64,000 nt of DNA from Hyalangium ruber (lineage in GTDB: Bacteria; Myxococcota; Myxococcia; Myxococcales; Myxococcaceae): the NCBI RefSeq assembly GCF_034259325.1, contig NZ_JAXIVS010000002.1, forward strand, positions 372,001 through 436,000. The letters are read 5' to 3'. The position numbers and the translations under genes were made by a program. The notes under the pieces were generated by a model. The model saw nothing but the letters and a program-made list of their open reading frames with translations, made no database searches and was not told the origin of the DNA. Positions 1 to 64,000 of this stretch are shown piece after piece. Numbering within the stretch: position 1 is the stretch's first letter; each line of letters starts with the position of its first letter.

Positions 1-3000
1 CTCAAGGCGGGGACGCGTGCCACCGGATTCCTCCGCGAGTTGGCCGAGGCGCCCTTCACCCCCGCCAAGGGCAGCAAGGCCCACGGGTATCTGCCTCTCA
101 TCGAGAAGAAGCGCCTCAACCCCACGGTGCTCATCGATGGGCGCAGGGGCTCGGGGAAGTCCGCCCTACTCGTCACCTTGTTGAACCTTTACAACAAGGC
201 CGCGACGAACAAGGTGAAGACCCTGCGCGACTTCCGGCCCGAGTCCTGGGACATCGAGCCGGGCTACCCCATCGTGCCGGTGGGCCTGGTCGACCTCGAG
301 CCCCTGCCCGAGACCACCAACCTGCTCCTCCACCTCGTCGGGCACCTGGAGCGGGTGGTCGCCGCGCTGGAGGGTGGGGAGGACGCGGCGCTCCCCTCCT
401 CGTCGGCACCATGGCAAGGGGAAGAGGCTCAGGAGAAGCCCTCGCGCAAGAAGTGGCGGGAGTTCGTCCGCGTCACGACCCTGGGCTGGGATGGACCGGA
501 CATCCGAAAGACTCGGCTCGACCCCGAGGCCTATGCGCTGGAGGCCGAGCATGGGGAGCGGCATCGGATGCGGATGGCCGGAGCCTTCCGGGACTTCCTC
601 GACGCGCTCGCGGATGACTACCGGCGCTGGCGCCGCTGGGACAAGGGCCACTACCCCCTCTTCCTGCTCGCCATTGATGACGCGGATATGAACCCGCGAA
701 GGACGCCGGAGCTGCTGTCGCTGGTACGCAAGCTCCATCACCCACGGCTGGGCTTCTTGATGACTGGCGACAGCGCGCTCTTCGAGGACTCGCTCCTGCT
801 CGACCTCACGCGCAGAGAGAACCTCCCCGAGCATTCACTGCCCCAGCCCCTCAGGAATCTTCCCAGAGCCATCTACGACAAGGTCATCCCTCCGCCGCAG
901 CGCTGTGAGCTACCACCCATCTCGGTGCGTCGGCGGCTCTCCTTCCCTCGCAACGAGCCCATCCAGGAGCAGCTGAAGCAGTTCCAGATGCCCAGCAGCA
1001 CAAGCCTCCTCGACTACAAGCTGCTCCTGGCAGGGCCGCACGGCCTCGCGCAGGTCCTCCCCGACAGGCTTCGGGACCTGGTGTCGTTGAGGGCCACGCT
1101 GAATGAACTCCTCACCGACGGCACCGCCGATCTTCCGCGTACCGCTCGCGCCCTAATGAAGCTCTGGGAGCTGGCCGTCGAGGCTTCGGATCGAAGCGGC
1201 TCCGACAGGGCAATCCTGCGGAACCTCATCTGGTTGGAGGAGACCGAGACTGGGGAAGACTCCCTCCACGTCGAAGCCCAAAAGTTCAGCAGCGATCTGG
1301 TGGTCCAGACCCTGCCCTGGTCCATTGGTGAGGAATTCTTGATCTCCCTGGGCTACCCGACACAGCTCTCGCTGTACATGCCCGGGATCAACCCGGAGTC
1401 ACGTGCCGTCGATATGGAGATGGCGCGGCTGCCCGAGGGACTCCTGGTGGCCTATGGGCTCGCGAATGACTTCGCCCGTACCGCCGAGCCCTATGGGCAC
1501 TCCACCGGGCCCACCATCAGCAACAGAGACGTGGAGCGGGCTCTCACCCGCATCCGGTGGAAGCGCGTCTTCTCCAGCGAGCCGCAACCGCACGAGGAAT
1601 TTCTCTCTGCTTTGCCCTCCTTTTCCTCGACCATCTCCAGCATCGCGCCGCCCTCGAAAGAGGAGACACGCATCAACGAGCTGGCCTCGTCCTTCACGAT
1701 GCACTGGCCCCTGCCCGACTGGGGGACGCACCAGGACCTGACCCAGTTCATCCAGGCCTGGCGCCAGGAATTGGAGGACGCGCCCACGCCTGTCTCGTGG
1801 CCCTCCGCGTCCACCCCCTCCCCGGATGACCTGGCGTGGCTGTTCTTGCGGCTTGTGATCCAAGTTTCGCGTCGTCAACCCATCGAGGGCATTCAGCTGG
1901 GCAAGAAGCCGAACTGGGGCTGGCTCGCGAAGGAGCTGGGCGCGCTCCAGGAGATGACGGGCTCTGCTCGCGCCAACGCCATCTCCACGTGGGTGCAGCA
2001 CCTCGGACTGCTCGCTGCCCCGGAAAGTGGCCTCTCGCTCCTCTTCAGCGATGGACTGATCAACTCCCTGGAAGGGATCTTCAGCCCGAGCTGGAGCGAC
2101 GTCTCGGATGGCTTGCGCTGGGAGCGACGCAGGCGCCTGCAGGAGGCCTTGTCCCAGACCTATTCGTACACCTCCGCCACCACCGGTCCTGGCGAGCTGG
2201 AGAACCTCCTCCGCAAGATCGACGACACCTTCGAGACACACCCCTTCACCCAGCGCATCCAGAGAGAACTCCCATTTTCGAGCAGCCAGCGGGCAGACAA
2301 CGTCCACAACCTGCTCCAGGAGCTCCGCTCCGTTCGGACCCCTTTCGCATCCCTTGCGACCTACTTCACGAGTCTCCGACAGGGCCTGCTCGCTCTCAAT
2401 CCGCTCTGGCTATTGGAGACTCTGCTTGAGCAGGCCCGGAACACACGCAAGCCCGCGGAGGCAGCGCAGGTTCTGGCCCAGCTGTGGAAGACCTGGACTT
2501 ACGAGAGGAGTCGGGAGGACATCGAGCCCAAGCTCCAGCTCCGAGAGGGCCGGGTGGTCCTGCAAGAGACCCCGTTCATGGAGCGCTTCCGTGAGCGTGT
2601 GGACGAGTCCTTCACGAAAGCGCGATGGCGCGACTCAGCCATCACCGAGAATTTCCACCTTTTCTTCACCCTGGCGCGTCAAACAGGAGCGGGCCTGGTT
2701 GCTGGCGTCCCCAGTGACGCCGAGCCCCTGTTGCGTGTGGCCCATGACCTCGCCATGGAGCAACCCGACGCCACTTCGGCTCCCTCTCCAGCTCCCCGCT
2801 GGTGGCACCTGCTCAAGGGCTCCTGGAAGAAGAGTGAGTTCTGGGTCTTCCCCGCCATCGCATGGCGGACACTGTGGGAGTGGGAGATGCTCGAAGAGAG
2901 CTGGCTGGCACGACTTGCGCAGCCGAACATGAACCGGGAAGCCCCTGTCACGGAGCAGGTCGCGCCACGCGCCCTGTGGCTGATCGAAGACTCCCTCTGG

Positions 3001-3396
3001 TGCTACCGCCGCCATGGGTATCCTCCCGACATCAGCGAACCCTTCTCACAAGACCGCTGGGTGCATCAGGTAGAGACGCTCCACAAGCTCATCAAGAACC
3101 TTCCGCCCCAAAAGCCCCGGACGAAGGAACTCCAGGACTGGGCCGCGCGACTCCCCCTGCTCGCCGCGCCCGAGTCTGGCTTGCCCGGCGAGCTTGCCGA
3201 CCTCTTCCTCGCACGATGGGATCAGACCTTTGGCACCGACAAGCAGGCGCTTCAGGCGCACCGGCTCGCTCGACTGACGGAATCCGGACACTCCCTAGAG
3301 CACGCGCGACAGATGCTCGACGAGATTGATGCGGCGTTCAGGGAGCCTCGGCACCCCTGGCTCGAACGCGTGGGCCCATTCAACTCGGAGAAGTGA
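1..3396 (+). CDS. rdrA: RdrA-like P-loop ATPase of a RADAR-type defence operon (5' end outside window)
   Basis: The reading frame is open from base 1, so the true start probably lies outside the window. The first start-like codon inside is a TTG at 40, which leaves 1118 residues. Counted from that codon, a Walker A motif GRRGSGKS is at 34-41 and a Walker B-like stretch FLLAIDDAD is near 208-216. The rest is a long, mostly helical region with no recognised catalytic motif. Known RADAR ATPases (RdrA) also carry the P-loop near the N-terminus and cooperate with a deaminase to block phage growth. The next gene starts 1 bp after this stop and encodes a divergent adenosine deaminase, which is the main reason for the call. 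The protein seems longer than the roughly 900 residues I recall for characterised RdrA. A generic STAND or KAP-type ATPase is the alternative. Confidence 0.7.
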   Translation, partial: LKAGTRATGFLRELAEAPFTPAKGSKAHGYLPLIEKKRLNPTVLIDGRRGSGKSALLVTLLNLYNKAATNKVKTLRDFRPESWDIEPGYPIVPVGLVDLEPLPETTNLLLHLVGHLERVVAALEGGEDAALPSSSAPWQGEEAQEKPSRKKWREFVRVTTLGWDGPDIRKTRLDPEAYALEAEHGERHRMRMAGAFRDFLDALADDYRRWRRWDKGHYPLFLLAIDDADMNPRRTPELLSLVRKLHHPRLGFLMTGDSALFEDSLLLDLTRRENLPEHSLPQPLRNLPRAIYDKVIPPPQRCELPPISVRRRLSFPRNEPIQEQLKQFQMPSSTSLLDYKLLLAGPHGLAQVLPDRLRDLVSLRATLNELLTDGTADLPRTARALMKLWELAVEASDRSGSDRAILRNLIWLEETETGEDSLHVEAQKFSSDLVVQTLPWSIGEEFLISLGYPTQLSLYMPGINPESRAVDMEMARLPEGLLVAYGLANDFARTAEPYGHSTGPTISNRDVERALTRIRWKRVFSSEPQPHEEFLSALPSFSSTISSIAPPSKEETRINELASSFTMHWPLPDWGTHQDLTQFIQAWRQELEDAPTPVSWPSASTPSPDDLAWLFLRLVIQVSRRQPIEGIQLGKKPNWGWLAKELGALQEMTGSARANAISTWVQHLGLLAAPESGLSLLFSDGLINSLEGIFSPSWSDVSDGLRWERRRRLQEALSQTYSYTSATTGPGELENLLRKIDDTFETHPFTQRIQRELPFSSSQRADNVHNLLQELRSVRTPFASLATYFTSLRQGLLALNPLWLLETLLEQARNTRKPAEAAQVLAQLWKTWTYERSREDIEPKLQLREGRVVLQETPFMERFRERVDESFTKARWRDSAITENFHLFFTLARQTGAGLVAGVPSDAEPLLRVAHDLAMEQPDATSAPSPAPRWWHLLKGSWKKSEFWVFPAIAWRTLWEWEMLEESWLARLAQPNMNREAPVTEQVAPRALWLIEDSLWCYRRHGYPPDISEPFSQDRWVHQVETLHKLIKNLPPQKPRTKELQDWAARLPLLAAPESGLPGELADLFLARWDQTFGTDKQALQAHRLARLTESGHSLEHARQMLDEIDAAFREPRHPWLERVGPFNSEK

Positions 3397-3397
3397 C

Positions 3398-6079
3398 ATG
3401 GGTCGGGACGGGCGCTACCAACGGCTCGTGGCGGAGGCCGAGGCCTGGCCTCTCGCCTCGCTGTCCGCCCATGCCCACCGAACGCTCCAACTGGGACACG
3501 CCGCCGCGGGAGTCCTCGATGGACCAACCCAGAAGCTGGCCTCGGACCTGGAGGTACACCTGCGCACTCGCTCGGAGGGGCTCTCCTTGGAGGCGCTCCG
3601 GGCCCTGCGCGAGCACTCCTGGTTCGCGGTGGAGCCCGGGAGCCCTCCAATTGCATCGGGGCTCTCCCTCGCCGAGTACCTTCGCCGCCTCGCGGAGCGG
3701 TATCTGGCGAGCGACGGTCATCATCCTCAGTTGAGGCTCGATCCCGCTGGTGACGGCATCACACGGGCCGAACGCGCCGCCCACTGGCGGTGGCTCTCAC
3801 TCCGCATCCCTGCGGATCTGCTCATCGCCGGCCTCCACGCGCCGAGCGAGGACGAGCCCTCTGGTGACGAGGTGCATCTGCCCACCTCCCACCTGCGCGA
3901 TGTGCTCGGCCGGCCTGTCTCCGAGACCCACCTCCATGGAGGTGCCGCCTACTCCTTTCCCACCCTCTGGAGCGTCTGGATGGGGTGGTTCCGCGACGCC
4001 TGGCCCGAGAAGCTGCGGCCCAAGGACACGTATCCCTTTGGCGACGCGATGGGCTTTGCCTCCAAGCTCCTCTCGGCGGCCATCGCCCGACTCTTCCTCG
4101 CGGCCTTCCTGCGCGCACGGGAGCTCCACGGAGAGCGCGGAGACCTGCGCGCCTTCCTCGCGAGCACAGGGCCCCGGATTGCCCGCCTCGCTTCCTGGCC
4201 CTCTGGCGCCACCGCGCTCCAGCGTGAGTACTCGCACGCCCTCGATTACCTCCAGCGCCCCTCCGGCCGCAGGCAGGATCCTTCGCCGTCGCCCGGCGTC
4301 CTCCAGCGGGTCTATCGAGCGCTGACGGGCGTGCCTCCCACTGGCTCGCGCAGTGAGGCCCGCGAACCCTCGCTGTCGGCCCTCTTCGAGCGGGATCCGC
4401 TCCATGCATGGCTGCCCTCCATCGAGGGGCGTCCCTTCACCGAGACGCGCTTCACCACCCGCGCGCTTCGCTATCTGCTGCGAGAGGGCCAAGGAGACTC
4501 CGGCTTCGCACTCCTCTTCTGGCAGTATCAGCGCGTCCGCTGTCAGGCCCATGCCTTTCTCATCGAAGAGCCGGGGACGGCGGGGCTCGACTGGTTCCAG
4601 GTCCACTTCAATCGGCTCGCCGCCCTGAGGGGTCCCCTGGAAGAGCACCTCGCCGAGAGTGCCTTGCGGCACACGCGCAGAGGGCTGCACCTCGGCTCCC
4701 TCGAAATGCGCGCGACGCCCGAGCCGGACTGGGTCTCCATCCGCGACCAGGCGCGCAAGCTCGCCCAGGCCCACCTGGCGACTCCGGAGCGCCCGGAGAG
4801 CGCCCTGCTCTTCCACTTCATCAAGGAACGGGAGCTGTCCCGAGGCCGTGGCGGGCATGCACGCCTCCACGCGGATCCTTCCGGTAACAGCTCCGGCTTC
4901 CGCTTCGGTGATTGGTTCCTGAGCCGGCGCAGGCAGGCGCTGGCCATCCGCACCGCGCTCAGCCATCACCCCGAGCTGTTGCTCGTCATCCGAGGGTTGG
5001 ATGTCGCCAGCGCCGAGCTCGCCACGCCCACCTGGGTCACCGTGCCGCTCCTGCAACAGGTCCGGCGCCAGTCCCGGACGACGGCCTCGCGTCTGCGCCG
5101 GCTCGCTCCCCGATGGGAGACCACGGAACTCCACATCACCTACCACGCGGGAGAGGAGTTCCGCCGGCTCGTGGAGGGCCTGCGTCGGATCCACGAGCTG
5201 CTCGAGTCCGGAATCCTCCAGACCGGGGACCGCATCGGCCATGGGCTCGCACTCGGCCCAGACGCTCCACAGCTGGCCGAGCTGCACCCCGTCGCTGTCC
5301 AGCCCGCAGAAGAGCGCCTGGACGATCTGCTCTGGGAGCTGGATCGCTACGGCCAGGGCCAGTTGCCCACCCAGCCCGCGCGAGTCGAGCGCGTGCGCAG
5401 CGAGGCCACCGCCCTCGCGCGCGAGCTGCTGGGCCTCTCGCGCGTGGAACTCGACCTCCTCCTCCTCGCCCGACGCTATCGCCACGATCCTCAGGTGCTG
5501 GAGTACCTGCGTTTCCCCGACGAGCCCGAGCCCAGGGCCCGGATGGATCGCGTCCTGCGCCTCGTCTGGCAGCACCTGACGGATGCGGGCGTGTTCCGCC
5601 GGGGGCAGCGCCTCGTCGAGGTGCATAACCACCCCGCCGAGACCGCCATGGCGGCGGAGGCGCAGGCCTGGCTGCGGTCCCTGCTGCGTGAGCGGGAGAT
5701 CACTGTCGAGTCGAACCCCTCCAGCAACCTGCTCGTCCTGAACATGCTCGGGCTGGAGCACCACCCCGCGATGGCGCTGGGGCCACACCTGCCCGTGGCA
5801 CATGAAGCAGCCCCAGCCGCTCGCCCTCCCGAGGCCCCTCCTCCGCTGCTCGTCTCAATCAACTCGGATGACCCGGTAACCTTCGCCACCTCGCTGGCGG
5901 ACGAGTATGCCCACCTCTACTTCGCCCTGATGCGGAGAGGCCTGTCCGCCCACGAGGCGCTGCGGTGGCTCGACCAGCTCCGAGAGAACGGCTGGCGCTC
6001 CCGCTTCACCCTTGCCGCCAGCACCCGCCCCGACGTCCTGCCGCAACTCTTGCCCGCACATCGAAGCTCCGGTCGATAG
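3398..6079 (+). CDS. rdrB: RdrB-like divergent adenosine deaminase (RADAR effector)
   Basis: The 893-residue product starts at the ATG 1 bp after the ATPase stop; an earlier in-frame ATG at 3326 would overlap that gene. All adenosine deaminase active-site elements occur in order: THLHGG (metal ligands H178, H180), YHAGEE (H583 ligand, E586 catalytic), DRIGHG (H615) and NSDDP (D824, D825). In ordinary adenosine deaminase the same residues are at about 15, 17, 214, 217, 238, 295 and 296. This protein therefore has a long N-terminal extension and two large insertions, as expected of RdrB, which forms large cages with RdrA. RdrB deaminates adenosine in RNA or in nucleotides during phage infection. 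The intact metal site argues for an active enzyme. Translation is probably coupled to the ATPase gene. Confidence 0.78.
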   Translation: MGRDGRYQRLVAEAEAWPLASLSAHAHRTLQLGHAAAGVLDGPTQKLASDLEVHLRTRSEGLSLEALRALREHSWFAVEPGSPPIASGLSLAEYLRRLAERYLASDGHHPQLRLDPAGDGITRAERAAHWRWLSLRIPADLLIAGLHAPSEDEPSGDEVHLPTSHLRDVLGRPVSETHLHGGAAYSFPTLWSVWMGWFRDAWPEKLRPKDTYPFGDAMGFASKLLSAAIARLFLAAFLRARELHGERGDLRAFLASTGPRIARLASWPSGATALQREYSHALDYLQRPSGRRQDPSPSPGVLQRVYRALTGVPPTGSRSEAREPSLSALFERDPLHAWLPSIEGRPFTETRFTTRALRYLLREGQGDSGFALLFWQYQRVRCQAHAFLIEEPGTAGLDWFQVHFNRLAALRGPLEEHLAESALRHTRRGLHLGSLEMRATPEPDWVSIRDQARKLAQAHLATPERPESALLFHFIKERELSRGRGGHARLHADPSGNSSGFRFGDWFLSRRRQALAIRTALSHHPELLLVIRGLDVASAELATPTWVTVPLLQQVRRQSRTTASRLRRLAPRWETTELHITYHAGEEFRRLVEGLRRIHELLESGILQTGDRIGHGLALGPDAPQLAELHPVAVQPAEERLDDLLWELDRYGQGQLPTQPARVERVRSEATALARELLGLSRVELDLLLLARRYRHDPQVLEYLRFPDEPEPRARMDRVLRLVWQHLTDAGVFRRGQRLVEVHNHPAETAMAAEAQAWLRSLLREREITVESNPSSNLLVLNMLGLEHHPAMALGPHLPVAHEAAPAARPPEAPPPLLVSINSDDPVTFATSLADEYAHLYFALMRRGLSAHEALRWLDQLRENGWRSRFTLAASTRPDVLPQLLPAHRSSGR

Positions 6080-6347
6080 AAGGACTGCTGCCCCCTTCGC
6101 GGGAGTGCTTCGAACTCAGGCTCGGGGGAGCTCCGCCAGCGCTTCTTCGGAGGCTGAAGAAAGTACAGAGCGCCTCGAAGACGGCGGTGGGCCTTCACCG
6201 TGTGCGGAAAGCCTTGCACTCCGAGCCTGCCTGCCTACCCCACATGAGCGAGCTTTCGCGCGCTGTCGGTGTTAGGAACGCTCCGGGAGAGCGTCAGGTG
6301 AGCCGCCTCCGGTTCCCTTCCTCTCAGTCCACCCACCCCACCAGATC
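6080..6347. other. Intergenic region between RADAR-like operon and sensor kinase
   Basis: This is 268 bp without a convincing gene. I see neither a clear intrinsic terminator with a T-run nor a recognisable promoter. It is the likely site where the upstream operon ends and the kinase gene is started. Confidence 0.4.
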
Positions 6348-8189
6348 ATGTGGCTCTCGCGTCCTGGCCTTCGCCGCCCCCGACCGCTGCGCTGGCACCT
6401 CGCCTTGCTCATCGCGGGCGCCGTGCTCCCGGTCGTCGCGTTCTCCGGCCTCGTCGTGCTGCAGCGCGCCCATCAGATGCAAGAGGTGGTCGAGCGCCGC
6501 CTGCAGCGCTCGGCCCATATGATCACCTTCTCCTTCGAGCGAGAGGCCTCCGCCAGCATCCGCACGCTCCAGGCCCTGGCCCAGTCCGCGACGCTCGACC
6601 ACGGTGACATCGAGGGCTTTCGCGCCGAGGCCCTCCGCGTGGCGCAGACGCAGCCTTCCTGGCTGACGGTGGTTCTTCTGACGCCGGAGGGAGAGCAGCT
6701 CGTCAACCTGAGGCGCCCCAAGGGCGCGCCCACCGTCCGGGTGACCGAGCCCGCCAGCCTCCGCCGCACCCTCGAGACGCGCCAGCCCACGATCGGAGAC
6801 CTCGCACCCGGCCAATCCACGGGCCAGTGGGCCTTCCCGCTCCGCGTCCCCGTCATCCGGGACGACCAGCCGCGCTACGTGCTCACGGCCGTCATCACCC
6901 CCCAGGCCCTGGCGGGCGCCGTGACGCACCAGCGGCCCGTGGAGGACGACGAGTTCACCCGCACCATCGTCGACCGTCAGGGCCTCATCGTCTTCCGCAC
7001 CAAGAACCCCGAGCGATTCATCGGCACCCCCGCCACGCCCAACTTCCTCAAGAGCACCCGAGCGTCGACCGAGGGCGTGTTCCGCAGCGTCACCCTGGAG
7101 GGCTCGCCCTCGTACGTGGCCTTCAGCCGCTCCTCCTTCTCGGGCTGGACGTCCGCGGTGGTGGTCCCCGTCGAGGTCGTCAACGGTTCCTTCCGGCGCT
7201 CGCTCCTGGCCGTCGCGGTCCTGGGCGTGCTGGCCCTGCTGCTGAGCGTGGTGGGCGCGATCGCCTTCTCCCGGCGCTTCGCTCGGGGCATCCACTCCGC
7301 CGCCGCCGCCGCCGAGGCCCTGGCCACCGGCGGCCAGCCCCGGATCGAACCCTCTCCCATCGCGGAGGTGGAGCGCCTGGGCCACTCGCTCGGCGTCTCG
7401 GCCGAGCGCCTGCGCCAGCACGCGCAGGTGGAGCAACGCGCCCGCCAGGAGCTGGAGCAGGCCGTGCAGGCGCGGGATGAGTTCCTCTCGCTCGCCTCGC
7501 ACGAGCTGAAGACGCCGCTCACCTCGCTGATGCTCCAGGCGCAGCTGCTCCAGCGCAGGCTCCAGCGGGACCAGTCCCTGCCACCCGAGACCATGGGCAA
7601 GCTGCTGGACCAGACCTCCCGGCAGGCCCAGCGCCTGGCTCGACTGGTCAACGACATGCTCGACATCTCGCGCATCACCGCCGGAAAGCTCGACCTCGAG
7701 ACAGAGACGTTCGATCTCGCGATGCTCGCGAGCGAGGTCGTCGCGAAGCTGAGTCCTCAGCTGGCCGAGGCGCGGTGCGAGGTGTCGGTGCAGGCCCCGG
7801 AGCCTGTCATCGGCAGCTGGGACCGCCACCGGCTCGAGCAGGTCCTCACCAACCTGCTCACGAACGCGGCCCGCTATGGCGCGGGCGCTCCCGTCGAGGT
7901 CAGCGTGCGCCGGCGCGGGCACCAGGTCGAGCTGCGGGTGAGAGACCGGGGCCGAGGCATCGCCCCAGCCGACCAGGAGCGCATCTTCCAGAAGTTCGAA
8001 CGGGCCGTGAACGGCAGCGAGGTGAGCGGGCTCGGGCTCGGCCTGTTCATCGTGCGCGAGCTCGTCGAGATGCACGGAGGCACCGTCCACGTCGAGAGCA
8101 CTCTGGGGCAGGGCGCCACCTTCACCGTCGTCCTCTCGTCCCTGGAGCCCCCGGTGCCGGCGGGTGTGTCCGCGGAGTCCACCGGCTGA
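6348..8189 (+). CDS. Membrane sensor histidine kinase with Cache-type periplasmic domain
   Basis: The 613-residue protein has an N-terminal transmembrane helix (about 15-37), a periplasmic Cache-like sensor region to about 280, a second membrane helix near 285-310, a HAMP-like linker, a HisKA dimerisation domain with LASHELKTP (phosphoacceptor H385), and a C-terminal HATPase domain with N, G1 (RDRGRGIAP) and G2 (GLGLGLFIV) boxes. It should autophosphorylate in response to an extracellular ligand. No response regulator is adjacent, so the partner must be elsewhere, as is common for orphan myxobacterial kinases. It lies 268 bp after the deaminase gene and is probably not part of that operon. 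Confidence 0.9.
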   Translation: MWLSRPGLRRPRPLRWHLALLIAGAVLPVVAFSGLVVLQRAHQMQEVVERRLQRSAHMITFSFEREASASIRTLQALAQSATLDHGDIEGFRAEALRVAQTQPSWLTVVLLTPEGEQLVNLRRPKGAPTVRVTEPASLRRTLETRQPTIGDLAPGQSTGQWAFPLRVPVIRDDQPRYVLTAVITPQALAGAVTHQRPVEDDEFTRTIVDRQGLIVFRTKNPERFIGTPATPNFLKSTRASTEGVFRSVTLEGSPSYVAFSRSSFSGWTSAVVVPVEVVNGSFRRSLLAVAVLGVLALLLSVVGAIAFSRRFARGIHSAAAAAEALATGGQPRIEPSPIAEVERLGHSLGVSAERLRQHAQVEQRARQELEQAVQARDEFLSLASHELKTPLTSLMLQAQLLQRRLQRDQSLPPETMGKLLDQTSRQAQRLARLVNDMLDISRITAGKLDLETETFDLAMLASEVVAKLSPQLAEARCEVSVQAPEPVIGSWDRHRLEQVLTNLLTNAARYGAGAPVEVSVRRRGHQVELRVRDRGRGIAPADQERIFQKFERAVNGSEVSGLGLGLFIVRELVEMHGGTVHVESTLGQGATFTVVLSSLEPPVPAGVSAESTG

Positions 8190-8279
8190 GCCGCCGGGCG
8201 GCGCGAACGGTAAGGCATTGGGTTCTGGCGAAGAACGGACGTAGGCTCCCAAGCTTCGGAAAGAGCTACAGGAGCCCGC

Positions 8280-9509
8280 ATGTCGACGACGGAAGTGGCT
8301 GACCCCTATGGCCTGATGACGCGCCAGTTCCAGGTGGATCCCTACCCCACCTACGCGCGGCTGCGCGACGAAGCCCCCGCCTATTTCAGCGAGGGCTGGG
8401 GCGGATGGATCCTCACGCGCTACCAGGACGTGCAGGCGGGCTTCAAGGACACGCGCCGCATGTCCTCCAACCGCGCCGGTGCCTTCGGCGCCCTGCTCCC
8501 CGCCGCTCTCAAGGAGCGCCTGGCCCCCGTGGTCCGCAGCCTCAGCTCCTGGGCGCTGCTCATCGACCCGCCCGACCACACGCGCATCCGCTCCCTGGTC
8601 AACAAAGCCTTCACCCCGCGCCTGGTGGAGTACCTGCGCCCCCGCATCCAGGAGCTGGTGGATGGGATGCTCGACAAGGCCGAGGCCTCCGGCCGCCTGG
8701 ACGTGGTGCAGGACCTGGCCAACATCCTGCCCGTGTCCGTGATTGGCGAGATGCTGGGCATTCCGCGCGAGGACAGCGTGAAGCTCACCGTCTGGTCCAA
8801 CGCGTTCGCCACCTTCTTCGGCACCGCCAAGTACACCCCCGAGGTGCTGGACCAGATGCGCACCGGCATCGTCGAGATGGAGGACTACTTCCGCGGCGTC
8901 ATCGCCCAGCGCCGCAAGAGCGCCACCGTGGGCAATGACCTGCTGAGCACCATGATGGCCGCGGAGGACCAGGGCAACATCCTCTCCGAGCAGGAGGCGC
9001 TGGCCACCTGCTCCCTGGTGCTCTTCGCCGGCCACGAGACGACGACGCACCTGCTCACCAACGGCCTGTACCTGCTGCTCAAGCACCCCGAGCAGCGCGG
9101 CCTCATGGAGGGCACCGACGAGCAGCTCACCACCGCCGTGGAGGAGATCCTCCGCTACGAGAGCCCCATCCAGCGCCTGAGCCGCGTCATCACCGAGGAC
9201 TTCGAGCTGCACGGGCAGACGCTCAAGAAGGGCCAGAAGGCGTTCGTGATGATTGGCGCCGCCAACCGCGATCCGCTCCAGTTCCCCAAGGCGGAGCAGC
9301 TGGATCTCCAGCGCCAGGACAACCGCCACATCGCCTTCGGCTTCAGCATCCACTACTGCCTGGGCGCCGCCCTGGCCCGCCTGGAGGGACAGATCGCCCT
9401 GCGCACCGTGCTGCGCCGCTTCCCCAACATGAAGCTCCTGCAGGAGCCCGAGCGGCTGGAGAACGTGGCCTTCCGCGGCTTCAAGTCCATGCCCGTCTCC
9501 CTGGGCTGA
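8280..9509 (+). CDS. Cytochrome P450 (first of a tandem pair)
   Basis: The product is a 409-residue soluble bacterial P450 with no membrane anchor. The oxygen-binding I-helix motif AGHETT is at 250-255, an ExxR motif lies in EEILRYES, and the heme-ligand loop FGFSIHYCLG places the axial cysteine at C360. The start at 8280 has a good ribosome site (CAGGAG about 8 bases upstream). The family uses a ferredoxin/ferredoxin reductase pair to hydroxylate small molecules, and no such redox partner is encoded nearby. The second P450 begins 9 bp downstream, so the two are likely co-transcribed. Substrate unknown. Confidence 0.95.
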   Translation: MSTTEVADPYGLMTRQFQVDPYPTYARLRDEAPAYFSEGWGGWILTRYQDVQAGFKDTRRMSSNRAGAFGALLPAALKERLAPVVRSLSSWALLIDPPDHTRIRSLVNKAFTPRLVEYLRPRIQELVDGMLDKAEASGRLDVVQDLANILPVSVIGEMLGIPREDSVKLTVWSNAFATFFGTAKYTPEVLDQMRTGIVEMEDYFRGVIAQRRKSATVGNDLLSTMMAAEDQGNILSEQEALATCSLVLFAGHETTTHLLTNGLYLLLKHPEQRGLMEGTDEQLTTAVEEILRYESPIQRLSRVITEDFELHGQTLKKGQKAFVMIGAANRDPLQFPKAEQLDLQRQDNRHIAFGFSIHYCLGAALARLEGQIALRTVLRRFPNMKLLQEPERLENVAFRGFKSMPVSLG

Positions 9510-9518
9510 GCGCGCGCC

Positions 9519-10775
9519 ATGACCACCCCCGCAGCCGCTCAGCTCGGACTGGAGTACAAGCCGCTCGAAGCGCCCCAGCTGAACGATCCGTTCCCGTTCT
9601 ACGCCCGGCTGCGCCACGAGGCGCCCGTCACCTTCGCGCCAGCCTTCCAGCTCTGGCTCGTCAGCCGGTACGCGGACGTGCAGGCCGCGCTGCGGGACCC
9701 CAAGCGCTTCAGCTCGCGCGACATCCTCCGCCCTCCGGTGGACCTGCCTCCGGAGATGCTCGAGTACCTGAAGGAGGCGGGCTACTCGCCCGAGTATCCG
9801 CTGCTGGGAGATGATCCGCCCTCCCACACGCGCATCCGTGGCCTCGTCGGCAAGGCCTTCTCCGTGGCGAGCGTCGCCGCCATGGAGACGCGCATCCGGG
9901 AGATCGCCCGCTCCTATGTCGATGCGCTGCTGCGCGCGGGCCCCCGCGCGGACGTCGTCGCGGGGCTGAGCTTCCCGCTGCCCATGCACATCATCACCAC
10001 GCTGCTCGGCATCCCGGCTTCCGACGGGGAGAAGCTCAAGGGGTGGTGCGCGGACGAGAACCTCTTCTTCGTCCCCCACCTGCCTCCCGAGGCGCGCATG
10101 CACAGCGCGCGGGGCGTGGCCGCCTTCCGCCACTACCTGCGCGCCATGGTCGAGGAGCGCCAGAAGAACCCGCGCCCGGACGACTTCCTCACCAGCCTCA
10201 TCCAGGCGCGGCTCGAGGGCGAGCGCCCCCTGAACCTCGTGGAGCTCATCAACCTCTCCAGCGTCATCGTCTTCGCCGGCCACGAGACGACCACCAACCT
10301 GATGAGCAGCGCGCTGCTCTACCTGCTCCGCCACCCCACCGCCTGGCAGGAGCTGCGCGCCAACCCCGCTGCCCTCCCCAACGCCATCGACGAGGTGCTG
10401 CGCTTCGACACGCCCGTGGTGGGGATGATGCGCACCGCCACGGAGGACGTGGAGCTGTCCAGCACCCAGGTCCCCGCGGGCGCGCGGTTGCTGCTCCTGT
10501 TCGCCTCGGCCAACCGGGACGAGGCCATCTTCCCCGAGGGGGCGGAGCGCCTCGACATCCACCGCGCCAACGCCAACCGCCACATCGGCTTCGGGCATGG
10601 TGCCCACTACTGCGTCGGCGCGCAGCTGGCGAAGCTGGAGATGCGCATCGCCCTGGAGATGCTGCTCGAGCGCCTGCCGAATCCGCGGCTCGTGCCGGAG
10701 AAGCCCGTGCCCTATCTGCCCGCGCTGATCCACCGAGGGCCCCGCCAGCTGTGGGTGGAGTGGGACGCGGCGTGA
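9519..10775 (+). CDS. Cytochrome P450 (second of a tandem pair)
   Basis: The product is a 418-residue P450. It has the I-helix AGHETT at 253-258, ExxR in DEVLRFDT, and the heme loop FGHGAHYCVG with C365. It starts 9 bp after the first P450, with no obvious ribosome site of its own, which suggests translational coupling. The two proteins share the fold signatures but differ widely in sequence, so they are not a recent duplication. They probably act on the same or successive substrates, perhaps a lipid or secondary metabolite; this is inference. Confidence 0.95.
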   Translation: MTTPAAAQLGLEYKPLEAPQLNDPFPFYARLRHEAPVTFAPAFQLWLVSRYADVQAALRDPKRFSSRDILRPPVDLPPEMLEYLKEAGYSPEYPLLGDDPPSHTRIRGLVGKAFSVASVAAMETRIREIARSYVDALLRAGPRADVVAGLSFPLPMHIITTLLGIPASDGEKLKGWCADENLFFVPHLPPEARMHSARGVAAFRHYLRAMVEERQKNPRPDDFLTSLIQARLEGERPLNLVELINLSSVIVFAGHETTTNLMSSALLYLLRHPTAWQELRANPAALPNAIDEVLRFDTPVVGMMRTATEDVELSSTQVPAGARLLLLFASANRDEAIFPEGAERLDIHRANANRHIGFGHGAHYCVGAQLAKLEMRIALEMLLERLPNPRLVPEKPVPYLPALIHRGPRQLWVEWDAA

Positions 10776-10808
10776 GCGGACGCAGGCCTCCGTGCTAGAA
10801 CCGGAGGC

Positions 10809-11939
10809 GTGCCACCACTCCCCAAATGGTTCGAGGCGCTGAAGAAGGATCCCAAGGCCACCGAGGCGGGGATCCGCTGGTTCACCCCCGAGGAGTCCGA
10901 GGCGAAGCGCGCCGAGCTGCTGCGCGGCTACGAGGCCGGTGACGCGCGCACCCGCCTCCACCTCCCCGAGGCGGCCTTCACCACCGCCAAGACCCAGGTG
11001 GCGCGCTTCCTCCCCGTCGCCGAGGGCCCCGCCACCTCGGACCGCTCCGGGCACAAGCACCGCGGCTGGCTGCTGCTCGACAAGCAGGCGCCCTCCGCCG
11101 ATGAGCTGAAGGTGGCCCTGGCGCCCTCGCACCCGCCCTTCTTCTGGATCGGCGGCGGGCAGACCGTCGCCTCCCTCAAGGAGGTCTTCGCCTCCTACTT
11201 CCTCACGCACGTGCCGTCCGAGGACAAGCTGGAGCGCACCGTGCGCGGCTTCCTCGGCACCGGAAGCGTGAACAAGATCGACCTCATCCAGCTCCACGAC
11301 CGCTACGAGGCCAGCCCCTTCCTGGACGCGCTGGCGTGGGGCAGCGCGCACAAGCGCGACCCGTTCACCCTGGAGCTGATGCCCAAGGGACACGAGGGCC
11401 AGGACATGGCCCGCCGCTTCCGCGAGCAGGCCCCCGAAGGGCTCGCCACCTTCACCTTCCGCTCCCTGTTCTCCAAGTCCATCCTCCGCGCCGAGGCCCA
11501 CGCCGGCGTCGCCGACGGCGTGAACGTCTTCGTCGGCCAGGTGCGCTACCGCCCCGCCAGGCAGGCCGCGCTGATCCGCGACCTCAACGAGAAGCTCGGC
11601 ACGAAGTACCCCGAGGACCTCCCAGTGGACCTGGCCGGCGCCCTGCTGGGCCTGCCGTTCGACTCTCCTGAGCTGATCCGCGCCGGGCTCCAGAAGCCGC
11701 CGCCCCCCGCCAGCATCAACTTCGGGCTGCTCGTGCTGGACTGCCTGGCCCCCGACGCCGCCACCACCGAGAAGGACCTGCGCGAGTACGCCAGCCACGC
11801 CGATGACAGCGTGCGTCAAACCGTCGCCAACCTCGCCCTGCGCCGCAACCTCAAGGCCCTGGTCTCCGAGATGGCCGGCCGCGAGCAGCACCCCGAGCTC
11901 AAGAAACAGCTCGGCGAGGCCGCCCAGCGGCTACACTGA
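10809..11939 (+). CDS. Unknown protein following the P450 pair
   Basis: I do not recognise this 376-residue protein. It has no signal peptide or membrane segment and is a charged, soluble sequence. The C-terminal 60 residues are helical and resemble a HEAT-like turn. It starts 33 bp after the second P450 on the same strand, so it may belong to that transcript. The GTG start has GGAGG only one base away, which is unusually close, so the exact start is uncertain; no better in-frame start was seen. Confidence 0.7.
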   Translation: MPPLPKWFEALKKDPKATEAGIRWFTPEESEAKRAELLRGYEAGDARTRLHLPEAAFTTAKTQVARFLPVAEGPATSDRSGHKHRGWLLLDKQAPSADELKVALAPSHPPFFWIGGGQTVASLKEVFASYFLTHVPSEDKLERTVRGFLGTGSVNKIDLIQLHDRYEASPFLDALAWGSAHKRDPFTLELMPKGHEGQDMARRFREQAPEGLATFTFRSLFSKSILRAEAHAGVADGVNVFVGQVRYRPARQAALIRDLNEKLGTKYPEDLPVDLAGALLGLPFDSPELIRAGLQKPPPPASINFGLLVLDCLAPDAATTEKDLREYASHADDSVRQTVANLALRRNLKALVSEMAGREQHPELKKQLGEAAQRLH

Positions 11940-12083
11940 ACGACAGCAGTTCCTGCCCACCCACATCAATTCCCGCTCTCCCGGGAAAAAAAGGCGCTGA
12001 GGGCGTAAGCTCTCGCGCAACTGATCCGTGGGGGGCGCGGACAATCTCCAGGAGCCCCTTTTCCATTCGACCGGAGATGTCCC

Positions 12084-15000
12084 ATGTCCCGCCCCGTTGA
12101 TTCTGGCGATGCCGCCGCCGCCCGCGCCGCCGCTGAAGCCGCCGCTCGCGCCGCCGCCGAGGCCGCGCGCCGCGCCGCCGAGGCCGAAGCCCGCCGCGCC
12201 GCCGCCGAGGCCGCGCGCCAGGAGGCCGCGAAGAACAAGGCCGGCACCAAGTCGACCAAGCCCGAGAAGCCGGTCGCCGCGCGGGACGAGTTCACCGCCT
12301 CCACCACCAACACCACCCGCCCCAACCAGGTGAACCTCGAGGGCACCCCGGCCAACACGGAGACCACGCCCCAGGCCGGCCAGCTCCCGCAGAACCCGGA
12401 CGAGCTGCCCAAGCTCTTCCCCGAGCTGAAGGACAAGTCCAAGGAGGACCTGAAGAAGACGTACGACTCGATGAAGAAGCTGGTCGAAGGCAGCTTCTCC
12501 GAGAAGGCCGCCGCCCTGGGCGAGCTGTCCGAGCAGTTCCCGGACACCACCAAGAACGTGCTCGACAAGCTGGGCGTGAAGGACAACAAGCTGGCGCAGC
12601 TGGCCACCAACTCCGAGGCGCTCAAGGCGCTGGGCGAGCTGACCAGCAGCGAGTCCTCCACCGTCGACAAGGCCAAGGCCGCGATGGAGCTGGCCAGCGC
12701 CGCCGGGGAAATCTTCAAGCCCGAGGAGCTCAAGGGCGTCCTCAACACCGTGCTCAACGGCCTGCCCGCCGGCGCCAAGCTGGCCGAGGCCATCAGCGCC
12801 TTCACCGACCCCGAGAAGTCCGGCGCCGAGAAGGCAGAGGCCACGCTGGCCCTGGCCGAGTCCCTCAAGGACTTCGCCGGCAAGCAGTTCCCCGAGCTGG
12901 CCAACGACTTGCGCAAGCTGGATGGCACCTTCCGGGCCGCCAGCGCCGCCATCACCCTGCTCAACCCGGACGCCTCGGTGAAGGACAAGGCCGTGGCCCT
13001 GGCGCAGCTCGTCGCCGAGGCGCCGGACATCAAGAAGGACCTCGCGGCCTTCACCGAGGCGCTCAAGAAGCGCGGCGTGAAGAACGCCGAGGAGATCGCC
13101 ACCCAGGCCGGCGTCGAGACGGCGGTGAAGGGGCTCGCCCCGGAGCTGGCCAGCAAGCTCACCCCCGAGCAGCTCAAGGGCCTGGAGGAGCTGGCCACCA
13201 AGGTCGGCCCCGACGAGCTGGAGAAGGTGCTGGGCGGCATCAAGGACCCCAAGGCGCTCGAGGCCCTCACCGGCCAGCTGACCAAGCTGGACGCGGCCTC
13301 CGGCAAGCGCCTGCTGTCGGCGCTGGGCGACATGGAGCACGGCGCGCTGGCCAAGACGCTCACCGACCCGAAGACGGTCGAGCAGCTGAGCACGCTGGCC
13401 ACCAAGCTGGATGACGAGGCCATGGGCCACGTCGCCAAGCTGGCCAAGGACATGGATGCGGACATGCTCCGCACCTTCCTGAAGTTCACCGACGGGGTGG
13501 ACGCCGACCTGCTCAAGACGGGCATCAAGGGCATTGGCCCCGCGCTCACCGAGGGCGGCGGCAAGCTGGTGGGCCAGACGCTCAAGGTGTTGGACGACGT
13601 CCTCGGCAAGATGGGCATCAAGGCCGGCAAGGAGGTCGCCGAGAAGGTCTTCAAGAACCTGGCGAAGATCATCCCGTTCGCCGGCGCGGTGCCGGGCCTC
13701 ATCGACGCGGCCAAGTACGGCAAGGAGGCCGCCGAGCTCCGCGACAAGAACAAGGACCTGGGCTTCTTCGCGCTGCTGGGCGCCAACCTGAACGGCGCCG
13801 ACGCGGTGGTGGGCACCGTGCTGAGCGCCACGGGCGTGGGCGCGGCCGTGGACCTGGGCGTGGGCGCGCTGTTCGGCGTGGCCGAGCTGGCGCTGGACCT
13901 GGCCTTCGACGCGGAGAAGGAGAAGTTCGAGAAGGATCCGCAGAACTACCAGGCCCCCGACTGGATGAAGGCCGTGAACCTCGCGGGCGCGGCCCTCATG
14001 GGTCCGTCGGGCGCGGTGCAGCTGGCCGGCTACTACGGCCCCGAGGGCGCCGCCGAGCTGGCCCAGTGGGGCATCGAGAAGGGCGCCAAGGGCGCGGTGG
14101 ACCTGGCCAAGAACATCGGCATCTCCGCCGCGGACGCCACGGGGGACCAGCTCAAGACGACCGCAGCGTTCATCCGCCAGATGGCCGACGTGGTGCGCAA
14201 CCCCTCCAAGTACGGCGAGGCCGCCGTGAACGCGGCGCGCGATGCGTTCAACACCGCGCTGGAGACGGGCGGGGCCATCGCCGAGGAGGCCAAGAAGGTC
14301 CTCACCGGCGTCATCGACGAGGCCAAGAAGCTGGGCGAGAAGGGCCTGGAGACGCTCAAGTTCATCGCCCAGAACCCGGGCGAGGCCGCCAAGCTGGCCG
14401 TTGACGGCATCAAGAGCATGGTCGAGAACGGCGCCGAGCTGCTGAAGGCCGGCGGCGAGGCGGTGCTCAAGAAGGCCGTGGAGACGCTCGACACCCTGAA
14501 GAAGGGCTGGGAGAGCCTCACCGGCGCCGCCAAGGAGAAGGCCAAGGAGCTCATCGACGGCGCCAAGAACGCCATCGGCTCGGCCATCAACAAGGCCAAG
14601 GAGCTGGGCGAGAAGGGCCTGCAGACGCTCATGTGGGCGGCGCAGAACCCGGGCGAGGTGGCCGACATGGCCAAGAAGGCGCTCACGGACATCATGGCCG
14701 CGGGCGGCGAGCTGGCGCAGAAGACGTGGCAGGGCATCCAGAACCTGGGCACCAAGGGCCTGGAGCTGGCCGAGGCCACCATCAAGGGCCTCAAGGACCT
14801 GGGCGGCAAGGCGGTGGACACGCTCAAGTACATCGCCGAGAACCCGGGCCAGGCGGCCGCGCAGGTGCGCGACTGGGTGGGCCAGACGCTCTCGGACATG
14901 GTCCGCAAGGGTGGCGAGGCCGCCAAGCAGGCCGCCACCGCCATCAAGGACTTCGTGGACCGCCGCGTGGACTGGGCCAAGAAGTTCGCCACCGACCTGC

Positions 15001-15350
15001 TCAAGGACGGCGTGCAGGCGTTCAAGGACGTGGCCAAGGCCTGGGCGGAGAACCTCAGCGAGGGTGGCAAGGAGATCCTCTCGGCGCTCAAGGACCTGGG
15101 CGATGCCGGAGTGGACGCGCTCAAGGACCTGGCCAGCGCCGGCGGCAAGCTGGCGGAGACGGCGGTGGGCTACCTGAACGACCTGGCCAAGATGGGCATC
15201 GACGCCGCCAAGGGCGCGCTCGAGGGCCTGGCCGCGCTGGGCGGCGAGGTGGGCCGCCTCGCGGGCGATGCCTTCAACGCGGTGAAGAACGCCACCAACG
15301 GAGAGATCGACATCGGCGGCTGGAAGGTGGACGTGAACCCGTTCTGGTGA
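12084..15350 (+). CDS. Giant Ala/Lys-rich helical repeat protein
   Basis: The product has 1088 residues. The first ~45 form an Ala/Arg/Glu heptad-like coiled coil. Then come a Thr/Pro/Asn-rich linker and a long run of amphipathic helices rich in Ala, Leu, Lys and Glu. A more hydrophobic Gly/Ala/Val segment lies at about 525-660, followed by C-terminal repeats centred on LGEKGL(E/Q)TL and QNPGE. The chain ends in a short non-helical tail (IDIGGWKVDVNPFW). No typical signal peptide, enzyme motif or Cys is apparent. The layout (charged repeats, one central hydrophobic stretch) would suit a membrane-associating, scaffold or secreted protein, but no function can be assigned. A GGAGATG site lies just upstream of the ATG. 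Confidence 0.8.
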   Translation: MSRPVDSGDAAAARAAAEAAARAAAEAARRAAEAEARRAAAEAARQEAAKNKAGTKSTKPEKPVAARDEFTASTTNTTRPNQVNLEGTPANTETTPQAGQLPQNPDELPKLFPELKDKSKEDLKKTYDSMKKLVEGSFSEKAAALGELSEQFPDTTKNVLDKLGVKDNKLAQLATNSEALKALGELTSSESSTVDKAKAAMELASAAGEIFKPEELKGVLNTVLNGLPAGAKLAEAISAFTDPEKSGAEKAEATLALAESLKDFAGKQFPELANDLRKLDGTFRAASAAITLLNPDASVKDKAVALAQLVAEAPDIKKDLAAFTEALKKRGVKNAEEIATQAGVETAVKGLAPELASKLTPEQLKGLEELATKVGPDELEKVLGGIKDPKALEALTGQLTKLDAASGKRLLSALGDMEHGALAKTLTDPKTVEQLSTLATKLDDEAMGHVAKLAKDMDADMLRTFLKFTDGVDADLLKTGIKGIGPALTEGGGKLVGQTLKVLDDVLGKMGIKAGKEVAEKVFKNLAKIIPFAGAVPGLIDAAKYGKEAAELRDKNKDLGFFALLGANLNGADAVVGTVLSATGVGAAVDLGVGALFGVAELALDLAFDAEKEKFEKDPQNYQAPDWMKAVNLAGAALMGPSGAVQLAGYYGPEGAAELAQWGIEKGAKGAVDLAKNIGISAADATGDQLKTTAAFIRQMADVVRNPSKYGEAAVNAARDAFNTALETGGAIAEEAKKVLTGVIDEAKKLGEKGLETLKFIAQNPGEAAKLAVDGIKSMVENGAELLKAGGEAVLKKAVETLDTLKKGWESLTGAAKEKAKELIDGAKNAIGSAINKAKELGEKGLQTLMWAAQNPGEVADMAKKALTDIMAAGGELAQKTWQGIQNLGTKGLELAEATIKGLKDLGGKAVDTLKYIAENPGQAAAQVRDWVGQTLSDMVRKGGEAAKQAATAIKDFVDRRVDWAKKFATDLLKDGVQAFKDVAKAWAENLSEGGKEILSALKDLGDAGVDALKDLASAGGKLAETAVGYLNDLAKMGIDAAKGALEGLAALGGEVGRLAGDAFNAVKNATNGEIDIGGWKVDVNPFW
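14331..14865 (+). repeat. Diverged internal repeat within the helical giant protein
   Basis: Three related segments start at 14331, 14604 and 14799. They encode LGEKGLETLKFIAQNPGEAA, LGEKGLQTLMWAAQNPGEVA and LGGKAVDTLKYIAENPGQAA. The spacing is 273 and 195 bases (91 and 65 residues), so the repeats are in frame but not evenly spaced, which suggests old duplication rather than recent slippage. Confidence 0.75.
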
Positions 15351-15370
15351 TGACCGGCACGGCGTCCGCG

Positions 15371-15441
15371 CCGGGGCGGTAGGCGGTTGAAGGCCCACCG
15401 CCCCGGATTCACGAGAGGCTCCCGCGCCAGTGGGGGCCTCT
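15371..15441. terminator. GC-rich hairpins between convergent genes (possible terminators)
   Basis: Two inverted repeats lie between the convergent stops at 15350 and 15449. One has a perfect 10-bp stem (15371-15380 with 15397-15406, 16-nt loop). The second pairs AGAGGC at 15414-15419 with GCCTCT at 15436-15441. No strong T-run follows on either strand, so intrinsic termination is only plausible. Confidence 0.4.
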
Positions 15442-15448
15442 TGCCGTT

Positions 15449-15871
15449 TCAGAAGTCGACGGCGGCGGCAGTGCCCTTGAGCGGGATGACTTCATACGTC
15501 TGCAGCTGGGTGCTGACGGGCAGGCGCGGCGGCAGTCGGCTGCGCGTATAGATGGCCTGGGTGCTGATGGGGATTTCGGCCCGGTTGAAGATGATGGCCC
15601 GGGGGATGATGACGGTGAACAGGAGCGCGCCCGCGTCCGCGTCCGGCTCGAGGGTGATGGTCACCAGGGTGCCCACCTCCGTCTCCTCCTGGCGAATTTC
15701 ATCTCCGCTGGCGCTCACCTCGCGCTGCCGGTCCTTGTATTGCAGCAGTGGCTTGCCCGAGAAGCTGCTCGCCGAGAAGTTCACCGTGATGTGCCGGTTG
15801 CGGAGGTCGAAAAGGTTGGGCCGAATGCCCCGCTGAATCTCGGGTTCGGCCGGTGCGATCGCTGGATCCAT
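15449..15871 (-). CDS. Unknown 140-residue protein
   Basis: No family is recognised. The sequence is predicted to be mostly beta-strand (alternating hydrophobic runs such as VGTLVTITL and GALLFTVIIP), without a signal peptide, membrane helix or Cys. It resembles a small beta-sandwich. It is converged upon by the giant repeat protein gene and follows the sigma-factor gene by 92 bp on the same strand. Confidence 0.6.
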   Translation of the reverse strand: MDPAIAPAEPEIQRGIRPNLFDLRNRHITVNFSASSFSGKPLLQYKDRQREVSASGDEIRQEETEVGTLVTITLEPDADAGALLFTVIIPRAIIFNRAEIPISTQAIYTRSRLPPRLPVSTQLQTYEVIPLKGTAAAVDF

Positions 15872-15963
15872 TGAATTGATGTCCTCGTCTCTGTCGGTAA
15901 CGCGGAGCCAGGACGGCCCCGCGATTTGCAGAGGAGGAGTGGGGGCCCGCCGGTTGTGACGGG

Positions 15964-16812
15964 CTACACCCGGACGAGCTTGTCCGGGTTGAGCACCGAG
16001 CGGATGGCGTGGATGCGCTCGCCATCCGTCTCGAAGGTGATGACGTTGAGGACCACGCCCTGCAGCCGCAGCACCAGCGCGGGCCAGCCGTTGACCTCGA
16101 TGATCTCCGGCACGACGCCGTGCGCCGCCTTCTTCGCTCCCCCGATGTAGAGGCGAGCCACGGAGTCCGCACCCCGGACGGGCCGGGTGGCCGCGCCCCT
16201 CGCCTTGCCGCCCCCATCCGACCAGACCGTCACGTCCTCGGCGAGCAGGTGCTTGAGGCTCTCCAGGTCTCCGCTCACGCAGGCCGAGAGAAAGCCCAGG
16301 ACCAGCCGCTCATGGGCCTGCTTGGAGGGTGCGAAGCGGGGCCGCCGCGCCTGGATGTGCTCCCGGGCCCGGTGGAGGCTCTGCCGACAGGCCGCCTCCT
16401 CCTTGCCCACCATGCGCGCCACCTCCGCGTGGCTGTAGCCGAACACCTCGTGCAGCAGGTACACGGCGCGCTCCACCGGCGACAGGCTCTCCAGCAGCAC
16501 CAGGAACGCCAGGGAGATGGTCTCCGGGTCCACCCCCGCGTCCGTTTGTACGGGCTCGGGCAGCCACGGGCCGGGGTACACCTCGCGCGTGGCCCGCGCG
16601 CTCTTGAGGTGGTCCAGGCACAGCCGCGTCACCACCGTGGACAGGAACGCCCGCTCCGAGCGCACCTCGTCTCGGGGAGTAGCCTGCCAGCGCAGCCAGG
16701 CCTCCTGGACGATGTCCTCCGCCTCGGCGGCCGAGCCGAGCATGCGGTAGGCGATTGCCTGCAAGGTCGGCCTGTGCGCCTCGAACGCTTCTTCCATGAC
16801 GGGCGTCATCAT
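15964..16812 (-). CDS. ECF41-family RNA polymerase sigma factor with fused SnoaL-like domain
   Basis: The 282-residue product has sigma2 (DIVQEAWLRW), the ECF41 linker signature WLPEP, sigma4 (helix-turn-helix around GYSHAEVARMVG) and a C-terminal SnoaL-like domain bearing DGGGK and, at the end, NPDKL. These three short motifs mark ECF41, in which the C-terminal domain replaces an anti-sigma factor as regulator. The start ATG at 16812 overlaps the stop of the upstream flavoprotein gene by 4 bases (ATGA), so the two are translationally coupled. ECF41 sigmas typically sit beside an oxidoreductase-type gene and control its promoter. A matching promoter lies upstream of the pair. Confidence 0.93.
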   Translation of the reverse strand: MMTPVMEEAFEAHRPTLQAIAYRMLGSAAEAEDIVQEAWLRWQATPRDEVRSERAFLSTVVTRLCLDHLKSARATREVYPGPWLPEPVQTDAGVDPETISLAFLVLLESLSPVERAVYLLHEVFGYSHAEVARMVGKEEAACRQSLHRAREHIQARRPRFAPSKQAHERLVLGFLSACVSGDLESLKHLLAEDVTVWSDGGGKARGAATRPVRGADSVARLYIGGAKKAAHGVVPEIIEVNGWPALVLRLQGVVLNVITFETDGERIHAIRSVLNPDKLVRV

Positions 16813-17978
16813 GCCGCTCGGGCTCCCTGAAGCGAACCCCCGACCGCGAGCGCCCGCCCCGTCTTCCGCCAGCGGTACAGCGGCCACCCCGCGCGCTCGG
16901 CTCCGAGCGCCGCGACCGTGCCCCAGCAGACCGCCTCCTTGAGCCACGCGGCGAAGCGGCCCGTGAACACCCATTTCGCGGGAGCGCCGTCCTGGCGCAT
17001 GACTTGGATGAGGCCGTCGCGGCGCCCGAGGCTGATGCAAAAGCCCGCATCCAGGTAGTCGAAGGGCTCCTCGGGCTGGCCCCTCGCGGCGCGCGCGAGG
17101 CTCTCGGCGACGTGGACGCCCATCGGCAGCGCGGTCTTGCAGCCCATCAGCATGGCGGAGGGCGGCTCCACGGGAGCGCCCACATCGCCGACCGCGTAGA
17201 TGTACACGTTGCCCAGCGAGCGCAGGAACGGATCCACCAGCAGTTGCCCGCGCGTGTTCACCGGCAGCCCGGAGCGGCGCACCACCTCCGGAGCGACGAA
17301 GCCCCCCGCCCACAGGCAGGCGTCGAACGGGACGGTGCGATCCTGGAGCTCGACGGCGCCCGCTTGGAGGCTCCGCACCCGGCCCTGCTCCAGGGTGACG
17401 CCAAGCCGGCCCAGGGCCGCGCGCAGGTGGGCGCGCCCCGCCTCCGAGAAGCCCTCGCCCGGCTCGCCCGAGGACAGCAGCGTCACCTGGAGCCCCGGGT
17501 GCGCCTCCGCCAGCTCGCTGGCGCCCTCGATTCCCGTCAGCCCACCGCCGATGACGACGAGCCGTCCCCCGCGCGCGGCGATGGCCGGCAGGCGCGCGGC
17601 CAGCTCGGCCGAGGAGGTGGGGTCCAGCGTGGAGGCATGCTCCCGGATGCCCGGCACCGCGTCCACGTCCACCCGCGAGCCCAGCGCCACCACCAGCCGG
17701 TCATAGGGCAACCGCTCCCCGCCGACGTGGACCTCTCCGCGAGAATCAATGTCCGTGATGGAGCCGATCTTCAGCGTGACTCCGGTCCCAGCCACCATGG
17801 CCGACAGCTCACGCGAGACCCGTTTCTTCCCGGCCGCCTCCTCGTGCAGCCGGATGCGCTCCACGAACCGAGGGCTCGCGCTCACGAGCGTGACCGAGAC
17901 CCGGCCCTTCGCCCTCCGCGCCAGCCGAAGCGCACACGAGAGCCCTGCATAACCTCCACCCAGAATGACGACGCGCAT
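16809..17978 (-). CDS. NDH-2-like FAD/NAD(P)-dependent oxidoreductase
   Basis: The 389-residue flavoprotein has two dinucleotide-binding folds: an N-terminal FAD site GGGYAGL (about 7-13) and an internal NAD(P)H site VIGGGLTGIEGASELAE. A FAD-binding AVGDVGAP motif occurs near residue 266. The layout matches type II NADH dehydrogenase-like proteins, which pass electrons from NAD(P)H to quinones or other acceptors at the membrane. It is co-transcribed with the ECF41 sigma gene and is the probable target of that sigma. Confidence 0.88.
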   Translation of the reverse strand: MRVVILGGGYAGLSCALRLARRAKGRVSVTLVSASPRFVERIRLHEEAAGKKRVSRELSAMVAGTGVTLKIGSITDIDSRGEVHVGGERLPYDRLVVALGSRVDVDAVPGIREHASTLDPTSSAELAARLPAIAARGGRLVVIGGGLTGIEGASELAEAHPGLQVTLLSSGEPGEGFSEAGRAHLRAALGRLGVTLEQGRVRSLQAGAVELQDRTVPFDACLWAGGFVAPEVVRRSGLPVNTRGQLLVDPFLRSLGNVYIYAVGDVGAPVEPPSAMLMGCKTALPMGVHVAESLARAARGQPEEPFDYLDAGFCISLGRRDGLIQVMRQDGAPAKWVFTGRFAAWLKEAVCWGTVAALGAERAGWPLYRWRKTGRALAVGGSLQGARAA

Positions 17979-18005
17979 GGTGTGTCTCTCCTTTTTCGCG
18001 CGGGA

Positions 18006-18032
18006 GACGACTCAGCGCTCACAGGCGTGACA
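18006..18032 (-). promoter_or_regulatory. ECF41-type promoter upstream of the flavoprotein-sigma operon
   Basis: On the minus strand TGTCACG (18032-18026) is followed after exactly 16 bases by CGTC (18009-18006), about 28 bases before the start codon at 17978. The reported ECF41 consensus is TGTCACA, 16 bases, CGTC, so the match differs by one base. It suggests direct autoregulation by the sigma factor encoded in the same operon. Confidence 0.72.
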
Positions 18033-18232
18033 GCGTCGCGAAGTCACGACAGAACCCCTGTGGATTCGCGGAGTTAAGTGGGAGCGGAGCACGCGCAACG
18101 TGGCTGTCTCTGCCGGATTTTCATCAAATGGCGGCCCCCCCGCAGGCCAATTGACCGAAGGCCGAATGCGATACTGCGCCAGCCGCACACGGCGCACCGG
18201 AAGTCCCCCCCTCACTCGAGAAAGGACCGACC

Positions 18233-18661
18233 ATGCTCACACGCAAGCAGCCCTCCCCTGGTGTCTTCCCACGCTCCCTCAGGCTCTGGCACGCGGGCGG
18301 ACGTACCCTGGGCCTGTTGCTGTTGGGCATGGCGGGCACGGCGTTGGCGCAGGAGCCGGCCCCCGCGAAGCCCGCGGCCCTGCCCGAGCGGCTCACGAGC
18401 GCGGACATCATGTCCAGCGTCAAGCTCCACAAGCCGGAGATCGTCTCGTGTGTGAACGCCCAGAAGGCCCGTGAGCCCGAGGCCAAGGGCAAGCTGGTGA
18501 TGCGCTGGAGCATCCAGCCGGATGGGAAGACGGCGGAGATCTCCTGCGTCTCCGGGTGTTCGCCGCAGCTGGCGGGCTGTCTGACGGAGCAGATCCAGAC
18601 CTGGACCTTCCCCGCCCATCAGGTGCAGGGCGCGCCCATCGACTTCCCCTTCACCTTCTGA
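18233..18661 (+). CDS. Exported small protein with TonB/AgmX-like C-terminal domain
   Basis: The 142-residue product has a long cationic N-terminus, a hydrophobic core (LGLLLLGMAGTALA) and a signal-peptidase-like AQE site. The mature part resembles the TonB C-terminal/AgmX-PglI fold found in many myxobacterial energy-transduction and gliding proteins: an IMSSVKLHKPEIVSC helix, KLVMRWSIQPDG strands, and paired cysteines in ISCVSGCSPQLAGC that could form disulfides. It lacks the usual N-terminal TonB anchor and Pro-rich spacer, so it is probably a free periplasmic protein. Confidence 0.7.
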   Translation: MLTRKQPSPGVFPRSLRLWHAGGRTLGLLLLGMAGTALAQEPAPAKPAALPERLTSADIMSSVKLHKPEIVSCVNAQKAREPEAKGKLVMRWSIQPDGKTAEISCVSGCSPQLAGCLTEQIQTWTFPAHQVQGAPIDFPFTF

Positions 18662-18670
18662 GCGGTCCCC

Positions 18671-21600
18671 TCACGCGGCGCGGCCCGAGCTTCCCTCCCG
18701 GGCCTGCGTCACCCAGCCGCGCACCTGCTCGCGCAGCTTGTCCGGCTCGAAGGGCTTCTCCACCCGCGCATTGAGCACCCGCTCCAGGAAGGTCCGCGCC
18801 ACCGGCGTGTAGGCCCCGCCGGTGATGAACACCATGCGCTGGGCCCGCGCTGGCGCCGCCGCCGCCAGCTGCGCGTGCAGCTCCATGCCCGTCATCTCCG
18901 GCATCATGAGGTCACAGAGGATGACGTCGTAGTCCCCCGCCGGGGACGTGAGCATCTCCAGCGCCCGCCGCGAGCTCACCACCACCTCCACGTCGTGCTC
19001 GCGCGCCAGGGTCCGCCGCACCGCCGCGCTCACCAGCGGATCGTCGTCCACCACCAGCAGCCGGCCTCGCACCGGCGCTCCCGCCTCGGCCGGAGCGGCC
19101 TGGGGCTTGCGCACCACGGAGACGCTGGAGGCGGGCAGCACCACCCGAACCACCGTGCCCCGCCCCACCTCGCTGTCCACTTCGATCTTCCCGCTCATCG
19201 ACGTGACGAAGGCCTGGCACAGCGCCAGCCCCAGCCCCGTGCCCACCCCCACCGGCTTGGTGGTGAAGAACGGATCGAAGATGCGCCCCAGCACCTCGGG
19301 GGAGATGCCGCTGCCGGTGTCCCGCACCTCCGCCACCACCTGCCCCGCGCCGCCGCGCTTGAGCACCAGCCGCACCTCGTTCTGCTCGGGCCGGCCCTCC
19401 GGCAGCGCCTGGGCCGCGTTGATGATGAGGTTGAGGAACACCTGCGCCAGCCGCGCCTCGTTGCCCTGCGCCAGCGGCACGTCCACCGCGTAGTCGCGCA
19501 CCAGCTGGGCCCGCGGCCGCAGCTCTCCGGCCGCCATCTTCGCCGCCGAGTCCAGCACCACCCGCAGGTCCACCGGCCCCGAGGTGTCATCGTCCTGGCG
19601 CGAGAACGTCTTCAGGTCGCGCACGATGCGGCGCACCCGGTCGGCCCCCATCAGCGCCTCGCGCAGCACCTGCTGCATCTCCCGCAGCCGCGCGCGGGAG
19701 GACTCGGAGCCCTCCTCCAGGCGCTCCATCGCCACCGCCTCCTCGCAGGCGTGCTCCAGGTTGGAGACGATATAGGAGAGCGGGTTGTTGATTTCATGGC
19801 CCACGCCCGCCGCCAGCGTGCCCACCGCCGCCATCTTCCCCGCCTGGACGAGCTGCGCCTGGGCCGCGCGCAGCTCGCGCAGGTGCGCGTCCAGCTCGTG
19901 GTTGGCGCGCGCCAGCTCCTGGGTGCGCTCCTGCACCCGCGACTGCAGCCAGCGCTCGCGCTGCTTGAGCCGGCCCACGCGCCACGCGTAGCCGCTCGCC
20001 GCCACCCCGCACACCGCCAGCCCGCTCAGCACGTAGAACCACCACGTCTGGTAGAACCACGGCCGCAGCGTCACCTCCACCAGCGCCGGGGGCTCCACCC
20101 ACCGGCCCTCCCGGTCGAGCGTCGTCACCTCGAAGTGGTAGTGGCCCGGCGGCAGGCGCGTGTACGTGGCCGCGCGCCGGCCCTCGGCCTCCACCCAGCC
20201 GCTGTCGTAGCCCTCCAGTCGGTAGCGGAAGGACAGCCGCTCGCCCCCCCGGGGCGCGAAGGCGGTGAAGCGCACCTCCAGGTCCTCCTGGCCCGGCGCC
20301 AGCTCCAGCGCATGGGTCATTGGCACCGGCTGCCCCTGCACCCGCAGCTCCTCGATGTGGAGCTGGGGCGGACGGGAGTTCAGCCGCGCGTCCTTCGGAT
20401 CCACCCCCACCACGCCGCGCACGCTGGAGAACCACATCCTCCCGTCCCGCGCGAGCCACCCGGCTGGCTGCGGCCCGCCGTTGCACTCGCTGATCCGCAT
20501 CCCGTCCCGGTCGTCGAAGAAGCTCGCGCGCACCCGCGCGCGCCGCCCGTCCGCCACCTCCTCCAGCTCGCGCCGGCTCACCCGGGCCACCCCCTTGTTG
20601 CTGCTCATCCAGAAGTGGTCCTCCGCGTCCAGCAAGAGGGTGAAGATGCTGTTCTCGGGCAGCCCCTGCTTGAGGGTGATGCTCACCACGCGGCCGTCCT
20701 TCAGGCGCGAGAGGCCGGCGGTGGTGCCCACCCAGAGCGTGCCGTTCGCGTCCGCGTGCAGGCTCATCACCGCGTCGCCCGCCAGCCCGTCCTTCGTGGT
20801 GAAGCGGGTGAAGGTGCCCTGGGCGAAGCGGACCACCCCCGCGTGCGTGCCGTACCAGACCGTCCCCGAGTTCTCCACGAGCATGGGCATGATGGTCTCG
20901 GGGACGAAGCCGTGCTCCTTGCCGTACAGGGTGACCCGCCCGTCGCGCAGCAAGGCCAGCCCCGACAGGGTCGAGAGCCACATGCCGCCGCTCGCGTCCG
21001 CCGCCATCCCCATCACCAGGCCCGGAGGCATTCCCTGTGAGGTGCCCAGGCGGGCGAAGCGCTGGCCGTCATAGCGGAAGGCACCCGAGCCCGTGGACGC
21101 CCAGAGCGCGCCATCGGGGCCCTCGGCCAGGGAGTAGATCGTCTCGTCGTCCAGCCCGTGCTCCGGCCCCATCCGGGTGACGACGCCACCCTGGATGCGC
21201 TCCAGCCCCCGCCTCAGGGCGCCCACCCACTGCGTGCCGTCGCGCGTCTCCAGCACGAAGCTGGTGCTGCCCAGCGTGGAGCCCTCGGGCTCTCCGATGG
21301 AGAAGAAGGGGCCCGTGCTCAGGCGGGAGATGCCATCGTGGTCGGTGCCGACCCACAGGCTCCCCTCCCGGTCCTCTAACAGGCTGTGGATGCGGTCCGT
21401 CGCGAGGTGCGCCAGGGCCACCGGCGCGAAGCCGGTCGGGGTGCGCCGCAGCAGCCCGAGCTCGGTGGCCACCCACAGGGTCCCGTCACGGTCCTCGAGC
21501 AGCGTCGTCACCGGCTGGCGCGGCACGCCTTGCGCGGGCCCGTAGGAGGTGAACTGGCCCTCGCGCAGCGACACCAACCCCACGTCCGTGCCAATCCACA

Positions 21601-22339
21601 GCGTGCCATCCCGCGTCTCCAGCAGGCTCTCCACCAGGGGGCTCTCGCCGAGAGGCAAGACGAGGGCCTCCACCGTGTCCCCGGACACGCGCGCCAGCCC
21701 CTGGACGGTGCCCACCCAGATTCCCTCCTCGCCACTCCGGGCGAGCGCCCGCACGTGGTTGTCCGGCAGCCCATCCTGCGCATTGAAGCGCCGCCGGGTG
21801 CCCTGGCCCGCCACGGGGATGCGCTCCAGGCCCCGGTTCGAGGCGACCCACACCTGCTTGCCGTCCGCCAGCAGCTGGAGAATCCCGGCGTGCGCCAGCT
21901 CCCCCGCGTCCGGAAGCGGCCGGAGCTGGCCCTGCTCGTGGCGGAAGAGGCCTCGGGCGGTGCCCACCCAGAGCGTGCCCTCCGCGTCCTCCACCAGCGC
22001 CGAGACGGTGTTCACCTCCATCTCCGGCGAGGTCCTCCGGTCGAAGGTGGTGAAGCGCGCCCCATCGAAGCGGACCAGCCCCTCGTAGGTGCCGATCCAC
22101 AAGTAGCCCTCGGACGTCTGCGCCAGGGCGAGCCCCGAGTTCTGCGGCAGCCCGTTCTCGCTGCGCCAGTTGTCATGGCTGTACTGAGAGATGCGCCGGG
22201 CTGGCTCCAACGCCAGGCCGGGCGCGCCCACCCCCAGCAGCACCACCCACCAGAGCCCCAGCAGCGCGCTCCGCTCGGGCCTTCTTCTCCGTGTCCCCAT
22301 GGAGGGCACAGTGTCCAGCAAGGCGGCCCACCTCCGCAA
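18671..22339 (-). CDS. Beta-propeller hybrid histidine kinase / response regulator
   Basis: This 1222-residue one-piece two-component system has a signal peptide, two periplasmic propellers built from reg_prop repeats (many LWVGT/LWIGT motifs, about 50-640), a Y_Y_Y domain (about 680-755), a transmembrane helix near 765-785, a coiled coil, HisKA with VGHEINNPLSY (H848), HATPase, and a C-terminal receiver domain with D1143 in LCDLMMPEM. The architecture is that of HTCS sensors but without the AraC-type output domain. The signal must therefore pass on through phosphotransfer, or the receiver acts as an autoregulator. The gene is divergent from the papain-like gene with 119 bp between. Confidence 0.93.
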   Translation of the reverse strand: MRRWAALLDTVPSMGTRRRRPERSALLGLWWVVLLGVGAPGLALEPARRISQYSHDNWRSENGLPQNSGLALAQTSEGYLWIGTYEGLVRFDGARFTTFDRRTSPEMEVNTVSALVEDAEGTLWVGTARGLFRHEQGQLRPLPDAGELAHAGILQLLADGKQVWVASNRGLERIPVAGQGTRRRFNAQDGLPDNHVRALARSGEEGIWVGTVQGLARVSGDTVEALVLPLGESPLVESLLETRDGTLWIGTDVGLVSLREGQFTSYGPAQGVPRQPVTTLLEDRDGTLWVATELGLLRRTPTGFAPVALAHLATDRIHSLLEDREGSLWVGTDHDGISRLSTGPFFSIGEPEGSTLGSTSFVLETRDGTQWVGALRRGLERIQGGVVTRMGPEHGLDDETIYSLAEGPDGALWASTGSGAFRYDGQRFARLGTSQGMPPGLVMGMAADASGGMWLSTLSGLALLRDGRVTLYGKEHGFVPETIMPMLVENSGTVWYGTHAGVVRFAQGTFTRFTTKDGLAGDAVMSLHADANGTLWVGTTAGLSRLKDGRVVSITLKQGLPENSIFTLLLDAEDHFWMSSNKGVARVSRRELEEVADGRRARVRASFFDDRDGMRISECNGGPQPAGWLARDGRMWFSSVRGVVGVDPKDARLNSRPPQLHIEELRVQGQPVPMTHALELAPGQEDLEVRFTAFAPRGGERLSFRYRLEGYDSGWVEAEGRRAATYTRLPPGHYHFEVTTLDREGRWVEPPALVEVTLRPWFYQTWWFYVLSGLAVCGVAASGYAWRVGRLKQRERWLQSRVQERTQELARANHELDAHLRELRAAQAQLVQAGKMAAVGTLAAGVGHEINNPLSYIVSNLEHACEEAVAMERLEEGSESSRARLREMQQVLREALMGADRVRRIVRDLKTFSRQDDDTSGPVDLRVVLDSAAKMAAGELRPRAQLVRDYAVDVPLAQGNEARLAQVFLNLIINAAQALPEGRPEQNEVRLVLKRGGAGQVVAEVRDTGSGISPEVLGRIFDPFFTTKPVGVGTGLGLALCQAFVTSMSGKIEVDSEVGRGTVVRVVLPASSVSVVRKPQAAPAEAGAPVRGRLLVVDDDPLVSAAVRRTLAREHDVEVVVSSRRALEMLTSPAGDYDVILCDLMMPEMTGMELHAQLAAAAPARAQRMVFITGGAYTPVARTFLERVLNARVEKPFEPDKLREQVRGWVTQAREGSSGRAA

Positions 22340-22458
22340 AAGCGTCGGGGCAAGACAGGCTCGCCTGCCAGGCTATTCCCCACGCGCGGCCCGGGGTGCG
22401 CGGGACCCAGGCCAGGCCAGTTGGTCTAGACTCCAAGCTTCTCGGAGGAACACGGCAT

Positions 22459-23010
22459 ATGAGCGACACCGCTCCCATCTCCCAAGGGCGGACGACGCTC
22501 ATTGGCTTCTCGACGCCGCGGAGCTTCAACCCCGTCTCGGCCATCGTCCGGCGCTTCACCGCCAGCGAATGCAGCCACTGCTTCTTCCTGTACTGGGATG
22601 ACGACTTCCAGTGCGACATGGTGCTCGAGTCGCACGAGCTCGGCTTCCGCCTCATCACCTGGCCGCGCTTCGTGCGCAAGAACCGCATCATCGCCCTGGT
22701 GGAGCCCTCCCACCCGCTGGACCCGGGCTTCCTGCGGCTGGGGGAGTGGGTGGGCAGCGCCTATGACTTCGGCGGGCTGGTGGGCCAGTCCGTCGTCCAG
22801 GTGGGGCGGTGGATGCAGCGCAAGTGGCGCAACCCCTTCCGCTCCTCGCGCTCCATGTTCTGCAGCGAGTCCATCGCCCGCTGCATGACGTGGTCCGGCC
22901 ACCCGGACGCCAAGAGCTTCACGCCCAAGGAGACGACGCCGCAGGACCTGCTCACCTTCTACCGGCAGCCGGGCCGGGCCACGCTGCTGGACATCCAGCG
23001 CTGGGACTAG
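22459..23010 (+). CDS. Papain-like-fold (NlpC/P60-related, YiiX-type) protein
   Basis: The start is ATG 22459, with GGAGGA about 10 bases upstream. The 183-residue cytoplasmic-type protein has a His (H40 in ECSHCFFL) in the N-terminal part and a Cys (C135 in SMFCSESI) in the second half. This His-before-Cys order is that of circularly permuted papain-like folds such as YiiX/YaeF. Members are thought to cleave or bind amide-linked lipids or peptidoglycan peptides. The assignment rests on motif layout only. Confidence 0.6.
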   Translation: MSDTAPISQGRTTLIGFSTPRSFNPVSAIVRRFTASECSHCFFLYWDDDFQCDMVLESHELGFRLITWPRFVRKNRIIALVEPSHPLDPGFLRLGEWVGSAYDFGGLVGQSVVQVGRWMQRKWRNPFRSSRSMFCSESIARCMTWSGHPDAKSFTPKETTPQDLLTFYRQPGRATLLDIQRWD

Positions 23011-23025
23011 CGGGGGAGGTGGCGC

Positions 23026-24420
23026 TCAGCGCAGGGCCACGGTGCCGCCACGCCACTCGGCGGAGCTCCAGCGCTGGAAGGTGCCCGAGTCCTGCGGCCG
23101 CTCGGCGCTCACCTCGGGCAGCAGCGTCTCCCGCTTGAGCACCTGGAAGAGGGGTTTGACCCGGCCCTCCACCAGGGCCTCGCGCGCCACCAGCAGGCGC
23201 GAGCCGTCCGGGGTGTAGCCCGCGAGCTCCACGTAGCCCAGGTTCGGCTCGGTGGCGGCGGGCGACAGCACGTCCTGCTTCCACCCGTCGCTCTCCCGGT
23301 GGAACACCCACAGCTCGGTCCACCCCTCCAGGAGCTGCACCGCCACGGAGACGACGGTGCCCTGGGGCGAGCGGCGAATCGACGCCGGCCACACCAGCCC
23401 ATAGGTGCATTGCTCGCGCAGCAAGTCCTTGGCTTCCTTCAGGCGCACGCACGTCTCCCCCGGCTTGCCCGGGCTCAGCTCGAGGAAGGCGCCGGAGGAG
23501 GGCTTCTCCGGGACGGGCTCCGAGGCCCAGCGCGAGGCGCCCACCCGCACCGCGGCGGCCGCGTAGGCGGAGCGGTCCTCGTCGGCCAGCTCCGTCCTCA
23601 GCACCCGCGCCAGCTCTCGCACGGAGCGCTCGCTGGCCTCGGCGCCCTTTCGCGCCTCACCCCGGCGGGACCACTGGTAGGCCAGCGTCGCGTACACCTC
23701 GGCGCGGCGCAGGTGCAGGCGGTTGGAGAGCCACGTGGGGAGCTGGCTGGTGTCCACCTGCTCCAGCACCGAGGCGCGCCACGCGTTGAGGGCCTGTCGC
23801 TCCACGGGCCCGAGCGCCGGGTCCACGCAATCCGGCCGCGTGAGCGCGAGCGCCGCCCGGAGCCGGGCCTGGGCCGTGCCTCCCAGCGCCAGCACCCGGC
23901 GGAACGCCTCTCCGTCGTAGCAGAGCCGGGTGCGGTCCTCCTGTTCGATGCTGGTGAACTTCACCCCGTAGCTGGAGGCCACCTCGAGGTGCCCTCCCAG
24001 CGTCTCATCCAACGAGCGGCGCACGGAGGCCCTCCGGGCGAGCCGCTCCGCGAAGGTGCCCATGGCGTCGAAGAGCTCCGGGCCCACCTGCGAGGCGGGC
24101 GCCGCGCGCAGCAGCGCCGCCGTGTAGCCGATGCCGAGCGCCTCCGCGCCCGGCGTGTCCTTGAGGAACCCCACCACCGCCTGGAGCTGGGGCACGCTCG
24201 CCTCGTCCAGGGTGTAGACGCGCACCTGGTGCTCGCGCACGTAGCCGGGCCGCTCGCGGCGGTGGTCGTACACCTGGAGGAAGCCCTGGCGCTCCCCCCG
24301 GACCTCGAGCCACTCGCCCTGAAACAGCACGGCCTGCTTGGTGGCGGTCTCCTGCGCCGTGGCGCGCAGGGGCGTCTGGTCCTGGACCACGAGGGCAACG
24401 GTCAGAAGCGTGGCGAGCAT
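23026..24420 (-). CDS. Exported protein of unknown function with SH3-like N-terminal part
   Basis: The 464-residue product has a short N-terminal hydrophobic segment (MLATLLTVALVV) that reads as a signal peptide. The next ~55 residues (EWLEVRGERQGFLQVYDHRR, then GYVREHQVRVY) look like a bacterial SH3 domain. The remainder is helical, possibly TPR-like, followed by a beta-rich end. The SPFH gene stops 4 bp before this start, so the two are an operon. Confidence 0.7.
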   Translation of the reverse strand: MLATLLTVALVVQDQTPLRATAQETATKQAVLFQGEWLEVRGERQGFLQVYDHRRERPGYVREHQVRVYTLDEASVPQLQAVVGFLKDTPGAEALGIGYTAALLRAAPASQVGPELFDAMGTFAERLARRASVRRSLDETLGGHLEVASSYGVKFTSIEQEDRTRLCYDGEAFRRVLALGGTAQARLRAALALTRPDCVDPALGPVERQALNAWRASVLEQVDTSQLPTWLSNRLHLRRAEVYATLAYQWSRRGEARKGAEASERSVRELARVLRTELADEDRSAYAAAAVRVGASRWASEPVPEKPSSGAFLELSPGKPGETCVRLKEAKDLLREQCTYGLVWPASIRRSPQGTVVSVAVQLLEGWTELWVFHRESDGWKQDVLSPAATEPNLGYVELAGYTPDGSRLLVAREALVEGRVKPLFQVLKRETLLPEVSAERPQDSGTFQRWSSAEWRGGTVALR

Positions 24421-24424
24421 GGGG

Positions 24425-25750
24425 CTACTCCTCCTGGTACTCCGAGCCCTCGGACTGGCTCGGCTCCGCGCGGGCGGACAGGTCGCTCTGCGATTTCGGT
24501 GCCGCGCCGCTCGCGTACCCGGTGGAGGTGGGCTGCCCCAGCAGGTTGCCGGCGATGAAGCCGCCCGCCTGCGGAGGGGCGATGATGACCTGGATCTTGT
24601 CCGACAGCTTGTCGGCCAGGGTCTTCTGGATGAGCAGCGGGTTGCGGCTGATGAGGTCCGCGTCCCGGGCGAGCTGCTCGGAGGCGGCCTTGCCCGTCAC
24701 CTCCACGCGGTAGGCGTCGGCCTCGGCCAGCTTGCGGCGAGCGACCGACTCGCCCTCGGCTTCGATTTGACGGGCCTCGGACTCGGCGGTGGCGTGGGTG
24801 AGCCGGGACACCTTGGCGGCCTCGGCCTCCAGGCGGCGCTGTTCGATCTCCTTCTCCTTGAAGGGGAGGATGTGGCGCATGGCCTCGGCCTTGGCCTTGG
24901 CGGCGATGACCTCCTCGTTGCCGGCGGCCTCGGCGGCCTTCTCGCGGCGGACCTTGTCGGCCTCCGCGTCCAGCTCGGACTCCTTGACGCGCTTGTCCTT
25001 GAGCTCCAACGTGTAGCGCATCTTCTCGGCGTTCAGGCCCTCGGCCAGCAGGGACTCCAAGCCAGCGCGGTACTGCGAGGGCAGGTCCACGTTGCCCAGG
25101 GTGACCGAGCGCAGGATGACGCCGTCAGCGGCCATCAGGGGGGCGATCTCCTCGGTGATGGCCTTCTGGATCTGCATCCGGTGGGTGGAGAAGATCTCCC
25201 GGACGGTGTGCTGGGCAAAGTGGCGGCGCATCACCCCATCGATGACGGGCTCGATGATTTCGCGGCCCACGTCCTCGGGCATCGAGGAGGCCAGGGTGGC
25301 GACGCGCGCCGGGTCCAGGGCGTAGCGGACGGAGATTTCGACGCCGAGGGACAGGCCCTCCACGGACTGGAAGGGGGCAGGGCCGTTGGCCTGGGTGCTG
25401 CGGTCCGGGCGGAAGATCTGGTCCTTGAGGCTATAGAGGTGGAGCCGGTGGACGTGGGGCACCAGCAGGGCCCAGCCCTCGCGCAGCTCGGTGGGGTTGC
25501 CAGAGAGGAGGTTGACCCGGATGCCCACCTGCCCCGGCTCGACCATGCAGACGGGGGGGCTGGATGCGGCCAGGGCGACGAGCCCGACCGTGGTCAGCCC
25601 GACGGCGACCCGGCGCCCTCGGGGCGTGTAGATGAACCACCGCGCCTTGCTGACCACGGAGCCGGCCGCCGCCCGGGTCAGGAAAACGCTCTGCCTCAGC
25701 ACTTCGCTCAGCTTCTTCGGCACTTCACTCAGCTTCTCTTTGACGTTCAT
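24425..25750 (-). CDS. SPFH/Band 7 (prohibitin-like) membrane protein
   Basis: The 441-residue protein starts at ATG 25750; further upstream in-frame codons lack a ribosome site. One transmembrane helix (about 45-65) precedes an SPFH domain, which starts near VEPGQVGIRVNLL. A long Ala/Glu/Lys coiled coil follows (EADKVRREKAAEAAGNEEV region), then a hydrophilic tail. SPFH proteins oligomerise into large membrane rings that organise microdomains and proteases. The partner encoded 4 bp downstream is an exported SH3-like protein, which may act at the same site; this is inference. Confidence 0.85.
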   Translation of the reverse strand: MNVKEKLSEVPKKLSEVLRQSVFLTRAAAGSVVSKARWFIYTPRGRRVAVGLTTVGLVALAASSPPVCMVEPGQVGIRVNLLSGNPTELREGWALLVPHVHRLHLYSLKDQIFRPDRSTQANGPAPFQSVEGLSLGVEISVRYALDPARVATLASSMPEDVGREIIEPVIDGVMRRHFAQHTVREIFSTHRMQIQKAITEEIAPLMAADGVILRSVTLGNVDLPSQYRAGLESLLAEGLNAEKMRYTLELKDKRVKESELDAEADKVRREKAAEAAGNEEVIAAKAKAEAMRHILPFKEKEIEQRRLEAEAAKVSRLTHATAESEARQIEAEGESVARRKLAEADAYRVEVTGKAASEQLARDADLISRNPLLIQKTLADKLSDKIQVIIAPPQAGGFIAGNLLGQPTSTGYASGAAPKSQSDLSARAEPSQSEGSEYQEE

Positions 25751-26004
25751 GGATTGCCCTCTCCCGCGTGAGCAGGGCAATGCAGGACTGATACCCACCG
25801 CGTGGGCGGAGATCGGCGAAGGTGCGGCGCTCGGCGCGAACATGGAGTGCGCGCATGCACGTGGCCGCATGGCCTCAGACGGTGTGGCTCCCGCGCCCCA
25901 CGACTCTCGCGGGTGCGTCCGGGAACACACAGACCGCCAGGCACGTGAGCCCGTCCACGCAGCTCGGCCTGTTAGCCTGTGCTTGCCACGAACGGGGGGC
26001 ATTC
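25751..26004. promoter_or_regulatory. Divergent promoter region (SPFH gene and small lipoprotein gene)
   Basis: This 254-bp gap separates two divergent starts and must hold both promoters. I could not identify clear -35/-10 elements or an operator. Confidence 0.35.
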
Positions 26005-26214
26005 ATGCGCTGGATGACTGCTTGGATCGGGGCCCTGGCCCTGGTCGGAGGCCTGGGGTGTCCTCACGCCTTCGGCCGAAGAGGCACCATCGAGCGCGCC
26101 ATGCATAAGGACGTGCAGGAGTTGCTCAAGTCCGGGAAATGCACGGAGGCAGAGATCAAGCTCTACTGCGGAGAGGACCCAACCAGTGAGGAGTGCCTCG
26201 AGCTATGCGGGTAA
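26005..26214 (+). CDS. Small Cys-containing lipoprotein
   Basis: The product has 69 residues. The N-terminus MRWMTAWIGALALVGGLGC has a hydrophobic core and a plausible lipobox (GGLGC) with the lipidated Cys at 19. The mature part carries four more cysteines (KCTEAE, LYCGED, EECLELCG). It overlaps the next gene by 10 bases when that gene's ATG at 26205 is used. Function unknown. Confidence 0.6.
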   Translation: MRWMTAWIGALALVGGLGCPHAFGRRGTIERAMHKDVQELLKSGKCTEAEIKLYCGEDPTSEECLELCG

Positions 26215-27086
26215 CCCGGCACGCATTCCTGGCGACGCTGACCGGGCTGCTTCTGCCTGTGCCCCTCGTATGGGCTCTCTCGAATCTCATGTTCCAGCGC
26301 CCAGCGGAACAGGTGCAGGAGGACTCGCGATTCAGTCCAATGCTCGGCTTCGAGGAGCGCCTGAGCCTCCAGAGCTACCACCGAGAATGTACGAAGCGAG
26401 CCGACTGTGAGCCTCCCTTGGGGTGCCTCGCCAACATTCGCGCGCGGAAGCACTACTGCAGCGACAGCGATTGCGTCACGGATGCCCAGTGCCCGGAGGG
26501 TTTCACCTGCCGTCCCCTTCCGACCCTCGGGGGAGGTCCTCTGGTCCGCTTCTGCATCCCTCCAGGAGTGCGCAAGGAAGGGGAAACCTGCATCAGCATT
26601 CCCTCTGGCCAGGACTCTGCTTGTGCGCCGGGCCTGCTCTGCGCCCAAGGCTGGTGTGGGCGTCCCTGCCGGTTGGACGACTCCGCGAGCTGCCCGACGG
26701 GCTCCTACTGCGCGGACGTCATCCCGGGCCCGGCATGCCGCCCGAGCTGTGAAGGGCAGACCTGCCCCGAGGGCCAGCAATGCATGCGGGACACCCATGG
26801 CGCCTCCACCTGCGCTCAGGTCTACGGCCCCGATTGTCAGCGCACCCCCTGCCCTGACGGACGCAAGTGCCTCGCCTTGTTCATCGCCAAGCCCCAGGCC
26901 AAGGTATGGACCCAGTGCTTCCCGGAGTGCGGCAAGGACCGTCCCCCTTGCGCGAAGGGGCTCGTGTGCGACCGGGCCTCGTGCCTCAAGCCGTGTGAAC
27001 CCGACAGCCCCGACGTATGCGCGCCGGGCTACCGGTGCCTGCGCCTCAACGAGCAGCAGCCGTGGCTGTGCCGCCCCGACATGTGA
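26205..27086 (+). CDS. Secreted Cys-rich (Dickkopf-like) protein
   Basis: The 293-residue product has an N-terminal signal peptide or anchor (HAFLATLTGLLLPVPLVWAL). More than 30 cysteines follow in repeating patterns such as CTKRADC, CVTDAQCPEGFTC, CAPGLLCAQGWC and CPTGSYC. Such disulfide-rich modules are frequent in exported myxobacterial proteins; their role is unknown. A GTG at 26193 is an alternative start. It overlaps the small Cys-containing lipoprotein gene, so both may be made together. Confidence 0.75.
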   Translation: MRVTRHAFLATLTGLLLPVPLVWALSNLMFQRPAEQVQEDSRFSPMLGFEERLSLQSYHRECTKRADCEPPLGCLANIRARKHYCSDSDCVTDAQCPEGFTCRPLPTLGGGPLVRFCIPPGVRKEGETCISIPSGQDSACAPGLLCAQGWCGRPCRLDDSASCPTGSYCADVIPGPACRPSCEGQTCPEGQQCMRDTHGASTCAQVYGPDCQRTPCPDGRKCLALFIAKPQAKVWTQCFPECGKDRPPCAKGLVCDRASCLKPCEPDSPDVCAPGYRCLRLNEQQPWLCRPDM

Positions 27087-27115
27087 GCGCCCAGGGCTCC
27101 TGAGCCCTCAGGGAC

Positions 27116-30100
27116 TCACTGCTCGACGGTGTCGGGCGGCGGGGCGGCGGCGCGCACCACCGTCTCCGCGTTGAAGTCCTCCTGCACCACCGGGCGCGAG
27201 TTGGACGACGACAGGCGCGTGCTCGCCTTGCGCCAGTACTGCCTCGGCGCCAGCGGCTCCGTGAGCGCCGTCTCCGCCACCCGGGGCCAGAAGTCACACT
27301 CCAGCAGCCCCAGCCGCTTCACCAGCACCTGCCGCTCCTCGTAGAGCCGCGCCGCGCCGGCCGCATCCCCCAGCTCCTCCAACGCCTCCGCGTAACGCTG
27401 GAGCGTGGGAATCTGGTTGCTCACGTTGTCCACCGCCCGAAGCCGCTGCAGCGCCTCGTCCCCCTTCGCCCGCACCTCCTCCATCGGCCCGCCCGCCAAC
27501 GCCTTCAGGTGCGCCAGCCCGATGAGGCACAGCGGCCCGGCCTGCTCGTCCGTCACCCCCGCGTTGGCCAGCTCCAGCCCCTTCTCGTAGGAGGCCTTCG
27601 CCTCCTCCACCCGCCCGGCCACGAACTCCACATCCCCCAGGTAGGCGTACGCCAGCGACATGCCATAGGAGGAGCCCTGCTGCTTCGCCAACCCCAGCGC
27701 ATGCTGCAGCAGGTGCCGCGCCCGGTTCAGCCGGCCAATGTGGAACTGGTGCCGGCCCGCGTAGAAGTTGCCCATGCACACGTACAGCCCGGTAATCCCG
27801 TGCGCCTCGGTGAAGGCCAGCAGATCCGCGCTGCGCTGCACCCCTTCATCCCAGTGGAACTCCGCCTCGGCGATGGTGGCGTAATAGAAGGTGGAGGCCG
27901 CCATGCGCACCGGGTTGCCCAGCCGCAGCGCCAGCCGAGCCGCCGTGGCCGCGTGCTCCCGCGCCCGCTTGTACTCCCCGGTGTACGCCAGCGCGAGCGC
28001 GAGGATGCCCTCCGAGTGCGCCTGCTCCACCGTCTCGCCCGCCTCCGCCGACAGGTCCGTCGCCTCGGTGAGCATCGGAATGGACGGCCCGAACCGCCCC
28101 GAGCCGCTCAGCGCCCGGCCCAGGATGCTCGAGGGCGCGTACATATAATGACGCAGCGAGGGCTCGGTGGCCGCATCCAGGCACTGCTCGCTGTACTCCA
28201 TCGCCTTGGGGAAGTTGCCCTGCGCGTAGTACGCCCGCGCCCACGCGCTGTTGAGCGCCAGCCGCTGCTCCGGAGTGGGCTCCGCCAACAGCCCCTGGCC
28301 GAACTCCAGGTGCTTGAGCATCTCCACCGCGCTGCCCAACAAGCACCCGATGCGCACCAGCCCGTAGAGCGACTTCACCAGCATGTCGTCGCGCTCGCTC
28401 GAGGCCGGCTGCGCCCCAAGCACCGTGAACGCCTTGCGCAGGTGCTGGCTGGCCCCGATGGGGTCCAGCAGCTTGTCGGCCTCCAGCCCTGCCTCCAGGT
28501 ACGCGGCGGCCGCGCGCAGCGGCTCTCCCGCCTGCTCCCAGTGGTAGGCCAGCGTGCCCGGAGGCGCCCCCCGCTTCAGCAGCCGCTCGCCGATGCGGCG
28601 GTGGATGTCCGGCAGGTTCGCCAGGCGCCCGTCCGTCGCCAGCCGCTCGCGGAGGATGTCATGGGCGAAGGTACACCGGTCACCGGTGGTGACACACAGC
28701 CGCTGCTCCTCCGCCGCGGTGATGGCGGCCCGCACCTCGCGCGGGGTGAACAACCCCAGCCCCTCCAGGTCCGTGGGCCGGAAGCGCCGGTCGATGCGGG
28801 CGGCCACGCGCAGCACGCGCAGCACGCGCTCCTCCAGCCGCTCCAGGGCGCGCGCCACCACCGTGGTAACGGAGTCCGGAGGCTGGTACTCGCCCCGCAG
28901 CCGCTCGGAGATGCGGATGCGGCCATCCGCCTCCTGGGACAGGTAGCCGCCCAGCTGCAGGTCCCGAATGATTTGCGAGCTCACCAGCGGGTTGCCGCTG
29001 GCCAGGAAGGGCACCGACTGCAGCAGGGAGCGCACCACGGTGGGCGCCGCCCCTCCGGCCAGCGTCGCCAGCAGCCGATCATTCTCCTCGGCCTCCAGGG
29101 CGCTCAGGGTGACCATCTGCAGCGCGTTGCTGGGCGACAGGCGCGGCGGAGGCCGGGTGGTACACAGCAGCAGCACCCCCGGCGGAGGGTTGGCGGTGAG
29201 CCGGGTGAGCACCGCCAGGGTGCCCTCGTCCGCCCAATGCACGTCCTCCAGCACCAGCACCAGGGGCCGGGCCGCGCCAATGGCCGTCAGCAGGAAGGTG
29301 AGCGCCTTGCCCACCCGCTCGGCGCCCATGCCCTGGACGATGACGCCCTCGCTGCCGCGCTCGGCGCCGTCCGGCAGCAGCCGGCTGAGCTCGGGCACCA
29401 GCCGCCGCAGCTCGTGGGCCTCACCCGCCAGCGCCTGGCCCGCGAGGCTGCGCACGCGGTGGCCGGGCTCGCTGCGGATGCCCATCAGCAGCTCCACCAT
29501 CTGCCCCAGCGCCTCGCGCAGCGGCGAGTACGGCACCAGCTCTCCGAGCTGGCGGCAGCGCCCATAGCCCACCAGCGCCCGTGCGGAGATGTCCGACTGG
29601 AGCAGCACCTCGGAGACGAGGCGGCTCTTGCCCATGCCGGCCTCGCCCACCAGCATCAGCGCGCGGCCCTGCCGGTCGGCCACCGCGTCCACCGCCTCGC
29701 GCACCAGCGCCATCTCCCGCGCGCGCCCCACGAAGGGCACGTCGTCGGGCACCAGCTCGGACACCACCGAGGGCACCACGCCATCGCCCGTGTTGCCGTG
29801 CAACAGGTCGAAGTAGAGCCCCTTGAGCCGGGTGGCCAGCCGCCCCGCCCCGCCGAAGCGCTGGGCCGGATCCGGATCCAACAGCGAGCGCACCATGGCC
29901 GCCACCGGCGCGGGCACCAGGGGCGCCGTCTCCTCCATCGGCGTCATCTTCCCCGAGCGCTTGAGCGAGCCCAGCGCCGCGTACGAGGCGTTGCCCGGGA
30001 AGGGCAGCACGCACGAGAGCATCTCGTAGAGCAGCGTGCCCACCGCGTACAGGTCCACCTTCTCGGACAGCCGGTCCACCGCGCCGAAGAAGCACTCGGG

Positions 30101-30670
30101 CGCCATGTACGCCAGCGTGCCGGCGATGGGGCCGCCCTCGTGCGTCTTGAAGCCGCTGGAGAGTCGGGCCAGGCCGAAATCCAGCACCTTCACCTTCGGC
30201 TCCACCGGATCGGTGATGATGATGTTGGCCGGCTTGAGGTCCAGGTGCAGGACGTTCGACTCGTGGCAGTAGGCCAGCGCCTCGGCGATGCGGCGCGTGA
30301 GCTGCAGCGCCTCGAGCACCTCCAGCGGGCCCTTCTCCTGGAGGTACTGGCCCAGCACCACCCCGTTGACCAGCTCCATCACCAGGTACAGCCGCCCATC
30401 GTCCAGGAAACCGTAGCCGAGCACCTCCACCAGCGCGGGGTGCTTGAGCCGGGTGAGGGCTTCGATTTCGTTCTGCTGCCAGACGAGCTGCTGCGCGGTG
30501 ATGGACTTGGCGGAGTGCTTGCTGACCTTGATGGCCACCTGGCGCTGGTCCGGGTCTCTCGCGTGATACACCACGCCGAAGCCGCCGGAGCTCAGGACGC
30601 TGTCGATGACATACTCCCCCACCATCGTCCCCGGGGGGAGTGAGCCGATGTTGGTAGAAGGAGAGGTCAT
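27116..30670 (-). CDS. Ser/Thr protein kinase fused to AAA-type ATPase and TPR region
   Basis: The product has 1184 residues. The Pkn-type kinase domain (about 18-290) has VAIK (K48), HLDLKPAN (D144, N149) and DFGLA (D164), so it should be active. A predicted ATPase domain of the AAA_16/STAND type starts at about 310, with P-loop GEAGMGKS near 338. The second half (about 690-1140) is a helical, TPR-like superhelix. The layout resembles signal-integrating kinases that sense ligands through the TPR part. No transmembrane segment is seen. It is transcribed divergently from the ACP/FAAL operon, with 256 bp between. Confidence 0.92.
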   Translation of the reverse strand: MTSPSTNIGSLPPGTMVGEYVIDSVLSSGGFGVVYHARDPDQRQVAIKVSKHSAKSITAQQLVWQQNEIEALTRLKHPALVEVLGYGFLDDGRLYLVMELVNGVVLGQYLQEKGPLEVLEALQLTRRIAEALAYCHESNVLHLDLKPANIIITDPVEPKVKVLDFGLARLSSGFKTHEGGPIAGTLAYMAPECFFGAVDRLSEKVDLYAVGTLLYEMLSCVLPFPGNASYAALGSLKRSGKMTPMEETAPLVPAPVAAMVRSLLDPDPAQRFGGAGRLATRLKGLYFDLLHGNTGDGVVPSVVSELVPDDVPFVGRAREMALVREAVDAVADRQGRALMLVGEAGMGKSRLVSEVLLQSDISARALVGYGRCRQLGELVPYSPLREALGQMVELLMGIRSEPGHRVRSLAGQALAGEAHELRRLVPELSRLLPDGAERGSEGVIVQGMGAERVGKALTFLLTAIGAARPLVLVLEDVHWADEGTLAVLTRLTANPPPGVLLLCTTRPPPRLSPSNALQMVTLSALEAEENDRLLATLAGGAAPTVVRSLLQSVPFLASGNPLVSSQIIRDLQLGGYLSQEADGRIRISERLRGEYQPPDSVTTVVARALERLEERVLRVLRVAARIDRRFRPTDLEGLGLFTPREVRAAITAAEEQRLCVTTGDRCTFAHDILRERLATDGRLANLPDIHRRIGERLLKRGAPPGTLAYHWEQAGEPLRAAAAYLEAGLEADKLLDPIGASQHLRKAFTVLGAQPASSERDDMLVKSLYGLVRIGCLLGSAVEMLKHLEFGQGLLAEPTPEQRLALNSAWARAYYAQGNFPKAMEYSEQCLDAATEPSLRHYMYAPSSILGRALSGSGRFGPSIPMLTEATDLSAEAGETVEQAHSEGILALALAYTGEYKRAREHAATAARLALRLGNPVRMAASTFYYATIAEAEFHWDEGVQRSADLLAFTEAHGITGLYVCMGNFYAGRHQFHIGRLNRARHLLQHALGLAKQQGSSYGMSLAYAYLGDVEFVAGRVEEAKASYEKGLELANAGVTDEQAGPLCLIGLAHLKALAGGPMEEVRAKGDEALQRLRAVDNVSNQIPTLQRYAEALEELGDAAGAARLYEERQVLVKRLGLLECDFWPRVAETALTEPLAPRQYWRKASTRLSSSNSRPVVQEDFNAETVVRAAAPPPDTVEQ

Positions 30671-30926
30671 CGTCCCGCGTTCCGAGAAACTCCAAGCATG
30701 CCAGCTTGTGAGGCCGACGTTAACGGCTGAAGCTGGACGAACTGAAGGATGGATCCAAAAGATCCAACCCGAGACGTCTCATATCCCAGGGGCCCTCCTC
30801 CGTCATTGTCAGTGTACGCCTGCCGGCCTAACGTCCAAGCTTCCAACCGGCACGAAGCCCTCCGGGCCAGGGCGCCGCGCGCCACCTGTCTCTGGGGGAC
30901 GTGACCCTCAGACCAGGAGATCGCAA
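30671..30926. promoter_or_regulatory. Divergent promoter region between kinase and ACP/FAAL operon
   Basis: This 256-bp stretch has the two starts at its ends. A short perfect dyad GGATC (30751-30755) / GATCC (30761-30765) with a 5-base loop could be an operator or a chance palindrome. No clear -35/-10 pair was identified. Confidence 0.35.
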
Positions 30927-31217
30927 GTGGCAGACTCCATCCCCCCGCTCGAGGAGATCGGCAGGGAGGTACGGGCCATCATCGCGGGGGCCCTCAAGCG
31001 TCCGCTGGAGCAGGTTCCCCTCACCGCCCGGCTGGAGAACGGGCTGGGCATCGACTCCCTGGCGATGATCGAGATCAACATCGCCCTGGAGGAGCGCTTC
31101 CGCTTCGCCATGCCGGACATGACTTCGCCGGCCGAGGCCAACCTGAACACCGTGGAGGACCTGGCGCGCTTCGTGGCCCAGCAGCTCTCCCAGCAGAAGG
31201 GGAAGGTGGCGGTATGA
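30927..31217 (+). CDS. Acyl carrier protein
   Basis: The product is a 96-residue stand-alone ACP starting at GTG 30927, with AGGAG about 8 bases upstream. The phosphopantetheine attachment serine is S44 in GLGIDSLAM, followed by the acidic recognition helix IEINIALEERF. The stop overlaps the start of the methyltransferase gene (ATGA). With the acyl-AMP ligase two genes on, it probably receives an activated fatty acid. Confidence 0.9.
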   Translation: MADSIPPLEEIGREVRAIIAGALKRPLEQVPLTARLENGLGIDSLAMIEINIALEERFRFAMPDMTSPAEANLNTVEDLARFVAQQLSQQKGKVAV

Positions 31218-32164
31218 CGGCGATCGACCTGGGGCTGCGGCACCCGGACGAGAAGGTCGCCGCCCAGCGCACCCCCGAGGAGCAGCGGGTACACGAGGCC
31301 CGGGAGGTAGCGCAGCACTACGAGCACAATCCCGACATCTTCAGCCTGGTGCTGGACAAGCGCCTGGCCTACGCCACGGGGGTGTTCCTCTCGCCCGAGG
31401 AGGACCTGGAGACGGCGCAGGAGCGCAAATACGCCCGGGTGGCCGCCAAGCTGAACATCCAGCCGGGAGAGAAGGTGCTGGATGTGGGCTGTGGCTGGGG
31501 CAGCCTGCTCTTGTACCTGGCGCAGCACACGAAGGGCGAGTTCCACGGCATCACCCTGAGCAGCAAGCAGCGCGAGGTGGCGCTGCAGCGGGCCAAGGAC
31601 TGGGGCGTGGCGGACCGCGTGCGGGTGGACCTCACGCACGTGGAGAAGCTCGACCCCGCCCCCGAGAGCTACGACGTGCTGCTCTTCTCCGGCAGCATCG
31701 TCCACATGCACAACCGGGAGGCCATCCACCAGCTGGTGGGGCGCACGCTCAAGCCCGGCGGGCGGCTGTTCATCTCCGACTGCTACTTCCCGGAGCAGGT
31801 GCGCGGCGACCGCGACAGCAGCGCCACGCGCTACATCTTCGTGACGGCGCTGGGCTACTGCCGGCTGCTGAGCCTCTCGGAGGAGCTGGGCCTCATCGAG
31901 CGGGCGGGCCTGGACCTGCTGCACGTGGAGGACCTGACGAGTTCCTACGTGCAGACGCTGGGGCATTGGATCGACAACGTGCGCAAGAACCGCGAGCGAA
32001 TCGAGGCGATGGCTCCGGGCTTCGCCAAGGTGCTGCAGGGCTACATGACGGTGGCGAAGCTGTCGTTCGCCCGGCGCACGGCGCTGGAGTACATGATCCT
32101 CGCCACCAAGGGAGCGCCCAAGGTCCACGTGGCGGGCTGGCCCATCCCCGGGAACGCGAAGTGA
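31214..32164 (+). CDS. SAM-dependent methyltransferase of the cyclopropane-fatty-acid-synthase family
   Basis: The product has 316 residues. The N-terminal QHYEHNPDIFSLVLDKRL segment and the SAM-binding loop VGCGWGS (91-97) are typical of CFA synthase and mycolic-acid-type methyltransferases, which modify the double bonds of acyl chains. At 316 residues it is shorter than E. coli Cfa (382), which carries an N-terminal lipid-binding domain absent here. Since its gene overlaps the ACP gene by 4 bases and the ligase gene by 4 bases, an ACP-bound acyl chain is a plausible substrate. A small-molecule methyltransferase role cannot be excluded. Confidence 0.83.
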   Translation: MTAIDLGLRHPDEKVAAQRTPEEQRVHEAREVAQHYEHNPDIFSLVLDKRLAYATGVFLSPEEDLETAQERKYARVAAKLNIQPGEKVLDVGCGWGSLLLYLAQHTKGEFHGITLSSKQREVALQRAKDWGVADRVRVDLTHVEKLDPAPESYDVLLFSGSIVHMHNREAIHQLVGRTLKPGGRLFISDCYFPEQVRGDRDSSATRYIFVTALGYCRLLSLSEELGLIERAGLDLLHVEDLTSSYVQTLGHWIDNVRKNRERIEAMAPGFAKVLQGYMTVAKLSFARRTALEYMILATKGAPKVHVAGWPIPGNAK

Positions 32165-33837
32165 GCGGCGGGCCCCGGACGCTGGCGGGGTTGCTGAAGG
32201 CCCGCTCCCAGACGCAGGGGGAGCGGCTCGCCGTCCGCTACAAGGAGGGAGAGGAGTGGCTCTCCCGCACCTGGGGCGAGACGTGGGCGGAGGCCCGAGC
32301 GGTGGCCGCGGCGCTCCACGCCCGCGGCGTGCGCCCAGGGGATGGGGTGCTGCTGCTCATCCCCGAGGTGCGCCCGGCCGTGAGCACGCTGTTCGGCGTG
32401 TGGGCGCTGGGCGCGGTGCCCAGCATCCTCGGGGTGCCCTACCGGCTCTCGGACCTGGACGCGTACCTGGAGCAGCTCCGGGGCACGGCGCGCAAGCTGG
32501 ACGCGAAGGCGCTGGTGCTCTCGAGCATGCTGGCGGGCATGGCCGGCGAGGGCTCGGGCAATGGGGTGTCCCTCATCGTCGCCGACTCGCTGGTGGAGGA
32601 GGGCCGGGCGCTGCCGTTCCAGCCCGAGCCGGACGCGGCGCCGGGCCCGTGCCTCGTCCAGCTCACCAGCGGCAGCACGAGCCAGCCGCGCGGCGTGGTG
32701 CTCTCCCATGAGAAGGTGATGCTGCACATGGAGAGCATGAGCCGGGCCCTGCCCTCGCCCGCGCATGCGATGGCGGTGTCCTGGCTGCCGCTGCACCATG
32801 ACATGGGGCTGTTGGGCGGGCTGCTGTTCCCGTTCTTCAACAACTTCCCGGCGCACATGCTCTCGCCGCTCGACTTCCGCCAGCGGCCCTTCGCCTGGCT
32901 GGAGACGATGAGCCAGTTCAAGGGCACCATCTGCGCGGCGCCCCCTTCCGCCTATGCCATCTGCCTGGGGCTGGCCAACCGCGCGAAGGAGGCGGGGCTG
33001 GACCTGAGCGCGTGGGAGGTGGCGATGATTGGCGCCGAGCCCATCTCGCCGGACCTCTTGCGCCGCTTCTCGGACAAGTTCGCGCCGTGCGGCTTCCGGG
33101 CCGAGTCCTTCTTCCCGGTGTACGGGCTGGCCGAGGCCACGGTGGCGGTGACGTTCCCGCCGAAGCTCGCGCCCACGGTGGTGGACCGGGTGGACCGGGC
33201 CACGCTGGAGCGCGAGGGCCGCGCGGTGCCATGCGCCGAGGGGCCGGGCGCGCTGGAGCTGACGGGCGTGGGCCGCCCCATCCCGCATACAGAGGTGCGG
33301 CTGGTGGATGAGCAGGACCAGCCCGTGCCGGAGCGGACGCAGGGAGAAATCCTGGTGCGCGCGGCGACGCTGATGGACGGCTACTACCGCGAGCCGGAGC
33401 TGACCGCCTCCGCCGTTCAGGAGGGCTGGCTGCGCACCGGAGACCTCGGCTACCAGGCGGACGGGACGTACTTCATCACCGGCCGCAAGAAGGAGCTGAT
33501 CATCAAGGGCGGCCACAACCTCATCCCCTCCATCCTCGAGGAGCTGGCCTCGGAGGTGGAAGGCGTGCGGGCCGGGTGCGTGGCGGCGGTGGGGGTGCGC
33601 TCCGAGCAGCGGCAGACGGAGATGGCGTACGTGCTGGCGGAGACGAAGCTCGAGGCCGAGGCCCAGAGCAAGCTGGGCGAGCGCATCCGCGAGCGGCTGC
33701 GGGCCCACGGCATCGCCATCGACCACGTGCTGCTGGTGGCGCCGGGCACGCTGCCGAAGACGACGAGCGGCAAAATCAAACGCCGCGCCATCTCCGAGGC
33801 CATCGCCGCCGGGCAGCTCCCCGGCACGCTGGCCTGA
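32161..33837 (+). CDS. Fatty acyl-AMP ligase (FAAL-like)
   Basis: The 558-residue adenylating enzyme starts at GTG 32161, which overlaps the upstream stop by 4 bases. The phosphate-binding loop is LTSGSTSQPRG. Later motifs are YGLAEATVAV, GWLRTGDLGY and a C-terminal PKTTSGKIKR carrying the catalytic lysine. The WLPLHHDMGL motif and YGLAEATVAV favour the FAAL branch, which loads acyl groups onto an ACP rather than CoA. It is encoded in one operon with an ACP and a methyltransferase. It converges on the trifunctional kinase gene, with only 8 bp between stops. Confidence 0.86.
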   Translation: MSGGPRTLAGLLKARSQTQGERLAVRYKEGEEWLSRTWGETWAEARAVAAALHARGVRPGDGVLLLIPEVRPAVSTLFGVWALGAVPSILGVPYRLSDLDAYLEQLRGTARKLDAKALVLSSMLAGMAGEGSGNGVSLIVADSLVEEGRALPFQPEPDAAPGPCLVQLTSGSTSQPRGVVLSHEKVMLHMESMSRALPSPAHAMAVSWLPLHHDMGLLGGLLFPFFNNFPAHMLSPLDFRQRPFAWLETMSQFKGTICAAPPSAYAICLGLANRAKEAGLDLSAWEVAMIGAEPISPDLLRRFSDKFAPCGFRAESFFPVYGLAEATVAVTFPPKLAPTVVDRVDRATLEREGRAVPCAEGPGALELTGVGRPIPHTEVRLVDEQDQPVPERTQGEILVRAATLMDGYYREPELTASAVQEGWLRTGDLGYQADGTYFITGRKKELIIKGGHNLIPSILEELASEVEGVRAGCVAAVGVRSEQRQTEMAYVLAETKLEAEAQSKLGERIRERLRAHGIAIDHVLLVAPGTLPKTTSGKIKRRAISEAIAAGQLPGTLA

Positions 33838-33845
33838 GGCGCTGA

Positions 33846-36800
33846 CTACGCGGGGGTTTCCCCCCCCACCGGAGGCAGGAAGACCTGGAAGAGCGAGCCC
33901 CGGCCCGGCTCGCTCTCCACGGTAATCTTCCCGCCCATCCCGGTGATGATGCCGTGGACGATGGACAGGCCCAACCCCGTGCCCACGCCGGCGGGCTTGG
34001 TGGTGAAGAACGGGTCGAACAGCCGGCCCAGGTTCTCCGGCGGAATGCCCACCCCGGTGTCCTTCACCGCCACCACCACCCACCCGGCCGCGTCCCGCGT
34101 GGTGCTGACCCGGACTTCATGGGCCTTCACATCCGCGCCCTCGGGGATGGCCTGCGCCGCGTTCACCAGCAGGTTGAGGAACACCTGCCCCAGCCGCGTC
34201 TCGTTGGCGAGCACGGGAGGCAGCTCCGCGAACTCCTTCACCAGCCGCGCGCGGTGGCGAATCTCGCTGCGCGCCATGTTCACGCACAGCTCCAGCACCG
34301 CGTGGACGTTCACCGGCCCGCGCCGCTCCTCGTCCCCGCGAGAGAACGTCTTCAGGTCCCGAACGATTTCGCTCACGCGGCTGCTGCCCGTCAGCGTCTC
34401 CTGGAGCGCCGCGCGGACCTCCTGGCCGCGTTCACCCGCGAGGGCCTCGCCCGACTCGGCCATCCCGCGCAGCTCCTCGTCGATGAAGCGCAGGTTGCTC
34501 GTCATGAAGGACAAGGGGTTGTTGATTTCATGCGCCACGCTGGCCGCCAGCGTCCCCAGCGAGGCCATGCGGTCGGCGGCGCGCAGCCGCTCCTGCACCG
34601 ACTTGCGCTCGGTGATGTCACGCGCGATGGACACCACCACCGGCTTCCCATCGAACACCAGCGGGAAGGACACCACCTCGCCCAGCACCTGCCGGCCCGT
34701 GCGGTGACTCCAGCGCACCTCGGTGGCGCCGGCCGCTTCCGAAGTCTCCGTGAGGGCGCTCTCGTCCCCGGACAGGACGAGCGCCGCCACGCGGTGCCCC
34801 CGGAGCTCCTCGGCGCGCTCGTAGCCCAGCATCGCCACGCCCGCCGGGTTGATGAAGGTCAGCGTCCCCTCCCGGTGGATGAAGATGGCATCCGGGCTGC
34901 GGTCGATGAGCGTGCGGAAGCGCTCCTCGTTCTCCACCAGCTCCTGGTTGGCCGCGCGCAGGGCCAGCTCCGCCGCCTGCCGCTCCGCGTACAGCCGCGC
35001 GTTCTCGATGGAGATGGCCGCCTGCGAGGCGATGTGCCCCAGCAGCGACACCCGCCCCGGAGAGAACGCCTGCGTCGTCAGGGCGTTCTCCAGGTACAGC
35101 ACGCCGTAGAACTCCTCCTTGCGGCGCAGCGGCAGGCAGAGCACGGAGCGCGCCCGGCCGCGCAGCAGCTCGGCATCGACCGCGAAGGTGTGCGGCTGGG
35201 TCGTATCGCCCAGGAGGACGAACTCGCCCGTGCGCCGCACGTAGGACAGCAACGTCCAGGGCAGCGACTCCTGCCTGCGGGGAAGCTTGACCCCCGTGGT
35301 GTCCGAGATGGTCACCACCTCCAACGCCTCGCCCTGCTTGAGCAGCAGCGCCCCTCGCTGGGCCCCCGCGCTCTGCAGCGCCACGCGCATGAGCGTGTCC
35401 ACCAGCCGGTCCAGGACGATTTCACTGGAGACCGCCTGCTGGGCCTTCACCAGGCTCAGCGCATCCAACTGCTCGGAGCCCGAGCTCGAGGTGCTGTCTC
35501 CGCCGCTTTGGTAGACCGCCACCTGCGGCCACTGGGAGGCGAGCTGCCGCGCCTTGCCCTCGGCGCCCCACTGCCGATAGGCGACCCAGGCCTCGCGGGC
35601 ATAGGTGATGGCGATCCGCGTCATCCCCCGCTCCTTCCAGAAGCGGGCGGCCAGCTCCGCGGCCAGGGCGGCGTGGTGAATCAACCGCTGCTCGTACGCC
35701 GACTGCATGGCCTCCTCGTAGGCCTGCGTCGCCTCATCCGTCTTCCCCTGCAGCCGGGCCAGCTCCGCGGCCACCATCCGCTCGGCCGGGCGGAAGTTCT
35801 CCGGACAAAGCCGGCCCCAGGACGCCAGCTTCTGGTGGAGCGCCCGCATGGACTCCAGGAACTCCCGCTGCTGCTCGGGCGCCGCGTCCCGCCAGCAGGC
35901 CGCCAGGATGAGCGCCCGATAGAGGTAGTAGTCGAACTGCACGCTGAGGCCGCCCATGGCCCCGACGTACTGCTCGGCGACCCGCGCCACCTCGAGCGCC
36001 TCCGCATAGGCGCCCGCCATGAAGCGCGCCCGCATCTTCAGGTTGTAGTAGACGCAGGCCATCAGCGGCACGCCCCGGACGACCAGGCGCGCCTCCGTCT
36101 CCGCCTCGTCGAACCCGTCACCGTTCAGCGACTCGAGCGAACTCGTGAGCCCGCGGTGCTGCTGCACCAGGCGCTGGTAGATGATGATGAAGTAGCAGAT
36201 GTCCTCGTAGTTCGCCTTGCGCGCGAACTCCAGGCGGGCCAGCGACTCCTGGTACACCTCGCCCAGCTCGCGCCCCATCAACACCATGTTGATGACGATG
36301 TTGTCGCAGCAGTAGCACGCGGTGCGGAAGTCCCCGCGCTGCAGCGCGTGGCCGAAGGCATCATGAAAGAGGCCCAGGGACTTGGGCAGCGGCCGGACCC
36401 AGCGGCTGAGGTGCGCCAGGATGAACAGGGCCCCGCTGCGGTGGGCGGAGTACTCGGGGCGCTCCACCAGCCGCTTGGCGAGCCGGCCGAACGAGTGCCC
36501 GGCCTGGTACTTCTCCGCCATGGCCACGCAGCACACGTAGCCGTACCACGCGAAGGCGTGGGGGGTGACCTCCGTGTTGCCGTGACGGATGGCGAGGGCC
36601 ACCAGCCGGCAGAGGTGGTAGGGCAGCAGGCTGCTGGCGGCGTAGAGCGCCGGCACCGTCAGGTCGGCCAGCACGCTCACGGCCGCCTTCATGTCGGGGT
36701 CCGTCATCGCCGGCAGCTCGATGAGGCTCTCGATGGAGCGCCCTCCCAGCAGCTTCCACACCTCCTCGTCCGCGGCCCGCACCTCCTCGGGGGTGGGGCT

Positions 36801-39338
36801 GGGCGGCAGGGGCATGCCGAACTTCTCCAGACACTCCAGGAGACAGCCCAGCGCGAGGTGCACCTCGCCGGCGGCCAGGTGCAGGGTGTTCTTGAGCCGG
36901 TATACCTCGGCCATGTCCGGGCGCGTGCGAGCCCGGGGCAGCAGCTCGTCCACCACCCGGCGCGCCTCGACGGTGTTGCCGCTCATCAGCTCGCAGCTGG
37001 CTTGATCCAGCCGCAGCTTGAAGGCCAGCGCGTACTCCGTCTCCCACGGCGCTCCGGGCAGCAGGGGGAAGGCGGCGGTGAAGTAGCCCACCGCCGAGCG
37101 CCACGCCGCGGACGCCTTGGCCCGCCAGCCCGCCTCGGCGTTCAACCACGCCAGCCGGTGGCGCTCGGCGCCCTCCTCCATCAACTCCACGCCCGCGTTG
37201 AGCTGGGCCACCACGTCGAAGAGCCGCTCGCGCAGCTCGTCCGGCGGCAGGCTCGCCAGCAGCAGCCGGCCGATCCGCAGGTGCAGCGCCTTGCGCTCCG
37301 CCTCGGGGATGAGGGCATAGGCCGCCTGCTGGATGCGGTCGTGCAGGAAGCGGTAGTGCTCGGAGCCCGTGCGGACCACCAGGTCCTCGCCCATGGCCAG
37401 CTCCAGCCCGCGCTCCACCTCGAGGGCCTCGACGCCGGCGAGCAGCGCCAGCGTCGGCACGGAGAACACGTTGCCCACGCCCGCGGCCAGGCGCAGCAGT
37501 TGCTGCGTGGGGCCTGGCAGCAGTTGCAGCCGGCCCGCCATGAACTCCACCACGTTGTCCGAGTAGGCGCGGGCCTTCACCCCGGCCTCGTCCCAGCTCC
37601 AGCCTTCCTCGGGCGCCCGCACCAGCAGCCCGTCCTGGTGGAGCGTCCGGAGCAACTGGAGCAGGAAGAAGGGGTTGCCCGCCGTCTTCTCCTGCAGGAC
37701 GGTGGACATGCCCTTCAGCACCTCGGGGCGCGTGCCGGGCAGGGCATCGCCTACCAACTGGCGCGTCTGATCCAACCCCAGGGGCTGCAGGTGGATGTCC
37801 CCCAGCCGAGCGCCGGCCTTGCGCGCCTCCTCCAGCGCGACTCCGAGCGGATGGGCGGGGCCCACCTCGTTGTCCCGGTAGGCGCCCACCCACAGCAGGG
37901 GCGGTGTGTCCGGGTGCGTGGAGAGGTACTTCAGCAGCTCCAGGCTGGCGAAGTCCGCCCACTGCAAGTCATCCAGGAAGAGCACCAGCGGGCGCCCCGG
38001 CGTCGACAGGGCGCCCAGGAAGCGCAGGAAGAGGCGGTGGAAGCGGTTCTGCGCCTCCTGGGGCGGCAGCTCCGAGACCACCGGCTGCGGGCCCGTCACC
38101 CACTCCAGCTCCGGCACCACGTCCAGCAGCACCTTGCCGTTGCCCTCGAAGGCCTCCAGCAGGCGCTTGCGCCACGACTCCACCTGCGCGTCCCCGCCCG
38201 CCAGGAGCTGCTGCACCAGGCCCCGGAACGCCTGGGCCAGGGTGGCGTAGGGCACGTCGCGCTGGAGCTGATCGAACTTGCCGCTGAGGAAGAAGCCCCG
38301 CCGCTGCACCACCGGGCGGTGCAGCTCGTTGACCACCGAGGACTTGCCGATGCCAGAGTAGCCGCGCACCAGGAGCCACTCGGGGCGCCCCTCGCGCGCC
38401 ACGCGCTCGAAGGCGTTCAGCAGCAACTTCACCTCGGTCTCACGGCCATACAGCCGCTGAGGAAGCTGGAAGCGGGCCGGGAAGTCGTGGCTGCCCGGCG
38501 TGAAGCTCTCCTGGCCTCCGCGCGCCAACCGCTCGCAGCACTTCTCCAGGTCCGCCTTGAGCCCCTCGGCGCTCTGGTAGCGCTCCTCGGGCACCTTGGC
38601 CATCAGCTTGAGGACGATGGCCGACAGCATGGGAGGAATCGAGGGCTCGCGCTGGTGCGGCGGCACGGGCGCCTGGGCCAGGTGCGCGTGCATCCACTCC
38701 AGCGGATCCCTCCCCTGGAAGGGCAGGCCGCCGGTGAGCAGCTGATAGAAGGTGACGCCCAGCGAGTAGAAGTCGGTGCGGTAGTCCAGCGCGCGGTTCA
38801 TCCGCCCCGACTGCTCCGGGGACATATAAGCCGGCGTGCCTTCGATGAGGTGCAGCGGCGCGGCCTGCACGTGCTCCACCGGCTGCAGGGTGGCGATACC
38901 GAAGTCGATGAGCCGCGGCCCCGCCGGGGACAGGAGGATGTTGGCCGGCTTGATGTCCTTGTGGGTAATCCCTCGCCGGTGGACCTCGGCCAGCGTGGAG
39001 GCCAGGGAGAGCGCGAGCTCCAGGAAACGGGCCGGCCCCAGCGGGACGCCTGCCTGCTCCACGAGATCCGTCCCCTCGATGTCCTCCAGCACCAGCACGG
39101 GCCGGTCCTGGTGAATCTCCAGGCCGTGGACCCGGATGACGCCGGGCGCGCCCTCCAGGCGCTGCAAGAGCTGGTACTCGTACTCGAGGCGGGCGTGGTC
39201 TCGCGGCCCCGGGTGCTCGGAACGCGGCGTCTTGAGGATGACCGTCAGTCCATCCTCCACCCGCACCGCGCGGTAGAGCAGGTGGTAGCCCCGGGCCTGG
39301 AGCGGGCTGAGGCGCGTGTACGTAGGAAGCTCGATCAT
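33846..39338 (-). CDS. Trifunctional Ser/Thr kinase - ATPase - GAF/PAS histidine kinase
   Basis: The product has 1830 residues. The start ATG 39338 has GGGAGGA 4-5 bases upstream; an in-frame extension to 39485 lacks such a site. Order: kinase domain (about 1-270; HKDIKPAN with D128 and N133, DFGIA with D145), predicted ATPase (P-loop YSGIGKSSV near 335), a long TPR-like helical region, GAF (about 1290-1450), PAS (about 1470-1590), HisKA with VAHEINNPLSF (H1603) and HATPase. It joins Ser/Thr and His phosphorylation in one chain. No receiver domain is present, and no response regulator is adjacent. The layout matches the trifunctional kinases known from myxobacteria and cyanobacteria. Confidence 0.94.
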   Translation of the reverse strand: MIELPTYTRLSPLQARGYHLLYRAVRVEDGLTVILKTPRSEHPGPRDHARLEYEYQLLQRLEGAPGVIRVHGLEIHQDRPVLVLEDIEGTDLVEQAGVPLGPARFLELALSLASTLAEVHRRGITHKDIKPANILLSPAGPRLIDFGIATLQPVEHVQAAPLHLIEGTPAYMSPEQSGRMNRALDYRTDFYSLGVTFYQLLTGGLPFQGRDPLEWMHAHLAQAPVPPHQREPSIPPMLSAIVLKLMAKVPEERYQSAEGLKADLEKCCERLARGGQESFTPGSHDFPARFQLPQRLYGRETEVKLLLNAFERVAREGRPEWLLVRGYSGIGKSSVVNELHRPVVQRRGFFLSGKFDQLQRDVPYATLAQAFRGLVQQLLAGGDAQVESWRKRLLEAFEGNGKVLLDVVPELEWVTGPQPVVSELPPQEAQNRFHRLFLRFLGALSTPGRPLVLFLDDLQWADFASLELLKYLSTHPDTPPLLWVGAYRDNEVGPAHPLGVALEEARKAGARLGDIHLQPLGLDQTRQLVGDALPGTRPEVLKGMSTVLQEKTAGNPFFLLQLLRTLHQDGLLVRAPEEGWSWDEAGVKARAYSDNVVEFMAGRLQLLPGPTQQLLRLAAGVGNVFSVPTLALLAGVEALEVERGLELAMGEDLVVRTGSEHYRFLHDRIQQAAYALIPEAERKALHLRIGRLLLASLPPDELRERLFDVVAQLNAGVELMEEGAERHRLAWLNAEAGWRAKASAAWRSAVGYFTAAFPLLPGAPWETEYALAFKLRLDQASCELMSGNTVEARRVVDELLPRARTRPDMAEVYRLKNTLHLAAGEVHLALGCLLECLEKFGMPLPPSPTPEEVRAADEEVWKLLGGRSIESLIELPAMTDPDMKAAVSVLADLTVPALYAASSLLPYHLCRLVALAIRHGNTEVTPHAFAWYGYVCCVAMAEKYQAGHSFGRLAKRLVERPEYSAHRSGALFILAHLSRWVRPLPKSLGLFHDAFGHALQRGDFRTACYCCDNIVINMVLMGRELGEVYQESLARLEFARKANYEDICYFIIIYQRLVQQHRGLTSSLESLNGDGFDEAETEARLVVRGVPLMACVYYNLKMRARFMAGAYAEALEVARVAEQYVGAMGGLSVQFDYYLYRALILAACWRDAAPEQQREFLESMRALHQKLASWGRLCPENFRPAERMVAAELARLQGKTDEATQAYEEAMQSAYEQRLIHHAALAAELAARFWKERGMTRIAITYAREAWVAYRQWGAEGKARQLASQWPQVAVYQSGGDSTSSSGSEQLDALSLVKAQQAVSSEIVLDRLVDTLMRVALQSAGAQRGALLLKQGEALEVVTISDTTGVKLPRRQESLPWTLLSYVRRTGEFVLLGDTTQPHTFAVDAELLRGRARSVLCLPLRRKEEFYGVLYLENALTTQAFSPGRVSLLGHIASQAAISIENARLYAERQAAELALRAANQELVENEERFRTLIDRSPDAIFIHREGTLTFINPAGVAMLGYERAEELRGHRVAALVLSGDESALTETSEAAGATEVRWSHRTGRQVLGEVVSFPLVFDGKPVVVSIARDITERKSVQERLRAADRMASLGTLAASVAHEINNPLSFMTSNLRFIDEELRGMAESGEALAGERGQEVRAALQETLTGSSRVSEIVRDLKTFSRGDEERRGPVNVHAVLELCVNMARSEIRHRARLVKEFAELPPVLANETRLGQVFLNLLVNAAQAIPEGADVKAHEVRVSTTRDAAGWVVVAVKDTGVGIPPENLGRLFDPFFTTKPAGVGTGLGLSIVHGIITGMGGKITVESEPGRGSLFQVFLPPVGGETPA

Positions 39339-39588
39339 CCATTCCTCCCAGACGGCCGCCGCGCATGGGGGCCCGTGCGGGGATGAGCCACCTTCTGGCC
39401 CGACCACCTGGAGAGGTCCAACATCATCGCCGATCGCCCACTTCCAGGGGGCCGCGCGAATGCGCTCCGGAGTGGTGGCGACCACCCGAGAACACGTTCG
39501 TCAGCCTGCTCGGCCCGCGATGTCCTCGCTCGCTCCGCATCATCCCCCCCAGGGCTTGGCTTTCTTATCTCACGAGAATATTTAACAA
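39339..39588. promoter_or_regulatory. Upstream region of the trifunctional kinase gene
   Basis: This 250-bp stretch lies between the kinase start and the stop of the acyltransferase gene, both on the minus strand. Bases near 39560-39600 are markedly AT-richer than the surroundings and may hold promoter elements, but no clear consensus is seen. Confidence 0.35.
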
Positions 39589-40380
39589 TCAACGTAATTC
39601 CAGAGAACCCTGTTCCCGAAAAGGCTCCTCGGGTGGCGCCTGAGGCAGCGCCGCTTCGATGGTCTCACGGCAGCGCGCCGAGGCCGCGACCGCCGCCTCA
39701 TGAGTCTGCTCCAGCGGACCCACGGGCGGGTGGATGGTGACGAGGATGTCGCCGCCCCGGACCGCGACCTTGCGGTGCCGGGGGAGGATGTCGAACGCGC
39801 CGGAGAGGGTGATGGGCAGCACGCGCACCCCGGCGCGGGCGGCGATGTGGAAGGCGCTGTTGTGGAACGGGCGCATCTTCCCATCGCGGCTGATGCCCGC
39901 CTCCGGGAAGAAGACGATGGAGCAGCGCCGCTGGGCGCCCTGCTGCGCCTGCTGAAGCCCCGGCAGCGAGGCGCGCATGCTGGCGGGGTCCACCGAGATG
40001 TGCCCGAACAGCCGCATGCCCCAGCCGATGAGGGGCACTCGGAACACGCTCACCTGGGCCACCATGCGCAGGGACGTCAGCGGCTGAACCGCTCCCACCA
40101 CCACCACGGCGTCGAGCAGGCTCTGGTGGTTGGCGACGATGATGTAGCGCTCGTCGCGCGACACATGCTCGGCGCCGCGCACCACCAGCCGGGCGCCGCC
40201 CAGCGCGAGGATTCCGCGCGCCCAGAGGATGGAGCACACGTCATGCACGCGCTGCTGGCGATCGAACGGCAGCGCCAGCAAGGCCAGGGGGATGAACACC
40301 ACCAGCGAGAGCATGGACCAGCTCGCGGCCAGCGCCGTGCGCACGAGCTGAACGGGCCGGGAGGGGAGGCGCTCGGACAT
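39589..40380 (-). CDS. 1-acyl-sn-glycerol-3-phosphate acyltransferase (PlsC family)
   Basis: The 263-residue membrane-bound acyltransferase has an N-terminal hydrophobic segment (about 17-37) and the catalytic NHQSLLD box (H85, D90). The substrate-binding box reads FPEAGIS (159-165) instead of the usual FPEGTRS, so substrate preference may be altered. It normally adds an acyl chain to lysophosphatidate in phospholipid synthesis. It starts 10 bp after the stop of the Rieske oxygenase gene, so the two form a transcription unit. Confidence 0.86.
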   Translation of the reverse strand: MSERLPSRPVQLVRTALAASWSMLSLVVFIPLALLALPFDRQQRVHDVCSILWARGILALGGARLVVRGAEHVSRDERYIIVANHQSLLDAVVVVGAVQPLTSLRMVAQVSVFRVPLIGWGMRLFGHISVDPASMRASLPGLQQAQQGAQRRCSIVFFPEAGISRDGKMRPFHNSAFHIAARAGVRVLPITLSGAFDILPRHRKVAVRGGDILVTIHPPVGPLEQTHEAAVAASARCRETIEAALPQAPPEEPFREQGSLELR

Positions 40381-40389
40381 GCGCCCCTT

Positions 40390-41328
40390 CTACCCTTCGA
40401 GGAACTGGCGGCTCCAGTGGCGAAGCACGGGGATGGCGCGCTCCCCTGCGGAGAGCAGGGGCTTGGGCCGGTAGACCTTGTTCTCCCAGATGGGGATGTC
40501 CTCCTCCACCTGGCGCAGGATCTCCGCCACCAGCGCCTTGCCGACGTTGTTGCTGCCGCCCGGCTGCGTGGGCGCTCGGATGAAGAAGGTGTGGCGCAGC
40601 GACACGTGCTCGGGCCCCACCGGCGTGGCGGCGGAGATGAACGCCACATCCGCGATGCCGCTGAAGCGGATGACCCAGTACCCCAGCCCGTGCGCCTCGC
40701 CCTGGATGCGCCCCTGCACCGGGCCCCGGGGGGTGGGCTGGAGCATCTTCGAGTCCATCCGCAGGACATGGCCCTCGGAAGACAGCTCCGCCTCGGGCAT
40801 CGACAGGGCGCTGTGGACGTAGCGGAAGTGGGTCGGGTCGGCGACGTTCTCGGAGATCTCCTGCACGTGGGTGCGGATGCGCCACTGCTTCTTCTGCGCG
40901 AGCAACCACTCCGGCTCGGTGGCCTCGGGGAGCGCGGGGACCCGCCACTCTGGCGCCGCGCCGTCGGCCGCGTGGTAGACGAGGATGACGCCGTTGAGCT
41001 CCTGCACCGGCCACGCGTTCAGCGTCGCGCCGGGCGGAATCTTGGGCGCGTGGGGAATCGCCACGCAGGCGCCCTGGCCGTTGAAGGTCCAGCCGTGGAA
41101 CGGGCACTGGAGGTTGCCCTGGTGAACCCGGCCGCCGTGGCCCAGGTGCGCGCCCAGGTGCGGGCAGTACGCATCGAGCACGTGTGCCTCGCCCGCCTCG
41201 GTGCGGAAGAGCACCAGCTCCCGGCCGAAGCACGACAGGGGCAGCACGCCGCCCGCGGGGAGCTCCTCGGACCACGCGACCTGGAACCAGCCCCGGGGAT
41301 AGGGGGTGAAGGGGAAGCGAGGGTTCAT
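40390..41328 (-). CDS. Rieske-type non-heme iron oxygenase
   Basis: The product has 312 residues. The Rieske cluster ligands are C55/H57 in YCPHLGAH and C75/H78 in CPFHGW. The mononuclear iron ligands are D164, H167 and H172 within NVADPTHFRYVH. The pattern matches the oxygenase component of KshA-like or cholesterol-7-desaturase-like enzymes that act on sterols and other lipids. The start ATG at 41328 was chosen because further upstream codons have no homology-like content. It is followed directly by a PlsC gene. The reductase partner is not nearby. Confidence 0.9.
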   Translation of the reverse strand: MNPRFPFTPYPRGWFQVAWSEELPAGGVLPLSCFGRELVLFRTEAGEAHVLDAYCPHLGAHLGHGGRVHQGNLQCPFHGWTFNGQGACVAIPHAPKIPPGATLNAWPVQELNGVILVYHAADGAAPEWRVPALPEATEPEWLLAQKKQWRIRTHVQEISENVADPTHFRYVHSALSMPEAELSSEGHVLRMDSKMLQPTPRGPVQGRIQGEAHGLGYWVIRFSGIADVAFISAATPVGPEHVSLRHTFFIRAPTQPGGSNNVGKALVAEILRQVEEDIPIWENKVYRPKPLLSAGERAIPVLRHWSRQFLEG

Positions 41329-41428
41329 AAGGACAGCCTCATGATAGTGAGCGGAACAGGGCGCTCCAATGGCCCTCCAGGCCACCTGGCCCCCAGGCCG
41401 CTGATAGGGTGGAGGTGGAGCCCGCCCC

Positions 41429-42739
41429 ATGTTCATGTCCTCCCTCTCCCGCTGCTCCCTGCCCCTCTCGCGCCTGGCGATGGCGCTGTGCTGCGCGGGG
41501 TTGCTCACCAGCGCTCCGGCGCTCGCCCAGGCTCCGGCCGCGCCCACTCCGCCCGTGGCCCTGAGCCGGGGGCAGCTCGTGTTCGACGTGCTGGGACAGC
41601 CCCTGCACACCGCTCCGAACGGGCCCGCGAAGGGGACCGTCCAGGGAGCCCCCGTGCTGCTCCTCGAGGACGGCCCCACCGGCCCGGACGGGCGGCGCTG
41701 GTTCCGCGTCCTCACCGCGGACCTCTCGCAGGGCTGGCTGGCGCTGGCGGGCACCGTGCGCCGCGCGCCCGGGGAGCTCCGCGACGCCTCCGGCCAGCCC
41801 TGCTCCCTGGAAGACGCTCGGTGCCAGCCCGGTAACACCGGAGCGACCCTGAGCCTCACCTGGGGGCCGGTGGACCCGGCGCCCGAGGGCCGCCCGTGCG
41901 CGGCGCACCTGGCCTACGGACTCCAGGGACTGGTGCGCGGGCCCTTCCTGCGCCGCCCGGAGTGGGGAGGGCTCGACGCGCTGGTGCAGGTCCCCTCCAG
42001 CGCCAGGAGCCGCGCCGAGCCCCTGGCCACGGTGCAGCTGTCGAAGGGCCGCCTCACGCTGCTGTCCAAGGAGTGCCGTCGGCAGGAGTTCGCCTCGCCG
42101 GAGGACGCGCTGGTGGACCTCGCGGCCTTCCGCTGCATCGCGCCCGACGCCTGTCAGCACGCGCTGCTCCTGGAGACGCGCCACCGCGCCGAGCAGGGCG
42201 AGCGCTCCATGCTGTACGTCATCTCCGGCCAGAGCTTCCGGCTCCCCGAGGTGCGCGCCCTGGCGCTGGGAGGCACCCTGAAGCAGGGGACGAGCACCTC
42301 GCGCACCGAGGCCTCCTGGTGGGTGGAGAGCGCGCCCCAGGCCGAGGGAGCAACCCTGTGGATTGTCCGCGCCCTCAAGGAGCACGTGGAGAACGGGAAG
42401 GCCCAGCCGCCGCGCGTCGGCGTCGAGCAGGTGGACGTGGGCCCCGTGGACGGGCACCCCGAGCACCCGGCCCACCCCACGCCCCGCGCCTACCAGGCCA
42501 TCCTCCTCGCGGAAGGAGAGACGCGCGAGGGCCTCGCGGCGCGGCTCGGCACGCTGGAGACCTGCCTGGGCCAGCCCGTACCGCGCTTCGAGCTGCTGCG
42601 CGGCGGGCGCTGGGTCCACGCGGCGGGCCGGCTCTTCGAGACGCAGCAGCAGGCCGCGGCGTGGAAGGCCGCCGTCCACCGCTGCGGCATGAAGCAGGGC
42701 TTCACGTTCGCGACGCTGCCCAGCTTCTCGCGGCCCTGA
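41429..42739 (+). CDS. Exported protein of unknown function
   Basis: The 436-residue product has a clear signal peptide (hydrophobic LAMALCCAGLLTSAPALA, then AQ). The mature part starts with a Pro/Ala-rich spacer and an SH3-like strand region (LVFDVLGQPL, GTVQGAPVLL). Its last ~90 residues resemble a SPOR-like module. Several paired cysteines suggest an oxidising environment. It is transcribed divergently from the Rieske gene (100 bp apart) and converges on the response-regulator gene, the stops being adjacent. Confidence 0.7.
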   Translation: MFMSSLSRCSLPLSRLAMALCCAGLLTSAPALAQAPAAPTPPVALSRGQLVFDVLGQPLHTAPNGPAKGTVQGAPVLLLEDGPTGPDGRRWFRVLTADLSQGWLALAGTVRRAPGELRDASGQPCSLEDARCQPGNTGATLSLTWGPVDPAPEGRPCAAHLAYGLQGLVRGPFLRRPEWGGLDALVQVPSSARSRAEPLATVQLSKGRLTLLSKECRRQEFASPEDALVDLAAFRCIAPDACQHALLLETRHRAEQGERSMLYVISGQSFRLPEVRALALGGTLKQGTSTSRTEASWWVESAPQAEGATLWIVRALKEHVENGKAQPPRVGVEQVDVGPVDGHPEHPAHPTPRAYQAILLAEGETREGLAARLGTLETCLGQPVPRFELLRGGRWVHAAGRLFETQQQAAAWKAAVHRCGMKQGFTFATLPSFSRP

Positions 42740-43126
42740 CTAACTGGGGGGCGCGCCCTCCGGGGGCAGCAGCGACCGGAGGCACGAGAGCAGCTCGGCG
42801 AACGCCCGGCCCTTCTGGAAGATGGCGTCCACGGCGGGCTTGGGCCCCTTGCCATCCATCCCCGTGACGAGCACGAGCCGGGCGGCGGGCACCTGCTGGC
42901 GCACCAGCGGAATGAGGGAGCGCCCATCCCCATCCCCCAGCAGCGAGTCCAACAGCACCGCGTCATACTTCGGCTGCGCGTTCAGCAGCCGCGAGGCCTC
43001 GGCGCAGGACTCCGCGATGACCACGCTGAAGCCCGACTCCTCGAGCAGGGCCGAGAGCGTCAGCCCGTTGGCGAAATCATCCTCCACGAGCAGGAGGCTG
43101 CGCCGCGCTGTCCCCTGTGTTTCCAT
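42740..43126 (-). CDS. Single-domain response regulator
   Basis: The product is a 128-residue receiver with no output domain. Its acidic pocket is in LLLVEDD and the phosphoacceptor is D60 (VLLDSLLG). A good ribosome site (GGGAGGGG) precedes ATG 43126. It is the last gene of the six-gene signalling cluster, 20 bp after a histidine kinase, and probably acts as a shuttle or through protein contacts. Confidence 0.88.
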   Translation of the reverse strand: METQGTARRSLLLVEDDFANGLTLSALLEESGFSVVIAESCAEASRLLNAQPKYDAVLLDSLLGDGDGRSLIPLVRQQVPAARLVLVTGMDGKGPKPAVDAIFQKGRAFAELLSCLRSLLPPEGAPPS

Positions 43127-43146
43127 CGAGCCCCTCCCTTGTCGTG

Positions 43147-43866
43147 CTATGCGCCGCCCGGTACGCCGGTCTCTTCCGCCGCGGGGAAGACCACCCGCAC
43201 CCGCAGGCCCTGGGGCTCTCGCTGCTGGAGCTCCACCCACGCGCCGCTGCGCAGCGCCAGCCGCTGGACGATGCACAGCCCCAGCCCCGCGTGCCCCGGC
43301 TTCGTCGTCATGAAGGGCTCGAAGGCCTTCTTCTGCTGCTCCGGGTTCAGGCCGGGCCCGCTGTCGGTCACCTCGAGCACGGAGACGCCGCCCTCGCCCT
43401 GGAGCGTGCGCACTCCGAGCAGGCCACCCTCCGGCATCGCCTCCACCGCGTTCTCCAGCAGGCAGCGGGTGAGCAGCGCCAGGTCCTCGGCGTTCGCCTC
43501 CACGCGGGAGCGCTCCTCCCAGGCGCGCTCCACGCGGATGGTGGCGGGAATGCGCACCTGCCCGAAGGCCCGCTCCACCCCCTCGCGCAGCCGCATCAGG
43601 CCGCGTTGATCCCTCGAGCTCAAGGGCCCCCGGTTGGACAGCAGCTCCTCGGCGGAGGCCAGCTCCCGGTCGATGAGCTGGAAGAAGGCCTCCATGCGGG
43701 GGTCGGTCTTCCACAGCTCCGTCTTCTGCGACTGGCGCATGAGGTAGTAGGAGGCGTTGCGGATGCTGGAGAAGCGGTTGCGCAGGTCATGGCGCAGCAC
43801 CGAGGACACCACCTCCGCCACCGCCGCGCGCTCGCGGGCCTCGCTGCCTGGGTTCTGCTCGTCCAT
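43147..43866 (-). CDS. Soluble histidine kinase
   Basis: The product has 239 residues and no membrane segment. The HisKA-like box is VLRHDLRNRF with H26, and the HATPase part includes NAVEAM, DSGPGL and GLGLCIV. No sensory domain is present, so input must come from a partner, perhaps the dual-receiver protein encoded 8 bp upstream. Confidence 0.87.
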   Translation of the reverse strand: MDEQNPGSEARERAAVAEVVSSVLRHDLRNRFSSIRNASYYLMRQSQKTELWKTDPRMEAFFQLIDRELASAEELLSNRGPLSSRDQRGLMRLREGVERAFGQVRIPATIRVERAWEERSRVEANAEDLALLTRCLLENAVEAMPEGGLLGVRTLQGEGGVSVLEVTDSGPGLNPEQQKKAFEPFMTTKPGHAGLGLCIVQRLALRSGAWVELQQREPQGLRVRVVFPAAEETGVPGGA

Positions 43867-43874
43867 GTCGGCTC

Positions 43875-44609
43875 CTAGCTCTTCACCAGGGGTTTGGCCC
43901 GCGTCCGGGCGATGGTCTGCGCCAGCTCTCGAATGGAGATCGGCTTGCGCATGCAGGCCACGTCTCCGAGCGCGGCCACCTGGCGCATCATCTCGGGCAC
44001 GTCATGGCCGGACACGGCGATGATGGCCACGGGCAGGCCCGCGTGGCGCAGCTGCCCCACCATTTCTGGCCCCGTCATCCCCGGCATCACCAGATCCACC
44101 ACGCACACGTCGCAGACCCCGGAGCGCACGCGCTCCACGGCGGCGTCTCCGTCGAAGACGGCCTCGGCGCGCACACCGCACAGGCGCAGGCCTTCCACAG
44201 TGGCCTCCGCCACCTCCTGGGAGTCATCCACCACGAGCACCTCGGGGGTGCGCGCGGCGCGCCGCAGCGTGGAGAGCAGGTGCTCCACGTCGAAGGGCTT
44301 GGGCAGCACGGTGAAGACGCCCTCGGCGAGCGCGTCGCCGACGAGGCTCTCCTGGGCGAAGGCCGTCATCAGCACCACGGGCAGGCCGGGCTGCTCGCGC
44401 CGCAGGTGGCGGTTGAGCTCCACGCCGTGCAACCCCGGCATGCGGATGTCGGCGAGCACCACGTCCACGGGCCGCTCGCGCACCAGCCGCAGGGCCTCCT
44501 CGCCGGTGGAGGCCTCCACCACCTCATGGCCCTCCAGCTCGAGGTTCGCCGCGAGGGTGATTCGCAGCGACTCCTCGTCGTCGACGACCAGAATGCGCGC
44601 CGCGCTCAC
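43875..44609 (-). CDS. Dual-receiver response regulator
   Basis: The 244-residue product has two tandem receiver domains and nothing else. Receiver 1 (about 5-120) has D54 in ADIRMPG and K104 in LPKP. Receiver 2 (about 123-240) has D172 in VDLVMPG. The GTG start at 44609 was chosen for the natural domain start. The layout fits a phosphorelay intermediate or sink between the flanking kinases. Confidence 0.88.
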   Translation of the reverse strand: MSAARILVVDDEESLRITLAANLELEGHEVVEASTGEEALRLVRERPVDVVLADIRMPGLHGVELNRHLRREQPGLPVVLMTAFAQESLVGDALAEGVFTVLPKPFDVEHLLSTLRRAARTPEVLVVDDSQEVAEATVEGLRLCGVRAEAVFDGDAAVERVRSGVCDVCVVDLVMPGMTGPEMVGQLRHAGLPVAIIAVSGHDVPEMMRQVAALGDVACMRKPISIRELAQTIARTRAKPLVKS

Positions 44610-44622
44610 CGCAACACCCTCT

Positions 44623-46700
<2,078 letters not shown>

Positions 46701-46701
46701 C

Positions 46702-47133
46702 TCACAACACCCGCTTCCAGGCGCTCAGCTCCGAGGAGAGCGAGCTCATCGTCCGCTTGAGCCGGGAGGCCTCCGCCGCGCGGTGGATCAACTCCACCAG
46801 CCGCTTGGGCTCATAGGGCTTGATGAGCAGGTAGTAGAGCCCCTGCATCTCGTACTTGTCCCGCTTGTCGAGATACTCGCGGTGGCCGGTGACGAGCACG
46901 CCGGAGAGGTGGGGCTGGAGCCGCATCGCCTCGCGCAAGAGCTGGATGCCGTTGCGCCCGGGCATGTTGAAGTCGGTGGCCAGCACATCGATGGTGTTGC
47001 GCTCCATCAACCGCAGCGCCGCCGTCGCGTCGGAGGCCGTCAGCACGCGAAAGTCTTCGGAGAGGATGGCCGCGGCGGTGACCAGCACCGAGTGCTCGTC
47101 ATCGACGACCAGGACATTGAGCCGCTCGTTCAT
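46702..47133 (-). CDS. Response regulator (first gene of the signalling cluster)
   Basis: The product has 143 residues: a receiver domain with the acidic pocket DDE at 11-13, phosphoacceptor D54 (ATDFNMPG) and K in IKPYEP, then a short helical C-terminal tail. No DNA-binding domain is seen. This is the promoter-proximal gene of a minus-strand run of six. Confidence 0.88.
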   Translation of the reverse strand: MNERLNVLVVDDEHSVLVTAAAILSEDFRVLTASDATAALRLMERNTIDVLATDFNMPGRNGIQLLREAMRLQPHLSGVLVTGHREYLDKRDKYEMQGLYYLLIKPYEPKRLVELIHRAAEASRLKRTMSSLSSELSAWKRVL

Positions 47134-47407
47134 GGCGTCCAGCGCCTCGTCAAACCACGAGGCTGATGTGGGTTCTGACAGGACAGGTGACCGGGGACTC
47201 CGGGCGCATCCCGCGAGGGGTGTTGCACGAGGCTAACGCCATTGGATCATCCAGGCTCGCCGCGCTGCGTCGAGAGGTTTTCTGGCGGACAAAGCAGGGG
47301 GGTCCGCCGCCCCCTTGGTCCCTTGGGGCCCCCATTCCTTCCGGAAGTGAACGCTCGGGAGCCCCGGAGGCTGCTAGGTTGCCCCGGCACACCGGGGGTT
47401 CTCAGGG
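47134..47407. promoter_or_regulatory. Divergent promoter region
   Basis: This 274-bp gap lies between the first gene of the signalling cluster and the acyltransferase/CNB fusion gene. No convincing gene, and no clear promoter consensus recognised. Confidence 0.35.
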
Positions 47408-48517
47408 ATGGATGTCCAGGTCCGCTTCGCCCGCACGGAGGAGGAGCGCGCCGCCATCTACCATCTGCGGTACGCCACCTACGTCGAGGAGATGCACCTG
47501 TACGCGGGCCAGGCGGATCATTCGCGCCGCCAACTGGTGGACACCGCGGATGCGCAGGCGCACCAGCTCTACGCGGAGGTGGACGGGCAGGTGGTGGGCA
47601 CGCTGCGGCTGCACCTGGGCAGCGACGGGCCGCTGCCGGAGACGCTGGCGAAGCGCTTCGAGCTGGAGCGCTTCGTGCCCCAGGTTCCGGTGGAGCAGGT
47701 GTGCTTCGTGGGGCGCTTCATGGTGCGCCGGGACATGCGGGGCACGGCGGTGCCGTACCGGCTCATCCAGGAGAGCATCCGCTTCCAGTTGGAGCGGGGC
47801 ATGGAGCTGACGCTGTGCGACTGCCAGCCGCACCTGCTCAACCTCTATACGTCCCTGGGGTTCCGGCCATACCTGGGCACCTATGACGACCCGGAGTTCG
47901 GGGTGATGGTGCCGCTGGTGCTGGTGCTGAGGGACCGCGAGCACCTGGAGTGGGTGGGCTCGCCGCTGCGGGCGCTGCTGCCGTCGGACGCGCCCGCCTC
48001 GGAGGTGCCAGCGCGCGTGGCGCCGCTGCTGGAGCAGGCGCGGGGGGTGCTGAGCCAGGAGGCGAGTGACCCGGACCAGTACTGGCGGGAGGTCCACGGG
48101 CTCCTGGGGCGCTCCCGGCCGCAGGTGTTCAGCGGACTGTCGGAGCCGGAGCTGCAGGCGGTGCTCGCCAGCAGCCATGTCATCGAGTGCGCGCCGGGAG
48201 ACTGCCTCATCCGCCGGGGCCAGGTGGCGCGCACGGTGTTCGTGGTGCTCTCCGGCACGCTGGAGGTGCGGGACGGAGAGCGCGTGGTGGCGGTGGTCAG
48301 CGAGGGCGAGGTGCTGGGAGAGGTGGCGTTCCTGCTGTCGACGCCGCGGATCAGCGACGTGTACGCCACGGGCGCGGGGGCGCGCCTGCTGTGTCTCAGC
48401 GAGAAGTCGTTGCGGGGGCTGATCGACTCCAGCTCCCGCGCGGCGGCACTGCTGCTGCTCAACCTCTCCCGGGCCCTGGCCCACAAGCTGGTGCAGCGCG
48501 CCGACAGCCCGAAGTGA
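47408..48517 (+). CDS. GNAT/LuxI-like acyltransferase fused to a cyclic-nucleotide-binding domain
   Basis: The product has 369 residues. The N-terminal ~210 residues show an RYATYVEEMHL segment and a PEFGVMVPLVLVL end reminiscent of LuxI-type or PEP-CTERM-associated acyltransferases with the GNAT fold. The C-terminal ~130 residues form a cNMP-binding domain with the phosphate-binding cassette GEVLGEVAFL and PRISDV. Binding of cAMP or cGMP could therefore control acyl transfer. In mycobacterial cAMP-dependent acetyltransferases the domain order is reversed. The product could be an acyl-amino acid or a signal lipid; no target is evident. Confidence 0.8.
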   Translation: MDVQVRFARTEEERAAIYHLRYATYVEEMHLYAGQADHSRRQLVDTADAQAHQLYAEVDGQVVGTLRLHLGSDGPLPETLAKRFELERFVPQVPVEQVCFVGRFMVRRDMRGTAVPYRLIQESIRFQLERGMELTLCDCQPHLLNLYTSLGFRPYLGTYDDPEFGVMVPLVLVLRDREHLEWVGSPLRALLPSDAPASEVPARVAPLLEQARGVLSQEASDPDQYWREVHGLLGRSRPQVFSGLSEPELQAVLASSHVIECAPGDCLIRRGQVARTVFVVLSGTLEVRDGERVVAVVSEGEVLGEVAFLLSTPRISDVYATGAGARLLCLSEKSLRGLIDSSSRAAALLLLNLSRALAHKLVQRADSPK

Positions 48518-48538
48518 GCGGGCCGCCGGCGCGGGGGG

Positions 48539-48871
48539 TCAGCGGTGTTCGCGCTGGGCGTCGGCGTGGTGCTGGAGCTGCATCCGCGCCGCGTCGAAGG
48601 CCTCATTCACCGCCTGGTAGGGGTCCTCGTGCGAGCGGCGCTCGGCGTGGTCCTTGCCGACGACGATGTCCTTGCCGGGGACGTGCAGGTCCAGCCGCAC
48701 GTGGAAGTGGTTGCCCTGGCGCTGGTGCTTGTGGGGCTGCTCCACCACGACATGGCAACCGACGATGCGATCGAAGAGCTGCTCCAGCTTCTCCGCCTGG
48801 TCCCGGATGTGCTCGGACATCGCCTCGCTCGACTCCATTCCCCGGTAGGTGATCTGCAGCGGTCGGTTCAT
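48539..48871 (-). CDS. Ribosome hibernation promoting factor family protein (HPF/RaiA)
   Basis: The product has 110 residues and starts at ATG 48871. The fold signature is ITYRGMESSEAMSEHIRDQA plus VVVEQPHKH and LHVPGKDIVV, typical of short HPF proteins that bind the 30S subunit and inactivate ribosomes in stationary phase. The usual C-terminal dimerisation domain of long HPF is missing. It converges on the acyltransferase gene with 21 bp between. Confidence 0.85.
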   Translation of the reverse strand: MNRPLQITYRGMESSEAMSEHIRDQAEKLEQLFDRIVGCHVVVEQPHKHQRQGNHFHVRLDLHVPGKDIVVGKDHAERRSHEDPYQAVNEAFDAARMQLQHHADAQREHR

Positions 48872-49117
48872 CTCTCGCCTTGGCTGTGGCCCCGTGGGGC
48901 CGGTCCACCCTCTCTCCACTGCATTCCCGGGGCCAGTCTTTCCCCAGCGATTCCAAGAGGTTACGTGAGGCTTGGACGCAGGCTTTGCGTCTGGGAGGGC
49001 GCAGGGGCGCAGGGGTTGCGGGAACTGCCCGCCGCCTGGGCAGGCGAGCCTCGTGTGCGGGTGCCTGCGTGCCTACCTTCCACGTCGGGGGCAGTAGGAG
49101 CCCTTCGAGGAGGCGGC
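48872..49117. promoter_or_regulatory. Divergent promoter region (HPF and DUF72 genes)
   Basis: This 246-bp gap must contain both promoters. A short dyad GACGC/GCGTC around 48975-48992 may be chance. No clear consensus element. Confidence 0.35.
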
Positions 49118-50014
49118 ATGATTCGGTTCGGGCCCGCGGGGTGGACCTATAAGGACTGGGCGGGGGTGGTGTACCCGAAGCCCTGCCCCAAGGAGTTCGA
49201 TCCGCTGGTGGCGATCGCGCGGCTGTTCACGACGATCGAGATCAACACGTCGTTCTACGGGCCGGTGACACCGAAGAATGCGCACCTGTGGTTGGAGCGC
49301 ACGGCGTTCAACCCGGACTTCCGCTTCACGGCGAAGCTGTGGCAGCGCTTCACGCACCAGCGCGACGAGCCGTGGACGGCGGAGGACGTGCGGTGGACGC
49401 GGGTGGGGCTGGGAATCATGCACAAGGCGGGGCGGCTGGGAGCGGTGCTGGTGCAGTTCCCGTGGTCGTTCCGCAACGTGCCGGAGAACCGGGACTGGGT
49501 GGACTCGATCGTGGACGCATTCGGGGACTTCCCGTTGGTGCTGGAGGTGCGGCACGCCTCATGGAACGAGCCCTCGTACTACGCGGAGCTGGTGGAGCGA
49601 GGGCTGGGCTTCGTGAACATCGATCAGCCGCTCTACAAGGATTCGATCGCGCCGAGCGCGCGGGCGACGGCGGCGGTGGGGTACGTGCGGGTCCACGGCC
49701 GTAACTACAAGGAGTGGTTCCGGCACAAGTCGCCGATCGACCGGTACGACTACCTGTACTCGGCGAAGGAGCTGGCGCCGTGGGCGGAGCGGACGAAGGA
49801 GATCGCCTCTCACCCACGGGTGCAGGACGTGTACGTCATCACCAACAACCACGCGCGGGGCAAGGGCGTGGCGAACGCGCTGATGTTGGAGGCGATGGTG
49901 ACAGGGCGGACGGTGGAGGCGCCGGAGCCGCTGCTGCGAGAGTACGAGGAAGTGCTGGGCCCATACGCGCGTCCGGTGGATCTCCTGTCCACGACGGTAG
50001 CGCTGCAACAGTGA
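49118..50014 (+). CDS. DUF72 (YecE-like) family protein
   Basis: The product has 298 residues. GAGGAGG lies just upstream of ATG 49118. The sequence follows the DUF72 TIM-barrel pattern: GPAGWTYKDW at the start, EINTSFYG, VLVQFPWSF, LEVRHASW, YVRVHGRN and ITNNHARGKG. The biochemical role of the family is unknown, although an endonuclease-like fold has been proposed. No operon partner. Confidence 0.9.
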   Translation: MIRFGPAGWTYKDWAGVVYPKPCPKEFDPLVAIARLFTTIEINTSFYGPVTPKNAHLWLERTAFNPDFRFTAKLWQRFTHQRDEPWTAEDVRWTRVGLGIMHKAGRLGAVLVQFPWSFRNVPENRDWVDSIVDAFGDFPLVLEVRHASWNEPSYYAELVERGLGFVNIDQPLYKDSIAPSARATAAVGYVRVHGRNYKEWFRHKSPIDRYDYLYSAKELAPWAERTKEIASHPRVQDVYVITNNHARGKGVANALMLEAMVTGRTVEAPEPLLREYEEVLGPYARPVDLLSTTVALQQ

Positions 50015-50021
50015 GCGTGGG

Positions 50022-50816
50022 TCACTCTTCCGAGGACGGTCTGTCCAATCGGGACAGGTTCTCCTCGGCCATGCGGCGGTACTGGGGGACGAGTTCCACC
50101 GCCAGCACCTCGCGCAGTTGCTGACGGGCTCCTTCGAGGTCTCCCGCTTCCTCGCAGCGGATCATCTGGTAGAGCGCCTGGAAGATTCGCTGCTTTCCGT
50201 CTTCCATGCGCATCAGCATCATCGCCAGAAGCGCCTCAGCGCCCTTCTCGGCATCGAGGAGCTCTTCTGCCTCGGCTTCGCTGATGGCCACCGACGGAGC
50301 GGTCTTCCGCAAGAACTCGCGCAGGTCGTCGCGAGGCTCCAGCGGCTTTCCCTGCCGAACTCGAAGGGACAGGGCGCGGATCTGCCCCCAAGGATGGAAG
50401 TCCTCTTCGACGTGTCCGGTCAGGAAGATCGCCTCGAACGTCGCCTGATAATCGAGGCGAATCTCAAGCTGCTCTTTGTAGTGGGGAACGACTTCGACCG
50501 CGAGCGCGTCTTCGAGCGCCTTCCGCGCACCCGCCAAGTCCCCCTTTTCGCGCAAGCGGTCCGCCAGAGAATCCGCATCCCCCAAGCGAAAGGACGCCGC
50601 TCGGATGCGGCGACGGATTTCCCCCAGGAGGGTGGTAGCTGTCGAGACGCCACGCAGGGCATCCTCGGCGTCCTTGGGGCTGATTGCCACGAATCGGGCG
50701 CCGCCTGTCAGGATGGCGCGAGTTCCGTCACTCAACTCGAGCGGCTCGCCCTGCTCCAATACTCTTTGGTCCAGTTGCTCGAGCTGGTGCCAAACAAGCC
50801 CCTCTTCGTCAGTCAT
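50022..50816 (-). CDS. DUSAM double-repeat protein
   Basis: The product has 264 residues. Two copies of a ~110-residue module are visible: copy 1 around LDQRVLEQGEPLELSDGTRA, copy 2 around LSLRVRQGKPLEPRDDLRE, each followed by helical TPR-like segments. This matches the DUSAM domain, which I know only from myxobacteria and which has no known function. The start ATG 50816 lies 8 bp after the upstream lipoprotein stop, so they are co-transcribed. Confidence 0.78.
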   Translation of the reverse strand: MTDEEGLVWHQLEQLDQRVLEQGEPLELSDGTRAILTGGARFVAISPKDAEDALRGVSTATTLLGEIRRRIRAASFRLGDADSLADRLREKGDLAGARKALEDALAVEVVPHYKEQLEIRLDYQATFEAIFLTGHVEEDFHPWGQIRALSLRVRQGKPLEPRDDLREFLRKTAPSVAISEAEAEELLDAEKGAEALLAMMLMRMEDGKQRIFQALYQMIRCEEAGDLEGARQQLREVLAVELVPQYRRMAEENLSRLDRPSSEE

Positions 50817-50824
50817 CGCCGCAC

Positions 50825-51313
50825 CTACCGACTCCGCCTGGGCTTGGGCACGCCGCACATATCTTCAGGCCATAATCCTCGCTGCCCCATGCAGCGAGCA
50901 AGACAGCTGGAACAGTTCCCTGTCCATTTGAGGTCGATGCACCGGGTGTACTGCTCGATGCAGTGCTCCCTCCAGTCTGGACGTTCCTCCCCATCGTCGC
51001 GCTCCTCTCCACGCTCGGGCACATCCACACCTTTCAAGGTAGCGGTCTCCGAGGCTTCGTGGAGAACCTTCGCGCCGTTGAGAATTTCCGCGATCTCCGC
51101 TGCGGTAGCTCCGCAGCTCTCGGCCGCGCTCGTGGGGAACTTCTTGATGCAGCACTCCATGGAGTTGCGGCAGTCCACGACCGCGGACTGCGCCAGGTAG
51201 ATCGGCTCGGACGTGCGGCTCGCGGCGGAATGCGCTCCCGTCGAGCAGCCCCCCGCCAGCTCTCCGAAGAGAACCACCAGACAGAGCACGAACGCGCGAT
51301 TCAAGCTTTTCAC
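50825..51313 (-). CDS. Cys-rich lipoprotein
   Basis: The product has 162 residues and starts at GTG 51313, with a strong GGGAGGAG ribosome site. The N-terminus is a lipoprotein signal (FVLCLVVLFGELAGGC), with the probable lipidated Cys at 23. The mature part has about ten cysteines in pairs, including CRNSMECC, HCIEQYTRC and CSSCLARC. Function unknown; operon with the DUSAM gene. Confidence 0.75.
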   Translation of the reverse strand: MKSLNRAFVLCLVVLFGELAGGCSTGAHSAASRTSEPIYLAQSAVVDCRNSMECCIKKFPTSAAESCGATAAEIAEILNGAKVLHEASETATLKGVDVPERGEERDDGEERPDWREHCIEQYTRCIDLKWTGNCSSCLARCMGQRGLWPEDMCGVPKPRRSR

Positions 51314-51394
51314 GACTCCTCCCAGGACAGCACAGCCCCTCTCGCGAGGTCCCCAGCGACGCCAAGCCGCACCGATGATAAGGCTGCGGGCAGC

Positions 51395-52156
51395 ATGGGG
51401 CGTACGAAGCGAGCAGAGGGCGGCTTCACGGGCGGAATGGACTCCTTCCTGCGCTCGGTGACGCTCCGCCGCGAGATGGTGTCGGACTTCGCGCGCTATC
51501 CCTTCTCCATCCCCGCCATCCGCAACCTGGAGACGCTGGAGTTCCACCCCCAGGTCACCTTCTTCGTGGGCGAGAACGGGAGTGGAAAGTCCACCCTCGT
51601 GGAGGCCATCGCCGTGGCTGCCGGCTTCAACGCGGAAGGCGGCAGCCGGAACTTCAACTTCGCCACGAGGAGGTCGGAGTCGGAGCTCCACAAGCATCTC
51701 CGGCTCGTACGAGGAACGCGGAGACCCAAGACCGGCTACTTCCTGCGCGCGGAGAGCTTCTTCAACGTCGCGACGGAGATCGAAAACAACCCGGATGCCA
51801 TGGCGAGCCACGGCTCCGTCCATCACCACGAGCTCTCGCATGGAGAGGCCTTCCTGGCGCTGGTCCAGAAGCGCTTCTGGGCCAACGGCCTGTACGTCCT
51901 CGATGAGCCGGAGGCGGCGCTCTCGCCGCAGCGGCAGCTCGCCCTGCTCCGCTCCATCCACGACCTGGTGCGCGACTCCTGCCAGTTCGTGATCTCGACC
52001 CACTCTCCGCTGCTGCTCGCCTACCCGCACGCGCGCATCTACCACCTCTCGGTGGAGGGCATGTCCGAGGTGGCCTATGAGCAAACGGAGCACTACGCGC
52101 TCACGCGAGACTTCCTCTTGAACCGGGAGGCCTATCTCCGCCGGATCCTCGAGTAA
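51395..52156 (+). CDS. ABC-type/AAA ATPase, stand-alone
   Basis: The product has 253 residues. The Walker A motif GENGSGKST is at 59-67. A degenerate signature (SHGEAF) and Walker B LYVLDEPEAALS follow, then the H-loop TH (ISTHSPLL). It belongs to the SMC/ABC-like predicted ATPases (COG3910 type). There is no transporter or nuclease partner. It is divergent from the Cys-rich lipoprotein gene with 81 bp between. The ribosome site at 51395 is weak; a start at 51437 is possible. Confidence 0.85.
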   Translation: MGRTKRAEGGFTGGMDSFLRSVTLRREMVSDFARYPFSIPAIRNLETLEFHPQVTFFVGENGSGKSTLVEAIAVAAGFNAEGGSRNFNFATRRSESELHKHLRLVRGTRRPKTGYFLRAESFFNVATEIENNPDAMASHGSVHHHELSHGEAFLALVQKRFWANGLYVLDEPEAALSPQRQLALLRSIHDLVRDSCQFVISTHSPLLLAYPHARIYHLSVEGMSEVAYEQTEHYALTRDFLLNREAYLRRILE

Positions 52157-52286
52157 ACACCGCTGGGCAAACCTGTCAGACAATCAGACAGCTTCAGCCG
52201 AAGCGCCGTCGGGCGGGCGTTGCATGTCCCAGGACGAGCCGCTTCAATCCCGCCGCACGGCCGAGTGTCCCCGCGCCGAGGAGCCC

Positions 52287-52772
52287 ATGTCCGAAGCCTT
52301 GCCCCCGATAGAGCGACTCACCCCAGGCGCGCTCACCCTGTTCCGCCTGGAAGGACTGATTCGCGCGGGGCTCTACGGCCTGCCCGTCGCGGGGCTCGCC
52401 CTGGCGATGCTGGTAGCGGAGCACCTGCTGTGGGCGCTGCTGGCGCTCTGCCTGGCCGTCGTGCTGGCACTGCTCCTGTGCCTCTGGTACCCGTCCCGGG
52501 CCTGGCGAAGCTGGGGCTACGCCGTGCGCGAGCACGACCTGCTCATCACCGGAGGCGTACTGATCCACCAGGTGGTCTCCATTCCCGCCGGACGCATCCA
52601 GCACGTGGACATCCAGCAAGGCCCCATCGAGCGAGCGCTGGGGCTGGCGCGGGTGCGCGTCTACACCGCCTCGGGAGGAGGCGCCGACGGCGTCATCCCC
52701 GGCCTGGCCCTGGAGACAGCGGACGCGCTGCGCGAGCGCCTGGTGCGCCGAGAGGCCGAGGATGTCGTCTGA
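52287..52772 (+). CDS. Bacterial PH (bPH2/YdbS-like) membrane protein
   Basis: The product has 161 residues. Two membrane helices (about 30-75) are followed by one bPH2 domain containing VSIPAGRIQHVDIQQGPIER. The start ATG 52287 has GAGGAG close upstream; 52224 is an alternative without a site. It overlaps the next gene by 11 bases. Pairs of YdbS- and YdbT-like proteins act together in other bacteria, and the role is unknown. Confidence 0.8.
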   Translation: MSEALPPIERLTPGALTLFRLEGLIRAGLYGLPVAGLALAMLVAEHLLWALLALCLAVVLALLLCLWYPSRAWRSWGYAVREHDLLITGGVLIHQVVSIPAGRIQHVDIQQGPIERALGLARVRVYTASGGGADGVIPGLALETADALRERLVRREAEDVV

Positions 52773-54321
52773 AGCCACGCCTCCGTCCTCCGACACGCCC
52801 AGGCCATCGGCACCCACCGAGTTCCCGTGGCAACGACTGCACCCTGCGTCCGCGTTGGCGAATCTGCTGCCGGTGACCCTGCGACTGCTGCGCGGGATGG
52901 CCGTCCCGCTGGTGACGCTGGCGCTCGTGTCTCGCAAGGACGGCGAACTGGCACGGCTGCTCGTGCCCGCCAGCGTGTTCTTCATTCTCTCGCTGGCCTT
53001 CACCGTGCTGCACGCGCTCAGCACGCGCTACCGTCTGGCCGGAGGACGGCTGGAGATCGTCAGCGGCTTCGTCTTCCGGCGCACGCGCACCATCGACGTG
53101 ACCCACGTGCAGAACACCGAGGTGGTGCAACCCTTCACCCATCGGCTGCTGGGGCTGGTGCAGGTGAAGATCGAGACCGCCTCGGGCCTCAAATCAGAAG
53201 GAGAGCTATCCGCGCTCTCTCCGGAGAAGGCCCAGGAGCTCATCTCCGCGCTGCAAACGGCGCGAGGCGCCGCCGCCCCCACGGCCGAGGCCGCCCCCGT
53301 GACCGAGGAGCTGATCGTCCAGAACAGCCCCCGAGACTTGGTGCGCTACGGCGCCACGGCCACGGGGCTGGGCGTGGGCGCGGTGCTCGTGGGCCTCGCG
53401 CTGGATGAGGTGGAAGCCTCGCGCGTGGTGTTCCGTGTGCTGGAGCGACGCTGGGAGGCGTGGGCGGGCTCGGGGGTGTTGTGGGTGGGCGTGGTGGTCG
53501 GAGTCCTCGTGGCGCTGACGCTGCTGCTGGTGGGCAATGGCGTGGTGGCGGCGGTGCGCTACCATGGCTTCCGGCTCGCGAAAGCGGGCGAGCGTTTCCA
53601 GGCCTCCTTCGGCCTGCTGACGCGCCGGCAGGTGGGGCTGAACCTCCATCGCATCCAGCTGGTGACCGTGGACGAGCCCCTGCCCCGTCGATGGCTGCGC
53701 TTCGGCTCGGTGGAAGTCGAGACGGCGGGGCTGCGCACGGGCGAGGCCAACGTGGAGCAGGCCGAGGTGGTGGTGCCCGTGGTGGCCGCCGAGCGGATGA
53801 GCACCGTGGTCCGGGAGCTGGTGCCCGAACTCCCGGGAGAGCTGTCCGAGCTGACGCTGAACCCGCCCCACCCCCGCGCCCTGTGGCGAGCCCGCGTCCG
53901 CGCCGTCGTGAGCGGCTCACTCGTGGCGCTGCTGCTGACCGGACTCCTCTGGCCCTGGGGCGCACTGGCGTGGGGCCTGTTGCCCCTCGAGCTCTGGCGA
54001 GCGTGGCTGGATCATCGTCACCAGGGATGGCTGCTCACGGAGCATCTGGTCATCGTGCGCACGGGCTTCTGGCGGCGGCGAACGAGCGTGCTGCGCCGGG
54101 GCCGCATCCAGTCCGTGAGCGCGGTGCAGGGCCCCCTGGAGCGCCGCCATGGCCTGGGGCACGCGCAGGTCGCCGTGGCGGGAGCGAACGTCTCCCTCCC
54201 CAGCGTCGCGTGGGAGGAGGCCTTGCGCCTGCTCGACGTCCTGTCTCCGCGCCGCCCGCGTCCGAGCACCCCGCCCGTGCCCGTGGCGCCCTCGGACGAC
54301 GTGCCGCAAACAACCCTCTGA
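52762..54321 (+). CDS. Bacterial PH (bPH2/YdbT-like) membrane protein, multi-domain
   Basis: The product has 519 residues. It has several pairs of transmembrane helices and three bPH2-like modules, each with an IxxVQ-type motif: TIDVTHVQNTEVVQ, VGLNLHRIQLVTVDEPL and VLRRGRIQSVSAVQGPLERR. It partners the YdbS-like protein. It is likely involved in envelope lipid or membrane-protein homeostasis, which remains inference. Confidence 0.83.
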   Translation: MSSEATPPSSDTPRPSAPTEFPWQRLHPASALANLLPVTLRLLRGMAVPLVTLALVSRKDGELARLLVPASVFFILSLAFTVLHALSTRYRLAGGRLEIVSGFVFRRTRTIDVTHVQNTEVVQPFTHRLLGLVQVKIETASGLKSEGELSALSPEKAQELISALQTARGAAAPTAEAAPVTEELIVQNSPRDLVRYGATATGLGVGAVLVGLALDEVEASRVVFRVLERRWEAWAGSGVLWVGVVVGVLVALTLLLVGNGVVAAVRYHGFRLAKAGERFQASFGLLTRRQVGLNLHRIQLVTVDEPLPRRWLRFGSVEVETAGLRTGEANVEQAEVVVPVVAAERMSTVVRELVPELPGELSELTLNPPHPRALWRARVRAVVSGSLVALLLTGLLWPWGALAWGLLPLELWRAWLDHRHQGWLLTEHLVIVRTGFWRRRTSVLRRGRIQSVSAVQGPLERRHGLGHAQVAVAGANVSLPSVAWEEALRLLDVLSPRRPRPSTPPVPVAPSDDVPQTTL

Positions 54322-54420
54322 GCAGCCCGCACCGTCCGGTATCTCTCAGGTATGCCGGAAACGCGCTTGGCGCGTCACTTGGAGCGCAGAACCTCATTCG
54401 GAGGCGATACGCTGCGAGCC

Positions 54421-55413
54421 ATGGACGAGGTGCGGAATCCACAGGGCCAGGACAAGCGAGAGGAGCGCATCAGCCCCTCACGCCGCGAGGTGCTCGCCGC
54501 CGGGTTCGGCGGCGCATTGCTGCTGGGCGCTTCTCCCCCCGCGCAGGAGACTCCCCGTCCCGCCTCGCCCGCGCCAGAAGGGGGCCGCACCATGCTCACC
54601 CGTCCCATCCCTCGCACGGGCGAGAAGCTGCCCGCCATCGGGCTCGGCACCTGGCAGACCTTCAACGTGGGCACCGACGCCAAGGAGCGCGCCCCGCTCA
54701 AGGACGTGCTCAAGCGCTTCCTGGAGGCGGGCGGCCGCGTCATCGACTCCTCGCCCATGTACGACCGGGCGGAGACGGTGGTGGGCGACCTGCTCGAGGA
54801 GCTGGGCCAGTCGCGCACCCCGTTCCTCGCCTCCAAGGTTTGGACGATGGGGCGCGTGGAGGGCGAGCAGCAGATGCGCACCTCGGTGCAGCGCATGGGC
54901 CGCGGGCGCATGGACCTGATGCAGGTTCACAACCTGGTGGACGTGCAGACACACCTGGCCACCCTGCGCCAGTGGCAGGAGGCCGGGCGCATCCGCTACA
55001 TCGGCGTCACCCACTACCTGCCCTCGTCCTTCGAGAAGCTGGAGAAGCTCATCCGCGAGGAGACGCTGGACTTCGTGCAGCTGCCCTACTCCCTCACCCA
55101 GCGCGAGGCGGAGGCACGGCTGCTGCCAGCCTGCGCCGAGCGCGGGGTGGCGGTGGTGGTGATGAGCCCCTTCGAGCAGGGCGCGCTCTTCCAGCAGGTG
55201 CGCGGCAAGGCCCTGCCCCCGTGGGCCGCGGAGTTCGACTGCACCAGCTGGGCGCAGTTCTTCCTCAAGTTCATCCTCGGCCACCCCGCCGTCACCTGCC
55301 CCATCCCCGCCACCAGCAACCCGAAGCACCTCGAGGACAACCTCAAGGCCGGCTTCGGGCGGCTGCCCGACGAGAAGACGCGGGCGAAGATGGTGAAGCA
55401 CCTGGGCCTCTAG
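54421..55413 (+). CDS. Tat-exported aldo/keto reductase
   Basis: The product has 330 residues and starts at ATG 54421; an in-frame ATG at 54352 would add 23 residues ahead of the signal. The Tat motif SRREVLA (20-26) precedes a hydrophobic stretch. The catalytic tetrad is D109, Y114, K139 and H170, in the usual AKR order. Export of an AKR is uncommon because NADPH must be carried with the folded protein, consistent with the Tat route. Substrate unknown. Confidence 0.85.
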   Translation: MDEVRNPQGQDKREERISPSRREVLAAGFGGALLLGASPPAQETPRPASPAPEGGRTMLTRPIPRTGEKLPAIGLGTWQTFNVGTDAKERAPLKDVLKRFLEAGGRVIDSSPMYDRAETVVGDLLEELGQSRTPFLASKVWTMGRVEGEQQMRTSVQRMGRGRMDLMQVHNLVDVQTHLATLRQWQEAGRIRYIGVTHYLPSSFEKLEKLIREETLDFVQLPYSLTQREAEARLLPACAERGVAVVVMSPFEQGALFQQVRGKALPPWAAEFDCTSWAQFFLKFILGHPAVTCPIPATSNPKHLEDNLKAGFGRLPDEKTRAKMVKHLGL

Positions 55414-55419
55414 CCCCGC

Positions 55420-55911
55420 TCAGCCCTCCAGCGAGGACGGAGCCACCAGCTCACCGGTGAGCTTCAGCACCAGCCCCGAGCCCGGCTCCCCCGTCTCGTC
55501 ATCCCGCCCCACCTCCAGCACCTGCTCCTCCGCGTCCCAGTGGCCGTAGTAGTACTCCCCGCCCGCCGCCATCCACGCGCGCGCGCCGGCCACCAGCGTC
55601 TCCACCGTCTCCCCGCCCCCGGTGAGCCGGTGCAGCGTGTAGCCCTGGCCCTCGCGCTTGAGCTCCGCCACCACCTCCGACAGCTCCGTGTCGCGCGGCT
55701 TGCCCGCCTCTTGCGTCTCCTGCTTCCACTCGCGGACCTGTTCGAGCGGCCTGCGCCCATTCCACGCCCGCAGCAGCGTCCGCACCTTCTCCTCCGCCTC
55801 GGTCCGAAGCACGCCCACGTCCGGGGGCAGGTCGATCTCCCCCAGCGCCATCAGCGCCGTTTCGATCTGCACCGCCTTGAGGATCCACTCGTTCATCGGC
55901 GTCTTCAGCAT
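55420..55911 (-). CDS. Unknown acidic protein
   Basis: The product has 163 residues, soluble and acidic, helical in the first 100 residues and beta-rich after. I recognise no family. It converges on the aldo/keto reductase gene with 6 bp between the stops. Confidence 0.6.
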   Translation of the reverse strand: MLKTPMNEWILKAVQIETALMALGEIDLPPDVGVLRTEAEEKVRTLLRAWNGRRPLEQVREWKQETQEAGKPRDTELSEVVAELKREGQGYTLHRLTGGGETVETLVAGARAWMAAGGEYYYGHWDAEEQVLEVGRDDETGEPGSGLVLKLTGELVAPSSLEG

Positions 55912-56107
55912 GTCGGCTCCCGGTGCCGGGGCCTGGCACCCCGCCAGGTCCCCTCTCGCGAGGCCTCCCTAACACGTCCCCCCGCCCCCTCGCGCCGCTC
56001 CTGAACGCCCCTCGCCCGCCTGCCTCGCTTCCGAGCGGACAAGCCACCCACACTGGGTGTCCTCCCTCCCCACGGCTGCTTACCGTGTGGGGCCAGGGAG
56101 GCATGGC

Positions 56108-56647
56108 ATGGCCAAGAAGAAGGCGGAGCAGAAGGGCGGCGAGCAGAAGGACGCCATCGTCCATCTGGGGGAGCTCATCCACGGAATCAAAGTGGCGATG
56201 ATGACGACGGTGGAGGAGGACGGCAGTCTGCGCAGCCGGCCCATGTGGACGCATGATCGCGACTTCGACGGGGAGCTGTGGTTCTTCACCCGGGAGCACT
56301 CGGCCAAGGTGGACGAGGTGGAGCACGACCACCACGTGAGCCTCGCCTACTCCGAGCCGGCCAAGGACCGCTACGTCTCCGTGAGCGGCCGCTGCCGGCT
56401 GGTGCAGGACAAGGAGAAGGCGCGCGAGCTGTGGAACCCCACCCTCAAGGCCTGGTTCCCCGAGGGGCTGGATGATCCAGAGTTGGCGCTGCTGTGCGTC
56501 AAGGTAGAGAAAGCGGAGTACTGGGACACCCCCAACAGCCGCATGGTGCAGTTGGTGGGCTTCGTGAAGGCAGTGCTCACCGGTGAGCAGTACAAGCCGG
56601 GCGACAACGCGAAGGTGACGCTGGGCGACGGCGCCAGCGTCCACTGA
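56108..56647 (+). CDS. Pyridoxamine 5'-phosphate oxidase-like (general stress) protein
   Basis: The product has 179 residues. After a Lys/Glu-rich N-terminal segment comes the FMN-binding split-barrel pattern IKVAMMTTVEEDGSLRSRP, LWFFT and HHVSLAY. This resembles general stress protein 26-type flavin-binding proteins, which are not true PNP oxidases. A strong terminator follows directly. Confidence 0.85.
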   Translation: MAKKKAEQKGGEQKDAIVHLGELIHGIKVAMMTTVEEDGSLRSRPMWTHDRDFDGELWFFTREHSAKVDEVEHDHHVSLAYSEPAKDRYVSVSGRCRLVQDKEKARELWNPTLKAWFPEGLDDPELALLCVKVEKAEYWDTPNSRMVQLVGFVKAVLTGEQYKPGDNAKVTLGDGASVH

Positions 56648-56672
56648 GCCTGGACTGCTCCCGCATATAAGG

Positions 56673-56715
56673 AAGGGGCCTGGGGTGGACACCGCCCCAT
56701 GGCCCCTTTCTCTTT
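56673..56715 (+). terminator. Strong intrinsic terminator
   Basis: A perfect 8-bp stem AAGGGGCC / GGCCCCTT (56673-56680 with 56701-56708) continues inward as TGGGG / CCCCA, with one bulged T, and is followed by TCTCTTT. This should end the PNPOx-like transcript and insulate the inositol-lipid operon. Confidence 0.88.
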
Positions 56716-56738
56716 GGCGGCGTGGTAACGAAGCGGCG

Positions 56739-56767
56739 TTGAACTTCAAAACGCTTTAGAGTATCAA
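56739..56767 (+). promoter_or_regulatory. Candidate sigma-70-type promoter of the inositol-lipid operon
   Basis: TTGAAC (56739-56744) and TATCAA (56762-56767) are separated by exactly 17 bases. They lie in a locally AT-richer stretch 92 bases before the start of the inositol-phosphate synthase gene and after the strong terminator. A rough -10 match makes this moderate only. Confidence 0.5.
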
Positions 56768-56858
56768 CCATCCGCATCCGAGAGTTTCCCCGTCGGGGGG
56801 ACAGTGCCTGGCCGGGGCCTGCCGCGCATTCACGCGCACTCGGAAGGGAAGCCACCAC

Positions 56859-58196
56859 ATGGATACGAAGGTAAGGGCAGTCTCCAAGCCCGAGGGGAAG
56901 CTGGCGATTCTGTTGCCGGGCCTCGGAGCGGTCTCCACCACCCTCATCGCGGGCGTCGAGATGGTCCGTCAGGGCAAGGGCCTGCCCGTCGGCTCGCTCA
57001 CGCAGATGGGCACCGCGCGCCTGGGCAAGCGGACCGAGGGCCGCACCGTGAAGATCAAGGACCTGGTGCCGATCGCCCAGCTCCAGGACGTGGTCTTCGG
57101 CGCCTGGGACATCATCAACGAGAACGCCGCGCAGGTGGCTGCCCGCTCGGACGTGCTGAGCAAGGAGCACCAGGAGCTGGTGCGCCCGGCGCTGGAGAAG
57201 ATCGTCCCCAAGAAGGGCGTGCACAACCCCGAGTTCGTGCGCCGCATCGCCGCCAACCACATCAAGGACACCAAGACGCACCGCGAGAGCATCGAGGCGC
57301 TGCGCCAGGACATCCGCGACTTCAAGAAGGAGCTCGGGGCCAAGCGCGCGGTGATGATCGTCTGCGCCTCGGTGGAGACGTACACGGGCACCCCGGCGGC
57401 CACGCAGTCGCTCGCGGCGCTGGAGAAGGCGCTGGACGCCAATGACGCCTCCATCAACCCCACGCTGCTGTACGCCTACGCGGCGCTGAAGGAGGGCGTG
57501 CCCTTCGCCAACGCCACGCCGAACACCTCGGTGGACACCCCCGCGCTGCAGGAGCTGGCGCGCCAGGAGGGCCTGCCGGTCGCGGGTAGGGACTTGAAGA
57601 GCGGCCAGACGATGATGAAGACGGTCATCGCCCCCTCGCTCAAGGCGCGCATGCTGGGCCTCGAGGGCTGGTTCTCCACCAACATCCTGGGCAACCGCGA
57701 CGGCGAGGTGCTGGATGATCCGCAGGCCTTCAAGGCCAAGGAAGTGACCAAGGCGGGCGTGCTGGACACCATCCTCCAGCCCGAGGTGTACCCCGAGCTC
57801 TACGGCAAGGTGAGCCACAAGGTCTCGATCCACTACTACCCCCCGCGCGGCGACGCGAAGGAGGGCTGGGACAACATCGACATCTTCGGCTGGCTGGGCT
57901 ACCCCATGCAGCTGAAGATCAACTTCCTGTGCCGCGACTCCATCCTGGCCGCGCCGCTGGTGCTGGACATCGCCCTGTTCCTGGACCTGGCCAAGCGCCT
58001 GGAGTGGAAGGGCATCCAGGAGTGGATGTCGTTCTACTTCAAGAGCCCGATGGCGCAGCCGGGCCTGCAGCCCGAGCACGACCTGTTCATCCAGCAGACG
58101 AAGCTGAAGAACACGCTGCGCATCATCGCTGGCGAGGAGCCCATCACCCACCTCGGCCTCGACTACTACGGGGATGACCTCCCTCTCGCCCGCTAA
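56859..58196 (+). CDS. ino1: myo-Inositol-1-phosphate synthase
   Basis: The product has 445 residues. It converts glucose-6-phosphate to 1D-myo-inositol-3-phosphate with NAD+. Visible family features are the N-terminal dinucleotide fold LLPGLGAVSTTLIAG, GAWDIINENA, YAYAALKEGVPFANATPN, and the C-terminal AAPLVLDIALFLDLAKR. Length is normal. The PAP2 gene starts 23 bases before its stop, so translation is coupled. It is the first step of the operon's proposed inositol-lipid pathway. Confidence 0.95.
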   Translation: MDTKVRAVSKPEGKLAILLPGLGAVSTTLIAGVEMVRQGKGLPVGSLTQMGTARLGKRTEGRTVKIKDLVPIAQLQDVVFGAWDIINENAAQVAARSDVLSKEHQELVRPALEKIVPKKGVHNPEFVRRIAANHIKDTKTHRESIEALRQDIRDFKKELGAKRAVMIVCASVETYTGTPAATQSLAALEKALDANDASINPTLLYAYAALKEGVPFANATPNTSVDTPALQELARQEGLPVAGRDLKSGQTMMKTVIAPSLKARMLGLEGWFSTNILGNRDGEVLDDPQAFKAKEVTKAGVLDTILQPEVYPELYGKVSHKVSIHYYPPRGDAKEGWDNIDIFGWLGYPMQLKINFLCRDSILAAPLVLDIALFLDLAKRLEWKGIQEWMSFYFKSPMAQPGLQPEHDLFIQQTKLKNTLRIIAGEEPITHLGLDYYGDDLPLAR

Positions 58197-59106
58197 GACC
58201 GGGTCGAAGGCGTTTCCGTGGCTCATCTCCCTGTTCGGGGTGGGCCACCTCGCCTTCGTCGCCGCGATGGGGAAGCTGCGGTGGGAGCACGCCGCGGCGG
58301 ACCTCTTGCTCGTGGGGCTGGCTTGGGCCGGCCCCGCGCCGCGGCGTTTTTTGCGGGGCGCCTTCCCGCTGTACCTCACCGGACTGCTGCTGGACACCCA
58401 GTGGCTGTGGCTGGGGCTGCGGGGGCGCATCCACACCGGTGACTTGTGGGACCTGGAGCTCGCGCTGTTCGCCGCGCCGGGCAACACCACCTGGCCGGCC
58501 TACTTCGAGACACGCACCCACGCGGTGCTCGACTTTTTCTGTGGCTTCTCCTACGCGGCCTACCTCTACGAGGTGTTCGCGCTGGCCCTGCTGTACTTCT
58601 TCCGCAAGCACCCGCGCTTCGAAGTCATGTGCTGGGCCTTCATGCTGTGCAACGCCATCGGGGTGGTGACGTACATCGTCTACCCCGCGGCTCCGCCCTG
58701 GTACGTCATGCAGTACGGCCCGGGGCCGGCGGACCTGGCGGCAGCTCCGAGCCAGGCGGGTACCGCGCGCTTCGACGCGCTGCTGGGCATCCGCTACTTC
58801 GCCAACTTCTACGCTCGTAACCCCAACGTGTTTGGCGCCATGCCCTCGCTGCATGCCGCCTACCCCGTGCTGGTCGTCTGGCAAGCATGGGGGCTGGGGA
58901 GGGCCTGGCGCGTCGGTACCATCGCCTTCGCCGCGTTGGTGGCATTTTCAGCCATATATCTGCAGCACCACTACATCCTGGACGTCGTGGCCGGGGTCGT
59001 CGTTGCCCTGGTGGCGTGCTCGGCCGTGGAGTACGCCTTCGCCCGCCGTGAATCATCGGCCGTCACGCCCGTCCCCCTCGTGCCTGGAGGAGACAGCCGT
59101 GCTTGA
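58174..59106 (+). CDS. PAP2-family, inositol phosphorylceramide synthase-like membrane enzyme
   Basis: The product has 310 residues and about six membrane helices. The PAP2/LPT catalytic motifs are present as GAMPSLHAAYP (H227) and HHYILDVVAG (H265/H266, D270). This pattern is shared with AUR1-type IPC synthases, which transfer phosphoinositol from phosphatidylinositol to ceramide. It sits between inositol-phosphate synthase and a CDP-alcohol phosphatidyltransferase, which supports this role over a plain lipid phosphatase. The frame overlaps both neighbours. Confidence 0.8.
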   Translation: MTSLSPAKTGSKAFPWLISLFGVGHLAFVAAMGKLRWEHAAADLLLVGLAWAGPAPRRFLRGAFPLYLTGLLLDTQWLWLGLRGRIHTGDLWDLELALFAAPGNTTWPAYFETRTHAVLDFFCGFSYAAYLYEVFALALLYFFRKHPRFEVMCWAFMLCNAIGVVTYIVYPAAPPWYVMQYGPGPADLAAAPSQAGTARFDALLGIRYFANFYARNPNVFGAMPSLHAAYPVLVVWQAWGLGRAWRVGTIAFAALVAFSAIYLQHHYILDVVAGVVVALVACSAVEYAFARRESSAVTPVPLVPGGDSRA

Positions 59107-60337
59107 CACCGTTGTGTCCTGGATTCTGGGAGACCTCTCCCCTTCCGCTCGTATCTGGACGGCGCTCGCGCCAGCCATCTTCGCGTGCGGCTACTTCATC
59201 ATCGGTCTGCTGCTGTTCCTGGTGCGCTGCGCCATCAAGGGCGTGCCCCAGGACGAGGAGACGCTCAAGCGCGGTAGCACCGTGCTGGTGGGCATGTTCC
59301 TGCGGCACTACTTCTTCTGGGTCATCCAGCCCCTGTACGCGCTCATCTACCGCTCGGGGCTGCCGGCCAACGCGCTGTCCATGCTGTCGGGGCTCCTCGG
59401 AGTCTCCTCGGGCGTGGCGGTGGCGGCCGGGCGCTTCGCGATGGGCGGCTGGCTGTTCCTGGCCGCCGGCATCCTGGACGTCATGGACGGCCGCATCGCC
59501 CGCGTCCGCAAGGAGGCCAACCCGGCAGGCGCGGCGCTGGACTCGGTGCTGGACCGGTACGTGGACTCGGCCATGCTGATGGGCCTGGCCTGGTACTACC
59601 GGGACAACTGGGTGCTGCTGCCGGTGCTGGTGGCGTTCCTGGGCACCTCGCTGGTGCCCTACGTGCGCGCGCGCGGCGAGGGCCTGGGCATCAACATCCG
59701 CGGCGGGGCCATGCAGCGCCTGGAGCGGGTGCTCTTCCTGGGCGTGGGCGTGGCGCTCTCGCCCATCATCGAGGCCATCTGGTTCCCCGAGCAGAAGCAC
59801 CCCATGCACTGGCTGGCCGTGGTGGGCCTGGTGTTCGTGGCGGTGATGAGCAACGTGACGGCGCTCTCGCGCTTCCGGGCGCTGGTGGCCGCGCTGGCGC
59901 CGCCGAAGCCCGCGCGCAAGCGCTCGAGCTCGGCGATTCTCGGCTTCAACGCGGCGGCGGGAGCGATTGCCACGGGCATCGACTTCGCCGCGGTGCTGGC
60001 GATGGTGAAGTGGCTGGACTTCTCGCCGGTGCTGGCCACGGCGCTGGGGTGCGTGCTGGGCGGGGTGGTGAACTACTCCATCAACCGCGTCATCACCTTC
60101 CGGAGCCGAGGCGCGGTGGCGCCGCAGCTGGCGCGCTACGCGCTGGTGAGCGCCACCAGCGCACTGCTGAATGCGGGCGGGGTGGCGTTGTTCACCCTGC
60201 ACCCGCAACTGGCGTACACGCTGGGTTGGTGGTTGGCTCGCGGGGCGGTGTACTTCGCGTGGAACCTCCCCCTCCAGCGGGACTACGTCTTCAATGACCC
60301 GCCGGAGGCGCTCCTGGAGCGCCCTCATGCGGCTTGA
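59099..60337 (+). CDS. CDP-alcohol phosphatidyltransferase fused to a GtrA domain
   Basis: The product has 412 residues and starts at GTG 59099 with GGAGGAG upstream. The N-terminal half has the full CDP-OH-PT motif D127xxD130G131xxAR135, G144, D148, D152, so it should join inositol phosphate to CDP-diacylglycerol (phosphatidylinositol-phosphate synthase role). The C-terminal ~120 residues match the four-helix GtrA family, associated with lipid-linked substrate translocation. The fusion is unusual and suggests synthesis coupled to movement across the membrane. Confidence 0.88.
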   Translation: MLDTVVSWILGDLSPSARIWTALAPAIFACGYFIIGLLLFLVRCAIKGVPQDEETLKRGSTVLVGMFLRHYFFWVIQPLYALIYRSGLPANALSMLSGLLGVSSGVAVAAGRFAMGGWLFLAAGILDVMDGRIARVRKEANPAGAALDSVLDRYVDSAMLMGLAWYYRDNWVLLPVLVAFLGTSLVPYVRARGEGLGINIRGGAMQRLERVLFLGVGVALSPIIEAIWFPEQKHPMHWLAVVGLVFVAVMSNVTALSRFRALVAALAPPKPARKRSSSAILGFNAAAGAIATGIDFAAVLAMVKWLDFSPVLATALGCVLGGVVNYSINRVITFRSRGAVAPQLARYALVSATSALLNAGGVALFTLHPQLAYTLGWWLARGAVYFAWNLPLQRDYVFNDPPEALLERPHAA

Positions 60338-61307
60338 ACGACTGTCGTGCCTGACATGGTTGGCCGTGCTCGTCCTGCCCTGGGTGGCGGCGGGCTCTGC
60401 CTTGGAGCCGCTGCCCTCGAAGAACGACAACTACGGGGAGAGCTTCAGCTTCACGGTGGACCTGGAGGACGGCACCTTCATCTCGGTGGGCCTCTCCATC
60501 ACCAACCTGGGGCCGGGCTCGCGCAATGGCGTGTGCCGGGCCACGGTGGTGCGTCCGGGCAAGAAGCCCTGGAGTCCGCAGGTGAAGGTGGACTCGGACG
60601 AGTGGAGCTATGACAAGGCCACCAACACGCTGAAGATGGGGCCCTGCACGCTGCACGCGGGCACGGGCACCCACCTCTCGGTGCCGCTGGCGGGCGGGCT
60701 GGTGAACATCGCCTTCGCGGAGGCGCCCGCGCCGCTGGCGCCTCCGGGCTCGGAGGTCGTCGTCGACAACTCGCGCTACCGGCACGAGGTGCTGCTGCCC
60801 TTCACCCCGGCGAAGGTGAGCCTGAAGCTGCCGGGCTCGGACACGCTGCTGGAGCTGACGGGCGGGGGCTACGGGGACCACTCGCACTCCACGGTGGCGC
60901 CGGCGAAGCTGGCGCGGCACTGGGTGCGCTTCCGGGCGCTGCGGGGCGAGGAGAACCTGCTGCTCCTGGCGCGCGAGGGCTTCGATGGGGGCTTTGGCCC
61001 GGTGTACCTGTGGACCTCGGGCGGCACGCCGCAGGCGCTGCAGCGCTTCGAGCTGCGCCGCAAGGAGGACGCGGCCTCCAAGTTCGCGGGGTGGGAGGCG
61101 AACCTCAGCGGCGAAGGCGAGCTGATGACGCTGCGCTCCACCTCGCTGCTGCTGCGCAACGCGCCGGTGCAGGACCTGGGGCTGCTGGGCAGCCTGGTGA
61201 AGCCGGTGGTGGGCTCGCCGGTGACATACGTCATGCGGGCGGTGTTGGAGCGGCCGGGGCAGCCGGCCCTGCCGGGCGTCATGGAAGTGACACTGGATGA
61301 GGGCTGA
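60327..61307 (+). CDS. Exported lipocalin-like protein (Svf1/AttH-like candidate)
   Basis: The product has 326 residues with a signal peptide (LTWLAVLVLPWVAAGSA). The mature part is beta-strand rich. The SFTVDLEDGTFISVGLSITN strands followed by a second barrel-like half resemble Svf1/AttH-type two-domain lipocalins, which bind hydrophobic ligands; yeast Svf1 handles ceramide. Within an inositol phosphoceramide operon a lipid carrier is a sensible role. The similarity is weak and by eye only. It overlaps the upstream gene by 11 bases. Confidence 0.55.
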   Translation: MRLERLSCLTWLAVLVLPWVAAGSALEPLPSKNDNYGESFSFTVDLEDGTFISVGLSITNLGPGSRNGVCRATVVRPGKKPWSPQVKVDSDEWSYDKATNTLKMGPCTLHAGTGTHLSVPLAGGLVNIAFAEAPAPLAPPGSEVVVDNSRYRHEVLLPFTPAKVSLKLPGSDTLLELTGGGYGDHSHSTVAPAKLARHWVRFRALRGEENLLLLAREGFDGGFGPVYLWTSGGTPQALQRFELRRKEDAASKFAGWEANLSGEGELMTLRSTSLLLRNAPVQDLGLLGSLVKPVVGSPVTYVMRAVLERPGQPALPGVMEVTLDEG

Positions 61308-61325
61308 GGTGTTCGGAGGTATCGC

Positions 61326-61934
61326 GTGAGTGTCTCGTTGCTCCGAGAGGTCCACCATGTGCCTGGGGTGCGCGGCTTCGTGCGCAAGCAGGTGCTGCGC
61401 TCGGTGGCGCGGGTCATCGAGTGGACGACGAAGCTGCCGGGGCGCGGCATGAACATCTCGCGGGTGAATGACTGGCTGTGGGTGGGGGGCTCGGTGGCGC
61501 GCTCGCAGTACCGGGAGCTGGCGACGCAGGGCATCACCGCGGTCATCGACATGCGCGGCGAGCGCTGTGACGACGCGGCGGCGCTCTCGGTGCTGGGCAT
61601 CGAGCTCTTGCACCTGCCGGTGACGGACCGCTACCCACCCTCGGTGGAGCAGCTGATGAAGGGCGTGGAGTGGGCGATGCCCCGGGTAAAGGCGGGAGGC
61701 CGGCTCTACGCGCACTGCGAGCACGGCGTGGGGCGCGGGCCGCTGATGGGGTTGGCGGTGATGGTGGCGTTGGGGGCGGAGGCGCCCGAGGCTTATCGCG
61801 CGCTGAGAAAAGCGCGCTGGCAGTCGACGCTGAACGACCGGCAGTTGAACGGACTGGCCGACTTCGTCACGGCTTGGACAGCGCGAGGTACCGCGGCCGG
61901 AGGCAAACCGCCCTCCAGCGCCACGGGCAGCTGA
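61326..61934 (+). CDS. PTPMT1-like dual-specificity phosphatase (probable PI-phosphate phosphatase)
   Basis: The product has 202 residues and starts at GTG 61326 with GGAGGT upstream. The CX5R active site is HCEHGVGRG with C131 and R137. The general acid candidate is D101 in LPVTDRYPPS, followed by LMKGVEWA. The layout resembles PTPMT1 and bacterial PIP phosphatases, which remove the phosphate left when inositol phosphate is condensed with CDP-diacylglycerol. It would complete the route to phosphatidylinositol. Confidence 0.82.
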   Translation: MSVSLLREVHHVPGVRGFVRKQVLRSVARVIEWTTKLPGRGMNISRVNDWLWVGGSVARSQYRELATQGITAVIDMRGERCDDAAALSVLGIELLHLPVTDRYPPSVEQLMKGVEWAMPRVKAGGRLYAHCEHGVGRGPLMGLAVMVALGAEAPEAYRALRKARWQSTLNDRQLNGLADFVTAWTARGTAAGGKPPSSATGS

Positions 61935-62008
61935 AGCTCCTGGAACTCCGACGTGTCAAAGGACTAGAAGCACCACCTGCGGTCCCCTGCTAGAAAAGGC
62001 CGAGCGTT

Positions 62009-62668
62009 ATGAGCCGCCCCTACCTCCGCCATCAATCCGGTCGCATGTTCGACAACGCCTTCCTCGAGGCGTGCTCGAAGGTCCACCCGTCGCTGCCCTT
62101 CATCTTCTACATCCCCATCACGCTGGCGCTGTTCGGGTGGGGGCTGTACTCGGGGACGACGACGGTGGTGCGCGCGGCGATCTTCGTGCCGCTGGGCGTG
62201 CTCACGTGGATCACCATGGAGTACTGCATCCACCGCTACTTCTTCCACTGGGAGGGCAATGGCCCCTTCACGCGGCGGGTGCATGAGATTGCCCACGGCT
62301 ACCACCACAAGTACCCGGACGACGCCACGCGGCTGGTGATGCCGCTGGGGGCGAGCATTCCGCTGGCGATCCTCATCTCCGGGCTGCTGTGGCTGCTGGG
62401 CAGCCCGGTGTGGGCGCTGCCGTACTTCTGCGGAATCGTCTGGGGCTACCTGGCCTATGACTTCATCCACTGGGCGACGCACCACCTGACGCCGCGCACG
62501 GCGTGGGGCAAGGCGCTGCGGGCGCACCACATGGCGCACCACTTCGCGACGCCGGACCGCAACTTCGGCATCAGCAACCGGTGGGTGGATATCCTGGTGG
62601 GCAGCGGGGGCAAGCGCCCCGCGAAGCGCTCCGAGGAAGAGCTCAGCCTGGAGCGCCCGCAGGCCTGA
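62009..62668 (+). CDS. FA2H-like fatty acid/sphingolipid hydroxylase
   Basis: The product has 219 residues and about four membrane helices. The di-iron histidine clusters of the fatty-acid hydroxylase superfamily are all visible: EYCIHRYFFH, HEIAHGYHHKYPDD, HWATHH and HHMAHHF, then NFGISNRWVDILVG. The pattern is closest to FA2H/Scs7, which 2-hydroxylates the acyl chain of ceramide. It is the last gene of the operon, 74 bp after the phosphatase. Its stop abuts the convergent amylase gene. Confidence 0.85.
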   Translation: MSRPYLRHQSGRMFDNAFLEACSKVHPSLPFIFYIPITLALFGWGLYSGTTTVVRAAIFVPLGVLTWITMEYCIHRYFFHWEGNGPFTRRVHEIAHGYHHKYPDDATRLVMPLGASIPLAILISGLLWLLGSPVWALPYFCGIVWGYLAYDFIHWATHHLTPRTAWGKALRAHHMAHHFATPDRNFGISNRWVDILVGSGGKRPAKRSEEELSLERPQA

Positions 62669-64000
62669 TCACGGCACGGTGAGCACCGGGGTGTCGTCGA
62701 GCACCAGCGGGTCCGTGGCGCCGTCGCCGCCCCAGAACTTCCACTGCTCGGCGGCGGGGACGAGCGGCCGATAGCCGCCGTCATAGTCCCAGGTGGTGAC
62801 GTACACCTTCACTCCGCTCAGGTGGGTAAGCCCGCCGAACAGCTCGCCGGGCAGCGTGAGGGAGACGGTGTGGGTGGGCTGATCCACCGTGATGGCCGCG
62901 GTGGGAGACACCGGGGCGCCATCCTCGGTGGCCGAGGCGCCAATCGGGTTGAACAGTCCGTTGGACCAGCCGTGGACGCGAACATGGTAGTCCCAGTCCA
63001 TGCCCGTGGGCAGTGAAGCGTTCTGACGCGGCATCACCGTGAGGCCCGTGCGGCCGGGCACGTCGATGTAGACCGTGAAGGCCACGTGGTCGAAGCCGTT
63101 CTGCGGGCTCCACACGGTGGTGACACGGTTCGTCTGGAGCGCCAGCTTCAGCACGGTGCCCGCGCCCTGCACGGTGACGCGGCGCAGGTCTCCCTGGTGG
63201 TTCTCTCCCCAGGTGGCGTCGGTGGGGTAGTGGTAGCGGCCTTCCGGGCCCACGTCATCATTGGCCGGGTCCTCGTGGGTGAGCAGGGTCACGAAGGTCC
63301 GGTTGACGCGGAAGGTGAGCGTCCCCGAGAAGACCTGAGGCTCCTCGGCCCACGCCACCAGCGCGTGCTGGATGTTGGGGTCCACCATGCCGGCGGTGCT
63401 CACGACGGTGCGCCAGGTGCCATCGCCGTTGACCGTCACCGTGCTCGCCGTGCCGAGCGCTCCATCCACCACCACCTTGAAGGTGGCCACGCCGGTGGCG
63501 GTGCCGGACAGCTCGAAGTCCCCGCCCACCGTGGCACCGCTGGTGTTGGTCAGGGTGATGCGGGCCGTCTCGGCGGGCGGCGGCGTCCCCCGGCCCGTGG
63601 GCATGTAGACGCGAGCCGCTCGCGCGGGCAGCTTCAGGGACAGCCCTCCGCCCCGCCCCACGTGGGCATCCCCGGCCCCACCGCCCAGGCTCGTCAGCAG
63701 CTTCAGCTCGCTGCCATCGGTCAGGCCCGTGGGCAGGTTGTCCAGCAGCGTCTCCTCATCCGAGGTGTTGAAGATGACGAAGGCCACCTGCCCCTCGCCC
63801 TCCATCTTGTAGGCGAACACGCCACCCCGGGCCGCGTTCTGCCGCAGCACCGTGGGCACGCCCCGGCGGAAGACGGCGTGCTGCTTGCGCAGAGAGGTCA
63901 CCTCGCGCAGCAGTGCGTACAGCGGCGCGGAGGTGTCGAAGTGGTCCCTGCCGCCCGAGTCGACGCCCTCGCGGAACATCGCGCCGCGCTGCGCGGTGAA
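62669..64000 (-). CDS. Alpha-amylase-family protein, C-terminal part (5' end outside window)
   Basis: The frame is open to the right edge, so the N-terminal catalytic barrel is outside the window. The visible 443 residues begin with a short stretch typical of the end of an amylase barrel (GREHFD-like GRDHFDTSAPLYALL). An all-beta domain (FAYKMEGEGQVAFVIFNTS), an Ig-like module (TNTSGATVGGDFELSG) and a C-terminal glucodextranase-like beta domain follow. It probably acts outside the cell on starch-like polysaccharide. The catalytic residues cannot be checked. Confidence 0.75.
   Translation of the reverse strand, partial: FTAQRGAMFREGVDSGGRDHFDTSAPLYALLREVTSLRKQHAVFRRGVPTVLRQNAARGGVFAYKMEGEGQVAFVIFNTSDEETLLDNLPTGLTDGSELKLLTSLGGGAGDAHVGRGGGLSLKLPARAARVYMPTGRGTPPPAETARITLTNTSGATVGGDFELSGTATGVATFKVVVDGALGTASTVTVNGDGTWRTVVSTAGMVDPNIQHALVAWAEEPQVFSGTLTFRVNRTFVTLLTHEDPANDDVGPEGRYHYPTDATWGENHQGDLRRVTVQGAGTVLKLALQTNRVTTVWSPQNGFDHVAFTVYIDVPGRTGLTVMPRQNASLPTGMDWDYHVRVHGWSNGLFNPIGASATEDGAPVSPTAAITVDQPTHTVSLTLPGELFGGLTHLSGVKVYVTTWDYDGGYRPLVPAAEQWKFWGGDGATDPLVLDDTPVLTVP

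Follow-up and report, generated by a model that had tools for sequence, protein, structure and literature searches.

FAALs are known mainly as polyketide and lipopeptide loaders, and mycolic-acid methyltransferases modify long acyl chains bound to a carrier protein. Described systems that come close to the locus considered here include the Ftp alkylresorcylic acid operon of M. xanthus, in which, according to Hayashi et al. 2011, a FAAL serves a type III PKS; the ligase AasR, which loads only its AcpR and feeds rhodobacterial sphingolipid synthesis (PMC9386255); the E. coli enzyme Aas, which unites an acyl-ACP synthetase and a lysophospholipid acyltransferase in one fusion protein; and AmxMT1 of anammox bacteria, a CFA-like methyltransferase that lacks a bicarbonate site and binds an ACP dedicated to it (PMC9821293). 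Myxobacterial ACP-ligase operons are also mentioned in PMC9386255, and these could include trios of the present type; the library searched yielded no description of a cassette combining a FAAL, an ACP and a CMAS methyltransferase.

The window (the whole stretch of 64,000 nucleotides of Hyalangium ruber that was analysed, from a host genome of 10.8 Mb) carries three genes on its forward strand in the order ACP, methyltransferase (MT) and FAAL, with one large protein kinase gene on the opposite strand at each flank:

30927..31217, + strand: dedicated acyl carrier protein (ACP), 96 aa; PF00550, 1e-9; GIDS phosphopantetheine serine
31214..32164, + strand: SAM methyltransferase (MT) with a CMAS fold lacking the cyclopropane-synthase bicarbonate site, 316 aa; PF02353, 1.2e-40
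32161..33837, + strand: FAAL family ligase, 558 aa; AMP-binding, 1e-56; best PDB match EcFAAL 3pbk, 2.3e-74

Like the Ftp operon and its homologue elsewhere in the host genome (C4:588-593 kb), the trio is a myxobacterial set of overlapping genes that includes an ACP and a FAAL; the Ftp-type operons differ in encoding a type III PKS and no CMAS methyltransferase. The trio resembles AasR-AcpR in that a ligase is accompanied by its own ACP, a pairing which in that system diverts free fatty acid to a lipid rather than to a polyketide (PMC9386255), and is distinguished from it by the MT placed between the two; Pfam scans covering part of the flanking ORFs brought up no serine palmitoyltransferase.

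Structure and co-inheritance of the trio

Both the ACP/MT and MT/FAAL junctions are 4 bp overlaps (ATGA and GTGA), the ACP begins at a GTG preceded by AGGAG, with start and ribosome-binding site both kept in orthologues, the FAAL also begins at a GTG, and the phosphopantetheine serine lies within GIDSLAMIEIN, a DSL-type carrier-protein motif. The frames, the overlaps and the Pfam domains all bear out the original prediction of three overlapping genes for an ACP, a CFA-type MT and a FAAL.

The order ACP-MT-FAAL was found in the window and at 19 other loci, the carriers being other Myxococcaceae, Nannocystis, Polyangium, Sorangium, Minicystis, one Acidobacteria MAG and one Alphaproteobacteria MAG. 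Close MT orthologues (88-91% identity) occur in five further Myxococcaceae genomes, all five of which retain the intact trio and both 4 bp overlaps, and dN/dS values of 0.07-0.38 for all pairs and all three genes among the Myxococcaceae trio genomes indicate purifying selection. A scan of named genomes returned 15 MT orthologues at an identity of at least 63%, the next match falling to 36%; these came from one Pyxidicoccus (a genome already among the Myxococcaceae carriers and not counted twice), four Nannocystis, two Polyangium, five Sorangium, Minicystis, one Acidobacteria MAG and one Alphaproteobacteria MAG. The gene order was intact in 15/15 of these loci, in each of which the ACP adjoins the MT. 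The conserved order, the conserved overlaps and the purifying selection rule out that the frames overlap by chance.

Pairwise protein distances of the MT, FAAL and ACP correlate with r of 0.92-0.97 (0/2000 permutations), from which it follows that the trio moves as a unit whose genes are inherited together. The Acidobacteria MAG (L065 4181-8510) presents a tandem form, ACP-MT-ACP-MT-FAAL, with a membrane fatty acid desaturase directly after it. The trios of Sorangium (L063 1717-5484) are preceded by four conserved genes, of which two encode additional methyltransferases and the other two give no Pfam match; the L063 FAAL itself matches in two frames and was for that reason excluded from residue comparisons.

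Fold, clade and active site of the methyltransferase

The AF2 model of the MT (pLDDT 87) aligned with CFAS and CmaA structures at Z 30-35, confirming the presence of the CMAS fold, and its nearest folds were the mycolic-acid methyltransferases MmaA2/CmaA1 (Z up to 34.8). The window MT therefore has its family and fold in common with CFA synthases and with the mycolic-acid methyltransferases MmaA2, CmaA1, CmaA2, PcaA and MmaA4 (Z about 30-35), and to this extent the label "CFA-type" given to it originally was correct. Where that label implied a CFA active site and CFA chemistry it did not hold, since the bicarbonate site has gone. In E. coli CFAS, bicarbonate is held by C139, E239, H266, I268 and Y317 (PMC3132707; also PMC9821293). 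The first four of these (E. coli numbering) are each kept in 0/26 FAAL-linked MTs, the replacements in 26/26 being Thr/Pro/Ser for C139, Val/Thr/Ile for E239, Ser for H266 and Cys/Thr/Ser for I268, whereas homologues that are not FAAL-linked keep C139 in 66/69, E239 in 69/69, H266 in 65/69 and I268 in 67/69. The bicarbonate tyrosine Y317 is kept, the corresponding Y245 of the window MT being invariant in 28 aligned sequences; the His beside E239 is kept too. In the MT tree, all FAAL-linked MTs formed one clade (support 100) apart from 37 other CMAS proteins, with two halves corresponding to the trio type (support 99) and to a second type of cassette that includes a desaturase (support 98).

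This second cassette was recognised in three other Myxococcaceae genomes, where an MT 33% identical to that of the window lies in the order ACP-MT-acyl-ACP desaturase-FAAL, and in Rhodococcus rhodnii and two Pseudofrankia, where FAAL, MT and desaturase are grouped; it is thus common to Myxococcaceae and Actinomycetota. Among the actinomycetotal examples an ACP match was obtained in Rhodococcus, where a possible hotdog thioesterase lies between FAAL and ACP, and none was found in the two Pseudofrankia. The desaturase cassettes (L031 7927-11637, L048, L071, L095, L106) have likewise lost the CFA bicarbonate site.

With four of the five bicarbonate residues replaced in 26/26, we rejected on the active-site test the identity of the MT as a cyclopropane synthase; because those residues are replaced and the clade is separate, cyclopropanation by the MT is unlikely. 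Annotation by family alone would label it a cyclopropane synthase, and the active site argues otherwise. To judge by these substitutions, the chemistry of the MT probably differs from that of CFA enzymes. A RebM-like His-Asp base would be no more than a guess. A CFA-like MT that builds a cyclopropane ring, or else a methyl branch in mid-chain, at the double bond of an unsaturated acyl-ACP would accord with the CMAS fold and family, with mycolic-acid methyltransferases as the nearest folds, with the acyl-ACP desaturase of the sister cassette and with the desaturase at the Acidobacteria trio. Set against the loss of C139, E239, H266 and I268 from every FAAL-linked MT, and the universal retention of E239 in the others, such an enzyme is unlikely, although this argument concerns the ring only, and a ring-free methyl branch made via another base would escape it.

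As to substrate, the modelled fold would fit an acyl-ACP, since its nearest folds, the mycolic-acid methyltransferases, act on carrier-bound chains. AmxMT1 provides a precedent for ACP binding by an enzyme that, like the window MT, is CFA-like and devoid of the bicarbonate site; the sequence match to its structure (7v6h) is weak (1.8e-9), and AmxMT1 differs from the trio in being tied to FASII gene clusters, with no FAAL described alongside. It could also be argued that the substrate of the MT is a small molecule or a lipid head group and that the MT is no more than an operon neighbour of the ACP and FAAL, given that RebM, AtmM, MitM and phosphoethanolamine N-MTs are among its structural or sequence neighbours; this is very improbable in view of the gene order and joint inheritance that tie the MT to the ACP and FAAL across several phyla and in both types of cassette.

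The ligase and the search for an assembly line

The top PDB matches of the ligase were FAALs (3pbk, 2.3e-74; 3kxw, 2.7e-67; then FadD23, FadD32 and FadD28), and the first acyl-CoA ligase, FadD5, came at 3.7e-28. Both the FAAL-specific insertion and the FAAL-specific helix are present, and the alignment with EcFAAL runs through both with a gap of one residue at most. The bulky pocket by which EcFAAL rejects CoA comprises W224, M231 and F279, and FAALs with reduced pocket residues can form acyl-CoA (PMC8460268). Trio ligases keep W224 and M231, and Phe279 is replaced by Ser in all readable trio ligases. Judged on these sequence features, the trio ligase is likely to load ACP over CoA, the Phe279 substitution counting against the ACP-loading part of the explanation developed below.

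No PKS or NRPS was detected in Pfam scans of the window ORFs, in agreement with the original prediction that none is adjacent, and a ketosynthase search of the 950-kb contig carrying the trio was equally negative, so that a linked assembly line was rejected for the window ORFs and contig searched. Nor was an assembly line found in the examined flanking genes of the trios of other lineages. PKS genes and a type III PKS are present elsewhere in the host genome, and the majority of characterised FAAL-ACP pairs serve assembly lines (PMC11837247), so the methylated acyl-ACP might be conceived as a starter unit supplied in trans to a PKS, type III PKS or NRPS from another genomic site. This is improbable in view of the contig without a ketosynthase and of the flanks without an assembly line; and because the type III PKS is accompanied by its own pair of overlapping genes for an ACP and a FAAL, the latter 37-39% identical to the window FAAL, it is unlikely that the trio feeds it. 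The ACP, MT and FAAL-family ligase, co-inherited and with no assembly line nearby, sustain the earlier view of the trio as a self-contained lipid-tailoring unit.

Partner genes and the fate of the acyl chain

Two further genes of the window are relevant to the acceptor side:

39589..40380, - strand: PlsC/LPLAT-type acyltransferase, probable acceptor-side partner; PF01553, 5.9e-27; NHQSLLD motif
40390..41328, - strand: Rieske/KshA-type oxygenase, a weaker associate; PF19298 and PF00355; true start likely near 41328

The PlsC-type acyltransferase occurs in exactly the same 6/96 Myxococcaceae genomes as the MT, although the six copies are related and their co-occurrence thus represents few independent events. 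Its gene converges with that of the FAAL and lies about 50 bp or less from the FAAL stop in the two g23 genomes and farther away in others; the two genes are separated by other genes in 3/6 genomes (window, G133 and G135), and in G134 they are on different contigs. From this distribution, the PlsC-type acyltransferase, which the original prediction had overlooked, is likely to be the acceptor-side enzyme in Myxococcaceae. The system would then resemble E. coli Aas in comprising a ligase and a PlsC-type acyltransferase with acyl-ACP between them, and the window acyltransferase does match Aas-type models weakly; it differs from Aas in its separate genes, its own ACP, its methylation step and its FAAL-type ligase.

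The Rieske oxygenase lies beside the acyltransferase, at 75-79% identity, in only 4/6 trio genomes (that of the window and G133-G135), and at such identity is absent from the two g23 genomes; missing from 2/6, it is a weak candidate for a core partner. It matches 4beta-methylsterol monooxygenase weakly. Elsewhere in the window, a tandem pair of cytochrome P450 genes stands behind a sensor histidine kinase (8280-10775, + strand).

Outside Myxococcaceae, the acyltransferase was not seen beside the trio in any of the loci, an outcome that counts against the preferred explanation, and other genes, which the original prediction had likewise overlooked, accompany the trio there: the fatty acid desaturase in the Acidobacteria trio, alpha/beta hydrolases in Polyangium and Nannocystis, and, in the alphaproteobacterial MAG (L068), a gene for a GNAT-like protein that overlaps the FAAL stop. 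The last of these lends some colour to the proposal that a FeeM/GNAT-type N-acyltransferase places the acyl group on an amine, yielding an N-acyl amino acid or aminolipid, as do a FeeM-like N-acyl amino acid synthase GNAT fused to a cyclic-nucleotide-binding (cNMP) domain in the window (47408-48517, + strand) and its 81% identical homologue in G134 (L145), which is conserved roughly 6 kb away from the acyltransferase. The window FeeM-like gene is, however, 13.6 kb away from the FAAL, and the L068 protein is a sub-threshold Pfam match only; the proposal strikes us as improbable, slightly more so than the in trans starter unit.

The explanation that we prefer, with belief and doubt about equally divided, is a self-contained cassette in which a free fatty acid is loaded on a dedicated ACP, methylated, and passed to an enzyme of transfer or release that differs between lineages. 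By analogy with its family, the ligase would adenylate the free fatty acid and load the dedicated holo-ACP. The MT would then methylate the ACP-bound chain with no cyclopropane being formed, the loss of the bicarbonate site pointing to oxygen or activated carbon as the most likely recipient of the methyl group, whereupon the lineage-specific enzyme would take the modified chain. In Myxococcaceae, co-distribution suggests that the convergent PlsC-type acyltransferase most likely moves the chain to a lysolipid or similar acceptor. The differences in partner between lineages would be consistent with a fixed core for loading and methylation and an exchangeable last step.

More broadly, and tentatively, with doubt here outweighing belief, the FAAL-linked CMAS-fold enzymes may constitute a new class of acyl-ACP methyltransferase with its own chemistry, carried in portable cassettes (ACP-MT-FAAL, or with an added acyl-ACP desaturase) with an interchangeable transfer step, whose products in Myxococcota, Acidobacteriota, Alphaproteobacteria and Actinomycetota would be methylated acyl lipids not yet described. 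If so, the FAAL would belong to a pathway in which a fatty acid is tailored on a dedicated carrier and then goes to a lipid, and the CMAS fold would gain a methylation chemistry beyond the bicarbonate-assisted type.

A separate lipid-related feature of the window is a gene for myo-inositol-1-phosphate synthase close to one for a CDP-alcohol phosphatidyltransferase/GtrA fusion (56859-60337, + strand), an arrangement which suggests that inositol phospholipid synthesis is encoded there.
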